Part shown: positions 1 through 64,000 of the stretch, in pieces
Position numbering within the stretch: position 1 is the stretch's first letter
Layout of the letters: every line of letters begins with the position of its first letter
Source of the DNA: Hyunsoonleella aquatilis
GTDB lineage: Bacteria; Bacteroidota; Bacteroidia; Flavobacteriales; Flavobacteriaceae
Assembly: GCF_014270105.1 (NCBI RefSeq)
Contig: NZ_JACNMF010000002.1
Coordinates: 124,001 to 188,000, forward strand
Length of the DNA: 64,000 bases
Direction: 5' to 3'
The notes under the pieces: model-generated
What the model saw: the letters and a program-made list of their open reading frames with translations, nothing else
Databases searched by the model: none
What the model was told of the DNA's origin: nothing
Made by a program: the position numbers and the translations under genes

Positions 1-29
1 CGGATGAACTGTATATTAATTAAATAAAA

Positions 30-63
30 AAAGCCCGCTTTTAAATACTAAAAAGCGGGCTTT
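30..63. terminator. Bidirectional intrinsic terminator
   Basis: Inverted repeat AAAGCCCGCTTTT / AAAAGCGGGCTTT with a short AT loop. Read on the minus strand the hairpin is followed by a run of T, so it ends transcription of the membrane-protein gene that stops at 83. An A-rich flank on the other side makes it potentially bidirectional. Confidence 0.85.
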
Positions 64-82
64 AAATTTTGGCTTTGGAATA

Positions 83-850
83 TTATATTTCCCCAGTCCC
101 TATGCGGTCTATATCGGTTTTCTCATCAAAGCCTACGGATTCTTTATAAATGTAATATAAAGGTATATAAGCAAATGCAGAAGTAGCAAGGATTCCAATA
201 AAGCACATCAAAAATCCGACTAAGGATGCCAAAATGCCTGCAACTATCATCAAGCCAAAGGTGATTAGCCATTTTTTATTTCCAAGCTTAAAACCAGCTT
301 TAACTATATCAGAAGTTGATAAATCAGGGTTAAAGGCGTAAATCACATTTATAATAGAAATGGGCACAACTGCGTAAATAATGGGCAAGAAGCACAGCAA
401 ATACGCCCCAATCATAATACCAAAGGAGATGGCTCCTACACCGAACGTTTTCCCGAAATAAGGTTTCTTGAAGAAATAAAAGTAGTCGTCATTTTTAGCT
501 TCGTTGAAATCCTTCTGTTTGCATATTCTGAAAAATGCACCTTTAAGCCCAACACCGATAATCGTTGCAAAAAATGAAAATACGGCGCCCAAAGCATAAA
601 AAGGAATAAGCACCGATATATCCGGTTGCCCTCCACTGTTGAAAGACTCTGAATCCATCATTCCTGAGGCAATAAGTGGCACATACATTAAAAGGTAAAA
701 GGGCATCATTAAAAGCATGGTTAACAAAATGGTGACCAAACCCTGTACCCAAACCTTCTTAAACAGTTCTATAGATTGATTAAAAATAGTACCAAAGTCC
801 AAATCCTTGGCATTCTCTATCCTTTCTAATAAAACATTGATTGCATTCAT
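83..850 (-). CDS. Integral membrane protein, function unknown
   Basis: A 255-residue polytopic membrane protein. A short soluble N-terminus (about residues 1-35, with an FGTIFNQSIELFKK segment) is followed by about six hydrophobic segments near residues 38-56, 80-101, 135-155, 156-172, 194-216 and 217-235. The architecture resembles the flavobacterial family that is often labelled, without real support, as a beta-carotene monooxygenase or a glycerophosphodiesterase membrane-domain protein. No catalytic motif is visible. It is monocistronic, with a strong terminator directly after the stop codon. I recognise the general family type but cannot assign a function. Confidence 0.8.
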   Translation of the reverse strand: MNAINVLLERIENAKDLDFGTIFNQSIELFKKVWVQGLVTILLTMLLMMPFYLLMYVPLIASGMMDSESFNSGGQPDISVLIPFYALGAVFSFFATIIGVGLKGAFFRICKQKDFNEAKNDDYFYFFKKPYFGKTFGVGAISFGIMIGAYLLCFLPIIYAVVPISIINVIYAFNPDLSTSDIVKAGFKLGNKKWLITFGLMIVAGILASLVGFLMCFIGILATSAFAYIPLYYIYKESVGFDEKTDIDRIGTGEI

Positions 851-900
851 TTTTAATAATTTGGTTAGTATCTAATTTCAATACAATAATACACAAAAAA

Positions 901-920
901 AATCTGCCCGAAGGCAGATT
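901..920 (-). terminator. Intrinsic terminator after LVIVD lipoprotein gene
   Basis: Perfect 8-bp stem AATCTGCC/GGCAGATT closed by a four-base CGAA loop (UUCG on the transcribed minus strand) and followed on the minus strand by a run of T. It ends the gene that stops at 942. Confidence 0.9.
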
Positions 921-941
921 TTCCAACAACGTTTAGTTTAT

Positions 942-2189
942 TTAGTTGAGTCTGAAAGAGCTAATTAGCCCTACGTTGTTTGCCATGTATTTGTATTGAT
1001 AAAGGGTATTGTCCCCAATCATTATTAGACTGTTTTCTAAAGGAATCACATCCGTTGCTTGTATATTCTTTAGATTTCTCACCATGTTTAACTCCACTGG
1101 TGTTTCGCGTTTAAATAGCTTCAAACCAGCTGTACCGTCGCACACATAAAGCATATTCCCTTTTACGCCCAGCCCGTATGGGTTTTCTAAAGTGTAGCGT
1201 TTCGCCAAGGTTGGATTTCCTTTATCACTGATATCAATCACTTCAAGTACACTTTCCAGTTGCCCGCATAAATTACCTCCTCTTAAAGTTAAATAAGCAT
1301 AATCGCCATCCACAACAACGGGATCGCAACCTTCCCAGTGCACAAATTCGGATACATATTCCGGGGAGGCTGGATTCTTTAAATCATAAATGTACATCCC
1401 GTTTACACTACCGAGGTACAAATAATTATCGGCAGCAAACATGGTTTCAATATTCCAACCTGCGCTTTGAGTGGCCTCTAAAGTGGGATTGGCCAAATCT
1501 TCAATATCAAAAATCGCCATACTGTAAGAACCCACAGTATATAGATACTTATCCACTATTTGAAAACGCGCCAAAGACCCCCCTGTCCCAACGGTATTGG
1601 TAGACTCCAGAACCCTAGGGCTACCATCAAAAGCAACATCAATCCACAAAAGTTCCTCAACATCTTCCCTGCGCTCTTGCTTTGTAGTCCATCCTACGAT
1701 AATGTCGGTTTCATAATTAAATTCAGCCCAATCAGTGGCTTCGGCTTCTAATGGCACATTATAATTGTAGCGCTCAAACACATCCTCCAAACGCTCCACC
1801 ATTTTAATCCCATTGATATCCGAAAGATCAAACACCACCAGATCCGTAGCACTATCGGCATATAAAAAATTATTCTTCACCGAAATATCTTCGTTTCCGG
1901 GAATGGTTAAATATTTGATAGCCTTTGGAAACTTTGGGTTGGTATTATCAATAATATGCACACCTTTATTGATGTCATTCACAAAAAGATAGTCGCTGTA
2001 GGCATAAATTTTACCGGGAGTCTGTATCGGCTGTGGCGGCAGGATGTCCACAGATTTTCTGAATTGTGATTTGCTCATGATTTCGGGCGTAGCCACAGTG
2101 ACCAAATCAAGGTTTTCATCGTCGTTGCTATCGCATGAAATACATGTGAAGGCAATAAAAAAGACGCAAATGGCAAATTTTAGTTTCAT
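942..2189 (-). CDS. LVIVD-repeat surface lipoprotein
   Basis: A 415-residue lipoprotein. The signal peptide (residues 1-18) ends in a lipobox-like FTCISC with Cys19, followed by Ser, Asn and several acidic residues, the pattern of surface-exported Bacteroidota lipoproteins. The body consists of repeated beta-propeller-like units of the LVIVD type, for example LFVNDINKGVHIID, LYTVGSYSMAIFDI and LYLGSVNGMYIYDL, each followed by an N/D-P segment. Such proteins are extracellular; their ligand is not known. It has its own terminator at 901-920 and lies just downstream of a second small lipoprotein gene on the same strand. Confidence 0.85.
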   Translation of the reverse strand: MKLKFAICVFFIAFTCISCDSNDDENLDLVTVATPEIMSKSQFRKSVDILPPQPIQTPGKIYAYSDYLFVNDINKGVHIIDNTNPKFPKAIKYLTIPGNEDISVKNNFLYADSATDLVVFDLSDINGIKMVERLEDVFERYNYNVPLEAEATDWAEFNYETDIIVGWTTKQERREDVEELLWIDVAFDGSPRVLESTNTVGTGGSLARFQIVDKYLYTVGSYSMAIFDIEDLANPTLEATQSAGWNIETMFAADNYLYLGSVNGMYIYDLKNPASPEYVSEFVHWEGCDPVVVDGDYAYLTLRGGNLCGQLESVLEVIDISDKGNPTLAKRYTLENPYGLGVKGNMLYVCDGTAGLKLFKRETPVELNMVRNLKNIQATDVIPLENSLIMIGDNTLYQYKYMANNVGLISSFRLN

Positions 2190-2225
2190 TTTAGTTTGAT
2201 TTTTTAGTTTTTAGCTAACTTTTAT

Positions 2226-2687
2226 TTAATAGTTATAGGTTAAACTCTCTGAGAACCCCTCAATATTCAAAATGATTTGATTACTTCCTTCAATTTGTAA
2301 GGGTCTTATATCAAAACTTTGCTCTCGGGTAAAAAATGCCAAACAATCTTCATTATTAACAAGTTGAAATTTCAAAAAACGCTGTTCCGGCAAGGATTCG
2401 GCTACGGCTCCAGAATCTACCATCTTGTACTCCCAAGAGCTACCGCTACATCCGGAGGCACCGAAATTTATGATGAGACAATCTCCCGCTATAGTTGCAC
2501 TGCTTAATCTATAAGTGTCCGAGGAAGTATTTTTATACAATTCCGAATCAATTATAACCACATCCTGACATATGGTATCTTCTGGCAAATCCACATCATC
2601 ATCATCATCATCTTTACATTGCATGTTCAAACAGCAAAGTGATATTGACGATATGAACAGCAGTTTTTTCAATAAGTTAAAAGTCAT
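2226..2687 (-). CDS. Small surface lipoprotein with poly-Asp stretch
   Basis: A 153-residue predicted lipoprotein. A hydrophobic signal peptide is followed by Cys24-Lys and six consecutive Asp residues, a motif close to the lipoprotein export signal described for Bacteroidota surface lipoproteins. The Asp run is coded by six identical GAT codons. The rest is a small beta-rich domain with Cys residues near 40, 70 and 80 and no recognised fold. It is probably co-transcribed with the LVIVD lipoprotein 36 bp downstream. Function unknown. Confidence 0.75.
   Translation of the reverse strand: MTFNLLKKLLFISSISLCCLNMQCKDDDDDDVDLPEDTICQDVVIIDSELYKNTSSDTYRLSSATIAGDCLIINFGASGCSGSSWEYKMVDSGAVAESLPEQRFLKFQLVNNEDCLAFFTREQSFDIRPLQIEGSNQIILNIEGFSESLTYNY
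2595..2612. repeat. (ATC)6 trinucleotide microsatellite
   Basis: Six perfect ATC units (GAT on the coding strand) encode the poly-Asp stretch after the lipoprotein cysteine. Slippage would change the number of Asp residues without shifting the frame. Confidence 0.8.
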
Positions 2688-2721
2688 AGCTAGTTGATTT
2701 GAAGTTTATTTTATAGATACC

Positions 2722-2729
2722 CAAAAGTA
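2722..2729 (-). promoter_or_regulatory. Possible -7 element for the small lipoprotein
   Basis: TACTTTTG on the minus strand matches the Bacteroidota -7 consensus TAnnTTTG, 34 bp before the ATG at 2687. No TTG lies at the expected spacing upstream, so this is a weak call. Confidence 0.35.
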
Positions 2730-2791
2730 AAAATGGTTGCGTTATATCTTGTTTTATTTCTGAAAAATCAGGTCTAAAAATAAACTGCCAC

Positions 2792-2824
2792 TTTGTCATA
2801 AGAAACGATTTAATTGTATCTTTG
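2792..2824 (+). promoter_or_regulatory. Bacteroidota sigma-A promoter of miaB operon
   Basis: TTTG at 2792-2795, a 21-bp spacer, then TATCTTTG at 2817-2824, a close match to TTTG-N19-21-TAnnTTTG. Transcription would start near 2831, giving a leader of about 50 nt before the ATG at 2881. Confidence 0.75.
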
Positions 2825-2880
2825 CACCCTCCTGATTCAGCAGGGCACGAAAATTGACCCACAGTGGTTTCAAGCAAGAT

Positions 2881-4329
2881 ATGGAAAAGATTATTGACGA
2901 AAGTAAGCAAGGCGAATCCTTAGTTCTGGATAAAAAAGAGGGCAATACCCGCAAACTTTTTATCGAGAGCTATGGTTGCCAAATGAATTTTAGTGACAGT
3001 GAAATCGTGGCTTCCATTTTGACCGAACAAGGATACAATACCACCCAAAGTTTGGAGGAGGCCGATTTAGTTTTGGTAAACACCTGTTCCATTCGTGATA
3101 AAGCGGAACAGACTGTCCGAAAACGTTTGGAAAAATACAATGCCGTAAAGCAAGAACTGAACCCAAATATGAAAGTTGGGGTATTGGGCTGTATGGCAGA
3201 ACGTCTGAAAAGCAAATTTTTGGAGGAAGAAAAAATCGTGGATCTGGTGGTTGGCCCTGACGCTTACAAGGATTTACCTAATCTTTTGGCCGAAGTTGAG
3301 GATGGGAGGGATGCCATAAACGTAATTCTTTCCAAAGAGGAAACTTATGGCGATATTTCGCCAGTGCGATTGAATTCCAATGGGGTAACAGCATTTGTAT
3401 CTATTACCCGTGGCTGTGACAACATGTGTACCTTTTGTGTGGTACCCTTTACCCGTGGACGTGAGCGCAGTCGCGACCCGCAGAGCATTATTGAGGAAAT
3501 CAATGGACTTTGGGACAATGGCTTTAAGGAAGTAACTTTACTTGGCCAAAATGTGGATAGTTATTTATGGTACGGCGGTGGGTTAAAAAAGGATTTCGAT
3601 AAAGCCAGTGAAATGCAAAAGGCTACCTCCGTAAACTTTGCCATGCTCTTGGATATGTGTGCCAAAGCACAGCCCAAAATGCGCTTTCGTTTTTCTACCT
3701 CAAATCCTCAGGATTTTACTTTGGACGTAATTGAAACGATGGCCAAACATCGCAATATTTGTAACTATATTCATTTACCTGTTCAAAGTGGTAGCAATCG
3801 TATTTTGAAGGCTATGAACCGTCTGCACACCCGTGAAGAGTATTTTGAATTGATTGATAACATCAAGCGTTTAATTCCCGATTGTGCCATTAGCCAGGAT
3901 ATGATTGCCGGTTTTCCAACGGAAACGGAAGAGGACCACCAAGATACCCTGACTTTGATGGAGTACGTCAAATACGATTTCGGATTTATGTTTGCTTATT
4001 CCGAAAGACCAGGCACTTTAGCCGAACGCAAAATGGAGGATGACATTCCCGAGGATGTGAAAAAACGTCGTTTGAATGAAATCATCGCACTACAGCAAAA
4101 ACATAGCTTATTGCGCACCAAAGCCCATGTTGGTAAAGTTGAAGAAGTGCTAATTGAAAAACCATCAAAACGATCCGACGCCCATTGGTCAGGCAGAAAT
4201 ACGCAAAATACCGTGGTAGTTTTTCCAAAAGAAAATTATGAAGTTGGAGATTTTATAAACGTAAGAATTACGGATTGCACGAGTGCCACATTGATTGGAG
4301 AGGCTGTGGGATATTCAGAAAACAACTAA
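2881..4329 (+). CDS. miaB: tRNA-2-methylthio-N6-dimethylallyladenosine synthase MiaB
   Basis: A radical-SAM methylthiotransferase that adds the 2-methylthio group to i6A37 of tRNAs reading UNN codons. The N-terminal UPF0004 domain holds the auxiliary cluster cysteines (Cys33 in YGCQMN, plus the NTCSI and GCMAER cysteines). The radical-SAM motif is CDNMCTFC (Cys179, 183, 186), preceded by the family-specific RGC. A C-terminal TRAM domain follows, and the total of 482 residues is normal. An in-frame TTG lies at 2854, but homologues begin at MEKII, so I place the start at the ATG at 2881. First gene of an operon; 6 bp separate it from the next ORF. Confidence 0.95.
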   Translation: MEKIIDESKQGESLVLDKKEGNTRKLFIESYGCQMNFSDSEIVASILTEQGYNTTQSLEEADLVLVNTCSIRDKAEQTVRKRLEKYNAVKQELNPNMKVGVLGCMAERLKSKFLEEEKIVDLVVGPDAYKDLPNLLAEVEDGRDAINVILSKEETYGDISPVRLNSNGVTAFVSITRGCDNMCTFCVVPFTRGRERSRDPQSIIEEINGLWDNGFKEVTLLGQNVDSYLWYGGGLKKDFDKASEMQKATSVNFAMLLDMCAKAQPKMRFRFSTSNPQDFTLDVIETMAKHRNICNYIHLPVQSGSNRILKAMNRLHTREEYFELIDNIKRLIPDCAISQDMIAGFPTETEEDHQDTLTLMEYVKYDFGFMFAYSERPGTLAERKMEDDIPEDVKKRRLNEIIALQQKHSLLRTKAHVGKVEEVLIEKPSKRSDAHWSGRNTQNTVVVFPKENYEVGDFINVRITDCTSATLIGEAVGYSENN

Positions 4330-4335
4330 ATTCTC

Positions 4336-4677
4336 ATGTCAGAATTCAACTTTAACGACAAAGTTTTTTCGCTTTTAGACAACTCTGAAAACGGAAAGGT
4401 GAATTCCGACACAAAGTTCTACTATAAGCAAAACGGACATTTGATAACGGCCGACTACTATGGAGGAACGATAAAATATGGCAAAATTATCGGGCATTTA
4501 AAAAACGATAAAATTGAAATGCTGTATCAGTGTTTAACCACTGAAAATGAATTGAAGGCAGGGAAAGCCTTGGCTTCAATAAGCAAAACACATACAAATA
4601 AATTAAAACTGAAGCTGGATTGGGAGTGGCTAAACGACGCCAATGAAAAAGGAACTTCAGAATACATAGAAAATTAA
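4336..4677 (+). CDS. Small conserved protein of unknown function
   Basis: A 113-residue acidic protein with no signal peptide or membrane segment. It has a repeating pattern of short beta strands (YYKQNGHLITADYYGGTIKYGKIIGHL) that resembles the small flavobacterial family sometimes labelled n-acetylglutamate synthase. It lacks any acetyltransferase motif, so I do not accept that label. It sits tightly between miaB (6 bp gap) and the sigma-54 activator (stop and start codons adjacent), so it is translated from the same mRNA. Confidence 0.7.
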   Translation: MSEFNFNDKVFSLLDNSENGKVNSDTKFYYKQNGHLITADYYGGTIKYGKIIGHLKNDKIEMLYQCLTTENELKAGKALASISKTHTNKLKLKLDWEWLNDANEKGTSEYIEN

Positions 4678-5946
4678 ATGGAATCCATTCAAGCAATAAA
4701 ACAGCGCTTTGGCATTATTGGGAATACCCCATCGCTTAACCGTGGCATAGAAAAAGCCATTCGTGTGGCGCCCACCGACATTTCGGTTTTGGTTACAGGG
4801 GAAAGCGGCGTGGGAAAGGAAAGCATCCCTAAAATTATTCATTCCCTTTCGCACCGAAAGCACAACAAATATATCGCGGTAAACTGTGGCGCCATTCCCG
4901 AAGGCACAATTGACAGCGAATTGTTTGGCCATGAAAAAGGGGCCTTTACAGGTGCCACACAAACGCGTAGTGGTTATTTTGAAGAAGCTGATGGCGGTAC
5001 TGTTTTTTTAGATGAAGTTGGAGAACTGCCTTTAACAACACAGGTGCGATTGCTTCGTATTTTGGAAAATGGCGAATTCCTAAAGGTAGGATCGAGCAAG
5101 GTGCAAAAAACCAATGTTCGCATCGTAGCTGCTACCAACCTCAATATGATCGAAGCCATTGAAAAGGAAAAATTCCGCGAGGATTTGTACTATCGTTTAA
5201 GTACTGTGGAAATCCATTTGCCACCACTTCGAGAGCGACAAGAGGATATCCATTTGCTGTTCCGAAAATTTGCCAGCGATTTCGCTTTAAAATATAAAAT
5301 GCCAACCATAAAGCTTACGGATAGCGCTATACAATTATTACTAAAACACCGTTGGGCGGGAAACGTTAGGCAGTTGCGCAATGTGGCCGAGCAATTATCG
5401 GTGTTGGAACAGGATAGAACTGTTACAGCTGAAACGTTGCGAAGTTACCTCCCGGCTTCGGCTTCCACTAACCTGCCGGCCGTTGTTAAAACCTCCAAAA
5501 GCGAGAGCGATTTTAGTAGTGAGCGTGAAATCCTATACAAAGTGCTTTTCGATATGAAAAGTGATTTGAACGACCTTAAGAAGCTCACTATGGAATTGAT
5601 GAAAAGTGGCAACTCAAAGGATGTGGAGCGCGACAACGAGCATTTGATTCAAAAAATATATGGCGACAATACTGATGCTGAAGATGATTTCTCTTTTGAA
5701 GAGGAGGTTGCCGAAAGCCCAGAAGTATTATCCATTCCAGAGCATGTAAACGATACTAACAGCTCGGATAAATACCACTTTGCTGAGGAAATTGAAGAAG
5801 AAGAAACTTTATCGCTTCAAGACAAGGAGCTCGAATTGATTAAAAAATCATTGGAACGCCACAACGGAAAACGTAAATTGGCTGCCGCGGAATTGGGCAT
5901 TAGCGAACGTACGCTTTACAGGAAGATTAAGCAGTATGACCTTTAG
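4678..5946 (+). CDS. Sigma-54-dependent transcriptional activator (no receiver domain)
   Basis: A 422-residue bacterial enhancer-binding protein. The AAA+ domain starts almost at residue 1: Walker A GESGVGKE (41-48), the sigma-54 contact loop GAFTGA (88-93), Walker B FLDE (111-114), and the FREDLYYRL arginine-finger region. An acidic linker of about 130 residues leads to a Fis-type helix-turn-helix at the C-terminus (about 383-421, LAAAELGISERTLYRKIKQ). There is no N-terminal receiver, GAF or PAS domain, so control must come from its level, a partner protein or the linker. A -24/-12 promoter lies 2.6 kb downstream in front of groES, which makes that operon a candidate target (inference). Confidence 0.93.
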   Translation: MESIQAIKQRFGIIGNTPSLNRGIEKAIRVAPTDISVLVTGESGVGKESIPKIIHSLSHRKHNKYIAVNCGAIPEGTIDSELFGHEKGAFTGATQTRSGYFEEADGGTVFLDEVGELPLTTQVRLLRILENGEFLKVGSSKVQKTNVRIVAATNLNMIEAIEKEKFREDLYYRLSTVEIHLPPLRERQEDIHLLFRKFASDFALKYKMPTIKLTDSAIQLLLKHRWAGNVRQLRNVAEQLSVLEQDRTVTAETLRSYLPASASTNLPAVVKTSKSESDFSSEREILYKVLFDMKSDLNDLKKLTMELMKSGNSKDVERDNEHLIQKIYGDNTDAEDDFSFEEEVAESPEVLSIPEHVNDTNSSDKYHFAEEIEEEETLSLQDKELELIKKSLERHNGKRKLAAAELGISERTLYRKIKQYDL

Positions 5947-5949
5947 TTT

Positions 5950-5973
5950 AGTTGGCAGTGCCCAGTTGGCAGT
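5950..5973. repeat. Short tandem AGTTGGCAGT repeats
   Basis: Two copies of AGTTGGCAGT separated by four bases directly after the activator stop codon. A related sequence lies at 50504-50535 after the aminotransferase gene. Non-coding dispersed repeat. Confidence 0.5.
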
Positions 5974-6023
5974 AGGCCAGTTCGCAACATATTCAAAAAT
6001 TAATCGTTACAATTAACTAATCT

Positions 6024-6050
6024 GTCATTCCTGCGAAGGCAGGAATCCAT
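6024..6050. repeat. Palindromic repeat (GTCATTCCTGC / GCAGGAATCC type)
   Basis: Inverted repeat ATTCCTGC-GAAG-GCAGGAAT lying 4 bp before the start codon of the first lptE-like gene. Related copies occur near 14921 and 60399. Confidence 0.65.
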
Positions 6051-6054
6051 TCAA

Positions 6055-6558
6055 ATGAAATTGAAGTCGTTCTACGCAATCATTATACTTTTTCTTTTTT
6101 CAACAAATTGTAAAGTAAGATATTCTCAGACAGGAATTAATATTGGAGATGCCAAGACCTTTCAGGTGAATTTATTCGAAAACAATGCCAACCTAATTGA
6201 ACCAGGGATTCATAGAGATTTAACCCTGAACTTACAAGATTTTATTTTGAATCAAACACCTTTGCAATTGGTAAAATCCAATGGAGATATTTTTTATGAA
6301 GGTGAAATTTCGGAATATCGCATTTCACCTACAACAGCAACATCACAGAATACGGCGGCACAAAATAGACTAACGGTTTCCGCAAAAATCCATTTCATCA
6401 ACAAAATCAAAAACAAGGAATTCGATAAGGTTTTCTCTTTTTTTCAAGATTACCCGGCAAACAGCCAATTAACAGGAAACCTAAAAAATGAAATTCATCA
6501 AGACATTTTAAATCGATTGTCTCAAGACATTGTTAATGCCTCTTTGGACGACTGGTAA
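6055..6558 (+). CDS. LptE-family lipoprotein, diverged copy
   Basis: A 167-residue member of the Bacteroidota LptE family, the outer-membrane lipoprotein that partners LptD in lipopolysaccharide insertion. Hydrophobic signal peptide, then FSTNC with Cys19; Asn at -1 is poor for signal peptidase II. It shares the core YRISPTTATSQNTAAQ with the next gene, while silent sites are strongly diverged, indicating an old tandem duplication. A palindromic repeat sits directly before its start. Given the weaker lipobox it may be the derived copy. The family assignment is good; which copy is the working LptE is inference. Confidence 0.75.
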   Translation: MKLKSFYAIIILFLFSTNCKVRYSQTGINIGDAKTFQVNLFENNANLIEPGIHRDLTLNLQDFILNQTPLQLVKSNGDIFYEGEISEYRISPTTATSQNTAAQNRLTVSAKIHFINKIKNKEFDKVFSFFQDYPANSQLTGNLKNEIHQDILNRLSQDIVNASLDDW

Positions 6559-6582
6559 AATTCATTTAAATTGACCCCTCAA

Positions 6583-7089
6583 ATGAAAAACATAAAATTT
6601 ATAGCCCTTATTTTAATTGCAGCTTTGGTTTCAAGTTGTGGCATATACTCCTTTACAGGTGCCTCCATTTCACCTGACACCAAAACATTTCAGGTGAACC
6701 GATTTGAAAACAATGCGCTGTTGATTGAACCGGGACTGGACCTTTTGGTAAGAAACACGATGATTGAGATTTTGGAAAATCAAACCAATCTCAACAACGT
6801 AAACTCTAATGGTGATATCGTTTATGAAGGCGAAATTACAGAATACCGTATTTCTCCCACAACGGCTACTTCACAAAATACGGCTGCCCAAAACCGATTG
6901 ACCATTAGCATTAAAGTGCATTTTTATGATAAAAACGACCCAGAGGCCGAATTTGACAAGTCTTTTTCGTTTTTCCATGATTTTGACGGAAGTGCCCAAC
7001 TAATTGGTGCCCAGAAAGACACGGCGCATGAGGAAATATTGGAACGTATCACGCAGGATATCTTTAACGCGTCATTGGCCAAATGGTAA
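6583..7089 (+). CDS. lptE: LptE-family outer-membrane lipoprotein
   Basis: A 168-residue lipoprotein with a canonical lipobox (LVSSC), followed by a small alpha/beta domain of the LptE type. LptE plugs the LptD barrel and helps deliver LPS to the outer leaflet. Homologues in Flavobacteriia sit in the same place, between the sigma-54 activator and a TPR-like gene plus secG. An in-frame TTG at 6571 precedes the ATG at 6583; the ATG fits the signal peptide better. It is separated by 24 bp from its upstream paralog, and the two share a nearly identical central block. Confidence 0.85.
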   Translation: MKNIKFIALILIAALVSSCGIYSFTGASISPDTKTFQVNRFENNALLIEPGLDLLVRNTMIEILENQTNLNNVNSNGDIVYEGEITEYRISPTTATSQNTAAQNRLTISIKVHFYDKNDPEAEFDKSFSFFHDFDGSAQLIGAQKDTAHEEILERITQDIFNASLAKW

Positions 7090-7104
7090 GCATAAATTTT
7101 TAAT

Positions 7105-8046
7105 TTGAACAGTCACGATTTTACATATCTGCTACAAAATCCCAAGGAGGTTAACCTTCAGAAAACTGAGGCATTACGGTCTATTTTAGAAGACTATCCC
7201 TATTTTCAATCTGCAAAAGCCCTTTATTTAAAAGGACTAAAACATCAGGAAAGCAGTGATTATAATCAGGCCTTAAAAACTACTGCAGCCTATACGACAG
7301 ATCGAAGTATTCTCTTTGATTTCATTACTTCCGACAGTTTTGTTCAAAATGAAATTTCAAAAGCGATAAAGAAAAATGTAACCTATCTCAATGATATTGA
7401 GGTTGTGGCCGATGACATTTCGGTAAACAAAAGCACCACGATTGATGATGCGTTAAAACAACAAATCAAAGAAACCTCTGGGGTTTTGGATCCCGAATTG
7501 TTTCAACCGAAAGACCCTTCAGAAAAACGGACAGTGCCTTTCAAATTGGACGAATCCGAAAAAATCGAAGACGTTACCGGAAACACCAAAACTCAGGAAG
7601 CCAGCGCAGAGGATATTTTAAACCTCGGGAAGCCCTTGCAATTTGATAGACGCGAATCGCATTCCTTCAACGAATGGCTGAAACTCACCAGATATAAGCC
7701 CATCAAAAGGGATGAAAGCCAAAAAATATCGGAACCTCCGAAGACGGAACAAAGCCGTGAAAAAACGAAAAAATCAGAACTTATTGATAGGTTTATTGCA
7801 GAAAATCCGAAAATCACACCTTCAAAATCCCCATCAATAAAAGGCAATCTGGCAAAAGCGCAAATGATACAGCCCGAAACCTTGATGACAGAGACTTTGG
7901 CGCGTATTTATGTAGAGCAAAAAAACTATAAAAAAGCCATTCAATCCTATAAAATTTTAAGTTTGAAATATCCAGAAAAAAGTAGTTTCTTTGCAAACCA
8001 AATTAGAGCTGTAGAACAATTACAGGAACAAAATAAAAAAGAATAA
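7105..8046 (+). CDS. TPR-like conserved protein upstream of secG
   Basis: A 313-residue soluble protein. The N-terminal segment (FTYLLQNPKEV to YPYFQSAKALYLKGLK) and the C-terminal segment (LARIYVEQKNYKKAIQSYKILSLKYPEK) read as tetratricopeptide helices, joined by a long charged, probably disordered middle. No ATG lies near the conserved N-terminus, so it probably uses TTG at 7105, 15 bp after lptE. Its stop codon overlaps the secG start (TAATG). The gene order lptE - TPR - secG is conserved in Flavobacteriia. The exact role is unknown. Confidence 0.8.
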   Translation: MNSHDFTYLLQNPKEVNLQKTEALRSILEDYPYFQSAKALYLKGLKHQESSDYNQALKTTAAYTTDRSILFDFITSDSFVQNEISKAIKKNVTYLNDIEVVADDISVNKSTTIDDALKQQIKETSGVLDPELFQPKDPSEKRTVPFKLDESEKIEDVTGNTKTQEASAEDILNLGKPLQFDRRESHSFNEWLKLTRYKPIKRDESQKISEPPKTEQSREKTKKSELIDRFIAENPKITPSKSPSIKGNLAKAQMIQPETLMTETLARIYVEQKNYKKAIQSYKILSLKYPEKSSFFANQIRAVEQLQEQNKKE

Positions 8047-8411
8047 TGAGCACGTTTACAATATTTTTAATACTTATCATATTTGTAGCATTTTTGCTTA
8101 TAGTAGTCGTTATGGTGCAAAACCCTAAAGGAGGCGGATTATCATCTTCATTTGGAGGCGGTGGCACACAACAATTGGGAGGCGTTAAAAAAACCACAGA
8201 CTTTTTGGATAAAAGTACATGGACGCTGGCCACGTTATTATTGGTGTTGATTTTATTATCAAACGTAGCCATACATGGTGGTGGTGATACTACTGACTCT
8301 AAAGCCTTGGATCCAAATGCGCAAAGCACCCAACCATTGCCATCACAAGATGGAGCGGTTCCACTTCCTACTAATGACAATAGCACAACTACTGTTGGAG
8401 ATTCGCTTTAA
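8046..8411 (+). CDS. secG: Preprotein translocase subunit SecG
   Basis: A 121-residue SecG. First transmembrane helix at about residues 4-22, then the conserved cytoplasmic loop QNPKGGGLSSSFGGGG, and a second helix at about 58-76. Residues 80-121 form a Ser/Thr/Pro-rich tail longer than in E. coli, common in Bacteroidota. SecG assists SecYEA in protein export. It overlaps the preceding stop codon by one base, indicating translational coupling, and is followed by a strong terminator that closes the miaB-secG transcription unit. Confidence 0.93.
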   Translation: MSTFTIFLILIIFVAFLLIVVVMVQNPKGGGLSSSFGGGGTQQLGGVKKTTDFLDKSTWTLATLLLVLILLSNVAIHGGGDTTDSKALDPNAQSTQPLPSQDGAVPLPTNDNSTTTVGDSL

Positions 8412-8427
8412 AAAACAAAATAATCAC

Positions 8428-8461
8428 AAAAAATGCCAACTTTACAACGTTGGCATTTTTT
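8428..8461 (+). terminator. Intrinsic terminator after secG
   Basis: Stem AAAAATGCCAAC / GTTGGCATTTTT with an 8-base loop and a trailing T-run. It separates the secG unit from groES-groEL. Confidence 0.92.
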
Positions 8462-8485
8462 GTTTCTGCCTATCTTCAATCAAGT

Positions 8486-8500
8486 CTGAAAGTTTGTCAG
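8486..8500. promoter_or_regulatory. Inverted repeat, possible operator upstream of groES
   Basis: CTGAAA-GTT-TGTCAG, a near-perfect dyad (one mismatch) 12 bp upstream of the -24 element of the groES promoter. It could bind an activator or a heat-shock regulator. This is inference from position and symmetry. Confidence 0.5.
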
Positions 8501-8511
8501 TTTCCCCGCCA

Positions 8512-8527
8512 TGGCACATTTTTGGCT
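8512..8527 (+). promoter_or_regulatory. Sigma-54-like (-24/-12) promoter of groESL
   Basis: TGGCACATTTTTGGCT matches the sigma-54 consensus TGGCACrNNNNTTGCw with GG and GC exactly 12 bp apart; the only departure is TGGC instead of TTGC at -12. No TAnnTTTG element lies in the leader. The start codon of groES is 51 bp downstream. Confidence 0.6.
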
Positions 8528-8578
8528 TAAAGAATAATCGTTAAATAATAACCTTAATAAATAAAATATAAAACAAAA

Positions 8579-8854
8579 ATGGGAGTAAACATCAAACCAT
8601 TAGCAGATAGAGTTCTTATTGAACCTGCTGAAGCTGAGACCAAAACAGCATCAGGAATTATAATTCCAGACAACGCCAAAGAAAAACCACAAAAAGGAAC
8701 TGTTGTTGCGGCCGGGCCTGGCACCAAAGACGATCCAATTACCGTAAAAGTTGGTGATACCGTTTTATATGGGAAATATGCCGGAACCGAATTGAAATTT
8801 GAAGGCAACGATTATTTAATCATGCGCGAGAGTGATATTCTTGCGATAATCTAA
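8579..8854 (+). CDS. groES: Co-chaperonin GroES
   Basis: A 91-residue Cpn10. The N-terminus has [16 protein letters not shown], a mobile loop [21 protein letters not shown] (about residues 21-41), and the C-terminal [15 protein letters not shown] and [13 protein letters not shown] signatures. It caps GroEL and closes the folding chamber. It is expressed with groEL 105 bp downstream; the spacer contains an inverted repeat. A -24/-12 type promoter lies upstream. Confidence 0.97.
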
Positions 8855-8861
8855 AAGACAA

Positions 8862-8945
8862 TTAGCTATTAGCCCTTGGCTTTTAGCTCCAAAAAATTAA
8901 TCAATAAACTTCACGCTAATAGCCAATGGCTAAAGGCAAAAAGCT
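8862..8945. repeat. Inverted GCTATTAGC/GCTAATAGC repeat between groES and groEL
   Basis: The 105-bp intercistronic spacer holds GCTATTAGC near its left end and the complementary GCTAATAGC near its right end. Both are flanked by further TTGGCTTTTAGC-like and TGGCTAAAGGC-like units. The RNA could fold into a hairpin between the two cistrons. Confidence 0.6.
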
Positions 8946-8947
8946 AA

Positions 8948-10591
<1,644 letters not shown>

Positions 10592-10623
10592 GTCGAGAGG
10601 CTCGATAATCAATTTATACAAAA

Positions 10624-10650
10624 ACGCTTCCACAAATGGAAGCGTTTTTT
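10624..10650. terminator. Intrinsic terminator after groEL
   Basis: Perfect 8-bp stem ACGCTTCC/GGAAGCGT, six-base loop, then a T-run on the plus strand; A residues on the other side allow use in both directions. Confidence 0.92.
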
Positions 10651-10705
10651 CTTTAATACTATCGTCTCTATTTAATATATTAGGAAAAACATTCTCAGAA
10701 TTGTG

Positions 10706-11068
10706 TTAAGACCGCAAGATTTTTTCCATTTTTCGGCCTTTTGCCAATTCGTCTATCAACTTATCCAAGTACCTACACTTCTTCGTTAATTCATTATCGA
10801 TTTCCTCAATACGATAACCGCAAATTACGCCCTTAATTAATGTTGCATTTGGGTTAAGATTTGCTTCATTAAAGAACTCTTCAAAAGTAACTTTCCTTTC
10901 TATAAGCTCTTGTATTTTGGCTTCATCAAACCCAGTCAACCATTCAATTACAGCATGCAGCTCTTCTTTGGTTCTTCCCTTTTTCTCAACTTTCGTAACG
11001 TAGTGGGGGTACACTGAAAAGAACTTCATGGTCCTTATACGTTCGTTGTGCTCTAGCGTAGTTTTCAT
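10706..11068 (-). CDS. DUF2200 family protein
   Basis: A 120-residue soluble protein matching the DUF2200 family along its whole length: the N-terminal [22 protein letters not shown] block, WLTGF, FEEFF, a central [14 protein letters not shown], and a C-terminal [20 protein letters not shown]. The family is widespread and small; its biochemical function is not known. It lies 18 bp downstream of the GIY-YIG gene on the same strand and is probably co-transcribed with it. Confidence 0.85.
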
Positions 11069-11086
11069 ACTATAATTATTTAAGTT

Positions 11087-11437
11087 TTAATTAAACCAAA
11101 CCGCATAACCCTTTCTGCGTAATTCCAAAGCTAAGGCTTTTTCCTTTTTTAATGCATCCGCTCTGGAGGACATTGGGTCAATATGATTATACAAGCTGGG
11201 TCTCAAATACGACCCATATTTCTCGACAATATTGGAAGATAGTTTATATCCTTTTTTATTTCGGTATCCCGATTTATGTTGCAAAAATCGCTCTTTAGGC
11301 GTTTTACTGGTCATCCCCACATACAAACATTCCAAAACACCGTTGAATTGCGGATTGGCATTTCTGAATTTGGCATTTTCCGTAAACACACGTTTCTTCA
11401 ATTCAATGACATAAATGCGATATTCGGTTTTGGGCAT
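11087..11437 (-). CDS. GIY-YIG-like nuclease domain protein
   Basis: A 116-residue single-domain protein. RIYVIELK and LECLYVGMTSKTPKERFLQHKSG resemble the GIY and YIG strands followed by the conserved Arg and the helix of the GIY-YIG superfamily; a Lys/Glu-rich helix (ALKKEKALALELRRKGY) follows. The match is partial: the first motif reads IYV rather than GIY. Its cellular role is unknown. Its neighbour DUF2200 shares the strand with an 18-bp gap. Confidence 0.65.
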   Translation of the reverse strand: MPKTEYRIYVIELKKRVFTENAKFRNANPQFNGVLECLYVGMTSKTPKERFLQHKSGYRNKKGYKLSSNIVEKYGSYLRPSLYNHIDPMSSRADALKKEKALALELRRKGYAVWFN

Positions 11438-11457
11438 ACCTAAATCAATGGGGTACT

Positions 11458-11835
11458 TTAAGACTTCTTTTCGCCCTCATGAGCATCCTTAATAGCATCA
11501 TCTCGATACTGGCAACAGGGATGTACTTGCGCGTAGGCCTCATCAGTTGCCTTTTGCTCCTGAACGTCATGCCCAGCTTCCAAAACACTATTTGTAATAA
11601 TTGCCGTATTCGTTTTACGTTCATCAAAAATCAGCTTCAATTCGTGGGTATCGATATTCCACTGGGCATATTTCACCCCTTTGGTATTTAAACAGGCTTT
11701 TTCGATTCGAGCTTTGCACATGCCGCATACGCCATCCACCTCCATCGAAGCTTTGGCGTTTTTGTTTTGGGCAAAGGTTGTTGTTGCTATCAGTAATAGT
11801 ACTATTGTTATTATGTTTTTCATTTTGTTTTTCAT
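11458..11835 (-). CDS. Exported heavy-metal-associated (HMA) domain protein
   Basis: A 125-residue protein with a cleavable signal peptide ending in FAQ (about residue 23), then an HMA ferredoxin-like domain with the metal-binding motif GVCGMCKARIE (Cys-x-x-Cys). A C-terminal tail contains HPCCQYRDDAIKDAHEGE, with extra Cys and His ligands. It probably binds Cu(I) or a similar soft metal in the periplasm. It is last in an operon-like run behind the TonB receptor; the 88-bp spacer between them is filled by a hairpin repeat. The start could be Met1 or Met5. Confidence 0.85.
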   Translation of the reverse strand: MKNKMKNIITIVLLLIATTTFAQNKNAKASMEVDGVCGMCKARIEKACLNTKGVKYAQWNIDTHELKLIFDERKTNTAIITNSVLEAGHDVQEQKATDEAYAQVHPCCQYRDDAIKDAHEGEKKS

Positions 11836-11838
11836 TTT

Positions 11839-11920
11839 GTCATTGCGAGGAGGTACGACGTAGCAATCTAGGATTTTGTATTTCTTTAGAGATTACTTCG
11901 TCCTTCGTCCTCGTAATGAC
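11839..11920. repeat. MITE-like hairpin repeat
   Basis: About 82 bp with terminal inverted repeats of about 31 bp: GTCATTGCGAGGA at the left and its imperfect complement (TCCTCGTAATGAC) at the right. It fills the spacer between the TonB receptor stop (11924) and the HMA protein start (11835). No coding capacity. Confidence 0.75.
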
Positions 11921-11923
11921 GGT

Positions 11924-14161
11924 TTAATTCAATTTGTATCGCAATCCAGCATAATACATACTCCCAAAAATGGGGCCGTACACAAAAGTGGAATCAAAAT
12001 TCGCACCAAAGGGATCATCCGCACCTAAAATGGGGTTGGGTTGTCTAACATTCGTTACATTTTCCCCTCCTAAATATACTTCAAATTTAGGAGAAAACAC
12101 TTTTGTGATCTGGGCATTCAATGTTGCTACCGTGGGTGTTCGTTCTGGTAATCGGTATTGTATAGGGTTACTTTCAGTGGACGCAAAACGTTGATCTCCC
12201 AACCAATTGAAGGTGGCATCAAATTTCCATCGTCCACCATTTTCCTTTGCTTCAGTTTTGTAACCCGCATTGGCAAAAAACCGATGCCTTGGCGTTAACG
12301 GGCGCTCCAATCTACCTGGATTGTAATCCGTTTTCACGTCGTAAAACTTATAGGCAGTACGAATATCGGCACCTTCAAAAGGACTATAATTCAGTTCCAC
12401 CTGAAAGCTGTTGGCAAAACTTTTTCCTTCCAAATTGTAAAAGCTAATTTCCTGAGGATTTTCCCAATCCACCACAATTTGATTGGTGAAATCGGTTTTA
12501 TAAAAATCGAAAGTGATATCGCCTTCCCGTCCGAAAAGATTAAATCCTTGAAGGTAGGACACTCCATAATTCCAAGCAATTTCAGGGTCAAGTCCGTAAA
12601 TTTCACCACCGGAATTCATCACATTGATTTGCCGTGAAGTAGCGAACAGTTGCTGGTTTTCCGTAAAGATATTGGCACTTCGTTTTCCTTTTCCGAAGGA
12701 GGCCCTAAAGGCCGATTTCGACCATGGCGAATAGCGCAGGTGAAATCGTGGGGTAATGAAAGTTCCCAATAAATTATGTCGATCAATCCTAATTCCTGCG
12801 GTTAAATTCAACAATTCCAAATTATCGTAACTGTATTCGAAAAATGCCCCGACGGAGTTCTCGGTTCGCTCATAATTGTTTGTGTTCACCAATTCATCAT
12901 AATGGTCGTAAGTATAACTCAAACCGGTCTTAATTTTATGCCTGGAATCGCTAATTATGGAATTATAAATCGCATTGGTATACAGGCTGTTGTGTCGAAT
13001 CTCATAAATATTTATCCCAAAATAGGAGTCTTGTTTATGATGACTAAATGCCGTTTGAATCCCTAAACTCTGCCAAGGTATTTCGGGATTGACGTAGCCC
13101 ATTTTTGCAGAGGCTTCAAAACGTCTTGTATCAATTTCACTACCCCAACTGTTCGTTGTGAATTTATCCAAATCCGGATCAAAGTCCAATTGACCCGTTT
13201 GTTTTTCATCATTTAAAAATTTCACATTAATGAAACTTACGAACCCATTTTGAGCATCGGTATATTGCCAACGATTCATCACATTAATTTGACTGGAAAT
13301 TGGCATATCCAAAAACCCGTCATCATTCACGTCATGCTCCTGTTGTAAAGTGTTTCCATGGATGTATAATCCTGAGTGCCATCTGTTGCCAATCTGCGTA
13401 TTCAAATGGGTATTCAACTCTAAACGCGAGCTATTGGCCCCGTATAAATTAACAAATACCTTATCATCCGTCGATGGCTTTACTAGCTCCGTATTGATTT
13501 GCCCCGCGATGCTTTCAAAACCGTTGACCACACTACCGGCACCTTTTGTGATTTGAATGCTTTCCACCCAAGTCCCCGGAATAAAACTTAGACCATAAGC
13601 TTGCGATGCCCCCCTTACGGATGGAATATTTTCCGTAGCAATCAAAATGTACGGACTGGTCAAACCCAGCATTTTGATTTGCCGTGTCCCGGACACCGCA
13701 TCGGCAAAATTCACATCAATAGACGGATTGGTTTCAAAACTTTCAGACAGATTACAACAGGCCGCTTTTAGCAATTCATCACTGCTGACAACAGAAACGT
13801 TTTCAGCCTTTAAAAAAGATTTCGCCGTGGCTTGTTTTCTGGTAGTTACTGTAACTTCCTCCAAATCATCCGTTGGTTGCAACCAATGACGAACAAACCT
13901 TGGCGCATCAATGGTGAGGGTATCCGTTTTGAAACCCACGTAACTAATAATGAGTTTTTTGTACCACGGCTCATATGAAATGGTAAATTTTCCATCAATA
14001 TCCGTCACTGTTCCCACTTCGGTATTCAGCCAATACACATTGGCACCAGCCAAACCTATACGCTCGTTTTCGGGGTTGGCCTCCATCACCATGCCGTTGA
14101 TATGGTCTTGTGCAAACCCAACAAATGAGCATAACATTATAAAATATATAGCCCGTTTCAT
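11924..14161 (-). CDS. TonB-dependent outer-membrane receptor (putative metal receptor)
   Basis: A 745-residue receptor. Signal peptide (1-17, ending GFAQ), a carboxypeptidase-D regulatory-like domain (about 20-95), LEEVTVTTRKQ TonB-box-like segment, plug domain (about 110-230), and a C-terminal 22-strand barrel ending YYAGLRYKLN. The plug holds an unusual Cys pair (KAACCNLSESF). It imports or senses an external ligand using TonB energy. It lies between an HMA-MauE membrane protein (start and stop codons adjacent) and a secreted HMA protein, so a metal or metal complex is the likely substrate (inference from neighbours; no substrate residue is diagnostic). Confidence 0.93.
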   Translation of the reverse strand: MKRAIYFIMLCSFVGFAQDHINGMVMEANPENERIGLAGANVYWLNTEVGTVTDIDGKFTISYEPWYKKLIISYVGFKTDTLTIDAPRFVRHWLQPTDDLEEVTVTTRKQATAKSFLKAENVSVVSSDELLKAACCNLSESFETNPSIDVNFADAVSGTRQIKMLGLTSPYILIATENIPSVRGASQAYGLSFIPGTWVESIQITKGAGSVVNGFESIAGQINTELVKPSTDDKVFVNLYGANSSRLELNTHLNTQIGNRWHSGLYIHGNTLQQEHDVNDDGFLDMPISSQINVMNRWQYTDAQNGFVSFINVKFLNDEKQTGQLDFDPDLDKFTTNSWGSEIDTRRFEASAKMGYVNPEIPWQSLGIQTAFSHHKQDSYFGINIYEIRHNSLYTNAIYNSIISDSRHKIKTGLSYTYDHYDELVNTNNYERTENSVGAFFEYSYDNLELLNLTAGIRIDRHNLLGTFITPRFHLRYSPWSKSAFRASFGKGKRSANIFTENQQLFATSRQINVMNSGGEIYGLDPEIAWNYGVSYLQGFNLFGREGDITFDFYKTDFTNQIVVDWENPQEISFYNLEGKSFANSFQVELNYSPFEGADIRTAYKFYDVKTDYNPGRLERPLTPRHRFFANAGYKTEAKENGGRWKFDATFNWLGDQRFASTESNPIQYRLPERTPTVATLNAQITKVFSPKFEVYLGGENVTNVRQPNPILGADDPFGANFDSTFVYGPIFGSMYYAGLRYKLN

Positions 14162-14884
14162 TTAACTGTAAATTTTAATCAGCATCAAAATCGCCATCAC
14201 AATCATAATGCTGTTTTCAATAAACGTAGCTTTGGTCATCGGGAGTTTTAATGCCGTTCCCAAGCAGGCGCATTGAATCGTTTTTTTATCCAATAATTCC
14301 TTAGTAACCCCAATGGTGGTTACTCCTAAAACAAGGAGCGTGGCGATTAATACAATTGGAATTTCAAAACGCATTAAAAACATAAGCCCCAGCGCCACCT
14401 CGATAAATGGATAAATCCAAGCATACACAGGCACAACCTTTGCCAGCGGGTCGTACTTTCTGAATGATGCCGGAAATCCTTTTAAGTCCAATAGCTTAAA
14501 AAAGCTAAAAACAATATAAAACAGCCCCATAAAATCGAGCATAAAGCTATTGGTGTTCCAAGGGTTTCGGTTCAATAAAACAGAAGCAATTGTGATGTAT
14601 CCAAAGATTAAAAACAATGGAAATAATTGTTGCAATTCGCTTTTTTCTTCGACTTCGGTAGTCTTGCCAACATCGAAAATATTTTGTTCCGAAATGGAAT
14701 ATTTATCAGAAAGTGCTTGTTGCAGTTTCACTGTTGAAATGTGTTCGGTCATTTCAATAATTGCTTTGGAAGCTTCTAAATCCACTGAAGCCTTTTTTAC
14801 TTCGGGAAGTGCATTTAAAGCCTCTTCCACTGAAGTTTTGCATCCGTTACAGGTCATTCCTGTAACTGTATATGTATGTTTCAT
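14162..14884 (-). CDS. HMA domain fused to MauE/DoxX-like membrane protein
   Basis: About 240 residues. An N-terminal HMA domain with GMTCNGC (metal-binding Cys-x-x-Cys) spans about residues 1-70. A charged linker follows, then four transmembrane helices typical of MauE/DoxX-like proteins, with the conserved CACLGTALKLP motif between the last helices. It may pass metal ions or thiol redox equivalents across the inner membrane. A longer frame is open to 14947, but it runs into a palindromic repeat; the HMA domain needs only the ATG at 14884. Directly adjacent to the TonB receptor start. Confidence 0.85.
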   Translation of the reverse strand: MKHTYTVTGMTCNGCKTSVEEALNALPEVKKASVDLEASKAIIEMTEHISTVKLQQALSDKYSISEQNIFDVGKTTEVEEKSELQQLFPLFLIFGYITIASVLLNRNPWNTNSFMLDFMGLFYIVFSFFKLLDLKGFPASFRKYDPLAKVVPVYAWIYPFIEVALGLMFLMRFEIPIVLIATLLVLGVTTIGVTKELLDKKTIQCACLGTALKLPMTKATFIENSIMIVMAILMLIKIYS

Positions 14885-14920
14885 TTTGAAATGTTTTGAT
14901 TTGATGTATTTAATTAGACT

Positions 14921-15010
14921 TGTCATTCCTGCGAATCCCGATAGCAATCGGGAACGAATCCATTAAATTTCCAATCTTACTTGGACGAGATTCCCGCGTA
15001 CGCGGGAAGT
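14921..15010. repeat. Composite palindromic repeats
   Basis: TCCCGATAGCAATCGGGA (about 14936-14953) is embedded in a GTCATTCCTGCGAA...CGAATCC frame, followed by the perfect palindrome TTCCCGCGTACGCGGGAA (14991-15008). It fills the spacer between the HYC_CC_PP gene and the HMA-MauE gene. Confidence 0.7.
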
Positions 15011-15012
15011 AA

Positions 15013-15414
15013 TCAAATCAAAAAAACCTGGTCTAACACCTGAATGTCGTGGACCAAATTGGGTGGTGAGTAATCTTTATGGGGGATGACCTGCCTTGGC
15101 AGGCTTTCAAAAAGATTGATATAAAATTGGGTGAATGCAACCAAGAATTGTTGCTGTTCTATCTCTAAATCTTCAAATAAAGTGATTTTGAGTTCGTCCT
15201 GTCCTTCAACAATATCGACTTCGTCTTTACAACAGGATTTTTTTTGAGCCATTGCCATGGCCTCCATACCACATTTTTCAGCTTCAGCAAACACGGAAGC
15301 ATCCACTAAAACATCACCGCAATAGTGCTTTTCAATAGTAAAGGATACCGTTGAAAACAGCACTAAAAAAGAGAGTGCAACTGAAAATAACTTATGTGCA
15401 ATGGTTTGAATCAT
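15013..15414 (-). CDS. HYC_CC_PP family protein
   Basis: A 133-residue protein with an N-terminal hydrophobic segment (residues 8-25) and the three signatures that name this Bacteroidota family: HYCGD (30-34), KKSCCKDE (about 59-66) and YSPPNL (about 118-123). The invariant His/Cys set suggests metal binding at the membrane or in the periplasm. It heads the putative metal operon (HMA-MauE, TonB receptor, HMA). A TAAATTTG element lies so close upstream (15420-15427) that the mRNA may be almost leaderless. Function is inferred only from context. Confidence 0.85.
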   Translation of the reverse strand: MIQTIAHKLFSVALSFLVLFSTVSFTIEKHYCGDVLVDASVFAEAEKCGMEAMAMAQKKSCCKDEVDIVEGQDELKITLFEDLEIEQQQFLVAFTQFYINLFESLPRQVIPHKDYSPPNLVHDIQVLDQVFLI

Positions 15415-15419
15415 CGGTG

Positions 15420-15427
15420 CAAATTTA
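15420..15427 (-). promoter_or_regulatory. Candidate -7 element of the metal operon
   Basis: TAAATTTG on the minus strand matches TAnnTTTG exactly and ends 6 bp before the ATG of the HYC_CC_PP gene; no well-spaced TTG is seen upstream. Confidence 0.4.
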
Positions 15428-15472
15428 CAAAAATTGGATTTTAACCTTTAATGTTTATCAAATCCTTAACAC

Positions 15473-15901
15473 TCAGGATTTCAGCTTATGGTAATAAAAT
15501 GCCGGTAACAGCAGTATCAAAATAATGGGTTGAATCAAAAAACGGCGTACGTTAAAAAACAGGTAGTAGTCTTCTTGCCGTGGGTTTACCACAAAATACA
15601 AGTAAATGGCCATCAACACCACAAAGGCAATACTATAAATTATCCCAGAGAATTTCACAATACTTTTATCTTTAAATACCACGAACAAAATAGCTAACGA
15701 AATCAGTGTATTCAAAGCAAAGCGCAATGTGGTAAAACCCACCAGTTTTGCAACTTCCCTCCTAGGACTGTCAATGTACAGGTAGTCATTTTGAAAAAAT
15801 TTCAAATAGGGGTCGTAAAACAATGCGTCTTCAAAAAAGCGGATTAAAACCAGTAACCCCACCAGCAAAATTAGCCCTATAAATTTCATCGGTTTACGCA
15901 T
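15473..15901 (-). CDS. Exosortase F system-associated membrane protein
   Basis: A 142-residue inner-membrane protein with about four transmembrane helices and the conserved segments RFFEDALFYDPYLKFF, TLRFALNTLIS and NPRQEDYYLFFNVRRFLIQP. This matches the small partner protein always found beside XrtF in Flavobacteriia. Its start overlaps the end of xrtF by 8 bp, so the two are translationally coupled. It has no catalytic residues and probably supports XrtF function or substrate access. Confidence 0.88.
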   Translation of the reverse strand: MRKPMKFIGLILLVGLLVLIRFFEDALFYDPYLKFFQNDYLYIDSPRREVAKLVGFTTLRFALNTLISLAILFVVFKDKSIVKFSGIIYSIAFVVLMAIYLYFVVNPRQEDYYLFFNVRRFLIQPIILILLLPAFYYHKLKS

Positions 15902-16445
15902 GTTTTCGATTTAATTTTGAAAACCGATTCACCCAAAAAATCCAAAGTAAAAACACCATGCCGTAAATTATCGCTGGGAAGATTACAGTATGGAGCACAT
16001 CTTCATATTGGGGGTAATGGTAAAGCCCAATGGTCAACAGTACAATGCGAATCAAATTCACCACATAAATCAGAACGCTACCCGAAAGGATGTAAAAAAA
16101 AGTAGTTTTTAATTGCCCCGAAAATGCTACAATAAAGGACAAAAACAGAATGATGACACTTATGGAATTACAACCCTCAACCACCCTTGCCAAATAGTTG
16201 CCATTGAGCATCACTTTTAAGGAAGGTTCATCCGCGTGAGGGAGTAATTGGGCTTGGTAACCAAAATTGTTTAACAAAACTTCGGTTTGTAATCCCACTA
16301 AATTTGTAAAATAATCGGGGTAGAATTTTGAGCCATCCGAATATTGCAAGTAAAATTTATAAATGACCGCACAGGCAATATACACCACCAAAAAGGTCAA
16401 AATAAATTTGATGACCGACCTGTATTTTATGAAAAGTGCTTTCAA
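15894..16445 (-). CDS. xrtF: Exosortase family protein XrtF
   Basis: A 183-residue polytopic membrane protein of the exosortase/archaeosortase superfamily, which cleaves C-terminal sorting signals and transfers proteins to an acceptor. The catalytic triad is visible with family spacing: Cys92 (VVEGCNSIS), Arg133 (NLIRIV) and His152 (DVLHTVIF). Compact size and sequence fit the XrtF subgroup of Flavobacteriia. The cognate substrate is not in this window. It is divergent from the GAF-type reductase gene, with about 60 bp between the starts. Confidence 0.92.
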   Translation of the reverse strand: MKALFIKYRSVIKFILTFLVVYIACAVIYKFYLQYSDGSKFYPDYFTNLVGLQTEVLLNNFGYQAQLLPHADEPSLKVMLNGNYLARVVEGCNSISVIILFLSFIVAFSGQLKTTFFYILSGSVLIYVVNLIRIVLLTIGLYHYPQYEDVLHTVIFPAIIYGMVFLLWIFWVNRFSKLNRKHA

Positions 16446-16484
16446 GTATTTTAATTGTGAAGATCGAAATTACGCCTTTTTAAA

Positions 16485-16492
16485 TACTTTTG
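16485..16492 (+). promoter_or_regulatory. Candidate -7 element for the GAF reductase gene
   Basis: TACTTTTG matches TAnnTTTG, 17 bp before the ATG at 16510. The nearest TTG upstream is too far away (27-bp spacer). Confidence 0.35.
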
Positions 16493-16509
16493 CCAAAATT
16501 CTTGACCAT

Positions 16510-16971
16510 ATGATTTTTGAAACCCTAAAACCTCAAGTACTTGCCATTGTTGAAAACCAAAAACAATCTGTAGATGAACGTTTATTGGCCATCTGCAAAT
16601 TACTGGAAACCCATGTGGACTACTACAACTGGGTAGGCTTTTATTTTCGGAATGGCAACAAGGAAGAGTTAGTTTTAGGCCCTTATGTTGGCCCACCTAC
16701 GGACCACACGGTTATTCCTTTTGGAAAAGGTATTTGTGGACAAGTGGCCGTGAGCAACCAAAATTTTGTGGTGCCTGACGTTTCGGCTCAGGACAATTAT
16801 ATAGCCTGTAGTATTTCGGTGAAATCTGAAATTGTTATTCCGATTTTTGTGGACGGTAAAAACATTGGGCAAATTGATATTGATTCCGAAACTCCTGACC
16901 CCTTCACGGAAGATGATGAGCGGTTCTTAGAATTTGTCTGCGGGAAAGTATCTGAGTTACTTGAACCCTAA
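16510..16971 (+). CDS. Free methionine-(R)-sulfoxide reductase-like GAF protein
   Basis: A 153-residue single GAF domain of the fRMsr type, which reduces free methionine-R-sulfoxide. The signature blocks are NWVGFYF, IPFGKGICGQVA with Cys76, and IACSISVKSEIVIP with Cys100. Compared with the E. coli enzyme, which uses three cysteines, the first (10 residues before Cys76) is His66 here, so the resolving chemistry may differ. An open frame extends upstream to 16363, but the ATG at 16510 begins the conserved domain and follows a -7 box. Divergent from xrtF. Confidence 0.85.
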   Translation: MIFETLKPQVLAIVENQKQSVDERLLAICKLLETHVDYYNWVGFYFRNGNKEELVLGPYVGPPTDHTVIPFGKGICGQVAVSNQNFVVPDVSAQDNYIACSISVKSEIVIPIFVDGKNIGQIDIDSETPDPFTEDDERFLEFVCGKVSELLEP

Positions 16972-17104
16972 AATCATAGACCATTATTCATTTTTTTTCG
17001 AGTCTTGACCAACTTTAAACCTTGAACTTTAAACTTGGAACTTTTAAGTGTTAACAACTTCCCTTTTTCGTTAAAAAAAGCCAATCTTTTTGCAGATTTC
17101 CCAA

Positions 17105-17134
17105 TTGAAATTCTAAAGGAAATAACTACTTTTG
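17105..17134 (+). promoter_or_regulatory. Promoter of purH
   Basis: TTG at 17105-17107, a 19-bp spacer and TACTTTTG at 17127-17134. The predicted leader of about 85 nt contains a TTCCTT-TCAA-AAGGAA hairpin before the start codon. Confidence 0.65.
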
Positions 17135-17225
17135 CACTTTATTAAAAAATCAGAGGTAACTCCCTGAAAAACAATAACTATTTGGTTCCTTTCAAAAGGA
17201 ATATAAAACATTTTATTACAACAAC

Positions 17226-18758
17226 ATGAGCAACGAAAAACGTATCAAATCGGCATTAATTTCTGTATTTAGCAAGGACGGTTTAGCGCCTATTGTAAAA
17301 GAATTGGATAAACAAGGGGTTACCATTTATTCTACCGGTGGTACAGAAAAATTCATAAACGATTTGGGCGTAGGTGTGGTTCCCGTTGAGGACGTTACCT
17401 CCTACCCTTCCATTTTGGGTGGTCGCGTGAAAACATTGCACCCAAAGGTGTTCGGCGGTATTTTGAACAGACAAAACCACGATGGGGATGTTGCTGAATT
17501 GGCTGAATACGAAATTCCTCAAATTGATATAGTGATTGTGGATTTATATCCGTTTGAAAAAACTGTTGCATCGGGTGCTAGCAATCAGGATATTATCGAA
17601 AAAATCGATATCGGTGGTATTTCTTTAATTCGAGCAGCAGCAAAAAATTATGCGGATGTGATTTGTGTGTCTTCCGTTGATGATTACGCTGAATTTTTAG
17701 AATTGATTTCTGAAAACGATGGCACCATTTCGGAAGAAGACAGAAAGCGTTTTGCGGCTAAAGCTTTTAACGTGTCGTCTCACTATGATTCTGCGATTTT
17801 CAATTATTTCAATCAGAGTAATGAAGAAACAGTTTTAAAAATCAGTGAAAGCAACGGCAAGGTGTTGCGTTACGGTGAAAACCCACATCAAAAAGGGTTT
17901 TTCTTTGGAAACTTTGACGAATTATTTACTAAACTTCACGGCAAAGAATTAAGTTACAACAACCTTTTGGACGTGGACGCGGCGGTTAATTTGATGTTGG
18001 AGTTTAAAAATGACGCACCAACTTTTGCCATTTTAAAACACAACAACGCTTGTGGTTTGGCGCAAAGGGACACCCTACACCAAGCTTATGTGGATGCGCT
18101 TGCCGGCGACCCGATTTCTGCTTTTGGTGGTGTATTAATCAGTAATACTGAAATTGATTTGGCCACTGCCGAAGAGATTCACAAGTTATTCTGTGAAGTT
18201 GTGATTGCACCTTCTTTTTCAGCTAAAGCTTTGGAAATTCTTAAAGGCAAGAAGAATAGAATTTTGCTACAAATCCACGATGTAGAAATGCCTCAAACCA
18301 ACGTCAGAAGCTGTTTGAATGGTATTTTGGTTCAGGATAGAAATAACATTACCGATAAAGCCGAAGATTTAAAAACGGTAACCAGTATTGCCCCAACAGA
18401 TGCCCAAATAGACGATTTACTTTTCGCTTCAAAAATCTGTAAGCATACCAAATCCAACACCATTGTTTTAGCTAAAAACAAACAATTGTGCGCTAGTGGC
18501 ACAGGACAGACCAGCCGTGTGGATGCTTTGCAACAAGCTATTCATAAAGCAGGAACTTTTGATTTTGATTTAAACGGTGCGGTGATGGCCAGTGATGCGT
18601 TTTTCCCGTTCCCGGATTGTGTCGAAATTGCCGATAAAGCTGGCATAACCGCTGTAATCCAACCAGGAGGTTCCATTAAAGACCAATTGAGCATCGATTA
18701 TTGTAATGAAAATGATGTGGCCATGGTAATGACGGGCACTCGCCATTTTAAACACTAA
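17226..18758 (+). CDS. purH: Bifunctional AICAR transformylase / IMP cyclohydrolase PurH
   Basis: A 510-residue enzyme catalysing the last two steps of IMP synthesis. The N-terminal MGS-like cyclohydrolase domain (about 1-190) has YSTGGTEKF and RVKTLHPKVFGGIL. The transformylase domain (about 195-510) has LRYGENPHQK, LKHNNACG, the DPISAFGG motif, and a C-terminal ASDAFFPF...IQPGGS and TGTRHFKH. Length and motifs are complete. It is monocistronic, with its own promoter; the downstream 266-bp spacer carries a palindromic repeat. Confidence 0.97.
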   Translation: MSNEKRIKSALISVFSKDGLAPIVKELDKQGVTIYSTGGTEKFINDLGVGVVPVEDVTSYPSILGGRVKTLHPKVFGGILNRQNHDGDVAELAEYEIPQIDIVIVDLYPFEKTVASGASNQDIIEKIDIGGISLIRAAAKNYADVICVSSVDDYAEFLELISENDGTISEEDRKRFAAKAFNVSSHYDSAIFNYFNQSNEETVLKISESNGKVLRYGENPHQKGFFFGNFDELFTKLHGKELSYNNLLDVDAAVNLMLEFKNDAPTFAILKHNNACGLAQRDTLHQAYVDALAGDPISAFGGVLISNTEIDLATAEEIHKLFCEVVIAPSFSAKALEILKGKKNRILLQIHDVEMPQTNVRSCLNGILVQDRNNITDKAEDLKTVTSIAPTDAQIDDLLFASKICKHTKSNTIVLAKNKQLCASGTGQTSRVDALQQAIHKAGTFDFDLNGAVMASDAFFPFPDCVEIADKAGITAVIQPGGSIKDQLSIDYCNENDVAMVMTGTRHFKH

Positions 18759-18816
18759 TTTATTAGGACTGGATTAAAATGTTAACCACTAACGGCTCAT
18801 AAAAAGCCGAAGTTCC

Positions 18817-18864
18817 GCGTTAGGGATTGAACGTCCCGATAGCTATCGGGAGTGGGTAACGCCC
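18817..18864. repeat. GCGTTA-type modular repeat, short form
   Basis: Ends GCGTTAGGGATTGAACG and GGGTAACGCCC flank a TCCCGATAGCTATCGGGA palindrome. It is a 48-bp minimal version of the longer elements at 38573, 49368 and 60445, here in reverse orientation. It lies between purH and mreB; the rest of that spacer shows nothing else clear. Confidence 0.75.
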
Positions 18865-19024
18865 AAATAATAAATTACAACATCCAAACATCGACGAACG
18901 ACGTATAAATCAAAGTTGCATTGATTTAAAAAAGATTTTGAAGCCCCGAATAACTTATATATTTATGAAGTTTTATTACATTTACGGGATTCGTTTTTAA
19001 ACCGCCAAAAATTATTAATAGCAC

Positions 19025-20053
19025 ATGGGATTTTTTGACTTCCTAACTGAAGATATAGCCATAGATTTAGGTACCGCAAACACATTAATTATCCATAATG
19101 ACAAGGTTGTTGTGGATGCACCGTCCATTGTGGCCCGCGACAGGGTTTCAGGAAAAATTATTGCTGTGGGTCAAGAAGCTAGTTTGATGCAGGGAAAAAC
19201 CCATGAAAATATTAAAACCATTCGTCCTTTGAAGGACGGCGTAATTGCCGATTTTGATGCTTCAGAGCAGATGATCAGTATGTTTATCAAAAACATTCCT
19301 GCCTTAAAAAAGAAGTTTTTCGCACCGGCCTTACGTATGGTAATTTGTATTCCATCAGGTATTACGGAAGTGGAAATGCGTGCGGTTAAGGAAAGTGCCG
19401 AGCGTGTGAATGGCAAGGAGGTATATTTGATTCACGAGCCTATGGCGGCGGCTATCGGTATTGGCGTGGATATCATGCAACCGAAAGGAAATATGGTGGT
19501 GGACATCGGTGGTGGCACAACTGAAATCGCCGTGATTGCCTTAGGGGGTATTGTTTGTGACAAATCTGTTAAAATAGCGGGTGATGTGTTTACCAACGAC
19601 ATTGTGTATTATATGCGAACGCAACACAATTTGTATGTGGGCGAGCGCACTGCAGAAAAAATAAAAATCCAAATTGGTGCAGCCACTGAAGATTTAGAAT
19701 TACCACCTGAAGATATGAGTGTTCAAGGTCGGGATTTGTTGACCGGAAAGCCAAAACAGGTCTCTATATCTTTCCGAGAGATTGCAAAAGCTTTGGATAA
19801 ATCCATTTTACGTATCGAAGATGCCGTAATGGAAACCTTATCCCAAACACCACCAGAATTGGCTGCGGATATTTACAATACAGGAATTTATTTAGCTGGT
19901 GGAGGTTCCATGCTACGCGGACTGGACAAACGTTTATCACAAAAAACGGACTTACCGGTTTACATCGCTGAAGACCCATTGAGAGCAGTGGTTCGCGGTA
20001 CCGGAATTACACTAAAAAACTTACCGAAATACAAAAGTGTATTGATAAAATAG
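19025..20053 (+). CDS. mreB: Rod-shape-determining actin homologue MreB
   Basis: A 342-residue MreB. Actin-fold nucleotide motifs are DLGTANTLI (phosphate 1), VVDIGGGTTEIAVI (phosphate 2) and the LAGGGSMLRGLDK adenosine motif. An amphipathic N-terminus (MGFFDFLTED) probably anchors it to the membrane. It organises the lateral peptidoglycan machinery. First gene of the complete elongasome run mreB-mreC-mreD-mrdA-rodA, 20 bp before mreC. Confidence 0.97.
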   Translation: MGFFDFLTEDIAIDLGTANTLIIHNDKVVVDAPSIVARDRVSGKIIAVGQEASLMQGKTHENIKTIRPLKDGVIADFDASEQMISMFIKNIPALKKKFFAPALRMVICIPSGITEVEMRAVKESAERVNGKEVYLIHEPMAAAIGIGVDIMQPKGNMVVDIGGGTTEIAVIALGGIVCDKSVKIAGDVFTNDIVYYMRTQHNLYVGERTAEKIKIQIGAATEDLELPPEDMSVQGRDLLTGKPKQVSISFREIAKALDKSILRIEDAVMETLSQTPPELAADIYNTGIYLAGGGSMLRGLDKRLSQKTDLPVYIAEDPLRAVVRGTGITLKNLPKYKSVLIK

Positions 20054-20073
20054 GGCAACAACAGCCGTAACCC

Positions 20074-20892
20074 ATGCAGCAGATTATAAATTTTATAATA
20101 CGGAACAAAAACTTTTTATTGTTCGCGTTGCTCTTTGGGATTTCCCTGATTTTCACTATCCAATCGCATTCATACCACAGAAGTAAGTTTATCAATTCGG
20201 CCAATTTTTTAACCGGCGGTATTTATAATTCGGTGAACAATGTGAGCTCCTATTTCAACTTAAAATCTCAAAACCAGTTATTGGCTGAAGAAAATAATAG
20301 ATTGAATGCTCGTCTCTTCAACCAAAATATGGAATCGGATTCCATTCCAACGGATAGCAGTTCGACTTTAAAATATAAGTTTACGCCAGCTAATATTATA
20401 CGAAACAGTTATGCCTCAAGTTCTAATTTCTTGTTATTGAACAAAGGTAAAAACGACAGCATTCAGGAAGATTTTGGGGTTATTTCGTCCTTGGGACTGG
20501 TTGGAATTATTGATCACACCTCTGGCAATTACGCCACAGTTATCTCGATTTTGAATACCAGTAGCCAGATTAGTGCACAGTTGCAGAAGACGAATCATTT
20601 TGGTACACTGAAATGGGATGGCAAATCCCCAGAAATTGTGCAATTAATCGATATCCCAAAGGCGGCCACTTTCACAAATGGCGACACGATTGTGACTTCA
20701 GGGCGCTCCTCTATTTTCCCAAAAGGCATTCTTGTTGGTACGGTTGAAAATTCAAAACTGGATGTTGCCGAAAATTTCTATGAAATTAATGTGCGATTGT
20801 TCAATGACATGACCAATCTGGAACACGTTTACATTATTGAAAATAAGGATAGGGAAGAAATTGAAAACCTTTTGAACACCGCAGATGAATAG
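20074..20892 (+). CDS. mreC: Rod-shape-determining protein MreC
   Basis: A 272-residue bitopic protein: one N-terminal transmembrane helix (about 10-28), a short coiled coil (LLAEENNRLNARLF, about 70-85), and two periplasmic beta domains ending LEHVYIIENKDREEIENL. It includes the VVSSLGLVGIIDHTSGNYATVISI-type core, here VISSLGLVGIID. It links MreB to PBP2. It overlaps mreD by 8 bp. Confidence 0.93.
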   Translation: MQQIINFIIRNKNFLLFALLFGISLIFTIQSHSYHRSKFINSANFLTGGIYNSVNNVSSYFNLKSQNQLLAEENNRLNARLFNQNMESDSIPTDSSSTLKYKFTPANIIRNSYASSSNFLLLNKGKNDSIQEDFGVISSLGLVGIIDHTSGNYATVISILNTSSQISAQLQKTNHFGTLKWDGKSPEIVQLIDIPKAATFTNGDTIVTSGRSSIFPKGILVGTVENSKLDVAENFYEINVRLFNDMTNLEHVYIIENKDREEIENLLNTADE

Positions 20893-21391
20893 CTTGGTTA
20901 CGGCACATATCATCCGATTTGTCCTGCTTGTACTCTTTCAAGGGATACTGTTTAACCATATAAACTTTTTGGGGTATATCAACCCCTTTGCTTACATCCT
21001 GTTCATCATCTTTTTCCCGGTGAAAAACAATCGGTTAGCCTTTATTTTTATAAGTTTCATTTTAGGGCTCACCATTGATATGTTTACCGATTCCGGGGGC
21101 ATTCATGCGGCGGCCTCGGTGACTATTGCATACATCAGACCCGTCTTTTTAAAGTTTGCCTTTGGCTCCATGTACGAGCACCAAAACATAAAGTTTGACA
21201 ATACCGACTTTAGCGCCAAAGTGGTATACATCGCCATCTTGACGATTCTGCATCACATTATCCTGTTTTCATTGGAAATTTTTAATATTTCCAACATACT
21301 ATCCATCCTTCAAAAAACGTTATTCTCTGGAATATTTACTATCTTAATGATTGTACTGTTATCCATCATTTTTAGTCGAAAAACCAAATGA
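20885..21391 (+). CDS. mreD: Rod-shape-determining protein MreD
   Basis: A 168-residue integral membrane protein with about five to six helices and the family-like INPFAYILFIIFFP and FILGLTIDMFTDSGGIHAAAS segments. It is part of the MreBCD elongation complex. It overlaps mreC at its start and mrdA at its end by 4 bp, implying tight coupling. Confidence 0.92.
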   Translation: MNSLVTAHIIRFVLLVLFQGILFNHINFLGYINPFAYILFIIFFPVKNNRLAFIFISFILGLTIDMFTDSGGIHAAASVTIAYIRPVFLKFAFGSMYEHQNIKFDNTDFSAKVVYIAILTILHHIILFSLEIFNISNILSILQKTLFSGIFTILMIVLLSIIFSRKTK

Positions 21392-23331
21392 GGCAACTCT
21401 TACTTTTTTTATTGGTCATTTTATGCGGTTTTACCTTTATAGGGCGATTGTTCTATCTGCAGATTTATAAGGGCAGTTCCAGCAACCTCTATGAGGATAA
21501 TGCCATCAGAAAGGTATTTGATTTGCCCAAACGGGGCTTTGTTTATGATAGGAACGGCAAACTTTTGGTGTCCAATCAGCCCTCCTATGACGTGATGGTG
21601 ATCCCCCGTGAAGTGGAACCTTTAGATACTTTGGAATTCTGCAGGCTGCTGAAAATTTCAAAAGAAGATTTCATTAAAAAATACAACAAGGCACGTCATT
21701 ATTCACCCCGTTTGGAATCCGTTTTTGTATCGCACTTATCCAAAGAAGACTATGCTGTATTGCAAGAAAAAATGCGAAAATACAAAGGGTTTTATATCCA
21801 GAAACGTTCGTTGCGACATTATGAAACCACGATTGGGGCGAATGTTTTAGGTGATATTGGGGAAGTAAACAATCGTATTATTAAGAAAGACCCATATTAC
21901 CGAATGGGCGATTTGATTGGCAAACAGGGTATCGAGGCTTCTTACGAAAAAACCTTGCGCGGTGTAAAAGGCATAAAATTCATTCAAAAGGACAGGTTCA
22001 ATCGGGATATTGGGCCATATAAAGATGGTAAGTTTGACACCATTCCAGAGCAGGGAAAGGACATTACCATCACCATTGATGCCACATTACAGGAGTACGG
22101 CGAACTACTGATGAAAAACAAACGCGGTGGTGTAATTGCATTAGAACCTTCCTCGGGCGAAATTTTAGCGATGGTGGCGGCCCCAACCTACGACCCCAAC
22201 ATTTTGGTGGGACGAGAGCGTTCGAAAAATTTCAACAGGTTATTGCGGGATTCTATTGCCAATCCTTTATTCAACAGAAGTATTCAAGGTGTTTATGAAC
22301 CTGGCTCTCCTTTTAAATTAATGAATGCTTTGATTGGTCTTCAGGAAGGTGTAATCACGCCAAATGAAACCGTAACTTGCTATATGGGGTACAGATACGG
22401 CAACCGTATTATGAAATGCCACTGCAATTACGGCACACGAAACAACCTTATTGGAGGTATTCAACGCTCGTGCAATGCTTATTTTGCAACCACTTACAGA
22501 AAGATTCTGGACAAAAATGGCAACGCCTCCGAAGGCATCGATACTTGGAGCAAACACGCACAAAGCTTTGGTTTGGGCAACTTTTTGAATAACGATTTAT
22601 ACGTCGGCCAAAAAGGGAGAATTCCTGACAGGGATTATTATAAGCGTATTTACCCAAAAACGTTTTATTCCACTTATACGATTTCCAATGCCATCGGCCA
22701 GGGAGAAGTAGCTACTACTCCGATTCAATTGGCAAATATGGCGGCCGCAATTGCCAATAGAGGGTATTACTATACGCCTCATGTTATTAAAAAAATCGAA
22801 GGCGAAATCCTCCCGGAGAATTTTACGAAACCAAAACGAACAACAATTGACAGAGCGCATTTCGAGCCTGTAATTGAAGGCATGCTTCAGGTTTACAAAA
22901 AAGGGACGGCAGCTTCCCTTCAGGTGAAAGACATTGAGATTTGTGGAAAAACAGGAACGGTGGAGAATTTTGCAATTATTGATAGTTTGAAAACACAGCT
23001 GACCGACCACTCTATTTTTGTGGCCTTCGCACCCAAAGACGACCCTAAAATTGCTATTGCGGTATTTGTGGAAAACGGGTATTGGGGTAGCCGATTTGCG
23101 GGCAAAGTAGCCAGTTTAATGATTGAAAAGCATATCAAAGGCTATATCACTAGAACCGACCTTGAAGACTGGTTATTGAGACATTCGCTTGAGGACGAAT
23201 ATGCCAAACCTTATTCTGGAGAGCCTTTTAGAATCAATGGGGAAACGAAGCTACAGCTTGTGGACGACAAAGAATACCATCGCCTAAAGAAAGAATTGAA
23301 ACGACTGAACGCAACTACGGAACATGGTTAG
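21388..23331 (+). CDS. mrdA: Penicillin-binding protein 2
   Basis: A 647-residue class B transpeptidase. One N-terminal transmembrane helix (about 3-22), a PBP-dimer domain, then the transpeptidase domain: SxxK as Ser307-Pro-Phe-Lys310, SxN as SCN (RSCNAYF), and KTG in CGKTGTVEN (about 521-523). It cross-links lateral-wall peptidoglycan with RodA as the partner glycosyltransferase, whose gene overlaps its end by 8 bp. The length is typical and the active site complete. Confidence 0.96.
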   Translation: MRQLLLFLLVILCGFTFIGRLFYLQIYKGSSSNLYEDNAIRKVFDLPKRGFVYDRNGKLLVSNQPSYDVMVIPREVEPLDTLEFCRLLKISKEDFIKKYNKARHYSPRLESVFVSHLSKEDYAVLQEKMRKYKGFYIQKRSLRHYETTIGANVLGDIGEVNNRIIKKDPYYRMGDLIGKQGIEASYEKTLRGVKGIKFIQKDRFNRDIGPYKDGKFDTIPEQGKDITITIDATLQEYGELLMKNKRGGVIALEPSSGEILAMVAAPTYDPNILVGRERSKNFNRLLRDSIANPLFNRSIQGVYEPGSPFKLMNALIGLQEGVITPNETVTCYMGYRYGNRIMKCHCNYGTRNNLIGGIQRSCNAYFATTYRKILDKNGNASEGIDTWSKHAQSFGLGNFLNNDLYVGQKGRIPDRDYYKRIYPKTFYSTYTISNAIGQGEVATTPIQLANMAAAIANRGYYYTPHVIKKIEGEILPENFTKPKRTTIDRAHFEPVIEGMLQVYKKGTAASLQVKDIEICGKTGTVENFAIIDSLKTQLTDHSIFVAFAPKDDPKIAIAVFVENGYWGSRFAGKVASLMIEKHIKGYITRTDLEDWLLRHSLEDEYAKPYSGEPFRINGETKLQLVDDKEYHRLKKELKRLNATTEHG

Positions 23332-24601
23332 GGAAACAAACAAATATTTTAAATTCGATTGGGTAACCATTGTTTTGTTTTTGCTTCTGACCGGTTTTGG
23401 ATGGCTTAATATTTTATCGGCATCACATACAGGGGCAACCGTCAACTATTTTGATTTCTCACAACCTTTCGGAAAGCAATTGATTTTTATTTTCCTTACG
23501 TTCATTTTGATTATACTGCTACTTGCTATTGATGCTAAGTTTTATGAGCGCTTTTCAAGTATTATTTATATCGCTTCCATGCTGTCCTTGGTAGGCTTGT
23601 TCCTCTTCGGAAAAACTGTAAACGGGGCAACTTCTTGGTACGCCATCGGGAGTTTTACTCTTCAACCCAGCGAATTTGCGAAGGCTGCTACAGTTCTGGC
23701 TGTGTCGAAATACGTCAGTGATTTAAATACCAACATCAACAATTTTGGTGACCAACTGCGCACCTTTGCTATCATACTGATTCCGGCCCTATTGGTATTG
23801 CTTCAAAATGACACAGGAAGCACTGTCGTTTATGGAGCATTCTTTTTTGTACTATACCGTGAAGGATTACCAAAGATCTACCTCATCATAGGCGTATTAG
23901 TTGTATTGCTTTCTGTTTTGGCTTTAAAATTTGGAGCCATTATTACGACTATAATTGCAACCGTAATTACATTAGTTTTAAGGTTTTTCAATAAAAGAAA
24001 GCTGTCGATTTTACAATCGGCATTTGTTATTATTTTAAGTGCTTTACTGTGTTTTGGTGTACAATTCTTTTACAAGGACGTTTTAAAACCGCATCAGCAG
24101 GACCGAATTAGCTTATGGCTGCGTTTGGAAAAAGATCCTCAAAAACTGGAGGAAATGAAGCGCACATTTGCATACAACCTCAACGAATCAGAAAAGGCCA
24201 TTAGTTCGGGCGGATTTACCGGTAAAGGCTTTTTGGAAGGCACGCGCACCACAGGAAAATTTGTGCCAGAACAGCATACGGATTATATTTTTAGTACCGT
24301 TGGCGAGGAATGGGGCTTCTTGGGGAGTACCTTCGTGGTTGTACTTTTTGTGTTGCTATTGTTGCGTATTCTGCATTTAGCCGAACTTCAAAAATCACAG
24401 TTTAGTCGCGTGTATGGTTATGGGGTAGCCTCCATTATTTTTATGCATTTTATGATTAATATCGGAATGGTGATGGGCCTGATTCCTACTATTGGTATTC
24501 CTTTGCCTATGTTTAGTTATGGTGGTTCGGGACTCTGGGCATTTACCATTTTACTATTTATTTTTATTAAATTGGATTCCAATCGCATCAACGAATGGTG
24601 A
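23324..24601 (+). CDS. rodA: Rod-shape-determining SEDS glycosyltransferase RodA
   Basis: A 425-residue SEDS protein with about ten transmembrane helices. Signature segments: SWYAIGSFTLQPSEFAKAATVLAVSKY, LLQNDTGSTVVYGAFFFVLYREG, QQDRISLWL, GKGFLEGTR, VPEQHTDYIFSTVGEEWGFLG and PLPMFSYGGSGLW, quoted here in short pieces of a single protein. It polymerises glycan strands from lipid II together with PBP2. Last gene of the elongasome operon. Confidence 0.96.
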   Translation: MVRETNKYFKFDWVTIVLFLLLTGFGWLNILSASHTGATVNYFDFSQPFGKQLIFIFLTFILIILLLAIDAKFYERFSSIIYIASMLSLVGLFLFGKTVNGATSWYAIGSFTLQPSEFAKAATVLAVSKYVSDLNTNINNFGDQLRTFAIILIPALLVLLQNDTGSTVVYGAFFFVLYREGLPKIYLIIGVLVVLLSVLALKFGAIITTIIATVITLVLRFFNKRKLSILQSAFVIILSALLCFGVQFFYKDVLKPHQQDRISLWLRLEKDPQKLEEMKRTFAYNLNESEKAISSGGFTGKGFLEGTRTTGKFVPEQHTDYIFSTVGEEWGFLGSTFVVVLFVLLLLRILHLAELQKSQFSRVYGYGVASIIFMHFMINIGMVMGLIPTIGIPLPMFSYGGSGLWAFTILLFIFIKLDSNRINEW

Positions 24602-24651
24602 GTCGATAATCGACATTAGATTATCTCACTCGGACGGGAATTGACACGTAA

Positions 24652-24688
24652 TGTCATGTTGAGCCCTTCGACTGTGCTCAAAATGACA
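24652..24688. repeat. Palindromic repeat (TGTCATGTTGAGC type)
   Basis: A 13-bp arm TGTCATGTTGAGC and its complement GCTCAAAATGACA (one mismatch) around CCTTCGACTGT. It sits between rodA and the deformylase-like gene. A related half-element ends metH1 at 63356. Confidence 0.7.
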
Positions 24689-24727
24689 AGTGCGTATTTT
24701 TTAGTTACAATAGTTACATCATTACTT

Positions 24728-25357
24728 ATGAATAGAATTGTAATAATTGCCTTAATTGGACTTTTTTTTGTTGGATGCTCAGGTTCGAAAAACCTGAAAT
24801 CGGATGGGTTTTCTTCGGAGGAAAAAGGACTCATTTTGAAGGCCGATAGTTTGAAACCCATGCGTGTTTATAAAATCACCAATACAAGCGATTCCCTGTT
24901 ATTACGCAAAAAAAGCACCTATATCAAACCCGACCCGAAAAATAAAACACTTCAACAATTTGTAAAACGGTTGTATGCCACCGTAACCGATAGCCTGTCG
25001 TTGGGCGTGGGTATTGCTGCGCCACAAGTCGGTGTTTTAAAAAACATCATATGGGTACAGCGTTTGGATAAGGATAACTTACCTTTTGAAGTATACCTCA
25101 ACCCCAAAATCGTTAAATATTCTGAGGGGACGCAAACCGTTAGGGAAGGCTGTTTATCAATCCCTGATAGAAGTGAAACCCTCAACAGTCGCTCGCAAAA
25201 CATTAAAATTGAGTACTACACCATGAAGGGCGAGCACCAATCCGAAACTGTGGAAGGCTTTACCGCCGTAATCTTTCAGCATGAAATTGACCATTTAAAT
25301 GGGATTTTGTATTTGGACCATTTAGAACGGGAGATGAAAACTTCCAATTTGAAATAG
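24728..25357 (+). CDS. Exported peptide-deformylase-like lipoprotein
   Basis: About 209 residues. An N-terminal signal sequence ends in FFVGC (Cys16) followed by Ser-Gly-Ser, a lipoprotein signal. The body is a deformylase domain with all three motifs: GVGIAAPQVG (about 96-105), EGCLS (140-144) and QHEIDH (184-189). The expected metal ligands Cys142, His185 and His189 and catalytic Glu186 are present. Cytosolic deformylase removes the N-formyl group from nascent proteins; an outer-surface or periplasmic copy must have another substrate or role. The open frame back to 24641 runs through a repeat, so ATG 24728 is the better start. Confidence 0.82.
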   Translation: MNRIVIIALIGLFFVGCSGSKNLKSDGFSSEEKGLILKADSLKPMRVYKITNTSDSLLLRKKSTYIKPDPKNKTLQQFVKRLYATVTDSLSLGVGIAAPQVGVLKNIIWVQRLDKDNLPFEVYLNPKIVKYSEGTQTVREGCLSIPDRSETLNSRSQNIKIEYYTMKGEHQSETVEGFTAVIFQHEIDHLNGILYLDHLEREMKTSNLK

Positions 25358-25469
25358 AAAGACAACTTGACTTTGTAGAAATTTTCCGCTAACTTCGCCT
25401 AACAGACGATAAAGTTCATTAAAACGCAACTCTATCTTAGTGTTACATGCAAGCCAAAAAAAATCTTCA

Positions 25470-27755
25470 ATGGAAATCAATAAAAGATTAAATTACATTT
25501 TAGTATGTCTCTATTTTGTTTCTTGTGTACTCCATTCACAAGTTAATAGAAATGTCATAGATACTATGGCAGATAATTTCCAAAAATTAACAGACAACCA
25601 ATCCTTAGATAATATTTACCTTCAAACAAGCAAGGATATTTATGAAACCGAAGACGACTTATGGTCCAAAGCCTATATTTTAGATGCAGAACATCTTATT
25701 CCTTCTCAAAAAAGTAAAACACTTTACGTACAGTTAATTAATAAAGAAACACAACAAGCCGTTTGGGAAGAAAAATATGAAATAGAAAATGGCTTTGTTG
25801 ATGGGCATATTTATATTCAAAATTCATTAAAAACAGGACAGTACGTTCTTGTCGCTTATAGCGAACATTCATACTTTGAAAACCAAAAAGCACTTTATGC
25901 ACTTAAAAAAGTTCACATTGTTAAAAATATAAAAGAATATATCAAAGCTACTTCCATTAAAAATGATACCATATCTCAATTTTCATTATTTCCAGAAGGG
26001 GGTTATTTAGTTTCTGGTTTAGAAAACAAACTTGCATTTAAAGCTATAAACAATGAAGGACTACCTGTAGAATTTTCAGGAACTTTATACGAGAACAGTT
26101 TACCCATTTTTAATATTAAGAGCGCGCATGCAGGAATGGGAAGTTTAAATTTTACACCAAAAAAAGCAAACACTTATTATATCAAACTATCTGAGTCTGA
26201 TAAAAAATATCAATTACCTAAAATTAAAACTACGGGAAAAACACTAGGTTTAACAGAAAGCACAAGAGATTTTTTAACCTTTAAAATATCTCAAAGTAAA
26301 AACCAAAAACCAGAAACTATATACTTAAGGCTACAGATAAGAGGTGTTATTTACAGTATAGCATCTGCTAAATTAAATGAAGAAATAATTGTAAAAATGC
26401 CTTTAGAAGATGTGCCTCAGGGCATTGCAGAAGCAACCCTCTTTAATTCTGATTTAAAACCAATTGCTGAACGATTAGTTTATGTAAAACAGGATCAAAA
26501 ATTAAACATAAAAACAATTTTAGATAAAAGTGAATATGAAACCCGAGAAAAAGTAACCTTAAAAATAATAACTACTAATGAGAACGGAGAACCCGTTATG
26601 GCACATTTAGGTTTAAGTGTTTACGACAAAGTTTATCAAAATAAATTTGAACCAAAAAATATACTCACCCACTATCAACTATCTACGCAATTATATGGAA
26701 ATATTTATAACCCGATTTATTATTTTAATGAAGATAACAAAAATAGATACGAAGCTTTAAATCTACTACTGCTCACACAAGGGTGGAGACGGTACGTATG
26801 GAATGAAGACAACTTAAAAGAAAACAAAAAACTAAGAAAAAAGATACTTTCAGACACCATTATTGGTAAGGTTCGATTAGCAAAAATAAAGAAGCAACCA
26901 GAAATACAAGGACAACAACTTGTAGCGTACTTTGCCCCAGAATCTCCAAAGGAGCAGGATACTTTCGAGACAGATTCCATGGGGGTTTTTACCATAAATT
27001 ATAAACATTTAAAAGCGACAGAAAAGGGTTATTTTTATTTGAAACCGTTAACACCAAAAAAACCTAAATATGTTATTGATATTACAGATACTTCATTTAA
27101 TATTATTGATAAGAATAATGAAGCAGTGACAACAAATTATCCGTTTCCAAAATTAATTGAAGAAAAATTTGAATATGTAAGACCACCATTAATTGTATCG
27201 GATGACGTTAATAAGCTTGACGAGGTTGTCGTTTCAGCAAAGAAAAAGCAGGTGTTCAGAGATAAGTTTTTAAGCTCTTTGGCCAATTCACTACCATCTC
27301 CAGATTATGTCTGTGGCTATGGTTTATTAAATTGTGTAAATTGTATAAGTAATAATCAACGATTCAAAATTAGAAAACCTATTGATGGTGAGACATACAT
27401 AGCTGAGGATAGACGAAGTAAAATTATATACAGAAAAAACAATAATCTAAACTATACAGAAGAAGAAGTTCTAGAAAAGTTCAATCTAAAAATAATAAAA
27501 GGGTACTACGGTAAACGAGAATTCTACCAGCCTATTTATAATAATGAAACTATAAATGACCCTTTCCCTGATTACAGAAATACCGTGTTTTGGAAACCAG
27601 ATATAATTACTAATGCAAAAGGCGTAGCTAGAATAGAGTTTTATTGCTCTGATATAAATACTATTTTTACAGGAACTATTGAGGGAATTGGTGGTACTGG
27701 CTTACTTGGTGCTGAAGGTTTTAATTTTAAAGTATATAAAAGAGAAATTAAATAA
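25470..27755 (+). CDS. Secreted MG2-type protein with TonB-plug-like segment
   Basis: About 761 residues. Signal peptide (about 1-25), then beta-rich domains of the alpha-2-macroglobulin MG2 type (YLQTSKDIYETEDDLW; a further block around YETREKVTLKI). Near residue 590 is LDEVVVSAKKK, which is the TonB-box/plug linker motif, followed by a plug-like region. No beta barrel follows. Similar proteins are common in Bacteroidota and of unknown function. A GTG at 25440 opens the frame, but ATG 25470 directly precedes the signal peptide. The gene is visibly more AT-rich than its neighbours. Confidence 0.75.
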   Translation: MEINKRLNYILVCLYFVSCVLHSQVNRNVIDTMADNFQKLTDNQSLDNIYLQTSKDIYETEDDLWSKAYILDAEHLIPSQKSKTLYVQLINKETQQAVWEEKYEIENGFVDGHIYIQNSLKTGQYVLVAYSEHSYFENQKALYALKKVHIVKNIKEYIKATSIKNDTISQFSLFPEGGYLVSGLENKLAFKAINNEGLPVEFSGTLYENSLPIFNIKSAHAGMGSLNFTPKKANTYYIKLSESDKKYQLPKIKTTGKTLGLTESTRDFLTFKISQSKNQKPETIYLRLQIRGVIYSIASAKLNEEIIVKMPLEDVPQGIAEATLFNSDLKPIAERLVYVKQDQKLNIKTILDKSEYETREKVTLKIITTNENGEPVMAHLGLSVYDKVYQNKFEPKNILTHYQLSTQLYGNIYNPIYYFNEDNKNRYEALNLLLLTQGWRRYVWNEDNLKENKKLRKKILSDTIIGKVRLAKIKKQPEIQGQQLVAYFAPESPKEQDTFETDSMGVFTINYKHLKATEKGYFYLKPLTPKKPKYVIDITDTSFNIIDKNNEAVTTNYPFPKLIEEKFEYVRPPLIVSDDVNKLDEVVVSAKKKQVFRDKFLSSLANSLPSPDYVCGYGLLNCVNCISNNQRFKIRKPIDGETYIAEDRRSKIIYRKNNNLNYTEEEVLEKFNLKIIKGYYGKREFYQPIYNNETINDPFPDYRNTVFWKPDIITNAKGVARIEFYCSDINTIFTGTIEGIGGTGLLGAEGFNFKVYKREIK

Positions 27756-27917
27756 AAGCCTGTGTAACACCTTTTAAAAATAATTTCCTGGTTCTTGGCT
27801 CCCTGAAAAAAACCTGAAAGATTTTCATCTGGCTCGTTTCATTTTTGGCAAGTTTGCTACTTAATTAGGCAACTATTCTTATACGCACGGTTAAACGAAA
27901 CAACCCAAAATCGAGCC

Positions 27918-28997
27918 TCAATCCATATCAAATCGTACCCCTACCGAAATATTATTCTGGTCAATCATTTGGTCTTTAAAAATGGGGGATAAATCATATT
28001 TTACGTAAAGGGCAGTGTCTCCAAAGGCAATATAACCGCTAAGGCCGTACACAAAATTACTGGTATTAAAACTACGTTTTTCTTTGTCCTTTATCCTTTG
28101 ACCATCCAATTCGTATTTTAGTTTTTGGCGCGTCCCAATATTAAATCCGGCGTAGCCCCCTAACCCAATTTTAAATTGGCTGTGAGTGGAATACCTAAAA
28201 TAGGTATCCTTTTCAATCTTTTTGGAAGGCCCAAATTCAAAATGTACTGGAAAGACCAAATTGCTTATCGTCAGTTTGGATTTATCCAAGTTTTCTTGAA
28301 ACTCTTCCAATCGGGTAGTATTGCCATCCATCACAAAATACTGGTTGTTGTCCGGTTTTAGTCCATTGATCTGCACGGACGCCCCGTATTTAAATCTCAT
28401 AAAATTGGTGTTTTGAAACACACGGGTGCGCCAGGCCCACCCGATTTCAAAGAAGCGGGAACCTCCAATTTTATAGGGCGTATCGTCAAAACTTTGCCCA
28501 TCAATAATGGCATTGTTAAACCCAAGCGCCAATACAAAATCGCTTTCTGTGCGTCGGTCATACTTCTTCGGTTTATTTTCCTTTTTGATTTTGAATCCGG
28601 CAAAACTACCTTCGTCATTGCCAATGCTAATGCCTACCTTATCCATATCTTCTTCATTAACGATAACGTAGCCCTCGTCATTCCTTTCTAAAAGCGCAAT
28701 TTTGTTAGATAAAATTGCTGTACGGTTTTCAATATTCAATGCCCGCTTTTTCGCCACTTTCATTTTTAGATCGCTGGCTTCCTCGGCAGTGATTTCACCC
28801 TTTTCCAATCGCAAATTTATGGCTTCTACCTCCAGCTTTAAATACTCCTTTTCCTCTGCTTCAATTTGGGCTTTTGTTGTTTTTAGAATTTTGATGCGCT
28901 CGGCATTCGGTGTTGCGGGAATACTATCCTGTGCGTTGATGAGGTGCACGCTTAAACTTAAAATTAATAGAATAGAATACTTAATAATGGTTTGCAT
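27918..28997 (-). CDS. Outer-membrane beta-barrel protein of the ECF sigma cluster
   Basis: A 359-residue secreted protein. Signal peptide ending in INAQ (about residue 22), a charged helical segment (about 30-105, rich in Glu/Lys, likely coiled coil: TTKAQIEAEEKEYLKLEVEA), then a beta-barrel-like domain from about residue 150 ending SVGVRFDMD with a C-terminal aromatic-poor tail. It lies downstream of the sigma and anti-sigma genes on the same strand, so it may be a target or sensor of that system (inference). Confidence 0.75.
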   Translation of the reverse strand: MQTIIKYSILLILSLSVHLINAQDSIPATPNAERIKILKTTKAQIEAEEKEYLKLEVEAINLRLEKGEITAEEASDLKMKVAKKRALNIENRTAILSNKIALLERNDEGYVIVNEEDMDKVGISIGNDEGSFAGFKIKKENKPKKYDRRTESDFVLALGFNNAIIDGQSFDDTPYKIGGSRFFEIGWAWRTRVFQNTNFMRFKYGASVQINGLKPDNNQYFVMDGNTTRLEEFQENLDKSKLTISNLVFPVHFEFGPSKKIEKDTYFRYSTHSQFKIGLGGYAGFNIGTRQKLKYELDGQRIKDKEKRSFNTSNFVYGLSGYIAFGDTALYVKYDLSPIFKDQMIDQNNISVGVRFDMD

Positions 28998-29024
28998 AAC
29001 TGTTCGTTTTCGCCCACACTGGGC

Positions 29025-29066
29025 TTTGATTAATGATGAATTTATTTTGATTGATGATGAATTTTG
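29025..29066. repeat. 21-bp direct repeat, two copies
   Basis: TTTGATTRATGATGAATTT units repeat with a 21-bp period in the spacer between the anti-sigma gene and the outer-membrane protein gene. Confidence 0.55.
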
Positions 29067-29083
29067 TTGTCTAAAACTATTAT

Positions 29084-29130
29084 GAGATTCCTGCTTTCAC
29101 TTCGACTCCTCTCAGCGACCGCACAGGAAT
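29084..29130. repeat. Palindromic repeat abutting a stop codon
   Basis: ATTCCTG...CAGGAAT arms enclose a CTTCGACTCCTCTCAGCGAC core. It ends 2 bp before the stop codon (29133) of the anti-sigma gene. Confidence 0.55.
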
Positions 29131-29132
29131 TA

Positions 29133-29906
29133 CTAATCATTTCGATGGGCTATGGCTGTTTTTACAGAGCCATAGCTTTTCTTGAGGGTTTCAAATACTT
29201 TATCCCTAAAGGATTTATCCAGTTCGAATTCCACTTCCTGCAAGAGCAGGGCGACATCTACGACAGCTTTGTTCTCCCCCTTCATTCTGTCCAGAAGTAT
29301 TTCACGTTGCGCCACCTTCAGCAACGAATCAATATTCTCGCTGGTAACACCGGAATCGGTTTCACTTAAATTAAAAATGGCATCTGCCACCTCCTGCACT
29401 TTTTTAGTTTCAAAAGTTAAGGCCTCGGCATTTTTAATGGGTATAACTTCTTTTTCCAGTTCCTCCTTTTGAACGGTCTCTTCTTGAGCGATCTGCACCG
29501 AAGCTTCCTTTGGCACTAGTAATTGTTCCTTAGATTGACTCCGAATCCTTTGCTTGGAGCCCACTTGTTTTTGAACTGGAACTTCAGTTTCAACAGCAAC
29601 TGTGCTTTTTTCAGCATTCACTAACTCAACATCCTGCTCCTTCTTGGGTTCAATAACACTATCCTTAGTATCCACAATCACAGGTGACTGCTGTTCCGTT
29701 TCCCTATTGAAAAATTGAAATGCAACAAATAATAGTCCTACAACACTGGCGGCCACGGCAAACCACCAAATGCCCTTGGACTTTTGGGTTTCGCCGTCTG
29801 CTTCATCCAATTGCGCCGACAGTTTTTCCCAAGCATCTTCGGAAGGTTTAATTGTACGCTGGTCCAACTTATCTTTAAAATCGTCTTCAAATTTAATGGG
29901 TGCCAT
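29133..29906 (-). CDS. Putative anti-sigma factor, single-pass membrane protein
   Basis: A 257-residue protein. A cytosolic N-terminus (about 1-44; FEDDFKDKLDQRTIKPSEDAWEKL) precedes one transmembrane helix (about 46-65, IWWFAVAASVVGLLFVAFQFF) and a long charged periplasmic part rich in Glu, Lys and Val. Overlap of 14 bp with the upstream ECF sigma gene and this topology make it the probable anti-sigma factor. No zinc-binding HxxxCxxC motif is present. The WEKLSAQL-type N-terminus resembles other flavobacterial anti-sigma candidates. Assignment is by context. Confidence 0.75.
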   Translation of the reverse strand: MAPIKFEDDFKDKLDQRTIKPSEDAWEKLSAQLDEADGETQKSKGIWWFAVAASVVGLLFVAFQFFNRETEQQSPVIVDTKDSVIEPKKEQDVELVNAEKSTVAVETEVPVQKQVGSKQRIRSQSKEQLLVPKEASVQIAQEETVQKEELEKEVIPIKNAEALTFETKKVQEVADAIFNLSETDSGVTSENIDSLLKVAQREILLDRMKGENKAVVDVALLLQEVEFELDKSFRDKVFETLKKSYGSVKTAIAHRND

Positions 29907-30468
29907 AGTTTGTTTTATTTACTATTTTTATCTGTTCCTGAAGCATCTTTCGTGCTTTAAACAATTGTGATTTTGAGGTGCCCTCACTAATATTGAGTGC
30001 ATCGGCAATCTCATGATGCTTATACCCTTCAACGGCATACATCATAAATACGACGCGATAGCCTTCGGGCAAATCATCGATAAGCTTTTGAATGTCGTTG
30101 ACTTCCAAATCAGTTTGAATACTAGCACTATTATCGCTCGAACTCACATCTGCGTCGGATAAAAACTCAACCTGTTTTTTATATCTGAGATATGAAATGG
30201 ACTCCCGCACCATTATCCGTCTTATCCAACCTCCAAAACTGCCTTTGCCCTTAAAGCTTTTCAAATTTTTAAAGACTTTGAAAAACCCGTTCAACATCGC
30301 TTCCTCGGCCTGATGAATATCCTTGATATAGTAGCGACAAACACTCAACATTTTTGGAGCATGCATTTCAAAAAGCACGCGTTGTGCCTCGCGATTGTGC
30401 TTTATCGCTTTATTTATCAATGCACTTTCGTTTTTATGCAGTGGTATAACCTTCAACAAGGATTTCAT
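29893..30468 (-). CDS. ECF RNA polymerase sigma factor
   Basis: A 191-residue sigma-70 family factor of the extracytoplasmic-function class. Region 2 is at about 25-95 (AQRVLFEMHAPKMLSVCRYYIKD, then GSFGGWIRRIMVRESISYLR). Region 4 is at about 125-180, with LPEGYRVVFMMYAVEGYKHHEIADALNISEGTSKSQLFKARKML as helix-turn-helix, given here only as landmarks: LPEGYRVVF, EGYKHHEIA and GTSKSQLFKAR. It is cotranscribed with a membrane anti-sigma candidate. Its own upstream region contains a textbook ECF promoter, suggesting autoregulation. Confidence 0.94.
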   Translation of the reverse strand: MKSLLKVIPLHKNESALINKAIKHNREAQRVLFEMHAPKMLSVCRYYIKDIHQAEEAMLNGFFKVFKNLKSFKGKGSFGGWIRRIMVRESISYLRYKKQVEFLSDADVSSSDNSASIQTDLEVNDIQKLIDDLPEGYRVVFMMYAVEGYKHHEIADALNISEGTSKSQLFKARKMLQEQIKIVNKTNYGTH

Positions 30469-30484
30469 TTAGTGTTCTATGTAT

Positions 30485-30513
30485 TAAGACGCAAAAAGTT
30501 TGAAAAGGGTTGC
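30485..30513 (-). promoter_or_regulatory. ECF-type promoter, probable autoregulation
   Basis: On the minus strand GCAACC (30513-30508) is followed after 16 bp by CGTCTTA (30491-30485), matching the AAC / CGTC pattern of ECF sigma promoters. The ATG of the sigma gene is 17 bp further on. Confidence 0.65.
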
Positions 30514-30655
30514 CTGTTATTTTATTTTTTAAAGTAAATGATTTCTGTAGACTTTTTAAAGATTCACATTTTATCAAAATTATTTTACTGAAAAATCATT
30601 TTTATTCAACGAATTAAATATTTTGATAATTTATTTTTATTAGAATAGTTAAATT

Positions 30656-30686
30656 TTTGAAAACAATTTAGCAATACCTATCTTTG
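30656..30686 (+). promoter_or_regulatory. Promoter of the ATP-grasp / alpha-E / transglutaminase operon
   Basis: TTTG (30656-30659), a 19-bp spacer and TATCTTTG (30679-30686), a full match to the Bacteroidota consensus. It overlaps the TTG at 30684, which therefore cannot be the start codon; ATG 30708 is used. Confidence 0.75.
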
Positions 30687-30707
30687 AGAAGCAAGATTAT
30701 CCAGTGT

Positions 30708-32150
30708 ATGCACAATTCTCCGCTTTTTTCTTCATATGATTTCCTCAAGGATACTTGGGACGAAATGTATACCAACGACGCCAAACTCAGGTTGCAATAC
30801 CAAACTATTATCGATTACCTGAAAAAAACGCCGATTGATGAACTAAGGAAAAAAGAGGACCTATCAAAAACCCTTTTTATGAATCAGGGTGTTACATTTA
30901 CCGTGTACAGCGATAAAAAAGGCATCGAAAAAATATTTCCCTTCGATATCTTGCCCCGTATTATTACCCACGACGAGTGGGCCAAAATTGAAAAGGGCAT
31001 CAAACAGCGCCTAATTGCCCTAAACCTTTTTATCAAGGATATTTACCACGATCAATTTATTTTGAAGGACAAAGTTATCCCTTCTGAATTGATTTATTCC
31101 TGTCCGTACTTTTTAAGGGAAATGAAGGATTTGGCGCCTCCGTTTGATATTTACACGCATATTTCGGGGATAGACCTGATACGAAACAATGATGGCGAAT
31201 TTTATGTTTTGGAGGATAATCTGAGAACCCCTTCTGGGGTGAGCTATATGCTGGAAAACAGAGAAATTTCTAAACGGATTTTCCCGGGGGTGTTGCCACA
31301 AAACAATGTGCTGTCGGTATCTAACTATCCCGATTTACTATATAAAAAATTACAAGGTTGCAGTAATCAGAGCAACCCCAACGTGGTACTGCTAACACCA
31401 GGTATTTATAACTCCGCTTATTACGAGCATACTACCCTCGCAAGAATGATGGGCATTGAGCTTGTTGAAGGTACAGATTTGGTGGTGAACAACCATTTTG
31501 TGTACATGAAGACGACAAATGGCCTAAAAAGGGTAGATGTGATTTACAGACGGGTGGATGATGATTTTTTAGACCCCTTGGAGTTTAATCCCAATAGTGT
31601 TTTGGGCGTTGCCGGAATCATGTCGGCCTACCGAAAAGGTAATGTTACCATTGTGAATGCTCCCGGTACCGGGGTGGCGGACGACAAGGCCATTTACATA
31701 TTCGTTCCGGATATGATTCGGTATTATTTAAATGAGGAGCCTATCTTGAAGAACATTGAAACATATCAACTGGGCAAGCCTGATGAATTGGAGCATGTTA
31801 AAAAGAACATCTCCAAAATGGTAATTAAAAAAACAGACGGCAGTGGCGGTTACGGTATGCTCATGGGGCACGAAGCCAGCGAAAAAGAAGTTGCGGATTA
31901 CTTCAAAGTTGTAAAACAAAATCCTTCGGCATTTATCGCCCAGCCCATTTTAAGGCTGTCCACCGCCCCGTGTTTTATTGATGGAACTTTATCCCCACGT
32001 TGTGTGGATTTAAGGCCTTTTGCGCTTTATGGCCCAGATGGCATTGATATTTGTCCAGGCGGGCTGACACGGGTGGCACTTAAAAAAGGCTCCTTGGTGG
32101 TCAATAGTTCGCAGGGGGGAGGCAGTAAGGACACGTGGGTAATCAAATAA
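30708..32150 (+). CDS. Circularly permuted ATP-grasp protein (DUF404/DUF407 type)
   Basis: About 480 residues, a full-length member of the circularly permuted ATP-grasp type 2 family. Recognisable blocks are GVTFTVYSD, FPFDILPRI, YVLEDNLRTPSGVSYMLENR, VYRR-like VDVIYRRVDDD, GTGVADDKAIY and KKTDGSGGYGMLMG. The family is predicted to form peptide-like amide bonds with ATP; no substrate is proven. It is first in the three-gene run with alpha-E and transglutaminase proteins. The promoter overlaps the upstream TTG, so translation starts at ATG 30708. Confidence 0.9.
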   Translation: MHNSPLFSSYDFLKDTWDEMYTNDAKLRLQYQTIIDYLKKTPIDELRKKEDLSKTLFMNQGVTFTVYSDKKGIEKIFPFDILPRIITHDEWAKIEKGIKQRLIALNLFIKDIYHDQFILKDKVIPSELIYSCPYFLREMKDLAPPFDIYTHISGIDLIRNNDGEFYVLEDNLRTPSGVSYMLENREISKRIFPGVLPQNNVLSVSNYPDLLYKKLQGCSNQSNPNVVLLTPGIYNSAYYEHTTLARMMGIELVEGTDLVVNNHFVYMKTTNGLKRVDVIYRRVDDDFLDPLEFNPNSVLGVAGIMSAYRKGNVTIVNAPGTGVADDKAIYIFVPDMIRYYLNEEPILKNIETYQLGKPDELEHVKKNISKMVIKKTDGSGGYGMLMGHEASEKEVADYFKVVKQNPSAFIAQPILRLSTAPCFIDGTLSPRCVDLRPFALYGPDGIDICPGGLTRVALKKGSLVVNSSQGGGSKDTWVIK

Positions 32151-32160
32151 CAGAATCAGT

Positions 32161-33084
32161 ATGCTAAGCAGGGTTGCAAATAATTTGCTTTGGATGAACC
32201 GTTATATGGAACGCGGTTATGGCATCATTAGGTTGCTTAAGGTTAACTTTTACGCCAATCAGGATTCACCAGAGTTGTTTTGTTGGTCGCCAATTATCAA
32301 AAATTATACGGATGCTAGCAATACATTTTCTACCGAAAACACCATTGAATGTATCGATTTTATGGTATTCAATCTGGATAACCCTAATTCAATAATCAAC
32401 TTGGTTACAAAATCCAGGGAAAATGCCAGAAGCGCGCAGGAGCACATCCCACGGGAATTGTGGCTGGGTTTAAATAGCTACTTTTTATATTTGACAGATC
32501 AAAACCTGCCCAACAGGCTGTACACCGAAGACCCTTTAGACTTGCTGGACAGTCTTTTAAACTATCACCTGCTTCACTATGGCAATATAGACATCACCCA
32601 AGAACGCGGTGCGGCCTATTATTTTATGAATGTTGGGAAATTTTTAGAACGTGTTACTCTTATTTCCGATTTAACATCTATGAAGCTCAGGGAAATTGAG
32701 AAAACTTCTGACGAATTGGAACGTAGCTCCCATTGGAAAAATCTTTTGCTATCCATTGGGGCATCTCAGTTGTTTTTGAAAAAATACAAATCTTCGTTTC
32801 AAAAGGATTTGGTAATCAAAACCGTTTTTCAGGAGGAACTATTCCCAAAATCCATGTATTACTGCATCAATAAATTAAGCCGTCATATCCAGGAGCTTAT
32901 CCGTATGAAGGAATTGGAAGGCTATGAAATGGAATTTTTAATAGGAAAGTTGGAAAGCACGGTAAAATACACTACTATTGATAGTATCAACGAGCAGGGT
33001 CTGGATAATTTTATCGAAAGCATTAAAGCGGACATTAGAAATATTTCCGTGACCATAAACAAGGTTTATTTTTCTAAATACTAA
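32161..33084 (+). CDS. Alpha-E domain protein
   Basis: A 307-residue all-helical protein of the alpha-E (DUF403) family: N-terminal SRVANNLLWMNRYMERG, central NARSAQEHIPRELW and C-terminal helices. It always travels with the permuted ATP-grasp protein, here 10 bp downstream, and is thought to be its partner in forming or modifying an unknown peptide. There is no catalytic motif I can name. Confidence 0.9.
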   Translation: MLSRVANNLLWMNRYMERGYGIIRLLKVNFYANQDSPELFCWSPIIKNYTDASNTFSTENTIECIDFMVFNLDNPNSIINLVTKSRENARSAQEHIPRELWLGLNSYFLYLTDQNLPNRLYTEDPLDLLDSLLNYHLLHYGNIDITQERGAAYYFMNVGKFLERVTLISDLTSMKLREIEKTSDELERSSHWKNLLLSIGASQLFLKKYKSSFQKDLVIKTVFQEELFPKSMYYCINKLSRHIQELIRMKELEGYEMEFLIGKLESTVKYTTIDSINEQGLDNFIESIKADIRNISVTINKVYFSKY

Positions 33085-33092
33085 GGGTTAGC

Positions 33093-34079
33093 ATGTCGTT
33101 ATACTATATTAAGCATATCACTAAGTATGATTATAGCGGATACGTGTATGATGGTGCCAATCAGATAAGGCTATACCCTTTGAACAATGAATTTCAAAAG
33201 GTAAATTGGCAAAGGATTACCATAAATGGTAACCCCGATGTTCATAATTATCAGGATTTTTATTCGAATAAAGTAGGTTCGTTTTCTTTAGTAGAACCGC
33301 ATAGTAACCTTTCCATTGTTTCGGATATTGAAGTAGAAACTTTTCCTATTGTGTTTCCAATGGACTCAAAGCCAGTTTCGGAACAATGGCAGGAGCTGGA
33401 ATCCATAAAGTTTGATACGCAATTTATGGATTACCTAAAGTACATAACTTTTGATGGCACTAAGGAAATCTTTGAAATGATACAAACTAAAGATCTTTCT
33501 CAATTATCACCATATAAGATTGCCCTTGAATTTTGCGAATTTATTTACACTAATTTTAAATACCATCAAGGGATTACCAATGTAGATTCTAAACTAGACC
33601 ATGTTTGGGCACTTCGGGCAGGCGTTTGTCAGGACTTTACTAATATTTTATTGCAGATGATGCGGATGCTTGGTATTCCTGCGCGCTATGTTAGTGGGTA
33701 CATTTGTCCGGGTGGATCAAAAACCCGCGGTGAAGGCGCCACCCACGCCTGGATTGAGGTGTTTATCCCTTTTTATGGCTGGCTGGGACTAGACCCTACC
33801 AATAATTTGATAGCTTCGGACCACCATGTAAAACTAGCCGTTGGCAAAAACTACAAAGATTGCGCACCCATAAAAGGTGTCTATAAAGGATTGGTAAAAG
33901 ACACCCTTTTCGTAAAAGTGCACATCAGTACAACAAAAACATTCGAGGAAGAAATTACTGTGTCTCCATATGACGTGGAGAAGTCGAAAACAGAGGAAAA
34001 ACCAAAACAGAAAAACAGCTACCGGCAACATTTGGAGTTCATCCAACAACAGCAACAGCAACAATCCTATTTTGATTGA
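33093..34079 (+). CDS. Transglutaminase-like cysteine peptidase family protein
   Basis: A 328-residue cytosolic protein. An N-terminal beta domain (about 1-110, bacterial transglutaminase-like N-terminal region, YIKHITKYDYSGYV) leads to a transglutaminase core with the full catalytic triad: Cys179 (RAGVCQDFTN), His218 (GATHAWIEV) and Asp234 (GLDPTNN). A Gln-rich tail (320-326) ends the protein. It lies 8 bp after the alpha-E gene and probably trims or cross-links the product of the ATP-grasp protein (inference from the conserved cluster). Confidence 0.92.
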   Translation: MSLYYIKHITKYDYSGYVYDGANQIRLYPLNNEFQKVNWQRITINGNPDVHNYQDFYSNKVGSFSLVEPHSNLSIVSDIEVETFPIVFPMDSKPVSEQWQELESIKFDTQFMDYLKYITFDGTKEIFEMIQTKDLSQLSPYKIALEFCEFIYTNFKYHQGITNVDSKLDHVWALRAGVCQDFTNILLQMMRMLGIPARYVSGYICPGGSKTRGEGATHAWIEVFIPFYGWLGLDPTNNLIASDHHVKLAVGKNYKDCAPIKGVYKGLVKDTLFVKVHISTTKTFEEEITVSPYDVEKSKTEEKPKQKNSYRQHLEFIQQQQQQQSYFD

Positions 34080-34112
34080 TTGTAATTAATGAAATATTTT
34101 AGGATTGGTCTC

Positions 34113-35090
34113 CTATTTCTTCCTATCAATCACATAATTTACCATCAATTCCAACGAATTTTTATAGACAGAATCTGGATAACTTTGCAATAATTGGAGT
34201 GCCTCTTCCTGAAACCCTTTCATTTTTGAAATGGCATAGTCCAAACCACCATTGTCTTTTACAAAAGCAATGACTTCTTTAACTCGCTTTTTGTCTTTGT
34301 TGTGATTCTTTATGGAATTTATGAGCCAGTTTTTATCTTTTTTGCTAACATTATTTAAGACATATATCAAAGGCAAGGTCATTTTTTGCTCTTTGATATC
34401 TATACCCGTTGGCTTCCCGATTTCTGTCTCACCATAATCGAACAGATCATCTTTAATCTGGAAGGCCATTCCAATGAGTTCTCCAAATTTCCGCATGGTA
34501 TCCACATGTTGGGATTCCGGCTTTACGGAAGCGGCGCCAAGGCTACAACAAGCTGCTATTAAAGTCGCTGTTTTTTGACGGATTATGTCATAATACACGG
34601 CCTCCGTAATGTCCAGTTTTCGGGCCTTTTCAATTTGAAGTAATTCTCCCTCGCTCATTTCCCTAACAGCAATAGAAATGATTTTTAGCAAGTCGAAATC
34701 ATTATTGTCAATAGAAAGTAAAAGTCCTTTCGATAAAAGATAATCCCCAATCAACACCGCAATTTTATTCTTCCAAAGTGCATTTACTGAGAAAAAACCA
34801 CGTCTTCTATTGCTATCATCCACCACATCATCATGCACCAGCGTTGCCGTATGAATCAATTCAATAACCGAAGCCCCACGATAGGTACGTTCACTAACCT
34901 CACCTTCGGACACCATTTTAGCCACCAAAAACACAAACATAGGGCGCATTTGCTTCCCCTTTCGGTTTACGATATAATGGGTAATCCGGTTTAAAAGTGC
35001 CACTTTGCTAGACATAGAAAGCTGAAACTTTTGTTCAAAAAGTTCCATTTCAAAGGCTATGGGCTGTTTTATTTGCTCTACGATTTTCAA
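34113..35090 (-). CDS. Polyprenyl diphosphate synthase
   Basis: A trans-prenyltransferase of about 325 residues that elongates farnesyl or geranyl diphosphate with isopentenyl diphosphate, probably for the menaquinone side chain. First Asp-rich motif HDDVVDDS, second DDLFDY, plus GKQMRP and KTATLIAACCSLGA. The open frame goes up to 35168, but homologues begin at a KIVEQIKQPI segment, which here follows a TTG codon at 35090; I take that as the start. The conserved neighbourhood with rlmN, queA and aroA is typical of Flavobacteriia. Confidence 0.88.
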   Translation of the reverse strand: MKIVEQIKQPIAFEMELFEQKFQLSMSSKVALLNRITHYIVNRKGKQMRPMFVFLVAKMVSEGEVSERTYRGASVIELIHTATLVHDDVVDDSNRRRGFFSVNALWKNKIAVLIGDYLLSKGLLLSIDNNDFDLLKIISIAVREMSEGELLQIEKARKLDITEAVYYDIIRQKTATLIAACCSLGAASVKPESQHVDTMRKFGELIGMAFQIKDDLFDYGETEIGKPTGIDIKEQKMTLPLIYVLNNVSKKDKNWLINSIKNHNKDKKRVKEVIAFVKDNGGLDYAISKMKGFQEEALQLLQSYPDSVYKNSLELMVNYVIDRKK

Positions 35091-35245
35091 AGCGAAGTAC
35101 CGTGTTTGATTCGACAAACCTACTAAAAAAGCGGATGAATTCCATAAATAATTTCGCCCCTCTAGCAATTAACATTTTGATTTCCAAATCCTCAATTTTA
35201 TTTTATATATTGTTACTCTATTAATCCATTCATTCTCTATTGCTT

Positions 35246-36262
35246 ATGAAAAAAATTACTTTATTTACCACCACCCTCTTTCTTTTTTTAAGTTTTAATT
35301 TAAATGCCCAATTACTTCAATCCATAGACTTAGAGGGACTTGTTATTGGTGATGTAGGCACGGATATTAACGGTGTTACACCAGGCCAAGACGGCTTGTT
35401 TACCCTCACTAATTCTGGAGGAAACTCAGACTTTCAGATTGTTAGTATTGGAGGCGTTATTGGTCAGGCCCTTCAAATTACTGGTTCAGATTCGCCTACA
35501 GGCTCAAAGTTTGTTTGGAAGGACGGACTTGGTACCGCTTGGGCATCGCGCACTACAGGAAATGATTACATACAAGTAGAATACAATTTCTATACTGGCA
35601 GCGCCACTACAAGTAAAAATGTTGAGGATGTTTTGCTCTATAATAGTGATTATTCCATTCTAATTGCGGGATTACGGTTTATACCCGAGACAAAAGAAAT
35701 TTTAGGACTGGCCTATTTCGATAATGCTGGAACTCTAGATACGTTCCTATTCAACCTTGCGGCATCTCCCGTGGTTTTGACAGCAGATACTTGGTATCGA
35801 GTTGGTTTTGCATTTAATCCTACCAATGGTGAGGTGATTTGGAGAGGTGTCGATTTTTATTCGGGCGTTATGGGAGCCGCAACAGGAGTCGATCCATTTG
35901 AGGTAGATTTATCCGTTCTCCCTGGAACCGGAAATGCAGTATCCTCTACCTCCTATTTTGATAATATCAGAGTAAAAGCGGAAGCCACTGAAAACTTGCT
36001 TTTAAGCATTGAGGACAACCAGATTTCGAAATCTATTGCGTTGTTTCCAAATCCTGCGAATGATGATATTAATTTAACAATTCCTACGGATGTTAATGTG
36101 ACCAAAATTGAAGTTACCGATATTAGTGGAAGGACGATTAAGACTATTGGAGAGAAGAACATTAATTCACCGATCAACGTTTCAGACCTAAGTAGCGGTC
36201 TCTATCTCTTAAATATTTATTCGCCCATAGGAAAAGCCACAAAAAGGTTTATGAAAAACTAA
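35246..36262 (+). CDS. T9SS-exported protein, paralog 1
   Basis: A protein of about 338 residues. Signal peptide ending FNLNAQ, then a beta-sandwich domain of the lectin/LamG-like kind (ends SSTSYFDNIRVKAEAT, about residue 250), and a C-terminal type A sorting domain (about 265-338, ALFPNPANDDINL ... SSGLYLLNI ... KRFMKN). The sorting domain directs secretion by the type IX system and surface attachment or release. It is closely related to the next gene. The TTG at 35240 is ignored in favour of ATG 35246. Followed by a terminator. Confidence 0.85.
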   Translation: MKKITLFTTTLFLFLSFNLNAQLLQSIDLEGLVIGDVGTDINGVTPGQDGLFTLTNSGGNSDFQIVSIGGVIGQALQITGSDSPTGSKFVWKDGLGTAWASRTTGNDYIQVEYNFYTGSATTSKNVEDVLLYNSDYSILIAGLRFIPETKEILGLAYFDNAGTLDTFLFNLAASPVVLTADTWYRVGFAFNPTNGEVIWRGVDFYSGVMGAATGVDPFEVDLSVLPGTGNAVSSTSYFDNIRVKAEATENLLLSIEDNQISKSIALFPNPANDDINLTIPTDVNVTKIEVTDISGRTIKTIGEKNINSPINVSDLSSGLYLLNIYSPIGKATKRFMKN

Positions 36263-36290
36263 TAGTATTCTTTTAAATTTATAAATAAAA

Positions 36291-36313
36291 AAAGCTGCAT
36301 ATGCAGCTTTTTC
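36291..36313 (+). terminator. Intrinsic terminator between T9SS paralogs
   Basis: Perfect palindrome AAAGCTGCAT/ATGCAGCTTT followed by a T-rich run. Confidence 0.85.
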
Positions 36314-36400
36314 TTTTTAGTGAACCAAGAGCCACGAAATGCCCCCTTATATTATATTTCCTATATTGCACCTCCGAATCAACCTAAAATTATACCACTT

Positions 36401-37420
36401 ATGAAAAAAAATACTTTTTTACTTTCTTTGTTTTCATTTGCCTTTTTAATTTGGAAGGCTAACGCTCAAGTTTTACAATCTGATGACTTTGAAGCACTAA
36501 CTACTGGAAATGTAGGCACTCATATTAACGGCTCCACAATGGGGCAGGGAGGCTATTATACGCTGACCAGCAATGGACAAAACTCTGATTTTCAAATTGT
36601 TGATATCGGAGGTTCTAACTCAAAAGTACTACAGATTACCGGCTCAAACAGCCCTACCAATTCAAAATTTGTCTGGAAAGATGGCCTGGTCGGTAGTTGG
36701 GCATCAAGGACATCTGGAAATGATATTCTTGAAATAGAATACGATTTTTATACCGGTGGTATCACCGCAAGTAAAAATGAATCCGGTGTAGATTTCTTCA
36801 ACACTTCCTTTGTTGTAGTAGCAGGCTTTGTCTTTTACCCGGAGACTAAAATCCTTGCTGGTCGTGCTTATTACAACAAAGCAGGAGATTTAAATACACA
36901 TGTTATTAAGTTGGGCGCGGGAGATACGGATCTTGTTTTGACAGCCAATACATGGTATAGGGTTGGTTTCTCATTTAACAAATCAACTGGCGAAATAAAA
37001 TTCAAAGGATCTGGATTTGACGTAAATCAAGCCGGAGATGCCACTGGTACGGATGCAGCAGAGATTGATTTTACGGTCAATCCCGGAAGCAGTAACGCGG
37101 TGTCCTCCATAAACTGGTTTGATAATCTTGTTGCAACAGCTAAGGATGCAGGAAGCTTATTGCGCAATGAACTTAATGAAATTAATCAGCCTATTACACT
37201 ACATCCTAATCCTGCCGATGGTTACCTGAGTCTTACAATAAAAAAAGATATTCAACTATACAGTATTGAAATAAATGATATTAGCGGCAGAACTGTTAAA
37301 TCCATATCCCATAAAGACCTTAGTAAGCAAATAGACGTCTCAGACTTAAGTAGCGGTTCATACCTTTTGAACATCCAGTCTTCATTAGGAAGAGCCACTA
37401 AAAAGTTTATGAAAAAATAG
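36401..37420 (+). CDS. T9SS-exported protein, paralog 2
   Basis: A protein of about 339 residues with the same plan as the preceding gene: signal peptide ending WKANAQ, a beta-sandwich domain sharing SKFVWKDG, WASRTSGND, TWYRVGF and SNAVSS...FDN motifs, and a C-terminal type A sorting domain (LHPNPADGYLSL ... SSGSYLLNI ... KKFMKK). Tandem duplication is clear at protein level. An upstream open frame to 36320 has no signal peptide and overlaps the preceding terminator region, so ATG 36401 is preferred. It has its own terminator. Confidence 0.85.
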   Translation: MKKNTFLLSLFSFAFLIWKANAQVLQSDDFEALTTGNVGTHINGSTMGQGGYYTLTSNGQNSDFQIVDIGGSNSKVLQITGSNSPTNSKFVWKDGLVGSWASRTSGNDILEIEYDFYTGGITASKNESGVDFFNTSFVVVAGFVFYPETKILAGRAYYNKAGDLNTHVIKLGAGDTDLVLTANTWYRVGFSFNKSTGEIKFKGSGFDVNQAGDATGTDAAEIDFTVNPGSSNAVSSINWFDNLVATAKDAGSLLRNELNEINQPITLHPNPADGYLSLTIKKDIQLYSIEINDISGRTVKSISHKDLSKQIDVSDLSSGSYLLNIQSSLGRATKKFMKK

Positions 37421-37448
37421 GAAAATTTCAGATTGAGATTACCATAAA

Positions 37449-37473
37449 AAGAGCTGCGTTCGCAGCTTTTTTT
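37449..37473. terminator. Bidirectional terminator between paralog 2 and rlmN
   Basis: AGCTGCG-TT-CGCAGCT stem with T-run on the plus strand and A-run on the other side, serving two convergent genes. Confidence 0.85.
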
Positions 37474-37475
37474 AT

Positions 37476-38516
37476 TTAACTTTTGTTGGCCAATTGCCCA
37501 CATGCCGCGTCGATATCCTTCCCTCGGCTTCGGCGGATGGTCACGGTTATATGGTTGGCTTCCAAAACATTTTGGTACATTTCAATGGCCCCGGAACGGG
37601 CTTGTTGAAACTCGCCATCATCAATAGGGTTATATTCAATTAGGTTGACTTTGCTTGGTGCAAACTTACAGAATTGCACCAAAGCATCCACATCTTTGCG
37701 CTGGTCATTGATCCCTCTCCACACTACGTATTCATAGGTAATTCTGTTTTTGGTTTTTGCATACCAATATTCCAGTGCTTCCCTTAAATCCGCCAACGGA
37801 AAGGTTTCATTAAATGGCATTATGGAAGTTCGCACTTCGTCTATGGCCGAATGCAAAGAAACAGCCAATTTGAACTTTACGTTATCGTCAGCCATTTTTT
37901 TAATCATTTTAGGCACTCCCGAGGTTGAAACCACAATACGTTTTGGTGACATACCCAAACCTTCAGGCGAGGTAATTTTATCAATTGCTTTTAAAACGTT
38001 TTTGTAATTCATTAGTGGTTCGCCCATGCCCATAAAAACAATATTACTCAACGATCTATTATGGTACAATCTACTTTCCTTATCAATGGCTACTACCTGA
38101 TCGTAAATTTCATCTGGATTCAGATTTCGCATACGCTTTAATCGGGCTGTTGCACAGAAGCGACAATCCAAACTACAACCTACTTGACTGGACACGCAGG
38201 CAGTGGTTCTGGACGCCGTCGGTATTAATACGGACTCCACCACCATTCCGTCGTGTAAGCGCACGGCGTTTTTAATAGTGCCGTCGCTACTGCGTTGCAT
38301 GGTATCTACCTGGATATGGTTGATGACAAAATTGTCCTCAAGCATTTGTCGGGTTTGTTTTGAGATATTTGTCATGGCCTCAAAACTATGTGCAGACTTT
38401 TGCCAGAGCCATTCGTAAACCTGGTTACCCCGAAAGGCTTTATCTCCCTGACTTACAAAAAAATCCCTTAGTTGTTCTTTGGTTAATGCGCGTATGTCCT
38501 TTTTGGAAATGTTCAT
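37476..38516 (-). CDS. rlmN: 23S rRNA (adenine2503-C2) / tRNA methyltransferase RlmN
   Basis: A 346-residue radical-SAM methylase. The cluster motif is CSLDCRFC (Cys114, Cys118, Cys121), with VFMGMGEPLMN, VSTSGVPK and the late Cys339 (DIDAACGQL) that carries the methyl group. It methylates C2 of A2503 in 23S rRNA and A37 in some tRNAs. Length is normal. It lies in the aroA-queA-rlmN-polyprenyl synthase neighbourhood; a 113-bp repeat separates it from queA. Confidence 0.96.
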   Translation of the reverse strand: MNISKKDIRALTKEQLRDFFVSQGDKAFRGNQVYEWLWQKSAHSFEAMTNISKQTRQMLEDNFVINHIQVDTMQRSSDGTIKNAVRLHDGMVVESVLIPTASRTTACVSSQVGCSLDCRFCATARLKRMRNLNPDEIYDQVVAIDKESRLYHNRSLSNIVFMGMGEPLMNYKNVLKAIDKITSPEGLGMSPKRIVVSTSGVPKMIKKMADDNVKFKLAVSLHSAIDEVRTSIMPFNETFPLADLREALEYWYAKTKNRITYEYVVWRGINDQRKDVDALVQFCKFAPSKVNLIEYNPIDDGEFQQARSGAIEMYQNVLEANHITVTIRRSRGKDIDAACGQLANKS

Positions 38517-38572
38517 TATGCCTGCAAAAGTAATGAATGAAACGTCGAATTACGAATTATTAAGCCTGCACG

Positions 38573-38685
38573 GCGTTAGGGATTGAACGGCATGTTTGAA
38601 ATCCCCGATCCCGATAGCTATCGGGAGAGGGATTGAGTAGTGAAAGCCCCACCCTCCCGATAGCTATCGGGAGTGGGTAACGCCC
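38573..38685. repeat. GCGTTA-type modular repeat, long form
   Basis: Reverse orientation. GCGTTAGGGATTGAACGG at the left end and GGGTAACGCCC at the right end enclose two copies of CCCGATAGCTATCGGG (about 38610-38625 and 38655-38672) and a GAAAGCCCCACC module. Confidence 0.8.
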
Positions 38686-38690
38686 AAAAA

Positions 38691-38717
38691 CTAAAAAGCC
38701 CTAAATTAACAGGGCTT
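38691..38717 (-). terminator. Intrinsic terminator after queA
   Basis: On the minus strand AAGCCCT, an 8-base loop and AGGGCTT are followed by a T-run, 7 bp after the queA stop codon. Confidence 0.85.
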
Positions 38718-38723
38718 GCAATG

Positions 38724-39773
38724 TTATAATATCAGCATAGCGTCGCCATAGCTGTAGAATTTATACTTTTCCTTAACGGCTTCTTCGTAGGCATGTTTTA
38801 TAAAGTCATGGCCTGCAAATGCCGATGCCATCATCAATAGAGTGGATTTTGGCGTATGAAAATTGGTAATCATGCAATTAGCAATACTAAAATCGTAAGG
38901 TGGGAAAATGAATTTATTGGTCCAACCTTCCATCTCGTTTAAGAGACCATTGGAGGACACAGCACTTTCTATGGTACGCATTGCAGTGGTTCCCACGGCA
39001 CAAACACGTTTTTTGTTCAAAATCCCCTTGTTGATGGTGCTCACCGCTTCAGGGCCGATAAAAATTTCTTCACTATCCATTTTATGTTTGGACAAATCTT
39101 CAACTTCAACAGGATTGAAAGTTCCCAAACCTACATGCAAAGTCACTTCTGCAAAATTTACACCTTTGATTTCCAATCGCTTCAAAAGGTGCCTTGAAAA
39201 ATGCAACCCAGCTGTTGGTGCGGCCACAGCACCTTCGTTTTTGGCAAAAATGGTTTGATATCTATCTTCATCTTCAGGCTCCACCTCTCTTTTGATATAC
39301 TTTGGCAATGGGGTTTCACCCAATTCCCTCAATTTTTTTCGAAATTCCTGATAAGAACCGTCAAAAAGAAAACGTAAGGTCCGTCCTCGCGAAGTGGTGT
39401 TATCAATAACCTCGGCAACAAGATTTTCATCTTCGCCAAAATAGAGTTTGTTTCCAATTCTTATCTTTCTAGCAGGGTCTACCAATACATCCCACAAACG
39501 TTGCTCCTCATTGAGTTCCCTTAACAAAAACACTTCAATTCTTGCCCCGGTTTTTTCTTTGTTACCATATAAACGAGCAGGAAACACCTTTGTATTGTTC
39601 AATATCATCACGTCATCCTCATCAAAATAATCAATAAGGTCCTTGAACAGTTTGTGCTCAATTTTCTCACCATCTCGGTGCAATACCATTAAGCGGGATT
39701 CATCTCTGTTTTCTGAGGGATATTCTGCCAACAACTCGGGCGGTAAGTTAAAACCAAAGTGTGATAATTTCAT
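38724..39773 (-). CDS. queA: tRNA preQ1-34 S-adenosylmethionine ribosyltransferase-isomerase QueA
   Basis: A 349-residue enzyme that transfers and isomerises the ribosyl part of SAM onto preQ1 at tRNA position 34, giving epoxyqueuosine. Signatures: [39 protein letters not shown], the AAPTAGLHF motif, [10 protein letters not shown] and [17 protein letters not shown]. Length is typical. It has its own promoter (39817-39848) and terminator (38691-38717), so it is an independent unit between rlmN and aroA. Confidence 0.96.
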
Positions 39774-39816
39774 GGATTAGATGTTTTCTTTAACGTTATA
39801 ATTTTTCACAAAGTTG

Positions 39817-39848
39817 CAAATATACAACCTGCGAACTGGGGTTGTCAA
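39817..39848 (-). promoter_or_regulatory. Promoter of queA
   Basis: On the minus strand TTG (39848-39846), a 21-bp spacer and TATATTTG (39824-39817), matching the Bacteroidota consensus; the ATG is 44 bp downstream. Confidence 0.7.
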
Positions 39849-39863
39849 GTAATTAAGGGATTA

Positions 39864-41087
39864 TTATTCGGTAATTTTAAATCCGAGGGATTTCAGGTCT
39901 TCCCAAAACGCTGGGTAGCTTTTTGAAACCACAGCTGCATCCTCAACCTTTAGAGATTGCTTTATAGCTACAGGTGCAAATGCCATAGCCATTCTATGGT
40001 CATGATAGGTACCAATGGACACCATTGGATTAATGTTTTTTGATGCCGCCAAATGCAGTGATTTATCGGTGACTTCAACTTCGCCTCCTAATTTTTCGAT
40101 TTCAGTTTTAAGAGCTTCCAAACGGTCAGTTTCCTTAATTTTAAGGGTATGCAATCCCATCAAATCACATGGTATGCCCAAAACGAAACAAGTAACCGCA
40201 ATGGTCTGCGCGATATCAGGGGCATTTTTTAGATTGAGCGATAAGGGCTCCAACGCTTTTGCTTCTTTTCTTAAGATGAGTGTGTTCTCCTTATAGCTAG
40301 ACGTTACTCCAAAATGTTTATAAATCGTCACCAAACAGGAATCGCCTTGTAATGAGCTTTCTTTATATGACGACAAGTGTATCTCAGTTCCAACTTCACT
40401 TATGGCCAATATACTGAAATAATAAGATGCGGAAGACCAATCGGATTCAACGGTCAATGTATTCACTTTTGGTATTTCATTAAAAGGCGATACTTTAATC
40501 ACATTATCATTAAATGAAGTTTCCACGCCAATTTCATCCAAAAGGCTTAAGGTCATATTGATATATGGCACTGAAGTGATGTCACCTTCCAAAGTCAATT
40601 CGATGCCGTTTTCCAATTTTGGAGCAATCAACAACAAAGCCGAAATATACTGACTGCTCACGTTTGCTTTGAGTGACACCTTGTTTTTATCCAGCTTCTT
40701 TCCATTAAGTTTTATGGGTGGATAGCCTTCGTTTTCAACATACGAAATATCAGCACCCAATTCGCGCAGGGCATCCACCAAAATTTTGATAGGGCGTTCC
40801 TTCATTCGCTTGGAACCCGTCAAAATGGTTTCCCTACCTTCCTGCACGGCAAAATATGCTGTTAAAAAACGCATGGCCGTACCCGCATGGTAGATGTCCA
40901 CAAGGGTTTCGTTGGAGTTCAACGCCTTAGCCATTAGCTTACTATCGTCCGAGTTTGAAACGTTTCTTAATTCAATTGCAGGAAATAAAGCTTGAAGCAG
41001 CAGTAATCTATTGGATTCACTTTTAGAACCTGTTATTGCTATATATGACTTCCTTTGAATTGATGATTTGTGAAGGGTGATATCCAT
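39864..41087 (-). CDS. aroA: 3-phosphoshikimate 1-carboxyvinyltransferase (EPSP synthase)
   Basis: A 407-residue enzyme joining shikimate-3-phosphate and phosphoenolpyruvate on the path to chorismate. Motifs: GSKSESNRLLLLQAL (N-terminal KSxSNR), GTAMRFLTAYFA, RMKERPIKIL, KETDRLEALKTE and YHDHRMAMAFA. It is slightly shorter than the E. coli enzyme, normal for Bacteroidota. A terminator hairpin with a T-run ends only about 10 bp before its start codon, so expression may depend on read-through or on a -7 element at 41141-41148. Confidence 0.95.
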   Translation of the reverse strand: MDITLHKSSIQRKSYIAITGSKSESNRLLLLQALFPAIELRNVSNSDDSKLMAKALNSNETLVDIYHAGTAMRFLTAYFAVQEGRETILTGSKRMKERPIKILVDALRELGADISYVENEGYPPIKLNGKKLDKNKVSLKANVSSQYISALLLIAPKLENGIELTLEGDITSVPYINMTLSLLDEIGVETSFNDNVIKVSPFNEIPKVNTLTVESDWSSASYYFSILAISEVGTEIHLSSYKESSLQGDSCLVTIYKHFGVTSSYKENTLILRKEAKALEPLSLNLKNAPDIAQTIAVTCFVLGIPCDLMGLHTLKIKETDRLEALKTEIEKLGGEVEVTDKSLHLAASKNINPMVSIGTYHDHRMAMAFAPVAIKQSLKVEDAAVVSKSYPAFWEDLKSLGFKITE

Positions 41088-41103
41088 TATAACCTATTAA
41101 AAA

Positions 41104-41140
41104 ACGCCTCTAATCCCGATAGCTATCGGGATAGAAGCGT
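41104..41140 (-). terminator. Terminator or attenuator-like hairpin before aroA
   Basis: On the minus strand, ACGCTTCTATCCCGATAGC pairs with its downstream complement (18-bp stem with small mismatches, GATAGCTATC at the tip) and is followed by TTTTTT, then the aroA ATG. The GATAGCTATC core is shared with the dispersed repeats. Confidence 0.8.
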
Positions 41141-41148
41141 CAAATATA
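41141..41148 (-). promoter_or_regulatory. Candidate -7 element for aroA
   Basis: TATATTTG on the minus strand just before the hairpin; no matching TTG element is evident. If used, the hairpin would lie in the aroA leader. Confidence 0.3.
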
Positions 41149-41156
41149 AATATAAA

Positions 41157-41486
41157 TTATTTTAATTTCTGGTTATTGTGATGCCTATCGTGGTCGCGTT
41201 TGGCCTTTTTGTCCATCCGTCTATTAAATGCTTCCTGTAAGTCTACACCTGTTTGATTGGCCAAACACAATACTACAAAAAGCACATCCGCCAGCTCTTC
41301 CCCCAAGTCTTTGTCCTTATCACTTTCCTTTTCGCTCTGCTCCCCATAACGGCGGGCGATGATTCTTGCAACTTCGCCTACTTCTTCCGTTAATTGAGCC
41401 AGGTTGGTCAGCTCGTTAAAGTAACGAACGCCATGCGTATTAATCCAATCGTCAACTATTTTTTGTGCGTTTTTTATGTCCATCAT
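41157..41486 (-). CDS. MazG-like nucleotide pyrophosphohydrolase
   Basis: A 109-residue all-alpha NTP pyrophosphatase of the MazG/dUTPase-like superfamily. Metal-binding acidic residues are visible in QLTEEVGEVARI and GEELADVLFVVLCLAN. It probably hydrolyses non-canonical nucleoside triphosphates. The Lys/His/Asn-rich C-terminus (KKAKRDHDRHHNNQKLK) is extended. Its start overlaps the upstream stop codon by 4 bp, and a terminator follows. Confidence 0.9.
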   Translation of the reverse strand: MMDIKNAQKIVDDWINTHGVRYFNELTNLAQLTEEVGEVARIIARRYGEQSEKESDKDKDLGEELADVLFVVLCLANQTGVDLQEAFNRRMDKKAKRDHDRHHNNQKLK

Positions 41487-43405
41487 GCTTTTGTAAGTAC
41501 AACCTGCTCCGCCTCTTTTGTAATCATTTTATGAAATAATTGTTTTAAAAAAGGAAAATCCACAATAGTTATTATTGCTTTATTTATTTCAAAATTAACT
41601 AATAATTGTAAACTATCTCCCGTGGGCCTGGTTCTATACACAAACTTACCTAAGTTTTTTGGCATTTTCATAGCAACTGCCTCTGGCTGGGACTCTACAA
41701 TATATCCGTCTGGGAGTTTGATGTTAATGATATATTTCTGACTGAAAGGCGCACCAAAATCAATAGGGCACTCCCTTTTATCTTGCTTAAAAGGGTTCTC
41801 TTCCATCGCAAAAAACATGAATGGGTTAAAAAGTAGTTTATCCCCAACTACGTCCACTGCATTTTCGTAGTAAAAATCAAAAGATTCATTTACAAACCCT
41901 TCGTGGTTATTTATGTTTTCTAATTCATATTCTGAGATTTCTATATTCTCCAATGCGGATTCCCTTTCGGCAATAAAAGCCTCCAAATCTCTATTCTTAA
42001 ATTTCTTTCTCATCTTGAGGGCACTATGTTTTGAGCATCTTGCACTTAAGTGTCCTTCTATGCTTCCGTCTTCATTTAGCTTTGTCTGAACCATATACTG
42101 TTCTTTTGATTGCTCAGGTTGCCTAATATCAATTAAGGTCCATCTTTTTTTTGCATTATTTATGTAAATGCCTTTCCAATTATAATCCTTTATTGGAAGA
42201 ACGTTAATATCACTGAATTCATCAGTAGCATCTAAGAAGTATGTCTCATCCCCAATTTTGGCATAGGCAATTACATAATTTAGCCTGTCCACTGTAGGGA
42301 AAAAAGGTATAATATTATCTTTTGTGCTTAAAACAACTGGATTTGCATCTATACCAGCATATCGCAACATGGCTACAAGGGTCAAATTAATATCCGCTAC
42401 ATTACCTTTTTTTTCTTTTAACGCTTTTTTTACACCATTGTAAAAGTATTTACCGTCAATACCATTCCATGTCATATTATCTTTTACGTATTTAAAGAGA
42501 AGTTTCATTTTCTCTTCTGGCTGGCTCAATCCTTTTAAGAGTATATCTAAATCATCATCGAATGATCTTGTTTTATCAAGTTTATCTTTATAATCTTCAG
42601 AACTACCAATTGTTTTAGCAACATCTGACCAACTAGTAGCATAGGTACGTGGTACTTCTCCTGGTATAATTATTGAAACCAGTTCAAACATTACTCCGGT
42701 CCTGTAATTGTCCATATTATCAACGTAGGGTTCTTCTTTTAAAGCTGGAACATTTACCATATTGTATTTAACATTCTTCATGTCAGTACCATGAAAACCA
42801 GATTGAGATTTAATAAATAAAAACCCTTTTTGAGTGGCTCTAAAATTAAGCACGTCTGGTGTTCTAAGTTCAGCATCTACTTTCTTTATCGGAATGTCGT
42901 ACTGAAATTTAAATTCATCGATATTCCAAACAAAAGGCGATGTGATTTTATATTTAAATTCTATAACAGAACCTTCTTTAATATTTGGCATTGTAAAACT
43001 GACGCCCCTGTAGTTATAGCTTATTTCCTCATCAAAAATTTGATCTTTATCGAGTTTAGTTTTTACAATCTCCCCTTTTTCAAGATTATAGGTATAGGCT
43101 CTTAATCTGGTAAGCATTTCTCTGGTTGAACGTGATTTAAAAAGACTTATTTGTTTGGTGGCATAGTCAAAACCTTCTTTATTGTAAATTTTTATACGTT
43201 CGTGCACTTCTGTAATTAAATCGAAATTGCCTGAATAATATGTAAGCCTATTTTTGTAAAGAACGACGGCATTGGCTGATTTATCATGTACATATTCCTT
43301 TTCTAGTAATTCATTCATTGTTACCTCTCCAAACTTAATTTCAGTTTGAGATGGCAAAAATTGAGCACATATTAGTAGTAGTGCTAAAGCATAAAATGTT
43401 TTCAT
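41483..43405 (-). CDS. DUF3857/transglutaminase-like protein lacking catalytic Cys and His
   Basis: A 640-residue secreted protein (signal peptide ending FLPSQ). It has an N-terminal DUF3857 beta domain (about 25-230) and a transglutaminase-fold domain (about 270-400), with a beta-rich C-terminus. Aligned to the neighbouring paralog, the catalytic Cys is Val336 (KKGNVADIN), the His is Tyr377 (LNYVIAY) and only Asp392 (FLDATD) remains. It is therefore unlikely to be an active transglutaminase or protease and may be a binding partner of the next gene product, 2 bp upstream on the same strand. Confidence 0.88.
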   Translation of the reverse strand: MKTFYALALLLICAQFLPSQTEIKFGEVTMNELLEKEYVHDKSANAVVLYKNRLTYYSGNFDLITEVHERIKIYNKEGFDYATKQISLFKSRSTREMLTRLRAYTYNLEKGEIVKTKLDKDQIFDEEISYNYRGVSFTMPNIKEGSVIEFKYKITSPFVWNIDEFKFQYDIPIKKVDAELRTPDVLNFRATQKGFLFIKSQSGFHGTDMKNVKYNMVNVPALKEEPYVDNMDNYRTGVMFELVSIIIPGEVPRTYATSWSDVAKTIGSSEDYKDKLDKTRSFDDDLDILLKGLSQPEEKMKLLFKYVKDNMTWNGIDGKYFYNGVKKALKEKKGNVADINLTLVAMLRYAGIDANPVVLSTKDNIIPFFPTVDRLNYVIAYAKIGDETYFLDATDEFSDINVLPIKDYNWKGIYINNAKKRWTLIDIRQPEQSKEQYMVQTKLNEDGSIEGHLSARCSKHSALKMRKKFKNRDLEAFIAERESALENIEISEYELENINNHEGFVNESFDFYYENAVDVVGDKLLFNPFMFFAMEENPFKQDKRECPIDFGAPFSQKYIINIKLPDGYIVESQPEAVAMKMPKNLGKFVYRTRPTGDSLQLLVNFEINKAIITIVDFPFLKQLFHKMITKEAEQVVLTKA

Positions 43406-43407
43406 TT

Positions 43408-45318
43408 TTAGGTGGTTTTCTTCAGTGCTATTTTCAAATTGTCGTTTCGGGAGATAGATTTTCTAAACATCCTGTAAGCCTTGTATTCAGTCTTAGGGTA
43501 ATCCCCCTTTTTTATCAATAATTTCCTTGTAACTCTAATTATGTTGTTTTCCTTACTAAAGCTTATCTGATACTCCCCGTATTTATTCGTTATGGTTTGG
43601 TTTTCAGGAAGAGCTTCCACTGTGTATCCAGAAGGAATTTTAATTTCAAAAGTATCTTCATCAACATAACCTCTTTGGATTTTAAAGGGCAGTGTTCTAT
43701 TTCGATATCTATCTGGGACAAAACTATTTCTATTGAATACGTTGGCATTAAAAATAAGTCTGTCTCCTATTTTTGACGCATAATTCCTAGCGTAAACCGT
43801 TAAATCTTCTTGAAACTCAACATCATTTTTATCATTCTTGAACTTATAGACTTCTATATCCAAACCATTAACGTATCCCCAAAGCTCCTTATAATATTCT
43901 AAAATATCTCTTTCCGATTGATTCTCTAGAAAAAACCTATTATCATATTGGACACCTCTTGTTTTTATTTTCAAAGAAGCTTCCATACTCGTGTCCTCTT
44001 TCAAATCTATTTTAGCTGAAATAGATTGGCGATTTATGTCTGCTGGATAAAATTCAGTTTTTATGATTTTGCTATCATCTTCCTTAACGACTAATACTGA
44101 CCTGTCGTCGGTAAAGTCCCCTATAAAACCAAACGGATGTGTCTGGCTAGTACATTCTAACCATATCTTGTCTTCTTTATCAGGGATGCATAGAATGATA
44201 TGGTTTCCTTGGGCTAAGGAGGGAAAATCTTCCTCAAAATCTATGATGTCTTGACCGGCCTCTACAATGGTGTAATAGGACTGAACACCAACAAGATTCA
44301 AAAGGGCTTGTGTGTAATTAGTAAGGCCTTTACAGTCGCCATATTTAAGCTCATCTACTTCGCTGGCAGCTATGGGCTGAATGCCTCCAATACCTACCTG
44401 AACACTAATATATCGCGTGTTATCCTGAACATAGTTATAGACGAGTTTTGCTTTTTTTATGGGATCTTGCACACCTTCAACCAATTTTAGGACAATATTC
44501 TTGGTCTCTTCTGAAACTTGGTCTCTTCCATCTAACAAATCACTTTTAATCCAATCTCCCATTTCCTTCCAGTTGCTCGCATTTCCATCCAAACCATTAT
44601 AATGAAATATTTCTGACATAATTAAAGCACTCGGAACTATTTGAACTAAGGATGGACTTAAATCTTCAGGTCGTAAAGCTTTAATATTCTCAGCGCTATA
44701 TTGCAATGTATTGGTGCTTTCCTCAAAAGTAACAGAGCTGTAATTTTCAAAGTTTTTTTCTTTATGCTTTAATCCAAGATTTGCGTTATCAGTAATTTTG
44801 TAGGTGCTCTTTTCTATACTTACAAAGTAGCCGCCAATGGGATACCAAGACGGAATAGCTGCCGTATTTGGTGTTTTTACTTCGCAAATAAACTCAACCG
44901 TGTAAGGATAATTTGTTGGTGTGTATCCCATAAATAAAACTCTAGAGTCTGAATATAAGGTACCGCCATCAACAGCACTGTGATCTATAAAATCCTTCTT
45001 CTTAAACTTTTTGATCTGCCTACCTGTTGCGTCATAAATAATAGCATCTATCCCCTTTACTTTTCTATAATTGTCATATCCAACAAAAGCCTCAACATAC
45101 TTATTCCCTGCTTTATTTAAAACTGTAACTACTCTTTTTTGTGTTACAACCATATTATTTCTGGACTCTATATTTATTATAGATTCATCTAGTCTCACAA
45201 CCGCGTTGGCGTGTTCTTGTAAACTATTCGGTATAGATGTACTTGAATAAGAAAACTCTTGAGATATGGATTTAACCGTAAATAAAAGACACACTAAAAG
45301 TACCATGTTTTTTAGCAT
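43408..45318 (-). CDS. DUF3857 and transglutaminase domain protein, catalytic triad intact
   Basis: A 636-residue secreted protein (signal peptide ending KSISQ). DUF3857 domain at about 30-240, transglutaminase core at about 270-395 with Cys329 (KYGDCKGLTN), His373 (GNHIIL) and an acidic third member Glu388 (WLECTS). The C-terminal part is beta-rich. Such proteins are widespread in Bacteroidota; the substrate is unknown. It forms a tandem pair with the degenerate copy, separated by 2 bp, suggesting joint function. Confidence 0.9.
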   Translation of the reverse strand: MLKNMVLLVCLLFTVKSISQEFSYSSTSIPNSLQEHANAVVRLDESIINIESRNNMVVTQKRVVTVLNKAGNKYVEAFVGYDNYRKVKGIDAIIYDATGRQIKKFKKKDFIDHSAVDGGTLYSDSRVLFMGYTPTNYPYTVEFICEVKTPNTAAIPSWYPIGGYFVSIEKSTYKITDNANLGLKHKEKNFENYSSVTFEESTNTLQYSAENIKALRPEDLSPSLVQIVPSALIMSEIFHYNGLDGNASNWKEMGDWIKSDLLDGRDQVSEETKNIVLKLVEGVQDPIKKAKLVYNYVQDNTRYISVQVGIGGIQPIAASEVDELKYGDCKGLTNYTQALLNLVGVQSYYTIVEAGQDIIDFEEDFPSLAQGNHIILCIPDKEDKIWLECTSQTHPFGFIGDFTDDRSVLVVKEDDSKIIKTEFYPADINRQSISAKIDLKEDTSMEASLKIKTRGVQYDNRFFLENQSERDILEYYKELWGYVNGLDIEVYKFKNDKNDVEFQEDLTVYARNYASKIGDRLIFNANVFNRNSFVPDRYRNRTLPFKIQRGYVDEDTFEIKIPSGYTVEALPENQTITNKYGEYQISFSKENNIIRVTRKLLIKKGDYPKTEYKAYRMFRKSISRNDNLKIALKKTT

Positions 45319-45451
45319 AATACGGATATTTTTAAGGTATAAAAGTAGATAAACGTCAATAACTAGTTAATGACAAATGTCATATTAATCTTTTCAAATT
45401 AAATAAAACTCGTACAATTAAAATAATGAAATATTGAAAAATCGACAAACG

Positions 45452-45904
45452 TCACCTTTTATCCTTTGTGTCCATGATAATTGTTACAGGCCCATCGTTA
45501 ACAAGATTAACCTGCATCATGGCCCCAAATTCACCAGTTTGTACTGGTTTTCCTAAAATACCCTCTAATGTTTGTACAAATGCTTTATACAACGGAATAG
45601 CCACATCAGGTTTTGCGGCCTTTATATAGCTGGGTCGATTCCCTTTTTTAGTCAGCGCGTGCAAAGTGAACTGGCTCACAACAATTACTTCACCTCCCAC
45701 ATCCATTAAGGATTTGTTCATTACACCATTGTCATCCCCAAAAACCCTTAGATTTGCTATCTTATTACATAGCCAATCAATATCCTCTTTTGTATCTTCA
45801 TTAACAATTCCTAAAAGTATTAATAGGCCGTTGCCAATAGAAGCCACCTCCCCATTGTTAATGGTAACGCCTGCTTTTGACACTCTTTGGATCACTACCT
45901 TCAT
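45452..45904 (-). CDS. dtd: D-aminoacyl-tRNA deacylase
   Basis: A 150-residue DTD that hydrolyses D-aminoacyl-tRNAs (and Gly-tRNA-Ala). The two conserved active-site motifs are present: VSQFTLHA (about 77-84) and NDGPVTIIMD near the C-terminus, along with MKVVIQRVSKA at the N-terminus. Its start overlaps the stop codon of rsgA by 4 bp, so the two are translationally coupled. Confidence 0.96.
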   Translation of the reverse strand: MKVVIQRVSKAGVTINNGEVASIGNGLLILLGIVNEDTKEDIDWLCNKIANLRVFGDDNGVMNKSLMDVGGEVIVVSQFTLHALTKKGNRPSYIKAAKPDVAIPLYKAFVQTLEGILGKPVQTGEFGAMMQVNLVNDGPVTIIMDTKDKR

Positions 45905-46851
45905 TCGTTATCCCAATTATCGGTTCTATAGGTTTCATCATCGCCTTCCAAAATTTGCACGTAACTGCGATACCGCGAAAAGGCAATTTCGTCATTGTCC
46001 AAAGCATCTTTTACAGCACATTTTGGTTCCTGTAAATGCAAGCAGTTGTTAAACTTGCAATCCTGTTTTAAAGCAAAAATCTCAGGAAAATAATCACCTA
46101 CCTCCTCTTTGTCCATATCTACCACTCCAAAACCTTTTATCCCGGGTGTATCAATGATTTTTCCTCCAAAGCTGGTGTCAAACATTTCGGCAAAGGTGGT
46201 GGTGTGCTGGCCCTGCATATGCTGGTTTGAAATTTCTTTGGTTTTTAAATCCAAAGAAGGTTCAATGGCATTGACCAAAGTGGATTTCCCAACGCCCGAA
46301 TGCCCCGAGAACATACTCACCTTATCTCGCATTAAGGATTTTACTTTCTCAACATTTTTTCCCGTTTTTGCCGAAATTCCAATGCATTCATAGCCTATTT
46401 TTCGATACACATGGGCTAAATATTTCACTTCTAAAAGGGTTTCCTCATCGTACGTATCAATTTTATTAAAAAGCAAAATGGTTTTAATAGAATACGCTTC
46501 GGCCGTTACCAAAAATCGATCTATAAAACTTGTGAAAGTAGGCGGGTTATTAATCGTAACCATCAAAAACACCTGGTCGATATTTGCCGAAATGATATGG
46601 GTCTGTTTGGAAAGGTTTACCGATTTCCTAACGATGTAGTTTTTCCTATCGTGAATATTATGAATAATCCCCGAAACCTCATCGTTTTTGGTTTCCAATT
46701 CAAAATCCACGACATCACCAACCGCAATAGGGTTAGTGCTTTTGATGTCCTTAATACGAAATTTACCCTTTATGCGACATTGGTAGAACTCCCCCAATTG
46801 GGTCTTTACCGTGTACCAGCTTCCTGTAGATTTATAAACGCGTCCTGTCAT
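45901..46851 (-). CDS. rsgA: Small-ribosomal-subunit-dependent GTPase RsgA
   Basis: A 316-residue circularly permuted GTPase acting late in 30S assembly. An N-terminal OB fold (about 1-70) precedes the GTPase domain in the order G4 (LLFNKID), G1 (GHSGVGKSTL), G3 (DTPGIKGF). A C-terminal zinc-binding segment CKFNNCLHLQEPKC follows. Length and motifs are complete. It is the first gene of a pair with dtd. Confidence 0.96.
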   Translation of the reverse strand: MTGRVYKSTGSWYTVKTQLGEFYQCRIKGKFRIKDIKSTNPIAVGDVVDFELETKNDEVSGIIHNIHDRKNYIVRKSVNLSKQTHIISANIDQVFLMVTINNPPTFTSFIDRFLVTAEAYSIKTILLFNKIDTYDEETLLEVKYLAHVYRKIGYECIGISAKTGKNVEKVKSLMRDKVSMFSGHSGVGKSTLVNAIEPSLDLKTKEISNQHMQGQHTTTFAEMFDTSFGGKIIDTPGIKGFGVVDMDKEEVGDYFPEIFALKQDCKFNNCLHLQEPKCAVKDALDNDEIAFSRYRSYVQILEGDDETYRTDNWDNE

Positions 46852-46894
46852 GCATAATGTTGAAGTACAAAATAACGATATTTAAATCAAAAAA

Positions 46895-47530
46895 TTACTG
46901 AATAATTGCTTTTTTGGAGGCGATTTGCTTGCCATTGGCATTCAAATTTATAATGTAGATTCCTGACGAATATTCACTTAAATCCAAGCTCATGGTCTTA
47001 TCCGAGGGTTTATTTAACAAGCCTTTTATAAATTGACCCGTAATAGTGTATATCTGAATGTCCACCTGCTTAAAATCTTTTAAAAGCTTTAGTTGAAATC
47101 TTCCTGTTGTAGAGGGGTTTGGGTAGAGTTTTTCAGTTATCACATCTGATTTGAACCCCATCATATATTCAGATTTGATTACTCCTATACAACAACAAAC
47201 AGTTCTGCACATGTGGCTTCCATAAGCTGTAATTCTTACTTCGTCCAATGCGATATTTCCATCTAATTTCACCTCCAAATCCTCTTGTTTTCCAACCATT
47301 ATTTCTTTGGAATCATACCCCAAATAAGTAATAACAAGGGTATCTCTGGGTTTCACAACAATTTGAAAATTGCCTTCTAAATCTGAAGTTGCACCCTTTT
47401 GGGAATCTTTTATTATGATATTTGCTCCCGCAAGTGGTCCGTCATTATCAGAAACATTGCCACTAATTTTAGTTTGCGAAAAAAGTACATTGACAACAAG
47501 CAGAAAGCTAAGTGTAATGATAGGCTTCAT
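46895..47530 (-). CDS. Secreted carboxypeptidase-regulatory-like / T9SS sorting-domain protein
   Basis: A 211-residue protein. Signal peptide (about 1-18), then a carboxypeptidase-D regulatory-like beta domain (about 22-95; ISGNVSDNDGPLAGANIIIKD), of the kind that opens TonB receptors, ending in LDEVRITAYGSHM. Instead of a plug and barrel, a Cys cluster CRTVCCCIG (about 108-116) and a C-terminal T9SS type A sorting domain (about 130-211; LYPNPSTTGRF ... SSGIYIINLN) follow. It is probably surface or secreted. The function is unknown; the domain mix and Cys cluster are unusual. Confidence 0.8.
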   Translation of the reverse strand: MKPIITLSFLLVVNVLFSQTKISGNVSDNDGPLAGANIIIKDSQKGATSDLEGNFQIVVKPRDTLVITYLGYDSKEIMVGKQEDLEVKLDGNIALDEVRITAYGSHMCRTVCCCIGVIKSEYMMGFKSDVITEKLYPNPSTTGRFQLKLLKDFKQVDIQIYTITGQFIKGLLNKPSDKTMSLDLSEYSSGIYIINLNANGKQIASKKAIIQ

Positions 47531-47654
47531 AGTTTAAAAAATTTTGGTTAATACTATAAACCTAAACCAAACCCCAGCAAAATGAAACTTTAATTGAGTG
47601 AATGCAACCTTCCGATTAGGGAACTGTCAATAAAAGTACAATGATCAGTTTCAT

Positions 47655-47662
47655 TAACTTTG
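47655..47662 (+). promoter_or_regulatory. Candidate -7 element
   Basis: TAACTTTG matches TAnnTTTG, 54 bp before the ATG at 47717; no clear TTG partner. Confidence 0.35.
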
Positions 47663-47716
47663 AAAAGGATGATAAATATCCGCTTCGTTTAATCTTTAGT
47701 TTAAAAATACAACACC

Positions 47717-48166
47717 ATGAAAAGAGTAATTTTAGTATTGGCAATTGCCATGTTTAGTTTTATTGAAACCAGTGCCCAAGTTGAATATAAAATCGTTACG
47801 AGCGTGGAATCCATTGTACCCAGCGGACTTGGACGTTCACGCTTAATTTCCGCCAGCGTTGATAGGGATTACGAATCGTTTACTTCGGAACAAACCGAAG
47901 AAGACAACACCAGAAACAAATCAAAACGAAAGGATATCCGTGTCAAAGACTTTGAGGAAACCAAACTTTTAAATTTCTTCAATTTAGCAGGTATCCGATT
48001 TCAAAATATTGCCTCAAATGACGCGCTTGTAAGCTCCAAACTTAGTACTATGGCAGAAGAGGGCTGGGAATTGGCTTTTGTCACCAGCGGTGTGGAAAGC
48101 GATAGTGGCAAGGACGATGGCCAGGGTATTTTTATAACTCGCTATATTTTTAAAAGAAACAAATAA
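47717..48166 (+). CDS. Secreted protein with DUF4177-like C-terminus
   Basis: A 149-residue protein with a signal peptide ending IETSAQ (about residue 20), a charged middle (about 55-80, rich in Glu, Lys and Arg) and a C-terminal half with LSTMAEEGWELAFVTSGVES and GIFITRYIFKR, which resembles the small DUF4177 fold. Function unknown. It has a -7 element upstream and a strong terminator 10 bp after its stop, so it is monocistronic and convergent with the aromatic operon. Confidence 0.75.
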   Translation: MKRVILVLAIAMFSFIETSAQVEYKIVTSVESIVPSGLGRSRLISASVDRDYESFTSEQTEEDNTRNKSKRKDIRVKDFEETKLLNFFNLAGIRFQNIASNDALVSSKLSTMAEEGWELAFVTSGVESDSGKDDGQGIFITRYIFKRNK

Positions 48167-48175
48167 GCTACAAAC

Positions 48176-48202
48176 AAAAAGCCCCGCATTGCGGGGCTTT
48201 TT
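48176..48202. terminator. Bidirectional terminator (end of the aromatic operon)
   Basis: AAAAAGCCCCGC-ATT-GCGGGGCTTTTT, a 12-bp perfect stem; T-runs on both strands serve the two convergent genes. Confidence 0.93.
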
Positions 48203-48212
48203 AATCGGAAAA

Positions 48213-49295
48213 CTATCCGTTAATAATCTTCTCCTGATGGTTTATGGATTCTTGGTGAATCGCTTTAAACATCTTCAAAATAAAATCCTCGCTCAAGCCA
48301 TGCTCCTCGCCTTCCAACACCATGCGTCCTAAAATTTCATTCCAACGCTTGCTTTGCAATACAGCAACATTCTTTTGCTTTTTTAGTGCGCCAATACCGT
48401 CTGACGCCTTCATGCGTGTGCCCAACAATTCAATAATCTGATTATCCACCACATCAATCTGAGCCCTCAATTTATCCAACGCGGTATTATATTCAGACTC
48501 CGCATCGGTTTCCTTTCTAATTTTTAAATCTTTCATAATCTGAACCAAAGTTGCAGGGGTTACTTGCTGTGCCGCGTCACTCCAAGCATTGTCAGGATCA
48601 GTGTGTGTTTCAATCATCAACCCGTCAAAATTCAAATCCAACGCCGTTTGTGATACGTCAAAAATCATATCTCGCTTACCGGTGATATGAGATGGGTCAT
48701 TTATAATCGGTAAATCTGGAAATCTACGTTGTAGTTCAATGGCCAATTGCCATTTCGGTTTGTTTCTATATTTGGTCTTTTCATAAGTGGAAAACCCTCT
48801 ATGGATCACACCTAGCTTTTTGATATCGGAAGCATACAAACGCTCAATAGCCCCAAGCCACAAAGGTAAATCTGGGTTAACTGGGTTTTTCACCAAAACT
48901 ATTTTGTCAGTACCTTTTAAGGCATCTGCAATTTCCTGAACAATAAACGGACTCACCGTTGAGCGAGCACCAATCCACAACAAATCAATGTCGTGCTCTA
49001 GGGCCAACTTCACATGCGCCGCATTGGCTACTTCTGTTGCAGTTTTCATACCTGTTTCCGCCTTAACCTTCTGTAGCCATTTTAAACCCAAGTGCCCAAC
49101 GCCCTCAAAATTCCCAGGGCGGGTTCTAGGCTTCCAAATTCCAGCACGGTAATAATTAACGTCCGTGTCCTTCAGCTCATGTGCAATTTTTAAAACCTGC
49201 TCCTCGGTTTCTGCGCTACAAGGCCCGGCAATTACCAACGGATGCTCCAATCCTAAGTCATCCAGCCAAGCTCTCATTTCCTTTTTGTTTTCCAT
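48213..49295 (-). CDS. Bifunctional DAHP synthase / chorismate mutase
   Basis: A 360-residue fusion. Residues 1-255 form a KDO8P-synthase-like (class I-beta type) 3-deoxy-7-phosphoheptulonate synthase (VIAGPCSAET, YYRAGIWKPRTRPGNFEG, NDPSHITGKR, METHTDPDNAWSDA given as MIETHTDPD). Residues 270-355 form a type II chorismate mutase helix bundle (LRAQIDVVDNQIIELLGTRM). It covers the first step of the shikimate pathway and the conversion of chorismate to prephenate. Last gene of the aromatic operon; a 108-bp repeat lies in the 213-bp gap before it. Confidence 0.95.
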   Translation of the reverse strand: MENKKEMRAWLDDLGLEHPLVIAGPCSAETEEQVLKIAHELKDTDVNYYRAGIWKPRTRPGNFEGVGHLGLKWLQKVKAETGMKTATEVANAAHVKLALEHDIDLLWIGARSTVSPFIVQEIADALKGTDKIVLVKNPVNPDLPLWLGAIERLYASDIKKLGVIHRGFSTYEKTKYRNKPKWQLAIELQRRFPDLPIINDPSHITGKRDMIFDVSQTALDLNFDGLMIETHTDPDNAWSDAAQQVTPATLVQIMKDLKIRKETDAESEYNTALDKLRAQIDVVDNQIIELLGTRMKASDGIGALKKQKNVAVLQSKRWNEILGRMVLEGEEHGLSEDFILKMFKAIHQESINHQEKIING

Positions 49296-49367
49296 TTTTA
49301 CTTAATATTTAGCTACTTCAGCTATTGCGTTTACTATTTATTTATGTTGTTTTATTCTTCTTTTTTT

Positions 49368-49475
49368 GGGCGTTACCCACTCCCGATAGCTATCGGGAGG
49401 GTCGGGCTTTCCGTTCCAAGTCCTCGCTCCCTCTTTCAGGAGGCGCTGTGGGCTTTCCTCTACAATCCCTAACGC
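49368..49475. repeat. GCGTTA-type modular repeat, long form
   Basis: GGGCGTTACCC, then TCCCGATAGCTATCGGGA, a GGTCGGGCTTTCC module and CAATCCCTAACGC. It lies between tyrA and the DAHP synthase gene; spurious reading frames cross it. Confidence 0.8.
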
Positions 49476-49508
49476 AGATCAACCAGCCAACTTCCTGCTT
49501 CCTGCTCC

Positions 49509-50360
49509 CTATATTATTCCGTTCAAAATATCCTTAATATGATTGGTGTTTTTCATTTCGTCATAAATCGCCCCAAAATCATCATTTTTCATCAGCTCCT
49601 TAAAGTGCGTCAAATTGTTGATATATTCCTCTAAAGTTTCAATCACATTGGTTTTATTCTGCTCAAAAATCGGTGTCCACATTTCTGGCGAACTTTTTGC
49701 CAAACGCACCGTGGAAGCAAATCCACTGCCTGCCATATCAAAAATATCCCGTTCATTTTTCTCTTTGTCAATCACTGTTTTTCCCAACATAAACGAACTG
49801 ATGTGTGATAAGTGAGACATGTAGGCAATGTGCCTATCATGCTCCACTGGGTTCATATACCGCATCCGCATCCCGATATCCGTAAACAATTTAAGTGCAG
49901 GTTCCTGCAGTTTAAAAGCCGTTTTCTCAACCTCACAAACAATATTGGTTTTACCCTTAAATAATCCTGCTACGGCGGCAGTCGGACCTGAATGCTCGGT
50001 TCCCGCGATTGGGTGCATAGCCAAGAAATTCCTTCGTTTCGGGTGGGTTTCAACCACCTTGCAAATATCCGCTTTGGTTGACCCCGCATCTACGACCAAT
50101 CCAGCATCGGGAATCTTATCCAAAATAGTCGGCAACAATTTCACCGTAGCATCCACGGGAATTGATATAATCACCAAATCGGCATTCTCAATATCATCTA
50201 AGGTCGCCTTTTGGTCAATCAGCCCTAATTCCAAAGCAGTCGTTAAGGTAGCATCCTTTCTACTCACACCATGTATCACTGCGTCAGGGCGATGGGTCTT
50301 GATATCCAAAGCAAGACTACCACCTATTAAACCTACTCCTATGGCATATATATTCTTCAT
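49509..50360 (-). CDS. tyrA: Prephenate dehydrogenase
   Basis: A 283-residue NAD(P)-dependent enzyme converting prephenate to 4-hydroxyphenylpyruvate for tyrosine. N-terminal Rossmann motif IGVGLIGGSLALD, then DAGSTKADIC, MHPIAGTEHSGP and the helical dimerisation domain (YMSHLSHISSFML). No ACT domain or fused chorismate mutase: the mutase is on the DAHP synthase. Third gene of the operon, 174 bp after the aminotransferase; that gap carries two short repeats and nothing else clear. Confidence 0.95.
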   Translation of the reverse strand: MKNIYAIGVGLIGGSLALDIKTHRPDAVIHGVSRKDATLTTALELGLIDQKATLDDIENADLVIISIPVDATVKLLPTILDKIPDAGLVVDAGSTKADICKVVETHPKRRNFLAMHPIAGTEHSGPTAAVAGLFKGKTNIVCEVEKTAFKLQEPALKLFTDIGMRMRYMNPVEHDRHIAYMSHLSHISSFMLGKTVIDKEKNERDIFDMAGSGFASTVRLAKSSPEMWTPIFEQNKTNVIETLEEYINNLTHFKELMKNDDFGAIYDEMKNTNHIKDILNGII

Positions 50361-50366
50361 AAAACA

Positions 50367-50400
50367 GCCCCTCCTAACCTCCCCAAAGGGAAGGAACTCA
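50367..50400. repeat. CCCCTCCTAACCTCCCC-type repeat
   Basis: CCCCTCCTAACCTCCCCAAAGGG, 7 bp upstream of the tyrA start. The same element in the other orientation closes metH2 at 60651-60680. Confidence 0.6.
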
Positions 50401-50503
50401 ACTCAGACGGATTTTTATTCTTTAAAATTCATTATCAATTCAACCTAAACTACTTCTATCTTCATTCTTCATGCTACGTGCTTCAAACTTCTATCTAGAC
50501 TAA

Positions 50504-50535
50504 AACTGCCTACTGCCTACTGAACACTGCCAACT
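50504..50535. repeat. Short CTGCCTACTG/CTGCCAACT repeats
   Basis: Three related 7- to 10-base units directly after the aminotransferase stop codon. Reverse-complement relatives of the repeats at 5950-5973. Confidence 0.45.
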
Positions 50536-51680
50536 TATTTCACTCGTGCCAAAGCTTCTTCTAAAATCTCCGTTGAAGCACACAGCGAAAACCTAATGTA
50601 CCCTTCGCCCTGGCTACCAAAAATGGTTCCCGGGGTAATAAACACATGATTGTTCTTCAACACTAAATCTATAAACTCTTCAGACTTTAAATATGGCGGC
50701 AACTTTGCCCACACAAACATACCAGTGGCATTTTTATCATATGTGCAGTTTAAAGCCTCGGCCATTTGCCATACCAATTCGCGTCGTCTTTTGTAAACAC
50801 TATTCAAAGTCACAAACCACATTTCCGAACATTTTAAAGCTTCAATAGCGCCTTTTTGAATGCCGTAAAACATTCCAGAATCCATATTGCTTTTTACCTT
50901 TAAAATATTGCTGATATGCTCACTATTTCCCAAAACCATACCCACGCGCCATCCGGCCATATTAAAGGTTTTGCTAAGTGAATTCAATTCCAAACACACA
51001 TCCTTGGCACCTTCAACTCTTAAAATACTTTTTGGATTCTCATTCAGCACAAAACTATAAGGATTGTCATTGACAATCAAAATATTATGGCGCTTGCCAA
51101 AAGCTACCAATTCTTCAAAAACGGTTTCAGTCGGTGTTGCCCCTGTTGGCATATGTGGATAATTTACCCACATTAATTTCACCCTACTTAAATCCTTTTG
51201 CTCTAAATCCGCGATGTTGGGCATCCAATTATTGGAGGCATCCAAATCATAGGTTACAATTTTAGCACCCACCAATTTCGTAACCGATTGATACGTGGGG
51301 TATCCCGGGTTTGGAATCAGCACCTCATCGCCTTCATTGAGATAAGCCATCGAAATATGCATAATACCTTCCTTACTTCCCATTAAAGGCAAAATCTCAT
51401 TGGCTGCATTCACTTTAACCCCAAAATGCTCTTTATAAAAGGCCACCATTGCCTCGCGCAATTCGGGCAACCCCTGGTAACTTTGGTATTTATGAGCCGT
51501 GGCATCGCCTAAACTACCCGAAATAGCATCTATCACTTTCTGCGGTGGTTGCAAATCCGGACTACCAATGCCCAAGTTAATGATAGGCTTTCCGCTCGCA
51601 ATCAACAAGCCCACCTCTCTCAATTTTCTAGAGAAGTAGTATTCTTCAACCGTATGTAATCGCTTCGCTACTTCAATCAT
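50535..51680 (-). CDS. PLP-dependent aromatic (prephenate or phenylpyruvate) aminotransferase
   Basis: A 381-residue fold type I aminotransferase, class I/II. PLP lysine in SLSKTFNMAGWRVG; other signatures are GIGSPDLQPP, PNPGYPTYQS, WVNYPHMPTGA and NDNPYSF. Sequence resembles the LL-diaminopimelate/aspartate type group. Its place between pheA (4-bp overlap) and tyrA strongly suggests it aminates phenylpyruvate, hydroxyphenylpyruvate or prephenate. The exact substrate is inferred from context. Confidence 0.9.
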   Translation of the reverse strand: MIEVAKRLHTVEEYYFSRKLREVGLLIASGKPIINLGIGSPDLQPPQKVIDAISGSLGDATAHKYQSYQGLPELREAMVAFYKEHFGVKVNAANEILPLMGSKEGIMHISMAYLNEGDEVLIPNPGYPTYQSVTKLVGAKIVTYDLDASNNWMPNIADLEQKDLSRVKLMWVNYPHMPTGATPTETVFEELVAFGKRHNILIVNDNPYSFVLNENPKSILRVEGAKDVCLELNSLSKTFNMAGWRVGMVLGNSEHISNILKVKSNMDSGMFYGIQKGAIEALKCSEMWFVTLNSVYKRRRELVWQMAEALNCTYDKNATGMFVWAKLPPYLKSEEFIDLVLKNNHVFITPGTIFGSQGEGYIRFSLCASTEILEEALARVK

Positions 51681-52504
51681 AACTTGGCATTTTTATATTC
51701 CCCGAGCAACTTAAAACTCGGGCTCATAATTTCAATTAAAGACTTCGCCTTTAAAAAATCTGCATAAGCGTCAAACGTCACATCCACAAAAAAGGCATAT
51801 TTCCAAGGTGTTTCAATAATGGGCAAGGACTGAATCTTTGTTAAATTCAACTTACAATCACTCATCACATTCAATATCGTTGCCAAACTCCCGCGCTTAT
51901 GGTCCGCCTCAAATTTAATCGAAGCCTTATTAATTTCGTTTTCAGGTACTTCGGAATTCGTCCGTTTTACCACCGCAAAACGCGTTTCATTATGTTTTAT
52001 CGTTTGGATGCTATGCGCCAAAACATCTAGTTCAAAAATTTCGGCCGCCAGCACGCTGGCAATCGCGCCAATATGTTTCAACTTATGTTTTTGAATACGA
52101 TCTGCAACCTCCGCCGTGTCCTTATCCTCTACTAATTTAATATGCGGATGTCCCCTAAAAAATCTTTTACACTGCAATAACGCCATCGGGTGCGAATACA
52201 CCTCTTTTATATCTTCAATTCTTTGACCCGGCAGTGCCATTAAATTGTGCTGAATATCCAAATAATGCTCCCCAACGATATGCAAATAATTGTTATCAAT
52301 CATCGCATAATTAGGAATAATCGAGCCCGCAATAGAATTTTCCAAAGCCATAATGGCCGCATCGCACTCACCGTTAATAAGTGCTTCCACAACCCTGTCA
52401 AAAGTCATACACTCAATAATATCCACAGGTTTTTCAAAAAATTCCCGAGATACGATGTGGTGAAAACTCCCTTTAACTCCCTGTATGGCTACCGTATTAA
52501 TCAT
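51677..52504 (-). CDS. pheA: Prephenate dehydratase
   Basis: A 275-residue enzyme converting prephenate to phenylpyruvate. Catalytic domain at about 1-180 (VAIQGVKGSFHH, ALENSIAGSI, HPMALLQCKRF, HNETRFAVV), then an ACT regulatory domain at about 190-270 (HKRGSLATILNVM, LNLTKIQSLPI). The frame stays open to 52537, but that extension is the terminator hairpin. I take the ATG at 52504, directly at the end of the hairpin's U-run, where MINTVAIQG begins the conserved domain. First structural gene of the aromatic operon, behind a Phe/Tyr leader peptide attenuator. Confidence 0.95.
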   Translation of the reverse strand: MINTVAIQGVKGSFHHIVSREFFEKPVDIIECMTFDRVVEALINGECDAAIMALENSIAGSIIPNYAMIDNNYLHIVGEHYLDIQHNLMALPGQRIEDIKEVYSHPMALLQCKRFFRGHPHIKLVEDKDTAEVADRIQKHKLKHIGAIASVLAAEIFELDVLAHSIQTIKHNETRFAVVKRTNSEVPENEINKASIKFEADHKRGSLATILNVMSDCKLNLTKIQSLPIIETPWKYAFFVDVTFDAYADFLKAKSLIEIMSPSFKLLGEYKNAKL

Positions 52505-52532
52505 AAAAAAAGTCTCGATTTTCATCGAGACT
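52505..52532 (-). terminator. Attenuator terminator of the aromatic operon
   Basis: On the minus strand AGTCTCGAT, loop GAAA, ATCGAGACT (perfect 9-bp stem), then six T residues that run into the pheA ATG. The left arm can instead pair with ATCGAGAC inside the leader ORF (52577-52570), forming an antiterminator. Confidence 0.88.
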
Positions 52533-52556
52533 TGCATTAAAATATATTGTTACTAT

Positions 52557-52637
52557 TTATACACACAACGTCTCGATTTCTTTCCCAAAAAAGAAATAAA
52601 AAAAGCTAAAGTATGTATAAAATGTTGTCGTTCTCAT
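52557..52637 (-). CDS. Phe/Tyr-rich leader peptide of the pheA operon
   Basis: A 26-codon ORF (ATG 52637 to TAA 52557), too short for routine gene calling. Residues 6-17 are F-Y-T-Y-F-S-F-F-Y-F-F-F, so 7 Phe and 3 Tyr in 12 positions. Codons 21-23 (ATC GAG ACG) contain the sequence that can pair with the left arm of the terminator hairpin 36 nt downstream. A stalled ribosome on the Phe/Tyr codons would leave that segment free (read-through); a ribosome at the stop codon would mask it (termination). The -33/-7 promoter ends 11 bp before the ATG, so the mRNA has almost no leader. Confidence 0.85.
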   Translation of the reverse strand: MRTTTFYTYFSFFYFFFGKEIETLCV

Positions 52638-52648
52638 AATTACGTCGG

Positions 52649-52678
52649 CTAAAGTAATTAATATTTCAAGAAATCAAA
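52649..52678 (-). promoter_or_regulatory. Promoter of the leader peptide-pheA operon
   Basis: On the minus strand TTTG (52678-52675), an 18-bp spacer and TACTTTAG (52656-52649), one mismatch to TAnnTTTG. Placed 11 bp before the leader ATG. Confidence 0.55.
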
Positions 52679-52759
52679 GCACTCCAAAACGTTTTTTTTG
52701 ACTTTTTAAAAAAGATTTAAAGAATTTACAGCAAAATTAGAATTGCATTATAGAATCGC

Positions 52760-52767
52760 TATTTTTG
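52760..52767 (+). promoter_or_regulatory. Candidate -7 element of gldA
   Basis: TATTTTTG matches TAnnTTTG. It overlaps an in-frame TTG at 52765, which argues for the ATG at 52786 as gldA start. No TTG at proper spacing. Confidence 0.45.
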
Positions 52768-52785
52768 ACAAAACAAATCAATCAA

Positions 52786-53679
52786 ATGTCTATTGAAGTC
52801 AATGGTGTTTCCAAATTGTACGGCAATCAAAAAGCCCTAAACAACATTTCATTCAACGTGGCACAACCTGAAATTGTAGGCTTTTTAGGCCCCAACGGCG
52901 CGGGCAAGTCCACTATGATGAAAATTTTGACCACTTACATCCAGCCCACCTCGGGCAATGTAAAAGTGAATGGTTTTGGTACCGATCAACGCCAAGATAT
53001 TCAAAAAAGTGTGGGATATCTGCCCGAACACAACCCTTTATATTTAGACATGTACATAAAGGAGTATTTAGCTTTTAATGCGGGCATTTACAAAATAGAC
53101 AATGCAAGAATTGCCGAAGTCATCGAAATGACGGGATTAACGCCCGAAATCCACAAAAAGATAGGCCAACTCTCCAAAGGCTATCGCCAGCGAGTAGGTT
53201 TAGCAAGCGCTTTATTACATGACCCGGAAGTTCTAATTCTGGATGAACCCACAACGGGATTGGACCCCAATCAATTAATTGATATCAGGAACCTTATCAA
53301 ATCCATCGGCAAAACCAAAACCGTTTTCCTGTCCACGCATATTATGCAGGAAGTGGAAGCCATGTGCGATAGGGTTATCATTATCAATAAAGGTGAGATT
53401 GTTGCCGATAAAAAACTGAAAGACCTTCGCAACGAAAAAGTCCAAACCGTAATTGTGGAATTTGATTACCGTGTGGAGGATGCCTTTCTTTTAAAGCTCC
53501 CAAAAGTTGAAAAAGTGGTAAACACCTATGATTTTGTTTACGAAATTACATTTAAGACCTCCGAAGACATGCGCTCCTATGTGTTCGATTTTGCGCACGA
53601 TAATCAATTAAAGATTTTACAACTCAATCAAAAAAATGCGAGTTTGGAGTCACTTTTTAGAGAATTGACATCAAAATAA
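52786..53679 (+). CDS. gldA: Gliding-motility ABC transporter ATPase GldA
   Basis: A 297-residue ABC ATPase: Walker A GPNGAGKST, signature LSKGYRQRVGL, Walker B VLILDEPTTGLD and H-loop STHIMQEV. Length and sequence match GldA, the ATPase of the GldAFG transporter required for flavobacterial gliding; gldF and gldG are not adjacent, as is common. An in-frame TTG at 52765 lies inside a promoter element. Divergent from the pheA operon leader. Confidence 0.9.
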   Translation: MSIEVNGVSKLYGNQKALNNISFNVAQPEIVGFLGPNGAGKSTMMKILTTYIQPTSGNVKVNGFGTDQRQDIQKSVGYLPEHNPLYLDMYIKEYLAFNAGIYKIDNARIAEVIEMTGLTPEIHKKIGQLSKGYRQRVGLASALLHDPEVLILDEPTTGLDPNQLIDIRNLIKSIGKTKTVFLSTHIMQEVEAMCDRVIIINKGEIVADKKLKDLRNEKVQTVIVEFDYRVEDAFLLKLPKVEKVVNTYDFVYEITFKTSEDMRSYVFDFAHDNQLKILQLNQKNASLESLFRELTSK

Positions 53680-53828
53680 TTTGGACTACCCTCATCAATC
53701 CCAGAAATTTTGTTGCATAAAATTAAAGTATGATAAAAATCATCTTCCCATAAACAACAAGGCTGTAATTTTGCCGAGCAAATCACAAAATAGTTATAGT
53801 TATTTTCTGGTTAAAACACATAAAAAAC

Positions 53829-53836
53829 TATCTTTG
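53829..53836 (+). promoter_or_regulatory. Candidate -7 element of pta-ackA
   Basis: TATCTTTG, exact match to TAnnTTTG, 21 bp before the pta ATG; the -33 region is poorly conserved. Confidence 0.5.
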
Positions 53837-53857
53837 TAAATCTACAAAATATCAACA

Positions 53858-55948
53858 ATGAGCAAGGGAATTTATGTAGCAACCATCGAACCCAACAGTG
53901 GAAAATCCGTGGTTGTTCTGGGCTTAATGCGCATGCTTTTAGGTAAAACTGCTAAAGTGGGCTATTTTCGTCCCATTATCGAGGACACGAAGGAAGGAGA
54001 ACCGGACAACCACATCAATACGGTAGTCTCCTATTTTGAACTGGATATTAACTACAAAAAGACTTTTGCTTATACGAGAAGCCAGGTTTTGGATCTGTAC
54101 AACAGAGGAAAATCCGGTGATGTCATAGACGAAATCATTAAAAAGTACAAACATCTTGAAGAACGTTTTGACTTTGTATTGGTTGAGGGCACTGATTTTT
54201 CGCATGAAAATTCTAGTTTGGAGCTTGATATCAATATTTTGATTTCAAAAAACCTTGGATTGCCCGTGATTATTGTTTCACAGGGGGATAAAAAAGAGCT
54301 TTCTGAGATTGTAGAAAACGTGCAATTAGCCCACGACACCTTTAAAGAAGAAGTGGACGTACTGTCAATTATGACCAATAAGATTGACCCCAAAGATGTC
54401 GGCACCCTAAAAGGGCTGATAAAGTCCCGAATCAATGAAGGCACGGACATTACCGTCATTCCTAAAATTGGCAGTCTGGCAAGCCCAACGGTTAAGGAAA
54501 TTGTTAGAAAACTAAAGGGTACGGTGCTTTTTGGCCAGGAAATGATCAACAATCAATCCGAAAACTACAGCGTGGGTGCCATGCAATTGCGCAACTACTT
54601 AACACATTTAAAAGAAAACGCGTTGGTGATTACCCCTGGCGATAGGGCAGATATAATTTTGGGAGCCTTACAGGCAAACATTTCGGCTAATTACCCAAAA
54701 ATATCCGGCATTATTTTAACTGGTGGCCTCATTCCAGAAAAACCCATACTTAGACTAATAGAAGGCCTTTCAAGCGTTGTACCGATTATCAGCGTAAAAG
54801 ATGGTACTTTTTTTGTCACCAATGCAATTGGCAAAATAAAATCCAGAATTTATGCCGAAAACATTGAAAAAATCGAAACCTCGATTGCTACTTTCGAGAA
54901 GCATGTAGATACCAATAAACTGGCGGAGGATTTGATAACTTTCAAGTCCGATATTTTTACTCCAAGAATGTTTCAGTACAATTTGTTACAACGGGCCTTA
55001 AAGGATAAAAAGCATATCGTTTTACCGGAAGGCTATGACGAAAGGGTTTTGAGAGCAGCGGTCCGGCTTATTGATGCGCACGTGGTGGATTTGACCCTAA
55101 TTGGAGAAAGAGAAAAAATACAGGAGCGCATTGACAAACATGACATTCCTTTGGACTTAAACACCGTTAATACTGTTTTTCCAATAGAATCTCCAGATTT
55201 TGAAGATTATGTTCAAACTTTTTATGAGTTAAGAAAGCACAAAAACGTTAATATGGATATGGCCAGGGATGCCATGTCCGACGTGTCGTATTTCGCCACA
55301 ATGATGATATATAAAGGGCATGCAGATGGAATGGTTTCAGGAGCCCTGCACACCACTGCACACACCTTAAGGCCGGCCTTACAATTTATCAAAACAAAGC
55401 CAGGCGTGAATATAGTATCCTCTGTATTTTTCATGTGTTTAGAAGATAGAGTTTCCATTTTTGGAGACTGTGCCATCAATCCGAATCCGAATGCCGAGCA
55501 ATTAGCAGAAATCGCGATTTCATCCGCTGAAACGGCCCGTAATTTTGGGGTTGAACCGAAAGTAGCAATGCTATCCTATTCCTCAGGTGCCTCCGGAAAA
55601 GGTGAAGATGTAGATAGGGTAAGAAAGGCTACCGAAATAGCAAAAGCCGCCGCCCCAGACCTTAAAATCGAAGGCCCCATACAGTACGACGCAGCCGTGG
55701 ATATGCGCATTGGAAAAAGTAAATTACCAGATTCTGAAGTTGCGGGACAGGCCAGCGTGCTGATTTTCCCTGATTTGAATACTGGAAATAATACCTATAA
55801 GGCCGTACAGCGCGAGACAGGTGCCTTGGCCATAGGCCCAATGTTACAAGGCCTAAACAAACCAGTTAATGACTTAAGTAGAGGCTGCACTGCTGATGAT
55901 ATTTATAGCACCGTAATCATAACCGCAATCCAAGCTCAAGATTTTTAA
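53858..55948 (+). CDS. pta: Phosphate acetyltransferase
   Basis: A 696-residue long-form Pta that interconverts acetyl-CoA and acetyl phosphate. An N-terminal P-loop-like dethiobiotin-synthetase domain (EPNSGKS, about 10-16), a DRTGG regulatory domain (about 220-330), and the C-terminal catalytic PTA domain (about 375-690; VLPEGYDERVLRAA, MLSYSSGASGKG, GPIQYDAAVD) are all present. It is followed 2 bp later by ackA, a classic pair for acetate overflow and activation. Confidence 0.97.
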   Translation: MSKGIYVATIEPNSGKSVVVLGLMRMLLGKTAKVGYFRPIIEDTKEGEPDNHINTVVSYFELDINYKKTFAYTRSQVLDLYNRGKSGDVIDEIIKKYKHLEERFDFVLVEGTDFSHENSSLELDINILISKNLGLPVIIVSQGDKKELSEIVENVQLAHDTFKEEVDVLSIMTNKIDPKDVGTLKGLIKSRINEGTDITVIPKIGSLASPTVKEIVRKLKGTVLFGQEMINNQSENYSVGAMQLRNYLTHLKENALVITPGDRADIILGALQANISANYPKISGIILTGGLIPEKPILRLIEGLSSVVPIISVKDGTFFVTNAIGKIKSRIYAENIEKIETSIATFEKHVDTNKLAEDLITFKSDIFTPRMFQYNLLQRALKDKKHIVLPEGYDERVLRAAVRLIDAHVVDLTLIGEREKIQERIDKHDIPLDLNTVNTVFPIESPDFEDYVQTFYELRKHKNVNMDMARDAMSDVSYFATMMIYKGHADGMVSGALHTTAHTLRPALQFIKTKPGVNIVSSVFFMCLEDRVSIFGDCAINPNPNAEQLAEIAISSAETARNFGVEPKVAMLSYSSGASGKGEDVDRVRKATEIAKAAAPDLKIEGPIQYDAAVDMRIGKSKLPDSEVAGQASVLIFPDLNTGNNTYKAVQRETGALAIGPMLQGLNKPVNDLSRGCTADDIYSTVIITAIQAQDF

Positions 55949-55949
55949 T

Positions 55950-57137
55950 ATGCAGGTACTCGTTTTAAACTCAGGGAGTTCATCTCTAAAATTTCAATTG
56001 TTTTCAATGCCTGATACTAGGATTTTGTGTTCAGGAATAATTGAGCGCATCGGTTTTGAGGATGCCATTTTCAAATTCAAAACAGATAAAGATACTATTG
56101 AAGTTGTGGAATCCATTCCCAACCATAAGGTAGGCCTAGAAATGGTTTCCAAACAATTGTTGGACAAAGATACTGGAATTATCAAATCAGCGGATGCTAT
56201 TGATATTGTGGGGCATCGTGTGGTACACGGAGGCAAGCATTTCAGCAATACAACTGAAATCACAGCAAACGTTAAAGCAAAAATCAAAGCTTTATCCTCT
56301 TTGGCTCCTTTACATAATCCTGCCAATTTGGAAGGTATTGAAGTTGCCGAGGCCATTTTTCCAAAAGCCAAACAGGTGGCGGTTTTTGACACAGCATTTC
56401 ATCAGTCCATTCCAGAACACGCCTATAAATATGCCATTCCTAATGAATATTCAGACATGCATAATATTCGGTTGTATGGATTCCATGGCACGAGTCATAA
56501 ATATGTGTCCGCGAAGGCCATCGAATACTTGGACAAAGCACATTCAAAAATCATCACAATTCATCTTGGGAATGGTTGTAGCATGACCGCCATTAAAGAT
56601 GGCAAAAGTATTGACCATTCGCTAGGGTTTTCGCCCGTAAGCGGTTTAATTATGGGTACACGCTCTGGAGATGTAGACCCTTCCATTATTTTTCATATGG
56701 CCGAACGTTTTAATCTCAGCCTTTCAGAAATCAATACCATTCTTCAAAAGAAAAGTGGTATGTTGGGATTGACAGGACACAGCGATATGCGAGAAATTCA
56801 GGCAAAAGCAGACAATGGGGACAAAAATGCACAACTAGCACTGGACATGAATGCCTATCGGATAAAAAAATATATCGGTAGCTATGCCGCGATTTTGAAC
56901 GGTCTAGATGCTATCGTATTTACTGCGGGTATTGGAGAAAATTCAATAGATATGCGCCGACGCGTTTGTAGTGAATTGAATTACCTAGGAATCGTCTTGG
57001 ATGAAGACAAAAACAAGGTAAGACCAGATAAACTTACAGACGTAAGTGCTGAAACTTCCAAAGTAAAAGTACTGATTATCCCCACCAATGAAGAGCTTGA
57101 AATCGCGAAACAGTCAGTGGAATTATTCAAAAATTAG
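55950..57137 (+). CDS. ackA: Acetate kinase
   Basis: A 395-residue ASKHA-fold kinase that makes ATP and acetate from acetyl phosphate. Motifs: VLVLNSGSSSLKF, GHRVVHGG, FDTAFH, YGFHGTSH, HLGNGCSMTAI, DTRSGDVDP-like MGTRSGDVDPSI, and FTAGIGENS. Complete length. It is translationally close to pta. Its last 15 bp overlap the 3' end of the convergent GIN lipoprotein gene, with no terminator between them. Confidence 0.97.
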   Translation: MQVLVLNSGSSSLKFQLFSMPDTRILCSGIIERIGFEDAIFKFKTDKDTIEVVESIPNHKVGLEMVSKQLLDKDTGIIKSADAIDIVGHRVVHGGKHFSNTTEITANVKAKIKALSSLAPLHNPANLEGIEVAEAIFPKAKQVAVFDTAFHQSIPEHAYKYAIPNEYSDMHNIRLYGFHGTSHKYVSAKAIEYLDKAHSKIITIHLGNGCSMTAIKDGKSIDHSLGFSPVSGLIMGTRSGDVDPSIIFHMAERFNLSLSEINTILQKKSGMLGLTGHSDMREIQAKADNGDKNAQLALDMNAYRIKKYIGSYAAILNGLDAIVFTAGIGENSIDMRRRVCSELNYLGIVLDEDKNKVRPDKLTDVSAETSKVKVLIIPTNEELEIAKQSVELFKN

Positions 57138-57872
57138 GCGTCCTTTGTAGAGTTCTTCAACCTCTACAACTGGTGGCCGGTTTACAGCTATAACATTTCC
57201 AGTACTGGATATTGTACCTGTTATTTCAGCCTGCGGATTAACCACCATATCATTGGAACCACGATTAAGTACCTCAACGTTTTGAGCAATTAAGTTCCGC
57301 CCCTCAAACCTTCCGTCGCCAGCAAAAAAAGAAACATTCAAATTATTTACCGAACCAGAAACAAAACAGCTGGACAACCCATTAAATGTCGCTCTAAAAG
57401 TGTTACTATTTACCTCGAGAATAAAATCCCCGACCGTAAAAGTACCTGGAGTATTAAAATCTTCAGACAGCACATTGATTTCAGGATAAGTCAACACGCC
57501 ATCAGATTTGATACTGTATTGGGTGGAACTTCGTATCTCTCGAATATTTGGTGAGGTGATATAAACTTTGGTAATGCCATAATCGCGAACGTAATTGCAG
57601 TTGTTATTATCCGTCAAGGTAATTCTTCCGTTTATGACCGACACCTCAACATCGTTCAATAGATTTTCACCGGTTTCTACAACCACCTTTTGTTCAGCAC
57701 CATCTTTCAGTATCAATTCTACATCGCGATTTACTAAAATCTTATCAAAAGATTCAACAATCAATTCCTTTTGAACCAGTGGCCCGGCAGTTTGAAAACA
57801 GTCGTTGGCATTTTCGCTGTCACAAGCAAAAACTAATAAAATTAACGATATGCAAGCTATTCTTTTCAGCAT
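57123..57872 (-). CDS. GIN-domain (DUF2807) lipoprotein
   Basis: A 249-residue lipoprotein. Signal peptide with lipobox LVFAC (Cys17) and acidic +3 residues (DSEN), then a head GIN domain: right-handed beta-helix type repeats about 35-220 (FDKILVNRDVELIL, VYITSPNIREIRSSTQ). It is bacteroidotal and surface-associated; the function is unknown. Its 3' end overlaps ackA by 15 bp on the opposite strand, and its start follows the VOC gene stop by 3 bp, so it is co-transcribed with VOC. Confidence 0.85.
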   Translation of the reverse strand: MLKRIACISLILLVFACDSENANDCFQTAGPLVQKELIVESFDKILVNRDVELILKDGAEQKVVVETGENLLNDVEVSVINGRITLTDNNNCNYVRDYGITKVYITSPNIREIRSSTQYSIKSDGVLTYPEINVLSEDFNTPGTFTVGDFILEVNSNTFRATFNGLSSCFVSGSVNNLNVSFFAGDGRFEGRNLIAQNVEVLNRGSNDMVVNPQAEITGTISSTGNVIAVNRPPVVEVEELYKGRLIFE

Positions 57873-57875
57873 AAA

Positions 57876-58274
57876 CTAAACTTCAGATGTATTACCCTTC
57901 TCATCCATCGGCAAGAATGGATTGAATGCTATTTCCCATAAATTTCCATCCATGTCTGCAACATAGCCACTATAGCCACCCCAAAACACTTCTTCAGCTG
58001 GTTTAACTATAGCAACCCTTTTTTGCTTCAAATCTTCAAAAATGGCATCCACTTCTTTTTTTGACCGTGCATTATAAGCCAGGGTAAAGCCTTTAAATCC
58101 GTTGCCCTCATGAGACACTTTGGCATCTTCGGCTAACTTCTCCCTTGGGTATAAGGACAACAAGATGCCATTCATTTGGAAAAACGAAATACCGTCATTG
58201 CTTGATTCGGTTTTCTTCCAACCAAATTTTTCTTCATAAAACTGAGTTGCCGATTTCAAATCGCTTACACCCAA
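57876..58274 (-). CDS. VOC (glyoxalase/bleomycin-resistance fold) family protein
   Basis: About 132 residues from the TTG at 58274. The fold has the paired beta-alpha-beta units: GVSDLKSATQFYEEKFGWK, FFQMNGILLSLYPREKLAED, FKGFTLAYNARSKKEVDAIFEDL and GYSGYVADMDGNLWEIAFNPF. The first beta strand (LTIVGLGVSDL) is encoded upstream of the TTG, where only CTG (58289) or ATA/ATT codons are available before the PagL-like gene's stop at 58304, so a non-standard start is likely. The substrate is unknown. Confidence 0.8.
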   Translation of the reverse strand: MGVSDLKSATQFYEEKFGWKKTESSNDGISFFQMNGILLSLYPREKLAEDAKVSHEGNGFKGFTLAYNARSKKEVDAIFEDLKQKRVAIVKPAEEVFWGGYSGYVADMDGNLWEIAFNPFLPMDEKGNTSEV

Positions 58275-58303
58275 ACCTACAATTGTCAGTCTCTGTTCTA
58301 TAA

Positions 58304-59404
58304 TTATAATCTTAGGCCAACCCCAAATTCAACCGCTTCTGCCCTAAATCCATGTGATTTTAAGGTTACGGCCCCAAACCACTTTTTGCCAAAATAGCGT
58401 TTTAATCCCGCTCTGATATAAGTTCGACCTTCAAATTCAAATGGATAATACACATAATACCCCACTTGGCTTAACAAGCTCAATTTGTTGATGAACAATT
58501 CGTGGCCAACAAACACGCCTACTCTTTTAAAGTCTTCATCACCTGAAACGTTTTCCTCAGGAAATGCCACGCTTCTAAATTTAATTAATTCCTTCAAAAA
58601 ATTAGAAAAGAACAGATCTGCCCCCAACTGCAAGGCACTTTTTCTATTGATACGTTTGTCGGCATAGGCCGATAAAATATAAAAAGGATATTGCCCACTA
58701 CCAATCAAGTCGCTTTCATTAACCCCTCCTCTGAATACCACATTGTATTTGATTGGTTCGGTAAATTTTCTGTCTGCTTTTCGGTCTAAAGTACGCTGAT
58801 ATTCCAGATTTTCGTCATCCAAATTATACGTTACCCCGACATTAAATGCAATAGTATTAGTGCCATTGTTCGGTGCCTTAACATTGGCGTTGGAATAGTG
58901 AATCAGGGAAAATCCAGCCTGCAACCCAAATTTATCAAAAATCCGTTCCTTTTTATACTGCAACATGGCATAAGTACTACTCATAAATGTAGAGCCGAAA
59001 GCCACATTCTTAAAGTTGGTTTCCCTGTCGTAAGGATTGGAATTATAGGCCATCCCCTGACCAATCCGAAGCATTAAATTCCGGTTGAAAAAGTAAAAAT
59101 TATAGTGGGCGTAAACCGAAAGGTTGTTTCCTAAAACAGAATTGTTAAAGTTTTGATAGGCTAATGAAAATCCTAAGTCTGGGTAGCCAAAACGTTGTTC
59201 CCAATCCTCGTAACCAAAGGTTTTTTTATTCCAGCTTACAATAATACCTTGGGGATGTTCCTGAATTAAATGCAGTATTTCATCGTTGTGAAGCCCAATG
59301 TAGCCTGAGAAATAATTGACATCCAGATAGGACGTATGGGTTTTGTCTTGCGCCAAACATACAGCACAAATCAACCACAACAGGCCGGTATAAAATAGCT
59401 TCAT
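58304..59404 (-). CDS. PagL-like (acyloxyacyl hydrolase family) outer-membrane protein
   Basis: About 366 residues, a signal peptide (about 1-18, ending CLAQ) and an outer-membrane barrel of the lipid A 3-O-deacylase/PagL family. The family His-x-Ser-Asn motif is present as LIHYSNANVKAPNNG. Pseudomonas PagL carries Glu 12 residues after the Ser; here that position is Asn (GTN), so catalysis is not assured. The C-terminal strand ends EFGVGLRL. Start at ATG 59404 rather than 59425 because the signal peptide begins there. Confidence 0.82.
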   Translation of the reverse strand: MKLFYTGLLWLICAVCLAQDKTHTSYLDVNYFSGYIGLHNDEILHLIQEHPQGIIVSWNKKTFGYEDWEQRFGYPDLGFSLAYQNFNNSVLGNNLSVYAHYNFYFFNRNLMLRIGQGMAYNSNPYDRETNFKNVAFGSTFMSSTYAMLQYKKERIFDKFGLQAGFSLIHYSNANVKAPNNGTNTIAFNVGVTYNLDDENLEYQRTLDRKADRKFTEPIKYNVVFRGGVNESDLIGSGQYPFYILSAYADKRINRKSALQLGADLFFSNFLKELIKFRSVAFPEENVSGDEDFKRVGVFVGHELFINKLSLLSQVGYYVYYPFEFEGRTYIRAGLKRYFGKKWFGAVTLKSHGFRAEAVEFGVGLRL

Positions 59405-59434
59405 TTTGGGGAATCTGTACTGCAAATGTACTAT

Positions 59435-60391
59435 TTAAAACAATGCTTTTGCAATGGCATGAATATTATCGCTCTTGCCCATTGAATAATAATGCAATAC
59501 AGGTACACCAAAATCCAACAGTTCCTTGGATTGCTGAATTGCGAATTCAATTCCAACCTGACGTACTGCCTTATTATCCTTGCAATCTTCGACGGCATCG
59601 ATCAAATCCTGGGGCAAATCTATTTTAAACACCTGTGGTAACAATTGCAAATGTCTCTTTACCGCAATCGGTTTAATCCCTGGAATAATGGGCACATCTA
59701 TCCCCATTTCCCGAGCCTTTTCCACAAACTCAAAATACTTTTGGTTGTCAAAAAACATTTGGGTCACCACATAATCCGCTCCGGCATCTACTTTGGCTTT
59801 TAAACGTTTTAAATCGGTGGCCAAGGATGGTGCTTCCATGTGCTTTTCCGGATAACCGGCCACGCCGATACAAAAATCGGAGTAATGCTCCACCTCAATG
59901 TCATCGTGCAAATATTTACCACGGTTTAAACTTGCAATTTGCTCCACCAATTCGCTGGCATAAGCATGCCCGCCATCACAAGGCTTAAAATAAGGTTCAT
60001 CCTTCATAGAATCGCCACGAAGAGCCATCACATTATCCAACCCTAAATAATGGCAATCCACCAACACATATTCCGTCTCCTCCTTTGTAAAACCACCACA
60101 CAACAAATGCGGAATCGCATCCACCTGATACTTATGCATAATGGAGGCACAAATCCCAACTGTTCCGGGTCGCATCCTGGTAATCCTTTTATCCAAAAGG
60201 CCGTTACCTTTGTCAATATATACATACTCCTCCCGCGAAGTGGTCACGTCAATAAACGGTGGTTTAAACTCCATCAACGGGTCAATGTTATTGTATAAAT
60301 CCTGAATATTCTTCCCCTTCTTCGGTGGAATTACCTCAAACGAAAACAACGTCTTTCCGTTGGCGTTCTTAATATGGTCTGTTACTTTCAT
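59435..60391 (-). CDS. metF: Methylenetetrahydrofolate reductase
   Basis: A 318-residue FAD-dependent TIM-barrel enzyme making 5-methyl-THF for methionine synthase. N-terminal FSFEVIPPKKGKN, DVTTSREEY, CASIMHKYQVDAIPHLLCGGF, ALRGDSMKDE, AGYPEKHMEAPS and VTQMFFDNQKY. Normal length. It lies downstream of the metH genes on the same strand, consistent with a methyl-cycle operon; a palindromic repeat ends 7 bp before its ATG. Confidence 0.96.
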   Translation of the reverse strand: MKVTDHIKNANGKTLFSFEVIPPKKGKNIQDLYNNIDPLMEFKPPFIDVTTSREEYVYIDKGNGLLDKRITRMRPGTVGICASIMHKYQVDAIPHLLCGGFTKEETEYVLVDCHYLGLDNVMALRGDSMKDEPYFKPCDGGHAYASELVEQIASLNRGKYLHDDIEVEHYSDFCIGVAGYPEKHMEAPSLATDLKRLKAKVDAGADYVVTQMFFDNQKYFEFVEKAREMGIDVPIIPGIKPIAVKRHLQLLPQVFKIDLPQDLIDAVEDCKDNKAVRQVGIEFAIQQSKELLDFGVPVLHYYSMGKSDNIHAIAKALF

Positions 60392-60398
60392 TCTACTT

Positions 60399-60418
60399 TC
60401 CTGCGAAAGCAGGAATCT
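60399..60418. repeat. Short palindrome TTCCTGC-GAAA-GCAGGAA
   Basis: Palindromic repeat 7 bp before the metF start codon on the minus strand, related to those at 6024 and 14921. Confidence 0.6.
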
Positions 60419-60444
60419 TATTTAGTTATACTTTTTTATTTTTT

Positions 60445-60536
60445 GGGCGTTACCCAAAGGGTCGGGCTTTCACTACTCGCTCTCTCCCGATAGCTATCGG
60501 GAGAGGAGCTCAAACATTCCGTTCAATCCCTAACGC
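60445..60536. repeat. GCGTTA-type modular repeat
   Basis: GGGCGTTACCC, a GGTCGGGCTTTCACTACTCGC module, CCCGATAGCTATCGGG and TTCAATCCCTAACGC. Forward orientation, between metF and metH2. Confidence 0.8.
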
Positions 60537-60650
60537 GCCACTCTTGCTCTTAAACCCATCCCTAGCCCATCTACGGAGGGGAACTGTTGCGGTTATCAGA
60601 CCCGTCAGGATTTAAAAAACTGATAGGTCTCACGCGCACGAGTAAGAGTC

Positions 60651-60680
60651 CCTCCCCTTCGGGGAGGTTAGTAGGGGCTT
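60651..60680. repeat. CCTCCCC-hairpin repeat overlapping the metH2 3' end
   Basis: CCTCCCC-TTC-GGGGAGG plus TTAGTAGGGGCT. It overlaps the last three codons and stop of metH2 and matches the element at 50367-50400. Confidence 0.65.
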
Positions 60681-63343
60681 ATATTAGGATGCAGCCACTT
60701 CCGTGCCTTCTCAATGTCAATGCCCTTTCGCTTCGCATAATCGGTTAATTGGTCATCAGTAATTTTACCTAAACCAAAATATTTCGCTTCTTTGTTTCCA
60801 AAATAGTAACCTGAAACCGCAGCTGCTGGCCACATGGCTAAACTCTCGGTTAAGGTAACACCAATCAATTTTTCAACTTCCAACAATTTCCAAATGGTTT
60901 CCTTTTCCAAATGGTCTGGACACGCAGGATATCCCGGTGCGGGACGAATGCCTTTATAACTCTCTTTTATCAATTCATCATTGCTCAAATCCTCGTCTGA
61001 GGCATAGCCCCAATGTTTCGTTCTAATTTGTTTGTGTAAATATTCAGCAAAAGCCTCGGCAAATCGGTCTGCAATGGCTTGGGCCATTATAGCGCTGTAA
61101 TCATCATCTTTGGCCTTGTAACTGTCCGCCAATTCTTGAGCACCAAAAATGGCAACACAAAACGCTCCAACATAATCAGTTTTACCCGTACTTTCGGGTG
61201 CAACAAAATCAGCCAATGCATGATTTGGAACACCTTCGCGCTTTTTTAACTGCTGGCGCAAGGTTCTAAACACCGCAATTTCTTCCCCTTTTTTCTTTAC
61301 TGAAATATCATCTTCATTAATGGTATTGGCTTCAAATAAACCAAAAATAGCTTTGGGCTTCAACAATTGCTTTGCCACAATTTGCCGAATCATCTCTTGC
61401 GCATCTTCATATAACTGACTGGCTTGTTCGCCAACCACCTCATCCTTCAAAATGTCGGGGTATTTCCCATGCAGATCCCAACTCCTAAAAAACGGACTCC
61501 AGTCAATAAATGGCAACAGATCTTTTAAACTCAATTGCTTTAGAATTTGAACACCCATTTCCTTAGGCTTCACTATTTCTGATATGTCCCAATCAATTTT
61601 AAACTTCTTGCTTCGCGCTTCTTTAATCGAAATATAAGACTTCTCTTTACCTCGTTTTAAAAACTTGGTTCTGAATTCTTCGTAGTCTCGCTTTAACTTT
61701 GCTACATATTCATTTGACGTTTTCTTGTTCAACAAATCCCCAACAACGGTCACGGCTCTTGAGGCATCATTAACGTGTACCACCGCATTTTCATATTGCG
61801 TATCAATCTTAACGGCCGTATGTGCTTTAGACGTTGTAGCACCACCAATCAAAAGCGGAACTTCAAAATTTTTGTTTTGCATTTCCTTGGCTAAATACAC
61901 CATCTCATCCAGCGACGGTGTAATCAAACCGGATAAGCCAATAGCATCCACACCCTCACTGATTGCGGTTTCAATAATTTTTTCGGGCGGTACCATCACT
62001 CCTAAATCCACTATTTCATAATTATTACACGCTAATACCACACTCACAATATTTTTTCCAATATCATGAACATCACCTTTTACAGTTGCCATCAAAATCT
62101 TTCCAACGGGCTCTGATTTATCTGATTTTTCTGCTTCAATAAAGGGATTCAAATAGGCCACGGCCTTTTTCATCACTCTAGCTGATTTCACCACTTGGGG
62201 CAAAAACATTTTACCGGCTCCGAATAAATCGCCAACCACATTCATTCCAATCATTAAGTGACCTTCAATAACTTCAATAGGTTTTGAAGCTTCTTGTCTG
62301 GCTTGTTCTACGTCTTCAATAATAAAAGCGTCAATACCTTTAACCAAAGCATGTGTAATTCTATCTTGAATGGAACCTTCACGCCAGGTTAAATCCACTG
62401 TTTTTTCAGCTTTCGTGCCTTTTACGGTTTCAGCAAATTCCAATAAACGCTCTGTAGCATCATCGCGTCTGTCCAAAATAACATCCTCAACATGTTCCAA
62501 TAAATCCTTTGGAATATCATCGTAAACCTCCAACATTGCTGGGTTTACAATACCCATGTTCATGCCGTTTTGAATGGCATGATATAAGAACACGGAGTGC
62601 ATCGCCTCCCTTACTGTGTCATTTCCCCTAAAAGAAAAGGAAACATTACTTACACCTCCACTTACACTTACGTTTTCTAAATTTTGACGCACCCATCGTG
62701 TGGCCTCAATAAAATCGATGGCATTTCTGCGGTGCTCCTCCATACCTGTTGCCACAGGGAATATATTCAAATCGAAAATGATATCTTCTGACGGAAAACC
62801 AACTTTGTTCACCAGAACATCGTACGACCGTTTAGCAATTTCAATTCGTCGCTCATAATTATCGGCTTGGCCCACTTCATCAAAAGCCATCACAATTACG
62901 GCCGCACCGTAACGCTTAATCTGAGTAGCCTCCCAAATAAATTTCTCTTCACCTTCTTTCAATGAAATAGAATTCACCACACATTTCCCCTGCACTACCT
63001 GCAATCCTGCTTCAATAATTTCCCATTTTGAGGAGTCGATCATAATGGGTACGCGACAAATATCAGGTTCGGCAGCGATCAAGTTTAAGAAACGCACCAT
63101 CGCTTCCTTTCCATCAATCAAACCATCGTCCATATTGATGTCGATAATCTGAGCACCACCGTCTACTTGATGTCTCGCGATATCAAGCGCCTCATCAAAT
63201 TTTTCTTCTTTTATTAAGCGCAAGAACTTTCGAGAACCTGCCACATTGGTGCGTTCCCCGACGTTAATAAAATTGCTGTTCTCGTTTAAAACCAAAGGTT
63301 CTAAACCAGAGAGCTTCATGTATTTGGTTTGTTTTATTTTCAT
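60668..63343 (-). CDS. metH: Cobalamin-dependent methionine synthase, pterin/B12/activation part
   Basis: An 891-residue protein holding the 5-methyl-THF-binding domain (about 20-290; [17 protein letters not shown]), cap and B12-binding domains (about 305-580; cobalt ligand His426 in GDVHDIGKN) and the SAM-dependent reactivation domain (about 590-891; [15 protein letters not shown]). The homocysteine-binding module is a separate gene 7 bp upstream, the usual split arrangement in Flavobacteriia. Its final residues (SPY) and stop lie inside a dispersed repeat, so the native C-terminus may be altered. Confidence 0.96.
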
Positions 63344-63350
63344 TTTGAAA

Positions 63351-64000
63351 TTAATGAGACGCTTCGACTGCGCTCAGCGTGACAATTTTCCGGGGTTGAT
63401 ATTTTGAGGCGATATCTGCTATAACACTGATATGCTCTGGTGAAGTACCACAGCAACCACCAATAATATTGATTAAATTCTTTTTTAGATATTCTTCAAT
63501 TTGCTCTCCCATTTGTTCTGGGGTTTCGTCATATTCCCCAAAGGCATTTGGTAATCCGGCATTTGGGTGCGCCGAAATGGCAAAATCCGTTTTATTGGCA
63601 ATGGCCTCTAAATGGGGTTGCAATAAATTGGCTCCCAAGGCACAGTTGAATCCGACGGATAACAAGGGCACATGCGATACTGAAATTAAAAATGCTTCTG
63701 CGGTTTGCCCGGACAGGGTTCTTCCCGATGCATCGGTAATCGTGCCACTTAGCATAATTGGAACATCTATATTTCGCTCAGCTTTTACTTCTTCAATGGC
63801 AAAAAGCGCAGCCTTCGCATTTAATGTATCAAATACCGTTTCAACCAATAACAAATCCGCACCACCATCAAGCAAAGCTTCAACTTGTTGCTTGTATGCA
63901 ATTCGTAACTCATCAAAAGTTACGGCTCGATATCCAGGGTCATTTACATCTGGGGACATGCTTGCCGTACGGTTTGTTGGGCCAATTGAACCCGCTACAA
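63351..64000 (-). CDS. metH: Methionine synthase homocysteine S-methyltransferase part, partial
   Basis: The C-terminal 216 codons of the homocysteine-binding TIM barrel, running off the right edge of the window; the frame is open through 64000 ([13 protein letters not shown] upstream of residue Met at 63959). Zinc ligands of the fold are visible in [10 protein letters not shown] and [15 protein letters not shown]. It pairs with the larger metH gene 7 bp downstream. The last ten codons ([10 protein letters not shown]) come from a dispersed palindromic repeat, so the natural C-terminus has been replaced. Confidence 0.95.
63356..63385. repeat. Repeat supplying the metH1 C-terminus
   Basis: CTTCGACTGCGCTCAGCGTGACA, half of a family whose full hairpin is seen at 24652-24688, lies in frame inside the end of the gene and next to its stop codon. 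Confidence 0.65.

Follow-up and report, generated by a model that had tools for sequence, protein, structure and literature searches.

In proteobacteria, the leader peptides of pheA sense phenylalanine, and pheA is the target of the Phe_leader family in enterobacteria. Among Bacteroidota elements, the Bacteroid-trp family (RF01692), which in the window's genome has a Trp-Trp-Trp leader and a terminator, is listed in the available text of PMC2864571. Leader-peptide-like small ORFs appear in Bacteroides thetaiotaomicron in the part of PMC7366714 available to us, while the corresponding part of PMC6429828, which covers five genomes, reports candidate uORFs with notable Phe and Tyr before shikimate genes. 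These uORFs encode Phe and Tyr ahead of aromatic-pathway genes, as does the leader described here; the string 'Flavobacter' was not found in that text. The available text of PMC9723704, a 2021 transcriptome of Flavobacterium psychrophilum, gives strong clues to attenuation by leader peptides upstream of amino-acid operons, and mentions 5' elements of pheA and hisG in other Flavobacteriaceae genera that have no Rfam match. The pheA element concerns the same gene and the same family as the present locus, is structured and transcribed, and likewise lacks an Rfam match; neither a leader sequence nor its segments or residues are set out in that text, nor any occurrence outside Flavobacteriaceae. 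A 2010 comparative attenuation study (Lopatovskaya and others), cited in the consulted part of PMC4833913, may bear on priority. An earlier reading of the present DNA from its letters and open reading frames (the sequence-only reading) was aware of no characterised case in Flavobacteriia. The sources available to us held no experiment to the contrary, but PMC9723704 had already given the clues above, and a Bacteroid-trp element scores above its cut-off in 12/12 genomes of the genus.

The locus studied here lies in a window of 64,000 nucleotides from Hyunsoonleella aquatilis (contig NZ_JACNMF010000002.1, positions 124,001 to 188,000), and all features discussed, spanning window positions 48213-52678, are on the minus strand. 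The operon begins with pheA, encoding prephenate dehydratase (51677..52504; Pfam PF00800, E 1.3e-56), followed by a class I/II aminotransferase gene (50535..51680; PF00155, E 1.4e-59). Next come tyrA, encoding prephenate dehydrogenase (49509..50360; NF006307, above its cut-off, E 3.6e-112), and aroGQ, encoding a DAHP synthase fused to chorismate mutase (48213..49295; PF00793 and PF01817). These domain matches bear out the gene identities proposed from sequence. The order pheA-aminotransferase-tyrA-aroGQ is found at 72/72 loci of the named set with long flanks, and in 58 of 72 family regions. Long intergenic stretches precede tyrA (50361-50534) and aroGQ (49296-49508), one of which carries a degenerate 21-nt repeat.

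Upstream of pheA, a predicted promoter (52649..52678) consists of TTTG at 52678-52675, an 18-nt spacer and TACTTTAG at 52656-52649, which we take to be one base off the Bacteroidota TAnnTTTG box. The predicted transcription start would thus lie a few bases 5' of the leader ATG. A sigma-70 scan, whose model is unsuited to Bacteroidota, does not list this promoter. The leader ORF (52557..52637) has 26 codons, MRTTTFYTYFSFFYFFFGKEIETLCV, with an aromatic run at codons 6-17 that contains three Tyr and seven Phe, the last Phe being codon 17. The promoter-like site, the ORF and its Phe and Tyr content had been described in the sequence-only reading exactly to the base.

Four segments can be distinguished in the leader. 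Segment 1 (52611..52620, TTATACATAC) covers codons Tyr-Thr-Tyr and has a possible partner at 52566-52557, within the span of segment 2, with which it would form helix 1:2. Segment 2 (52557..52577) comprises ATCGAGAC at 52577-52570, a bulged G at 52569 and TTGTGT at 52568-52563. Segment 3 (52524..52537) is the left arm common to the antiterminator (2:3) and the terminator (3:4), and segment 4 with its U-run (52505..52519, ATCGAGACT) completes an intrinsic terminator, which a terminator scan of the window also supports at 52505..52519. The terminator hairpin has arms at 52532-52524 and 52519-52511 that form nine perfect pairs around a GAAA loop; seven T follow, the last at 52505, and the pheA ATG begins at 52504. 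ATCGAGAC occurs a second time at 52519-52512, so that GTCTCGAT (52531-52524) is able to pair with either copy. The upstream pairing extends beyond the bulged G by TTG:CAA and then by another three pairs, of which two are G-U. This pattern of a copy plus its complement occurs once in the window, and in 0/100 shuffles. Antiterminator 2:3 and terminator 3:4 are mutually exclusive, as in classical ribosome-mediated attenuators. The nine-pair hairpin, the duplicated copy and the antiterminator extension given in the sequence-only reading all hold, the last with the three added pairs; that reading had missed the possible helix between 52620-52611 and 52566-52557.

Conservation was assessed by scanning for an ORF with at least six F/Y/W in 12 codons, no more than 420 nt from pheA. 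The family sample holds one locus per genus from 100 Flavobacteriaceae genera with usable sequence, and the named set shares some of its members with the genus and family sets. Loci with less than 150 nt upstream and duplicate upstream regions were dropped before counting, and eight weak order-level matches were left out. A leader ORF precedes pheA at 12/12 genus loci, 77/79 named loci, 96/100 family loci, 17/28 order-sample loci and 15/24 class-sample loci; it is accompanied by a terminator at 12, 76, 95, 14 and 13 loci, respectively. The comparison upstream of pheA that was suggested with the sequence-only reading thus finds both the ORF and its Phe/Tyr richness kept across the family. The order sample of 28 includes eight genomes of Flavobacteriaceae; nine of the other 20 have a leader ORF, six of these with a terminator. 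The ORF in one 0.6-Mb genome (L148), which is without a terminator, is probably due to chance. Among control regions upstream of other long ORFs in relatives, 0/463 contain at least six F/Y/W in 12 codons. No leader was found at the 28 loci read among 75 genomes from other classes of the phylum, nor at one locus of the same order (L279). pheA is retained in seven genomes, each about 0.6 Mb in size (family f16, L143-L149), in which no attenuator with a terminator was seen.

The four family misses comprise two loci at which the leader lies 457 nt (L181) and 646 nt (L111) upstream of pheA, one with only 373 nt of upstream sequence (L209) and one without a leader (L197). At L181 and L111, an insertion may part the attenuator from the operon.

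The reading frame, promoter and spacing of the leader are also conserved. Frame 0 is the most aromatic frame in 96/96 family leaders and 32/32 wider leaders. A Bacteroidota-type promoter box is found no more than 60 nt from the leader ATG at 110 of 140 loci, against a mean of 3.7 after shuffling, with a median distance of 17 nt, so the transcript should begin close to the leader. Segment 2 begins 9-14 nt past the last aromatic codon in 88/95 family loci. Leader length ranges from 18 to 29 aa in the family, and both residue order and the C-terminus vary across genera. This variation bears on whether the peptide itself could act as the sensor, arresting in the exit tunnel in response to a free aromatic compound in the manner of TnaC. 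The end of the peptide is alike among close relatives, as such arrest might require, but across genera aromatic richness alone is kept while order, length and C-terminus vary, and Trp codons take over in the leaders of some genomes that have no pheA. We therefore regard nascent-peptide arrest as extremely improbable.

The distance between hairpin and gene is similarly variable. The hairpin adjoins the pheA ATG in the window and lies no more than 12 nt from pheA in 32/95 family loci, an arrangement that would also suit translational attenuation, in which the leader governs a hairpin that hides the pheA start rather than the end of transcription. Across the family, however, this distance ranges from 2 to 124 nt and is at least 30 nt in 34/95 loci, yet the hairpin and its U-run are kept, which makes control of the pheA start very improbable. 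An alternative, longer pheA ORF from 52537 would cross the hairpin; given the same range of terminator-to-gene distances among family relatives, a pheA start at 52537 is unlikely.

All three helices are well paired among 102 close relatives. Helix 1:2 is paired in 95.0% of cells (slid controls 11-68%), helix 2:3 in 95.0% and helix 3:4 in 99.7%, with far lower slid controls for both. A UA-to-CG double change in helix 1:2 is present in four sequences, and this helix has five double-change cells against 1.8 when shuffled, a count equalled by 10/500 shuffles. Helices 2:3 and 3:4 have one and no double-change cells, respectively, neither above the shuffled level, because these relatives are too alike. 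An arm-swap control over diverse genera, in which the terminator arms vary (79 distinct cores), was therefore used instead. A locus's own segment 3 fits its segment 2 better than a swapped one in 109 of 115 scored loci (of 122; p 2.5e-20), with mean scores of 16.0 and 12.3, respectively. Restricting the comparison to the family and to arms differing at two or more positions gives 69 of 89 scored loci (of 95; p 7.5e-10). Complementarity reaches p<=0.05 at the level of the single locus in just 68/95 family and 40/76 named loci. Compensating base pairs, a test suggested with the sequence-only reading, thus show as few double changes among the close relatives, and across diverse genera the arm-swap control supports the pairing of segments 2 and 3.

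Folding models suggest how a ribosome on the leader might set the choice between these helices. When the window's transcript extends as far as the end of segment 3, the modelled antiterminator probability is 1.00 for A-site codons 3-17, 0.26 at codon 18 and 0.00 from codon 19. Varying the footprint from +9 to +17 nt shifts the modelled switch from codons 19/20 to 16/17, i.e. one or two codons. At 60 of the 95 family loci (73 scorable), the modelled switch falls at the last aromatic codon or the next. Stalling that frees segment 2 and release that covers it are seen in the folding models of the window, whereas the models across the family are mixed: segment 3 remains paired with some upstream stretch when the ribosome has reached the stop codon, at p>=0.2 in 62/95 and at p>=0.5 in 21. 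Without a ribosome, RNA ending at segment 3 favours 2:3 (0.99, vs 0.01 for 1:2), so pre-emption by helix 1:2 would need that helix to form kinetically, before 2:3. When the complete leader is folded to equilibrium, the terminator prevails wherever the ribosome is placed (>=0.96), from which it follows that antitermination must be kinetic. Textbook attenuators likewise work kinetically.

A covariance model built from 29 leaders was run over 120 whole genomes and yielded 94 matches at E<=0.01. Of these, 83 lie upstream of pheA, in 83 genomes, at least 62 of which contributed no row to the model; the sole match in the window's genome is the pheA leader. Only one of the 11 matches away from pheA is below E 0.002 (G059:C240), and it is a pheA locus split in assembly, as the contig end and the start of the pheA contig agree at 127/127 bases. 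The ten others are weak (E 0.002-0.01), among them the match in G044 discussed below.

No Rfam family matches the window, or any of 20 diverse pheA-leader loci, at the gathering score. The best Rfam match of the region, Phe_leader (RF01859), scores 26.2 bits (E 0.016) and so falls short of its cut-off of 55 bits. Like the pheA leader described here, Phe_leader is a Phe leader-peptide family; the present leader differs in also encoding Tyr, and in relatives Trp, and in preceding an operon that includes an aminotransferase gene, tyrA and a DAHP synthase gene. Bacteroid-trp is present in the window's genome at a separate locus (G000:C1:738441-738568, L248; leader MKKTINNAWWWCSRN), and neither the pheA leader nor the Trp leaders before aroGQ described below match it. 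Before hisG in the same genome (L265, G000:C15:555414-555956) we observed a leader that contains His, MNITQTHHHFYICSQAK, with a GC-rich hairpin and a T-run behind it, and leaders with at least three His precede hisG in the 11 other sampled genomes. A search for an Ile/Leu/Val leader around ilvB in 12 genomes gave a single passing ORF, which lies inside the gene's own stretch (L275) and was rejected.

The mean family leader is 23.7 residues long and includes 5.3 Phe, 3.5 Tyr and 0.72 Trp. Within the run, Phe outnumbers every other residue (485 of 1152 codons in 96 leaders), and the pheA leaders of proteobacteria sense Phe; both would suit sensing of Phe alone, with Tyr and Trp codons incidental. 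This is nonetheless improbable for the family, as Tyr is present in 96/96 leaders and Trp in 68, and Trp makes up 69 of the 1152 run codons (6%) against 0.74% of residues in the window's long ORFs. Further, Tyr codons are fewer where tyrA was not seen within 3.5 kb (2.46, n=13) than where it was (3.36, n=56; p 4e-4), a difference that is confounded by one clade, which supplies most of it, and so is a hint only. Trp is found in 0/12 leaders in the genus and 42/77 in the named set, and is rarer outside the family (6/17 order-sample and 4/15 class-sample leaders). The sequence-only reading had proposed sensing of Phe and Tyr, which suits the genus but is too narrow for the family; given its Trp content, the sensor is better called aromatic.

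Eighteen family genomes gave no pheA match in a single protein search. Four were set aside: G068 and G090, which have no aroGQ; G127, with 12 nt upstream; and G073, in which tyrA lies just upstream and the contig end is near. In the 14 with testable aroGQ upstream regions, a Trp-Trp leader is present in six and a single-Trp leader in one, each followed by a terminator; these leaders were chosen by eye from the two best ORFs per locus. Small Trp-Trp ORFs precede 5 of 970 control genes. No clear leader was found before aroGQ in the other seven testable genomes, one of which (G066) has a 15-residue ORF with five aromatics. Six of the seven Trp leaders lie between a divergent ABC-transporter gene and aroGQ-rsgA, the same neighbours as those of the window operon, and pheA, the aminotransferase gene and tyrA are missing from between the ABC gene and rsgA at these six loci. 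In the seventh (G044, leader MTNNNTWWSNSKFYLKR), the ABC gene is farther away and rsgA was not seen; here the weak genome-wide covariance-model match falls directly before aroGQ. Genera with just pheA-aroGQ at the same place have leaders such as MNTFFTYFNFWFFYFGGKYRVVM.

The Trp leaders could instead be unrelated later arrivals, for example copies of a trp-operon leader. In keeping with this, G044 alone among the seven clearly matches the covariance model (E 1e-4), which leaves position as the argument for common descent of the others; four of them score E 0.24-0.72 and two are not listed, and such weak matches prove nothing because non-leader stretches reach E 0.0018 (L366). We consider later arrival unlikely, as six of the seven share one location, flanked by the divergent ABC gene and aroGQ-rsgA, and no match to Bacteroid-trp or any other leader family was obtained at E<=0.5; the single Rfam match among them is to an antitoxin RNA family, far below its cut-off. 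In folding models of the Trp leaders, the switch follows the last Trp codon by 0, 2, 4 and 7 codons in L372, L374, L375 and L383, respectively, and has no clear position in L368, L369 and L371. On a tree of aroGQ, three changes of Trp label fall on well-supported branches. The simplest account of this one-gene tree, in which long branches are unsure, would be two gains and one reversal, with G044 far from the other six; the reversal is invoked because a Phe/Tyr leader (G074) nests among those six.

We propose that the leader is an exchangeable aromatic sensor, in which the codons probably track operon content: Phe/Tyr, with or without Trp, before the full operon, fewer Tyr where tyrA was not seen, and Trp where pheA is gone. 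Without pheA, the operon's DAHP synthase could feed only Trp among the aromatic amino acids. On this view, Flavobacteriaceae would have switched to Trp two or more times, one of them in situ with the ABC-transporter and rsgA neighbours unchanged, and present-day genomes would preserve a stepwise series. No description of helix 1:2, of the Trp content or of the Trp leaders before aroGQ was found in the available text of the open-licence literature searched. With respect to those sources, a family-wide attenuator is partly foreseen in print; what the present analysis adds is its detailed anatomy and the Trp leaders of genomes without pheA.

From comparison of relatives and the folding models, the locus is very probably a ribosome-mediated transcription attenuator of an aromatic amino-acid operon, of the classical type. 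The translated-leader attenuation put forward in the sequence-only reading gains support from the conserved ORF, frame, promoter, exclusive pairings and spacing across the family. We infer its transcription, translation, stalling and starvation response as follows. RNA polymerase would initiate slightly ahead of the leader ATG, by a few bases, and ribosome loading would follow at once. With sufficient charged tRNA-Phe and tRNA-Tyr, the ribosome would reach the end of the leader and cover segment 2, allowing the 3:4 terminator to form. Were either tRNA uncharged, it would stall within codons 6-17 and leave segment 2 free; helix 2:3 would then form before segment 4 is made, and pheA-aminotransferase-tyrA-aroGQ would be transcribed. 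In the least certain part of the scheme, helix 1:2 may pre-empt 2:3 in the absence of translation, provided that it forms before segment 3 has been transcribed. The leader codons would follow the products of the operon, with Phe/Tyr and sometimes Trp before a full operon and Trp in some genomes without pheA.

The Trp leaders of genomes without pheA amount to a natural experiment that ties leader codons to the products of the operon. Use of Shine-Dalgarno sites is rare among Bacteroidota, and to our knowledge transcription-translation coupling is not established for this phylum. An attenuator that is present across the family and predicted to switch at a sharply defined codon would make the closeness of ribosome and polymerase in Bacteroidota testable.
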